Assembly (NCBI GenBank): GCA_030598385.1
Contig: JAUVQB010000026.1
Coordinates: 1 to 10,156, forward strand
Direction: 5' to 3'
Source: Alphaproteobacteria bacterium
GTDB lineage: Bacteria > Pseudomonadota > Alphaproteobacteria > Kiloniellales > JAKSDN01
Length of the DNA stretch: 10,156 nucleotides
Every line of letters begins with the position of its first letter. Within the stretch, counting starts at the first letter, position 1. The notes under the pieces are model-generated. The model saw only the letters and a program-made list of their open reading frames with translations. It searched no databases and had not been told where the DNA came from. Shown piece by piece: positions 1 through 10,156 of the stretch. Both the position numbers and the translations under genes were made by a program.

Positions 1-3202
<3,202 letters not shown>

Positions 3203-3204
3203 CT

Positions 3205-3237
3205 AGAGCGGTATGAGGTCAAATTGAAGCAACGCTG
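3205..3237 (+). repeat. Left terminal inverted repeat of the bamD-recN element
   Basis: The outer 24 bases (3205-3228) are an exact reverse complement of 3500-3523. The similarity then continues with gaps to 3237. The repeat ends 2 nt before the recN start codon, so it replaces the usual ribosome-binding region of recN. On the minus strand it contains TTGACC, a sequence like a -35 box pointing outward into recN. No matching -10 box at good spacing was found. Confidence 0.9.
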
Positions 3238-3490
3238 TTGCCTCTGGGCCGAGTCCGTCCGCTAGGCGCGGGCCGAAGCGCGATGCCCCATGGATTTCCG
3301 GCGCATCGGGCGAGGTTCGCAACGACGCGGCGGGCCGGCCCCCCGTATCCATGGGGGCAATCCATGCGGGACGGGCGATTTTGGCCGGACGCCGCGTCGC
3401 TCGTCCCGAAAATCCACTGGGAATATGGGCTGGCATGTCCTTCGTCCCAAACATTGATCCCTGGCCTAACGTCCAGCCAAAATCGCTCCG

Positions 3491-3523
3491 TCAGCGTGGT
3501 TCAATTTGACCTCATACCGCTCT
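3491..3523 (-). repeat. Right terminal inverted repeat of the bamD-recN element
   Basis: Positions 3500-3523 are an exact reverse complement of 3205-3228, with an imperfect extension inward to 3491. Only 5 nt separate it from the bamD stop codon (3531-3529). The element therefore lies immediately after bamD without disrupting its reading frame. Confidence 0.9.
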
Positions 3524-3528
3524 TGCCC

Positions 3529-4371
3529 TCAGAAAACCGAATCCCAGGTGCGACCAACCCACCCCTGATCGCTTTCCTCGTCGGGCATGGCATCGACCCC
3601 GGTGAACAGAGCGTAGCTATCGGCATACCACTCGCTGCCCGGATAGTTGTAACCGAGCACGGCGGCGTTCGCTTGAGCCTCGTCGACCACGCCGAGGGCG
3701 AGATAGGCCTCGACCAGGCGATGGAGCGCCTCGGGTACGTGGCTGGTCGTCTCGAAGGTCTTGATGACGGTGCGAAAGCGGTTGATTGCCGCGAGATATT
3801 CGCCGCTCGACAGATAGAAACGCCCGATGCTCATGTGCTTGCCGGCGAGGTGATCGCGCGTCAGGTCCATCTTGAACCGGGAATCGCGGGCATATTTGCT
3901 GTCGGGGAACCGGCGGGAGACCTCATCCAGGTTCGCCAACGCCAAGCGGGTCATTTTCTGGTCGCGCTCGACGTCGGAGATCTGCTCGTAGTAGCTAATG
4001 CCGCGCAGGTAGTAGGCGTAGGCGATGTCCTTGTGGCCGGGATGCAGTTGGATGAAACGGTCCAGGGTATTGATGGCGTCGTCGTACATACTGTCCTGAT
4101 ACTGCGCGAAGGCGGCCATCAACTGGGCCTTGGACGCCCAGGCGGAATAAGGGTGCTGGCGCTCGACTTCGTCGAACAGCCTCGCCGACTCCTCGTAGTT
4201 CTTGAGGTAGAGTTGATTGAGCGCGCCGTTATAGAGCTCTTCGACCGGCTGCTCGACATAGACGGGCCCCTCATCGTCGCCGCAGCCGGCCAAGGCCAGG
4301 ACGAGCAGGCCGGCGGACAGCAAGCGGCCGAGCCTGCGGGGGCGAAGCGCAAACTGGTTGGCGCATGGCAT
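3529..4371 (-). CDS. bamD: Outer-membrane assembly lipoprotein BamD
   Basis: BamD (formerly ComL/YfiO) is the essential periplasmic-face lipoprotein of the BAM complex, which works with BamA to insert beta-barrel proteins into the outer membrane. The 280-residue protein starts with a basic segment and a hydrophobic stretch ending in the lipobox LAGC, giving lipidated Cys30. The body is a series of TPR helices, for example PVEELYNGALNQLYLKNYEES, HPYSAWASKAQ and the family signature AYAYYLRGISYYEQISDVERDQ. The start is the ATG at 4371, because it gives a normal lipoprotein signal and has GGAG 11 nt upstream. An in-frame ATG at 4482 would put the promoter at 4427-4455 inside the gene and was rejected. 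E. coli BamD is about 245 residues; the extra length here is mostly at the C-terminus. The stop lies 5 nt from the inverted-repeat element. Confidence 0.95.
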   Translation of the reverse strand: MPCANQFALRPRRLGRLLSAGLLVLALAGCGDDEGPVYVEQPVEELYNGALNQLYLKNYEESARLFDEVERQHPYSAWASKAQLMAAFAQYQDSMYDDAINTLDRFIQLHPGHKDIAYAYYLRGISYYEQISDVERDQKMTRLALANLDEVSRRFPDSKYARDSRFKMDLTRDHLAGKHMSIGRFYLSSGEYLAAINRFRTVIKTFETTSHVPEALHRLVEAYLALGVVDEAQANAAVLGYNYPGSEWYADSYALFTGVDAMPDEESDQGWVGRTWDSVF

Positions 4372-4405
4372 GGTTGGTTCGGCTCCGGCGGTGTTGAATC
4401 GACCG

Positions 4406-4429
4406 AGTCGGCTTCTTTCGAGGCCGACT
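4406..4429 (-). promoter_or_regulatory. Inverted repeat overlapping the bamD promoter -10/start region
   Basis: Perfect 7-bp arms AGTCGGC (4406-4412) and GCCGACT (4423-4429) surround a 10-nt loop. The repeat overlaps the -10 box and the predicted start site, so it could be a repressor operator. The transcript would begin inside it, so an RNA hairpin is less likely. A GANTC site (GAATC, 4396-4400), the recognition sequence of the alphaproteobacterial methyltransferase CcrM, lies just downstream. Confidence 0.35.
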
Positions 4430-4455
4430 ATAGGTCCTCGCCCATGGCTCCTCAA
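4427..4455 (-). promoter_or_regulatory. Sigma70-type promoter for bamD(-recN-ligA)
   Basis: On the minus strand a -35 box TTGAGG (4455-4450) is separated by exactly 17 nt from a -10 box TATAGT (4432-4427), which matches TATAAT at five of six bases. Transcription would start near 4420, giving an untranslated leader of about 50 nt before the bamD ATG at 4371. This lies in the only sizeable gap between lpxC and bamD. It suggests that bamD, recN and ligA can be transcribed separately from the division genes. No experiment supports it here. Confidence 0.6.
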
Positions 4456-4473
4456 GGCGTCCGCGCGGTGCTC

Positions 4474-4487
4474 TTCGCACATGCGAA
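4474..4487. promoter_or_regulatory. 14-bp palindrome upstream of the bamD promoter
   Basis: TTCGCA and TGCGAA arms are separated by 2 nt. The palindrome sits about 19 bp upstream of the predicted bamD -35 box and 31 bp after the lpxC stop. The position would suit a dimeric transcription factor, but I do not recognise the site. Chance occurrence is possible. Confidence 0.25.
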
Positions 4488-4517
4488 ATAACCTTGGATC
4501 CGGCCCGGGAGGTTCCG

Positions 4518-5462
4518 TCAGGCGCCAACTGCCGCCGTTTTACGGGCCGGCTCGCGCGGTTCCGGCGAGCTCGGCCTGCGGGGTCGGGCAAGATCGCGCC
4601 ACGACCAGGCCGCGGTATCGCTGAACAGCTTCTCCAGCAGGCGAATCATCATGCCCGGTTTCGCGCTGCGGACGGTCGCTAGGCCGATGACCGGCCCACC
4701 GGCCAGGTAGAGATCGCCGATCATGCACTGAGTCTGGTGGCGCACGAACTCATTGGTGAATCGCAAGGGGAGATCGTCGGCGATCCTGTCGCCGAGGACA
4801 GTAACCGCGTTGTCGGGGCGGCCTTCCTGGCATTCGGCGTCATCCGCCGGATCGAGGAAGTCGAAATGGCGCGCGCGCGAAACCTCGCGCTTGTAGGTTT
4901 GTTTGTCGAGCGTGACCGCCCAGGCCTGCTGACCCACGGCCGTGCATTGGGATTCGCAAGCGACATCAAGCGTGAGCCCCGAACCTGGCGCCAACGTGAC
5001 CGACCCCCGGCCTTCGCTGATCTGAATGGGGCTTCGGATTTCGAGGGCGCGACGGGGCGCGTTCTGCGCGGTGCTGCCGGCGCACTCCAGGAGAAAGACG
5101 AACGGCGCCGCGCTGCCGTCCATGGCCGGCAATTCAGGACCGTCCAGCTCGATCATCGCATTATCGATCGTACAGCCTGAGAGCGCCGACATGAGATGCT
5201 CGATTCCCGTCACCTCGACGCCGCTTTCATTGACTAAGCCCGTGGCGGCGGCGTTCGCAACCGCGTGTTCCCAGCTTGCCGGAATCCACGGCCGGTGATT
5301 GAGGTCGATTCGCGAGAAAACGATCCCGAGGTCGGGCGGGGCCGGCCTCAGGGTCATGGCGATTTTCGCACCGCTGTGCCGGCCGATGCCGGAGCAATGA
5401 ATCGCGTTCTTAAGTGTGCGTTGAGGAACGTCGGGCGAAGACGCTGCGCCGGGTTTTTCCAT
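4518..5462 (-). CDS. lpxC: LpxC-family deacetylase with altered active site
   Basis: LpxC is the zinc enzyme that removes acetate from UDP-3-O-acyl-GlcNAc, the committed step of lipid A synthesis. The 314-residue protein (E. coli 305) has the two-domain family pattern: QRTLKNAIHCSGIGRHSG (14-31), LRPAPPDLGI (38-47), IEHLMSALSG (87-96), the insert-like MDGSAAPFVFLLE (114-126), SRARHFDF (195-202) and EFVRHQTQCMIGDLYLAG (238-255). It keeps E88, H89, H242 and D250 (E. coli E78, H79, H238, D246). It differs at T191 (H199), D197 (P205), K239 (Q243), zinc ligand D242 (C246) and H265 (P269); the GLxxGGS and SGHALN stretches are also lost. The spacing from D250 to the conserved AW (285-286) is identical to E. 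coli, so the last three of these are substitutions, not misalignment. The start is the ATG at 5462 with a weak GCGAG upstream. Canonical activity is uncertain. Confidence 0.88.
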   Translation of the reverse strand: MEKPGAASSPDVPQRTLKNAIHCSGIGRHSGAKIAMTLRPAPPDLGIVFSRIDLNHRPWIPASWEHAVANAAATGLVNESGVEVTGIEHLMSALSGCTIDNAMIELDGPELPAMDGSAAPFVFLLECAGSTAQNAPRRALEIRSPIQISEGRGSVTLAPGSGLTLDVACESQCTAVGQQAWAVTLDKQTYKREVSRARHFDFLDPADDAECQEGRPDNAVTVLGDRIADDLPLRFTNEFVRHQTQCMIGDLYLAGGPVIGLATVRSAKPGMMIRLLEKLFSDTAAWSWRDLARPRRPSSPEPREPARKTAAVGA

Positions 5463-5491
5463 CAGATCGTCTCGCTTTGGGTTGGCCCGAT

Positions 5492-5523
5492 GCCTGGTAC
5501 CGGGACGCGTCCCGGCACCAGGC
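5492..5523 (-). repeat. 32-nt near-perfect palindrome (REP-like hairpin) in the lpxC leader
   Basis: The arms GCCTGGTACCGGGACG (5492-5507) and CGTCCCGGCACCAGGC (5508-5523) are complementary at 15 of 16 positions. The only non-Watson-Crick pair is 5499/5516. In the minus-strand (lpxC-sense) RNA this becomes a G-U wobble, so the stem is fully paired there, while plus-strand RNA would have an A-C mismatch. The stem ends 29 nt before the lpxC ATG. No U-run follows it, so it is not a standard intrinsic terminator. It may be a REP-like repeat, an RNA stability element or a partial attenuator between ftsZ and lpxC. Confidence 0.75.
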
Positions 5524-5534
5524 CCTCGGCCGCC

Positions 5535-5561
5535 ATTAGGATGAGGTTGTGGAGAACTCAA
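5535..5561 (-). promoter_or_regulatory. Weak candidate promoter for lpxC
   Basis: On the minus strand TTGAGT (5561-5556) is followed after 15 nt by CCTAAT (5540-5535). The spacing is short and the boxes are imperfect. It is the best pair seen in the 180-nt ftsZ-lpxC gap, and lpxC may instead depend on read-through from ftsZ. Confidence 0.22.
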
Positions 5562-5642
5562 TCCACCTTTGCATGCCCTGGATTGTGATCCCTCCTCGAA
5601 CCTCGGCTGCAAATCTCTAACGCAGGGATTCCACGCCTCCGG

Positions 5643-7433
5643 TTAGTTGGCCTGGCGACGGAGGAAGGCCGGAATATCCAGGAGGTCCTCCTCGCTCTGG
5701 CTGACCCCGACCCGCTCGGCCGGATCCAGGCCGGTGAGGCGAGGCTGGTTCAGCGCCGGATCCGTTTTGGCCGCTGCCGGCTTCTGCGTGGCGGCGGACG
5801 GCGCCGGGGCCGCCGCCTGTTCGACCCGAGCCTCGCCGGCCGGCGGACGTGCTGCCGTGGCCTGGCGGGGCGCGGCGGTCTTCCGAACACCGGCCGGGCC
5901 GGCGGCTTCGGATCGTGGCGCCCCTTGCGCAGGCTCCGGCTGGCCGTTGCTTTGGGTGGCCTCGTGGAATGCACGTGCCGCGCCAGTCACTTTTGCCAGC
6001 AGCCCCTTGGCCTTTCTGGGTGCGGCCATGTCCGCCTCAGCCTCCTGGGCCGGGACCCGCCGCTGGCCGCTGTTGGCCAGCTCGGCCGCCGCAAAGGGGT
6101 CCGCATGGCTGGCCTCAATGGCTGGCTGCGGTGCCGCCTGAGCCTGTACCTCTGCGGCAGGCGGCGCGATGAAGCCATCGTCGGCAGGCTCCGGGTGCTC
6201 GCTCTCGTTTTCGAGCTCGGCCACCGCTTCGAGCGGCTCTTGCGCTTCCTGCAGCGGCTCTTCCGCCAACGCGGCCTCGAGCTCCGCTTGCGCCATCGGC
6301 ACGGCCTCCACCGCCGGCTCTTCGGCAACCGGCTCGCCTGCCGATTCGGCGCCGGCCGCGCCGACTGCGGTGACCGTGCCCATCGCGGGACCGCCGGACG
6401 CCCGCGCCGCGCGCGTGGCGCTGCTCACCAGGCTGAGCGACACCGGCCGCGGATGGGCGGCCGCCTCGGTGTCGATCCCGGTCGCCACGACGGAAACGCG
6501 CATGCGGCCGCTCATCGCCTGCTCGAAGGTCGAGCCGAAGATGATGTTGGCATCCGGGTCGACCTCGTCGCGGATGCGATTGGCCGCTTCGTCGACCTCG
6601 AACAGGGTGAGGTCGTCGCCGCCGGTGATATTGATCAAGACGCCGCGCGCGCCCTTCATGGAGACCTCGTCCAAGAGCGGATTGGAGATGGCCGCCTCGG
6701 CCGCCTCTATCGAGCGATGCTCGCTGTCGGCCTCGCCGGTGCCCATCATGGCCTTGCCCATCTCGCTCATGACGGCGCGGATATCGGCAAAATCCAAATT
6801 GATGAGGCCTGGCATGACGATCAGGTCGGTCACGCCGCGCACGCCGGCGTGCAGCACGTCGTCGGCCATCTTGAAGGCGTCGGCGAAGGTGGTCTTCTCG
6901 TTCGCCACCCTGAACAGGTTCTGATTGGGAATGATGATCAGGGTGTCGGCATACTCCTGCAGATCGCTGAGCCCGGCCTCGGCGATCTGCATGCGGTGAA
7001 TGCCCTCGAACTGAAACGGCTTGGTGCAGACGCCGACGGTCAGGATGCCGGCTTCGCGCGTCGCCCGGGCGATGACGGGTGCTGCGCCCGTGCCGGTGCC
7101 GCCGCCCATGCCGGCGGCGATGAAGACCATATTGACGCCTTCCAGGGCGGCGAGAATCTCGTCCATCGCCTCTTCGGCGGCGGCACGGCCGACCTCCGGC
7201 TGCGAGCCGGCGCCCAGGCCCTGGGTGATGTGCCGGCCGATTTGCACCGTGTGTTCGCAGAGCGACAGGTTGAGTGCCTGGGAGTCGGTGTTGGCGACCA
7301 AAAAGTCGACGCCTTCCAGGTTCGACTGGATCATGTTGTTGACGGCGTTGCCGCCGGCGCCTCCGACGCCGATGACGGTTATCTTAGGTGTCAATTGGCT
7401 TTCCGAAACCGGAAGATCGAGTTTCAAAGTCAT
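5643..7433 (-). CDS. ftsZ: Cell division GTPase FtsZ, long-linker form
   Basis: FtsZ is the tubulin-like GTPase that forms the cytokinetic ring at mid-cell. The 596-residue protein has the N-terminal nucleotide-binding start [15 protein letters not shown] (20-34), the tubulin signature GGGTGTG (110-116) and the T7 synergy loop NLDFADI (212-218, with D214 and D217). The globular core ends near residue 325. It is followed by an Ala/Glu/Pro-rich linker of about 255 residues and the conserved C-terminal peptide [11 protein letters not shown] (586-596), which binds FtsA and other membrane tethers. Alphaproteobacterial FtsZ proteins typically have long linkers (Caulobacter FtsZ is about 508 residues), and this one is longer still. 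The start is the ATG at 7433 with AGGAGG 5 nt upstream. It lies 91 nt after ftsA. The stop is TAA, followed by a 180-nt gap to lpxC. Confidence 0.98.
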
Positions 7434-7438
7434 GCTCG

Positions 7439-7444
7439 CCTCCT
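7439..7444 (-). promoter_or_regulatory. Strong ribosome-binding site of ftsZ
   Basis: A perfect AGGAGG lies 5 nt upstream of the ftsZ ATG. It is the strongest Shine-Dalgarno in the window, consistent with FtsZ being made in excess of FtsA and FtsQ from the same region. Confidence 0.85.
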
Positions 7445-7460
7445 AATGGCTATGCAAAGG

Positions 7461-7484
7461 GCCCCCGCGATCGGCGGGAGGGGC
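7461..7484 (-). other. Hairpin between ftsA and ftsZ, proximal to ftsZ
   Basis: A GCCCC/GGGGC outer stem (7461-7465 with 7480-7484) and an inner CGC/GCG stem (7466-7468 with 7474-7476) enclose GATCG, with a bulge at 7477-7479. The stem lies about 16 nt upstream of the ftsZ ribosome-binding site. There is no U-run, so terminator function is unlikely. It may insulate the leader or stabilise a processed ftsZ message. Confidence 0.35.
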
Positions 7485-7489
7485 AGGGT

Positions 7490-7508
7490 GTCCCGAGGCG
7501 GTCGGGAC
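7490..7508 (-). other. Hairpin between ftsA and ftsZ, proximal to ftsA
   Basis: Perfect 7-bp arms GTCCCGA (7490-7496) and TCGGGAC (7502-7508) enclose a 5-nt loop, 16 nt after the ftsA stop. With the neighbouring hairpin it makes a structured intergenic RNA. No terminator U-tract follows. Confidence 0.4.
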
Positions 7509-7524
7509 CACCGGGTCGAAGCGG

Positions 7525-8808
7525 TCAAAAATGCTCACGAAACCAACCGCCGAGACGGCCGACCAAACCGTCCGGCTCAGGGGTCTTGACACGGTCCTCC
7601 TCCAGGGATGGCGCTTCCACATCGTGGTCGTCGGTCATCGCGTAGGCGATGAGGCCGGCGCTGGCGGCATAGGCCGGGCCGGCCGTGGCCTCGGCCAGGC
7701 CGCGAATGCGGGCCGGGCGGCCGACGCGGACCTGCTTGTCGAGAATGAGGGCGGCCAGGTCGCGCAGGCCCGGAAGCTGGCTGGCGCCGCCGGTCAGAAC
7801 GACGCGGCGCCCGGCCACCTTGTCGAAGCCGCTGGTCTCGACCCGCGAGCGGACCAGTTCGAGGATCTCTTCCATGCGTGGCTGGACGATTCCCACCAGC
7901 AGCGAGCGCGGCACCTGATGCGGCGTGCCGCCGTCGTCCTCGCCGACCTGGGGAACGTCGATGTATTCGCGATCGTCCGCGGCCACCGTCATGGCATGGC
8001 CGAACAGGGTCTTCATGCGCTCGGCGTCGGCGATCGGCGTCGACAGGCCGCGGGCGATGTCGTTGGTGACATGCAGGCCGCCGACCGGCATGACGTCGGT
8101 GAAGATCACGTTGCCCCCGAGGAACACGGCGATAGACGTGGTGCCGCCACCCATGTCGATCAGGGTCGCACCCAGTTCCGATTCGTCGGGCGCCAGGGTC
8201 GCGAGGCCCGAGGCGTAGGGGGAAACGACGAAGCCGCCGACATCGAGGTGACAGCGCTCGATACAGGTGCTGAGGTTGCGGACCGGCCCGTTGCCGGCGG
8301 TCACCAGATGCATATTGACGCCGAGGCGCTCGCCGAACATGCCGCGCGGATCGCGGATGCCGGAGCTGCCGTCGATGGTGTAGCTGGTCGGAATCGAATG
8401 GATGAGCTGGCGGCCGCGAGAGGTCTCGCCGGTGACGCTCTCGGACTCGAAACCTCGGGAGAGCGCGCGGCGCAGGTCCGCGTCGCCAACCTCGTGGCCG
8501 GCGATCGACACCTCGACGGCCATGGAGAAGGACAAGGGAAGCCCGCCCGACAGGTTCACGATGACCGATTCGACGGCTTCCCCCGCCATCTGCTCGGCGG
8601 CGTGAACCGCATTGAGGATGGCGCTTTGCGCGGCTTCCATATCGACCACCGCGCCGCTTTTCACGCCGCGGCTGGCCTGTTGTCCGATGCCGACCACCTT
8701 CGGCACCCGCCCATGCTCCAGCTCGGCGATGAAACAGCAGATCTTGCTGCTGCCGACGTCGAGGGCGGCAACACGATTGTTGCGGGTTCGCGCGAGGGGC
8801 TTCTTCAT
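7525..8808 (-). CDS. ftsA: Cell division protein FtsA, actin-like FtsZ membrane anchor
   Basis: FtsA is an actin-fold ATPase that attaches FtsZ filaments to the inner membrane and recruits later divisome proteins. The 427-residue protein (E. coli 420) has the phosphate-1 motif ALDVGSSKICC (15-25), the phosphate-2 motif IDMGGGTTSIAVF (217-229), the adenosine motif VVLTGGASQLPGL (336-348) and the FtsA-specific SHS2/1C region (about 84-160). The C-terminus GLVGRLGGWFREHF is the amphipathic membrane-targeting helix. The start is the ATG at 8808 (MKKPLARTRNNRVAALDVG). The frame stays open to 8970, but that extension has no family similarity and overlaps ftsQ. AGAGGTGA upstream is a moderate ribosome-binding site at long spacing. 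It follows ftsQ by 43 nt. Confidence 0.97.
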   Translation of the reverse strand: MKKPLARTRNNRVAALDVGSSKICCFIAELEHGRVPKVVGIGQQASRGVKSGAVVDMEAAQSAILNAVHAAEQMAGEAVESVIVNLSGGLPLSFSMAVEVSIAGHEVGDADLRRALSRGFESESVTGETSRGRQLIHSIPTSYTIDGSSGIRDPRGMFGERLGVNMHLVTAGNGPVRNLSTCIERCHLDVGGFVVSPYASGLATLAPDESELGATLIDMGGGTTSIAVFLGGNVIFTDVMPVGGLHVTNDIARGLSTPIADAERMKTLFGHAMTVAADDREYIDVPQVGEDDGGTPHQVPRSLLVGIVQPRMEEILELVRSRVETSGFDKVAGRRVVLTGGASQLPGLRDLAALILDKQVRVGRPARIRGLAEATAGPAYAASAGLIAYAMTDDHDVEAPSLEEDRVKTPEPDGLVGRLGGWFREHF

Positions 8809-8851
8809 CGCCGTCGGTCTCACCTCTGCAAAGGGTCGGGTCCGGGTGTCA

Positions 8852-9742
8852 TCAGGTGTTCTTGCCGTCGTCACTTTCCACCGGCGGGTCTTCCTCGGGC
8901 GCGGTCCGCACCACCAGCCGATCCGGCAGGCGAAGGTCGATACTGTCGACGTCGCGTTGCAGCACGCCATGCTGGCGTTCTATGCGGGCGAACTGGGCCC
9001 AGGCTTCGGCGGCCCCGGTTTCCGGCAGGCGTACGTCGGTTCCGCCATGGAAGCGAAGGTTCCAGCGCCGGCCGCCGACCCGCACGGCGGCAACCACGCG
9101 CCGGCGCAGCTCGGGTTCGCCGTCGAGCAACCGCAGCAGCCCCGCGGCGTGTGTCGGCGCATCGGGGCCCACCACCAGGGTGAGGCCGGCGTAGTCTTCC
9201 GGCCGGGCGCCTGCGATCACCGCGCCGGTCTCGTCGATCACCGCCATCTGCCCTTCGACCTGCCACAGCGCGATCGGATGGCGCTCTTCGACCCGCAGGT
9301 AAATCACCGACGGCAGCCGCCGTTCGACGGTGACCTGGCGTACCCAGGTCAAGGCTTCGATGCGGGATTTGGCGGCTTGCGGGTCGAAACCGAAAATGGG
9401 ATCGCCGCGCGCTACGCCGACCGCCGCCAACAGTCGCTCCGGACTGGTCCGCATGCGGCCTTCCACGAAGACTTCATCTACCGAGAGGCCGAACGCGGCG
9501 GTCGCCCTGCCGAGGCTCTCGGCCGAGGCGTCCAGCTTGCGGCCCGCCCAACCGCTGCCGATCAGGCCGATGACGCTAGCCAGGACGAGCAACCCGGCGA
9601 GGCCCGCGGCGCCTTTGAGCGCCAGCTCGCGGTGGACCAAGGCTCCCGGGCGGCGCAACCTGCCGTGCGAGCCCTTGGAGGCCTTGGCGCCACGCCGTTT
9701 GCGTGACGGGCAGGGGCGGTCTTTCGAGGTCAGCGGTCGCAT
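8852..9742 (-). CDS. ftsQ: Cell division protein FtsQ
   Basis: FtsQ is a bitopic inner-membrane protein linking cytoplasmic and periplasmic divisome parts through FtsB and FtsL. The 296-residue protein has a basic cytoplasmic tail of about 40 residues, one membrane helix (about 43-64, KGAAGLAGLLVLASVIGLIG), a POTRA domain (about 85-155, with VFVEGRMRTSPERLLAAVG and the conserved tract LPSVIYLRVEERHPIALWQ ending at about 161) and the FtsQ beta domain to about residue 278. The start is the ATG at 9742, preceded by GGTGGAG 8 nt upstream, and it overlaps the ddlB 3' end by 13 nt. This implies translational coupling and co-transcription. The long basic N-terminus is common in alphaproteobacterial FtsQ. 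Confidence 0.95.
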   Translation of the reverse strand: MRPLTSKDRPCPSRKRRGAKASKGSHGRLRRPGALVHRELALKGAAGLAGLLVLASVIGLIGSGWAGRKLDASAESLGRATAAFGLSVDEVFVEGRMRTSPERLLAAVGVARGDPIFGFDPQAAKSRIEALTWVRQVTVERRLPSVIYLRVEERHPIALWQVEGQMAVIDETGAVIAGARPEDYAGLTLVVGPDAPTHAAGLLRLLDGEPELRRRVVAAVRVGGRRWNLRFHGGTDVRLPETGAAEAWAQFARIERQHGVLQRDVDSIDLRLPDRLVVRTAPEEDPPVESDDGKNT

Positions 9743-10156
9743 GCGGCGTGCTCCACCATCCAGGCACAGAGTTCGGGAAAGTCGATGTTCAAGTAAGCAG
9801 CCTGTTCCGGGACCAGGCTCAAGGGGGTCATGCCCGGCTGGGTGTTGATCTCCAGCAGATAGAGATCGCCGGAAGCCTTGGCCGTGTCGTCGTAGCGGAA
9901 ATCCGCGCGGCTCACGCCCCGGCAGCCGAGAGCCTGGTGCGCGGTCACGGCCATCTCCAGGGCGCGGTCATAGACGTCGGCAGGAATCTTCGCCGGGATC
10001 ACGTGGTCGGCGCGGCCGTCGGTGTACTGGGCCGCGTAATCGTAGAAGCCCTGGCGCGGCCGGATCTCGGTCACCGCCAGGGCGCGCTCGCCCATGACCG
10101 CCACCGTGAGCTCGCGCCCGGCGATAAACTTCTCGACCAGCATTTTGGTCCCCGGC
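9730..10156 (-). CDS. ddlB: D-alanine--D-alanine ligase, C-terminal part
   Basis: Ddl joins two D-alanines with ATP to make the end of the peptidoglycan stem peptide. Only the last 141 codons are in the window; the frame runs open through the right edge (PGTKMLVEKFIAGREL). The C-terminal ATP-grasp half is clear: EKFIAGRELTVAV, EIRPRQGFYDYAAQY, GCRGVSRADFRYD and the metal- and substrate-binding EINTQPGMTPLSLVPEQA. The ATG at 10143 is internal and not the start. The symbol ddlB rests on the position before ftsQ, as in the dcw cluster. The stop overlaps the start of ftsQ. Confidence 0.95.
   Translation of the reverse strand, partial: PGTKMLVEKFIAGRELTVAVMGERALAVTEIRPRQGFYDYAAQYTDGRADHVIPAKIPADVYDRALEMAVTAHQALGCRGVSRADFRYDDTAKASGDLYLLEINTQPGMTPLSLVPEQAAYLNIDFPELCAWMVEHAACDR

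Follow-up and report, generated by a model that had tools for sequence, protein, structure and literature searches.

The stretch of DNA analysed here (the window, 10,156 nucleotides) corresponds to contig C218 in a Kiloniellales metagenome-assembled genome (MAG) of 2.2 Mb, termed G000 (72% complete, 3.9% contamination), and carries on its minus strand the genes ddl (partial), ftsQ, ftsA, ftsZ, lpxC, bamD, recN and ligA (partial) in this order (Table 1). The lpxC product matches PF03331 at about 232.9 bits (232.7-232.9, cut-off 27) and TIGR00325 at 204.5 (cut-off 187.25), and its LpxC homology spans the full length with the fold intact, in agreement with a previous sequence-only reading of this DNA which had aligned the protein with LpxC throughout. 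Its ortholog in G001, a MAG of the same genus (69% complete), is 76% identical to it and falls just below the TIGR00325 cut-off (182.6 vs 187.25). In the relatives G002 and G005 lpxC also lies directly after ftsZ, and a foreign paralog as the origin of the window gene is ruled out by the usual ftsZ-lpxC-bamD slot together with a 30-row tree in which the window and G001 proteins fall among the LpxC of their own order. Within this tree the pair sits on a long stem beside LpxC of family f4 (93/73) and not beside LpxC of its own family, which is taken as long-branch uncertainty. The lengths of the stem (1.58) and of the tips (0.17 and 0.24) show an apparent burst of change in the pair that slowed down afterwards.

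Table 1. Features of the window and their counterparts in the same-genus genome G001 (E. coli LpxC numbering in brackets)
Feature	Position	Strand	Remarks
recN, next gene downstream of bamD	1487..3202	-	PF02463; homologous to recN slot of relatives
bamD, downstream neighbour of lpxC	3529..4368	-	PF13525
lpxC, predicted LpxC-derived protein without catalytic site	4518..5462	-	314 aa, ATG start, open; ORF and profile matches
P269 at catalytic acid (H265)	4656..4658	-	Arg in G001
D250 (D246), kept in window	4713..4715	-	Asn in G001
C246 at zinc ligand (D242)	4725..4727	-	Cys in both genomes
H242-Q243 (H238-K239)	4734..4739	-	Gln-Glu in G001
H199 at (T191)	4866..4868	-	Tyr in G001
E88-H89 (E78-H79), kept in window	5196..5201	-	H89 is Pro in G001
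ftsZ-lpxC leader, palindromic hairpin, possible control region of lpxC	5466..5612	-	aligned with G001 L036 5578-5723
ftsZ, upstream neighbour of lpxC	5643..7433	-

The leader between ftsZ and lpxC is identical to that of G001 at 134 of 147 bases, while the corresponding values for other gaps are 108/147 (lpxC-bamD) and 89/91 (ftsA-ftsZ). It includes a 12-codon reading frame (5536-5574, minus strand). No Rfam family matches the leader at gathering score, and its identification as a known RNA is rejected as the four sub-threshold Rfam matches (E 0.47-2.5) look like chance. A reading of the leader as an extension of the protein is likewise rejected: although its frame is open, most of the differences from G001 alter an amino acid, as judged by eye. 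Elsewhere in the window, an insert of about 320 bp between recN and bamD (3205-3523) that is absent in G001 has 27-nucleotide inverted ends (96% complementary) and resembles a small mobile element without coding capacity; a search of plasmids with it returned no match.

The roles of the LpxC active-site residues are described in PMC6286764 and PMC10254716, each available in part. When the window protein is placed against 71 full-length canonical LpxC sequences (69 distinct), the T191 column contains T in 69 and S in two, and K239, D242 and H265 are each present in 71/71. These four positions are occupied by His199 (CAT), Gln243 (CAG), Cys246 (TGC) and Pro269 (CCG) in the window protein, as the sequence-only reading had proposed. 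A fifth replacement that it had counted among the active-site changes, D197 by Pro205 (CCG), falls away: this column is variable (E 46, D 20, Q 2, K 1, S 1, A 1), hence P205 is no loss of an invariant residue and is rejected as a catalytic loss. The residues it had listed as retained, E88 (GAG), H89 (CAT), H242 (CAC) and D250 (GAT), are confirmed by their codons. Further changes affect column 171, which we take to correspond to F161 of E. coli, the uridine-stacking aromatic, and which is F, Y or W in 68/71 canonical sequences and Ser in the window protein; column 213, where the invariant Gly is replaced by Glu; the positions of N229 and L245, which are likewise altered; and the loop ahead of N218, which is shorter than in relatives. 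At T191, K239, D242 and H265 these are true losses in this alignment. A slip of the alignment is ruled out by the 71 canonical sequences and the independent ortholog, and sequencing error is unlikely as the separately assembled G001 carries the same or further changes.

A wider alignment of 81 rows combines the window and G001 proteins with 79 other LpxC, both from their order and class and from other phyla; some of these 79 are fragments or duplicates and one is partly masked. All 79 have E78, H79, H238, K239, D242, D246 and H265, and T or S at T191, wherever letters are present, and departures at these eight positions are confined to the window and G001 (2/81 rows, where letters are present). 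The zinc ligands H79, H238 and D242 read H, H and C in the window protein and P, Q and C in G001; the catalytic residues E78, T191, D246 and H265 read E, H, D and P in the window protein and E, Y, N and R in G001; and K239 is Q and E, respectively. Because neither the zinc ligands nor the catalytic residues are complete, the window protein is not classed with the active LpxC family, as far as can be judged from its sequence. The sequence-only reading had raised the possibility that a clade shares the altered active site, and indeed G001 shares the losses at T191, K239, D242 and H265, but the exact residues differ except for the Cys. No other LpxC with a lost active site was found in the class among 25 low-score genomes and G030 of the order (some rows being fragments and one masked), a selection from the 332 LpxC-positive of 386 genomes; G128, G278, G327 and G401 are among the comparably scoring genomes outside this selection. 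The presence of an LpxC (37% identity) in a record titled as a Lactobacillus MAG (L043) points to a bin that is mixed or carries the wrong label.

The 42 near-invariant columns include 29 that both proteins keep, 10 that both have lost and three that only G001 has lost; seven of the eight catalytic, zinc and substrate positions are lost in one or both of the pair, compared with six of the 34 other near-invariant positions, and within residues 1-135 19 of 21 near-invariant columns are kept in window and G001 alike. Lost catalytic residues are thus combined with a kept scaffold, the pattern of a pseudoenzyme. The sequence-only reading had left two alternatives: an LpxC-like protein without catalysis that is retained at the division locus, or an enzyme that is active through a His/His/Cys zinc site on another substrate or by another mechanism. 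In favour of such an enzyme, H89, H242, C246, E88 and D250 are all present in the window protein on an intact fold, and the retention of H79, H238 and D246 means that a metal could still bind there. However, in the 76% identical protein of G001, H79 is replaced by Pro, H238 by Gln, D242 by Cys and D246 by Asn, and neither protein retains T191, K239, H265 or the uridine-stacking aromatic. The alteration of all three zinc ligands and of D246 in G001 makes a shared His/His/Cys zinc enzyme very unlikely, and of the two alternatives the non-catalytic one is well supported, resting on the single LpxC, the absence of LpxA, LpxB and KdtA matches, the empty slots of G001 and a dN/dS of 0.23.

The genome search detects only one LpxC in G000 and no second canonical copy of the kind that the sequence-only reading had allowed for. 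Lipid A is what anchors lipopolysaccharide, the usual sugar-fat of the outer membrane. LpxA, LpxB and KdtA, the lipid A pathway around LpxC, have no match in G000 or G001 (72% and 69% complete), nor do LptF and LptG in these incomplete MAGs, while lptD is present in G000. Since both MAGs are incomplete, the gene slots on individual contigs matter. As fabZ was not found over cut-off in G000 and its lptD is cut by the contig end, this evidence comes from G001 alone. In G001 (contig C397) rseP, bamA, skp and fabZ are followed by gltX facing them, with no room for lpxD, lpxA and lpxB; the slot of G006 reads rseP, bamA, skp, fabZ, gltA, gltX, and in G004 and G005 lpxA and lpxB directly follow fabZ. 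Similarly, surA, lptD and pepA lie side by side in G001 and G006, with lptFG missing, and two LptF/G-like ORFs sit between pepA and lptD in G005. LptD itself is retained in G001 (L131 1574-4430) although the slot beside it is without LptF/G. That a second, canonical LpxC and a lipid A pathway were missed through MAG incompleteness deserves hardly any credence: the completeness values leave room for it, but LpxA, LpxB and KdtA are absent from both genomes and the closed fabZ region of G001 is without lpxD, lpxA and lpxB.

In a survey of 61 genomes of the order, LpxC is without a match in 16, LpxB in 15, KdtA in 16 and LpxA (over cut-off) in 15. Twelve genomes (G006, G012-G018, G032-G034, G058) are without LpxA, LpxC, LpxB and KdtA together, and these keep LptD and LptF/G. 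LpxA is present in all of the other four LpxC-negative genomes (G022, G025, G039, G056), LpxB and KdtA in three of these, and the missing LpxC is likely a gap in them. LptD is present in 60/61 genomes including all lipid-A-less ones, and LptF/LptG in 59/61, being absent only from G000 and G001. The apparently repeated loss of lipid A with LptD kept raises the question of the LptD cargo in this order. A second LptF/G pair is located near a serine palmitoyltransferase gene in G012 (L172) and G057 (L173); LptC2, LptF2 and LptG2 are reported for the Caulobacter sphingolipid cluster in the available part of PMC11324152. The twelve lipid-A-less relatives have the order ftsZ-bamD-recN (12/12, with only part of ftsZ on the contig in G017, G018 and G032) without an LpxC-like ORF in it at E 1e-3. 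Loss of lipid A is therefore not generally accompanied by retention of lpxC, and as these relatives did without it no general need for the gene is apparent.

The selection acting on lpxC was estimated from a single species pair, window and G001, by the Nei-Gojobori method. The dN/dS of lpxC is 0.231, compared with 0.193 for recN, 0.165 for bamD, 0.162 for ftsZ, 0.086 for ftsA, 0.275 for ftsQ and 0.155 for the ddl part, and with 0.136-0.332 in six pairs of canonical LpxC of the family. This points to purifying selection on lpxC after the loss of the active site in this one species pair. Compared with its neighbours lpxC has an elevated dN, with ratios of 1.58 to recN (0.81, 1.25 and 1.17 in canonical pairs), 1.92 to bamD (1.38, 1.20 and 1.15) and 5.76 to ftsA (1.07 in one canonical pair), which implies that the constraint on the window gene is weaker than on the enzyme and yet far from absent. 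These ratios, together with the dropping of lpxC by the twelve relatives, fit a decaying relic, i.e. a gene without present function that has been eroding slowly since the loss of lipid A and is still uninterrupted. In 2000 neutral simulations with the spectrum of four-fold sites, lpxC acquires 1.8 stops on average, but 340 runs are stop-free like the observed gene, an outcome that is not rare under neutrality. The same simulations predict an identity of about 28% (maximum 36%) where 76% is observed. The shared losses (C246; K239, T191 and H265; the short loop) are older than the species split, yet dN/dS has been 0.23 since, and the near-invariant columns of residues 1-135 and the leader are conserved between the two genomes, all of which renders the relic improbable.

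The window LpxC is therefore regarded, with good confidence but from two incomplete MAGs only, as a non-catalytic protein under selection in a cell without lipid A. The division-cluster lpxC would have been inherited in place in this Kiloniellales genus, in which lipid A synthesis was lost and lpxC turned non-catalytic, and the folded protein would still act by binding something, so that it is probably a putative binding or regulatory protein. A contact between LpxC and MurA has been found in P. aeruginosa (Hummels et al. 2023, PMC9995270); the available part of this paper also gives a covariation estimate of LpxC-MurA pairs for 35% of Alphaproteobacteria and a pull-down in which Magnetospirillum LpxC and MurA bind, and the LpxC residues contacting MurA are not named in that part. 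The subject is also covered by a review (PMC12444477, available in part). In a cell that has lost lipid A, the LpxC of such a pair could have been retained to regulate or stabilise MurA or the division machinery. Tentatively, LpxC may serve in this Gram-negative cell devoid of lipid A solely as a non-enzymatic regulator of division or of the synthesis of peptidoglycan, with MurA or the division machinery as its partner. If true, this regulatory role would imply that a second function, independent of catalysis, can reside in ordinary LpxC. More tentative still is the choice of MurA, the enzyme of the first committed step in making peptidoglycan, which may be the likeliest candidate because its binding to LpxC is published.

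Like the LpxC deacetylases (PF03331, TIGR00325), which act on UDP-3-O-acyl-N-acetylglucosamine, the window protein has full-length homology, the fold and the place after ftsZ; it differs from them at the zinc, acid, T191, K239 and uridine-stacking positions, and the rest of the pathway is not found. With the LpxC-MurA regulatory pair it has in common an LpxC scaffold in an alphaproteobacterium. In that pair, however, MurA activates a working LpxC, whereas the window LpxC is unable to function as the known enzyme and its contact with MurA is putative. Lipid-A-less Alphaproteobacteria, including the twelve relatives, show the same loss of lpxA, lpxB and kdtA with LptD kept, but the twelve have lost lpxC too and keep the LptFG pair, whereas the window genus keeps an apparently non-catalytic LpxC and no LptFG is found. 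No published description of an LpxC pseudoenzyme was found in the literature searched, and LpxC is known as an enzyme and drug target. A lineage without the rest of the lipid A pathway that nevertheless protects a dead LpxC would represent a natural separation of the enzyme from its other roles, and a catalysis-independent function of LpxC in keeping the envelope layers in step, for example via MurA, would become directly testable. Pseudoenzymes in general are a known kind of protein that combines a homologous fold with a dismantled catalytic site and continued selection, and in all three respects the window LpxC appears to resemble them.
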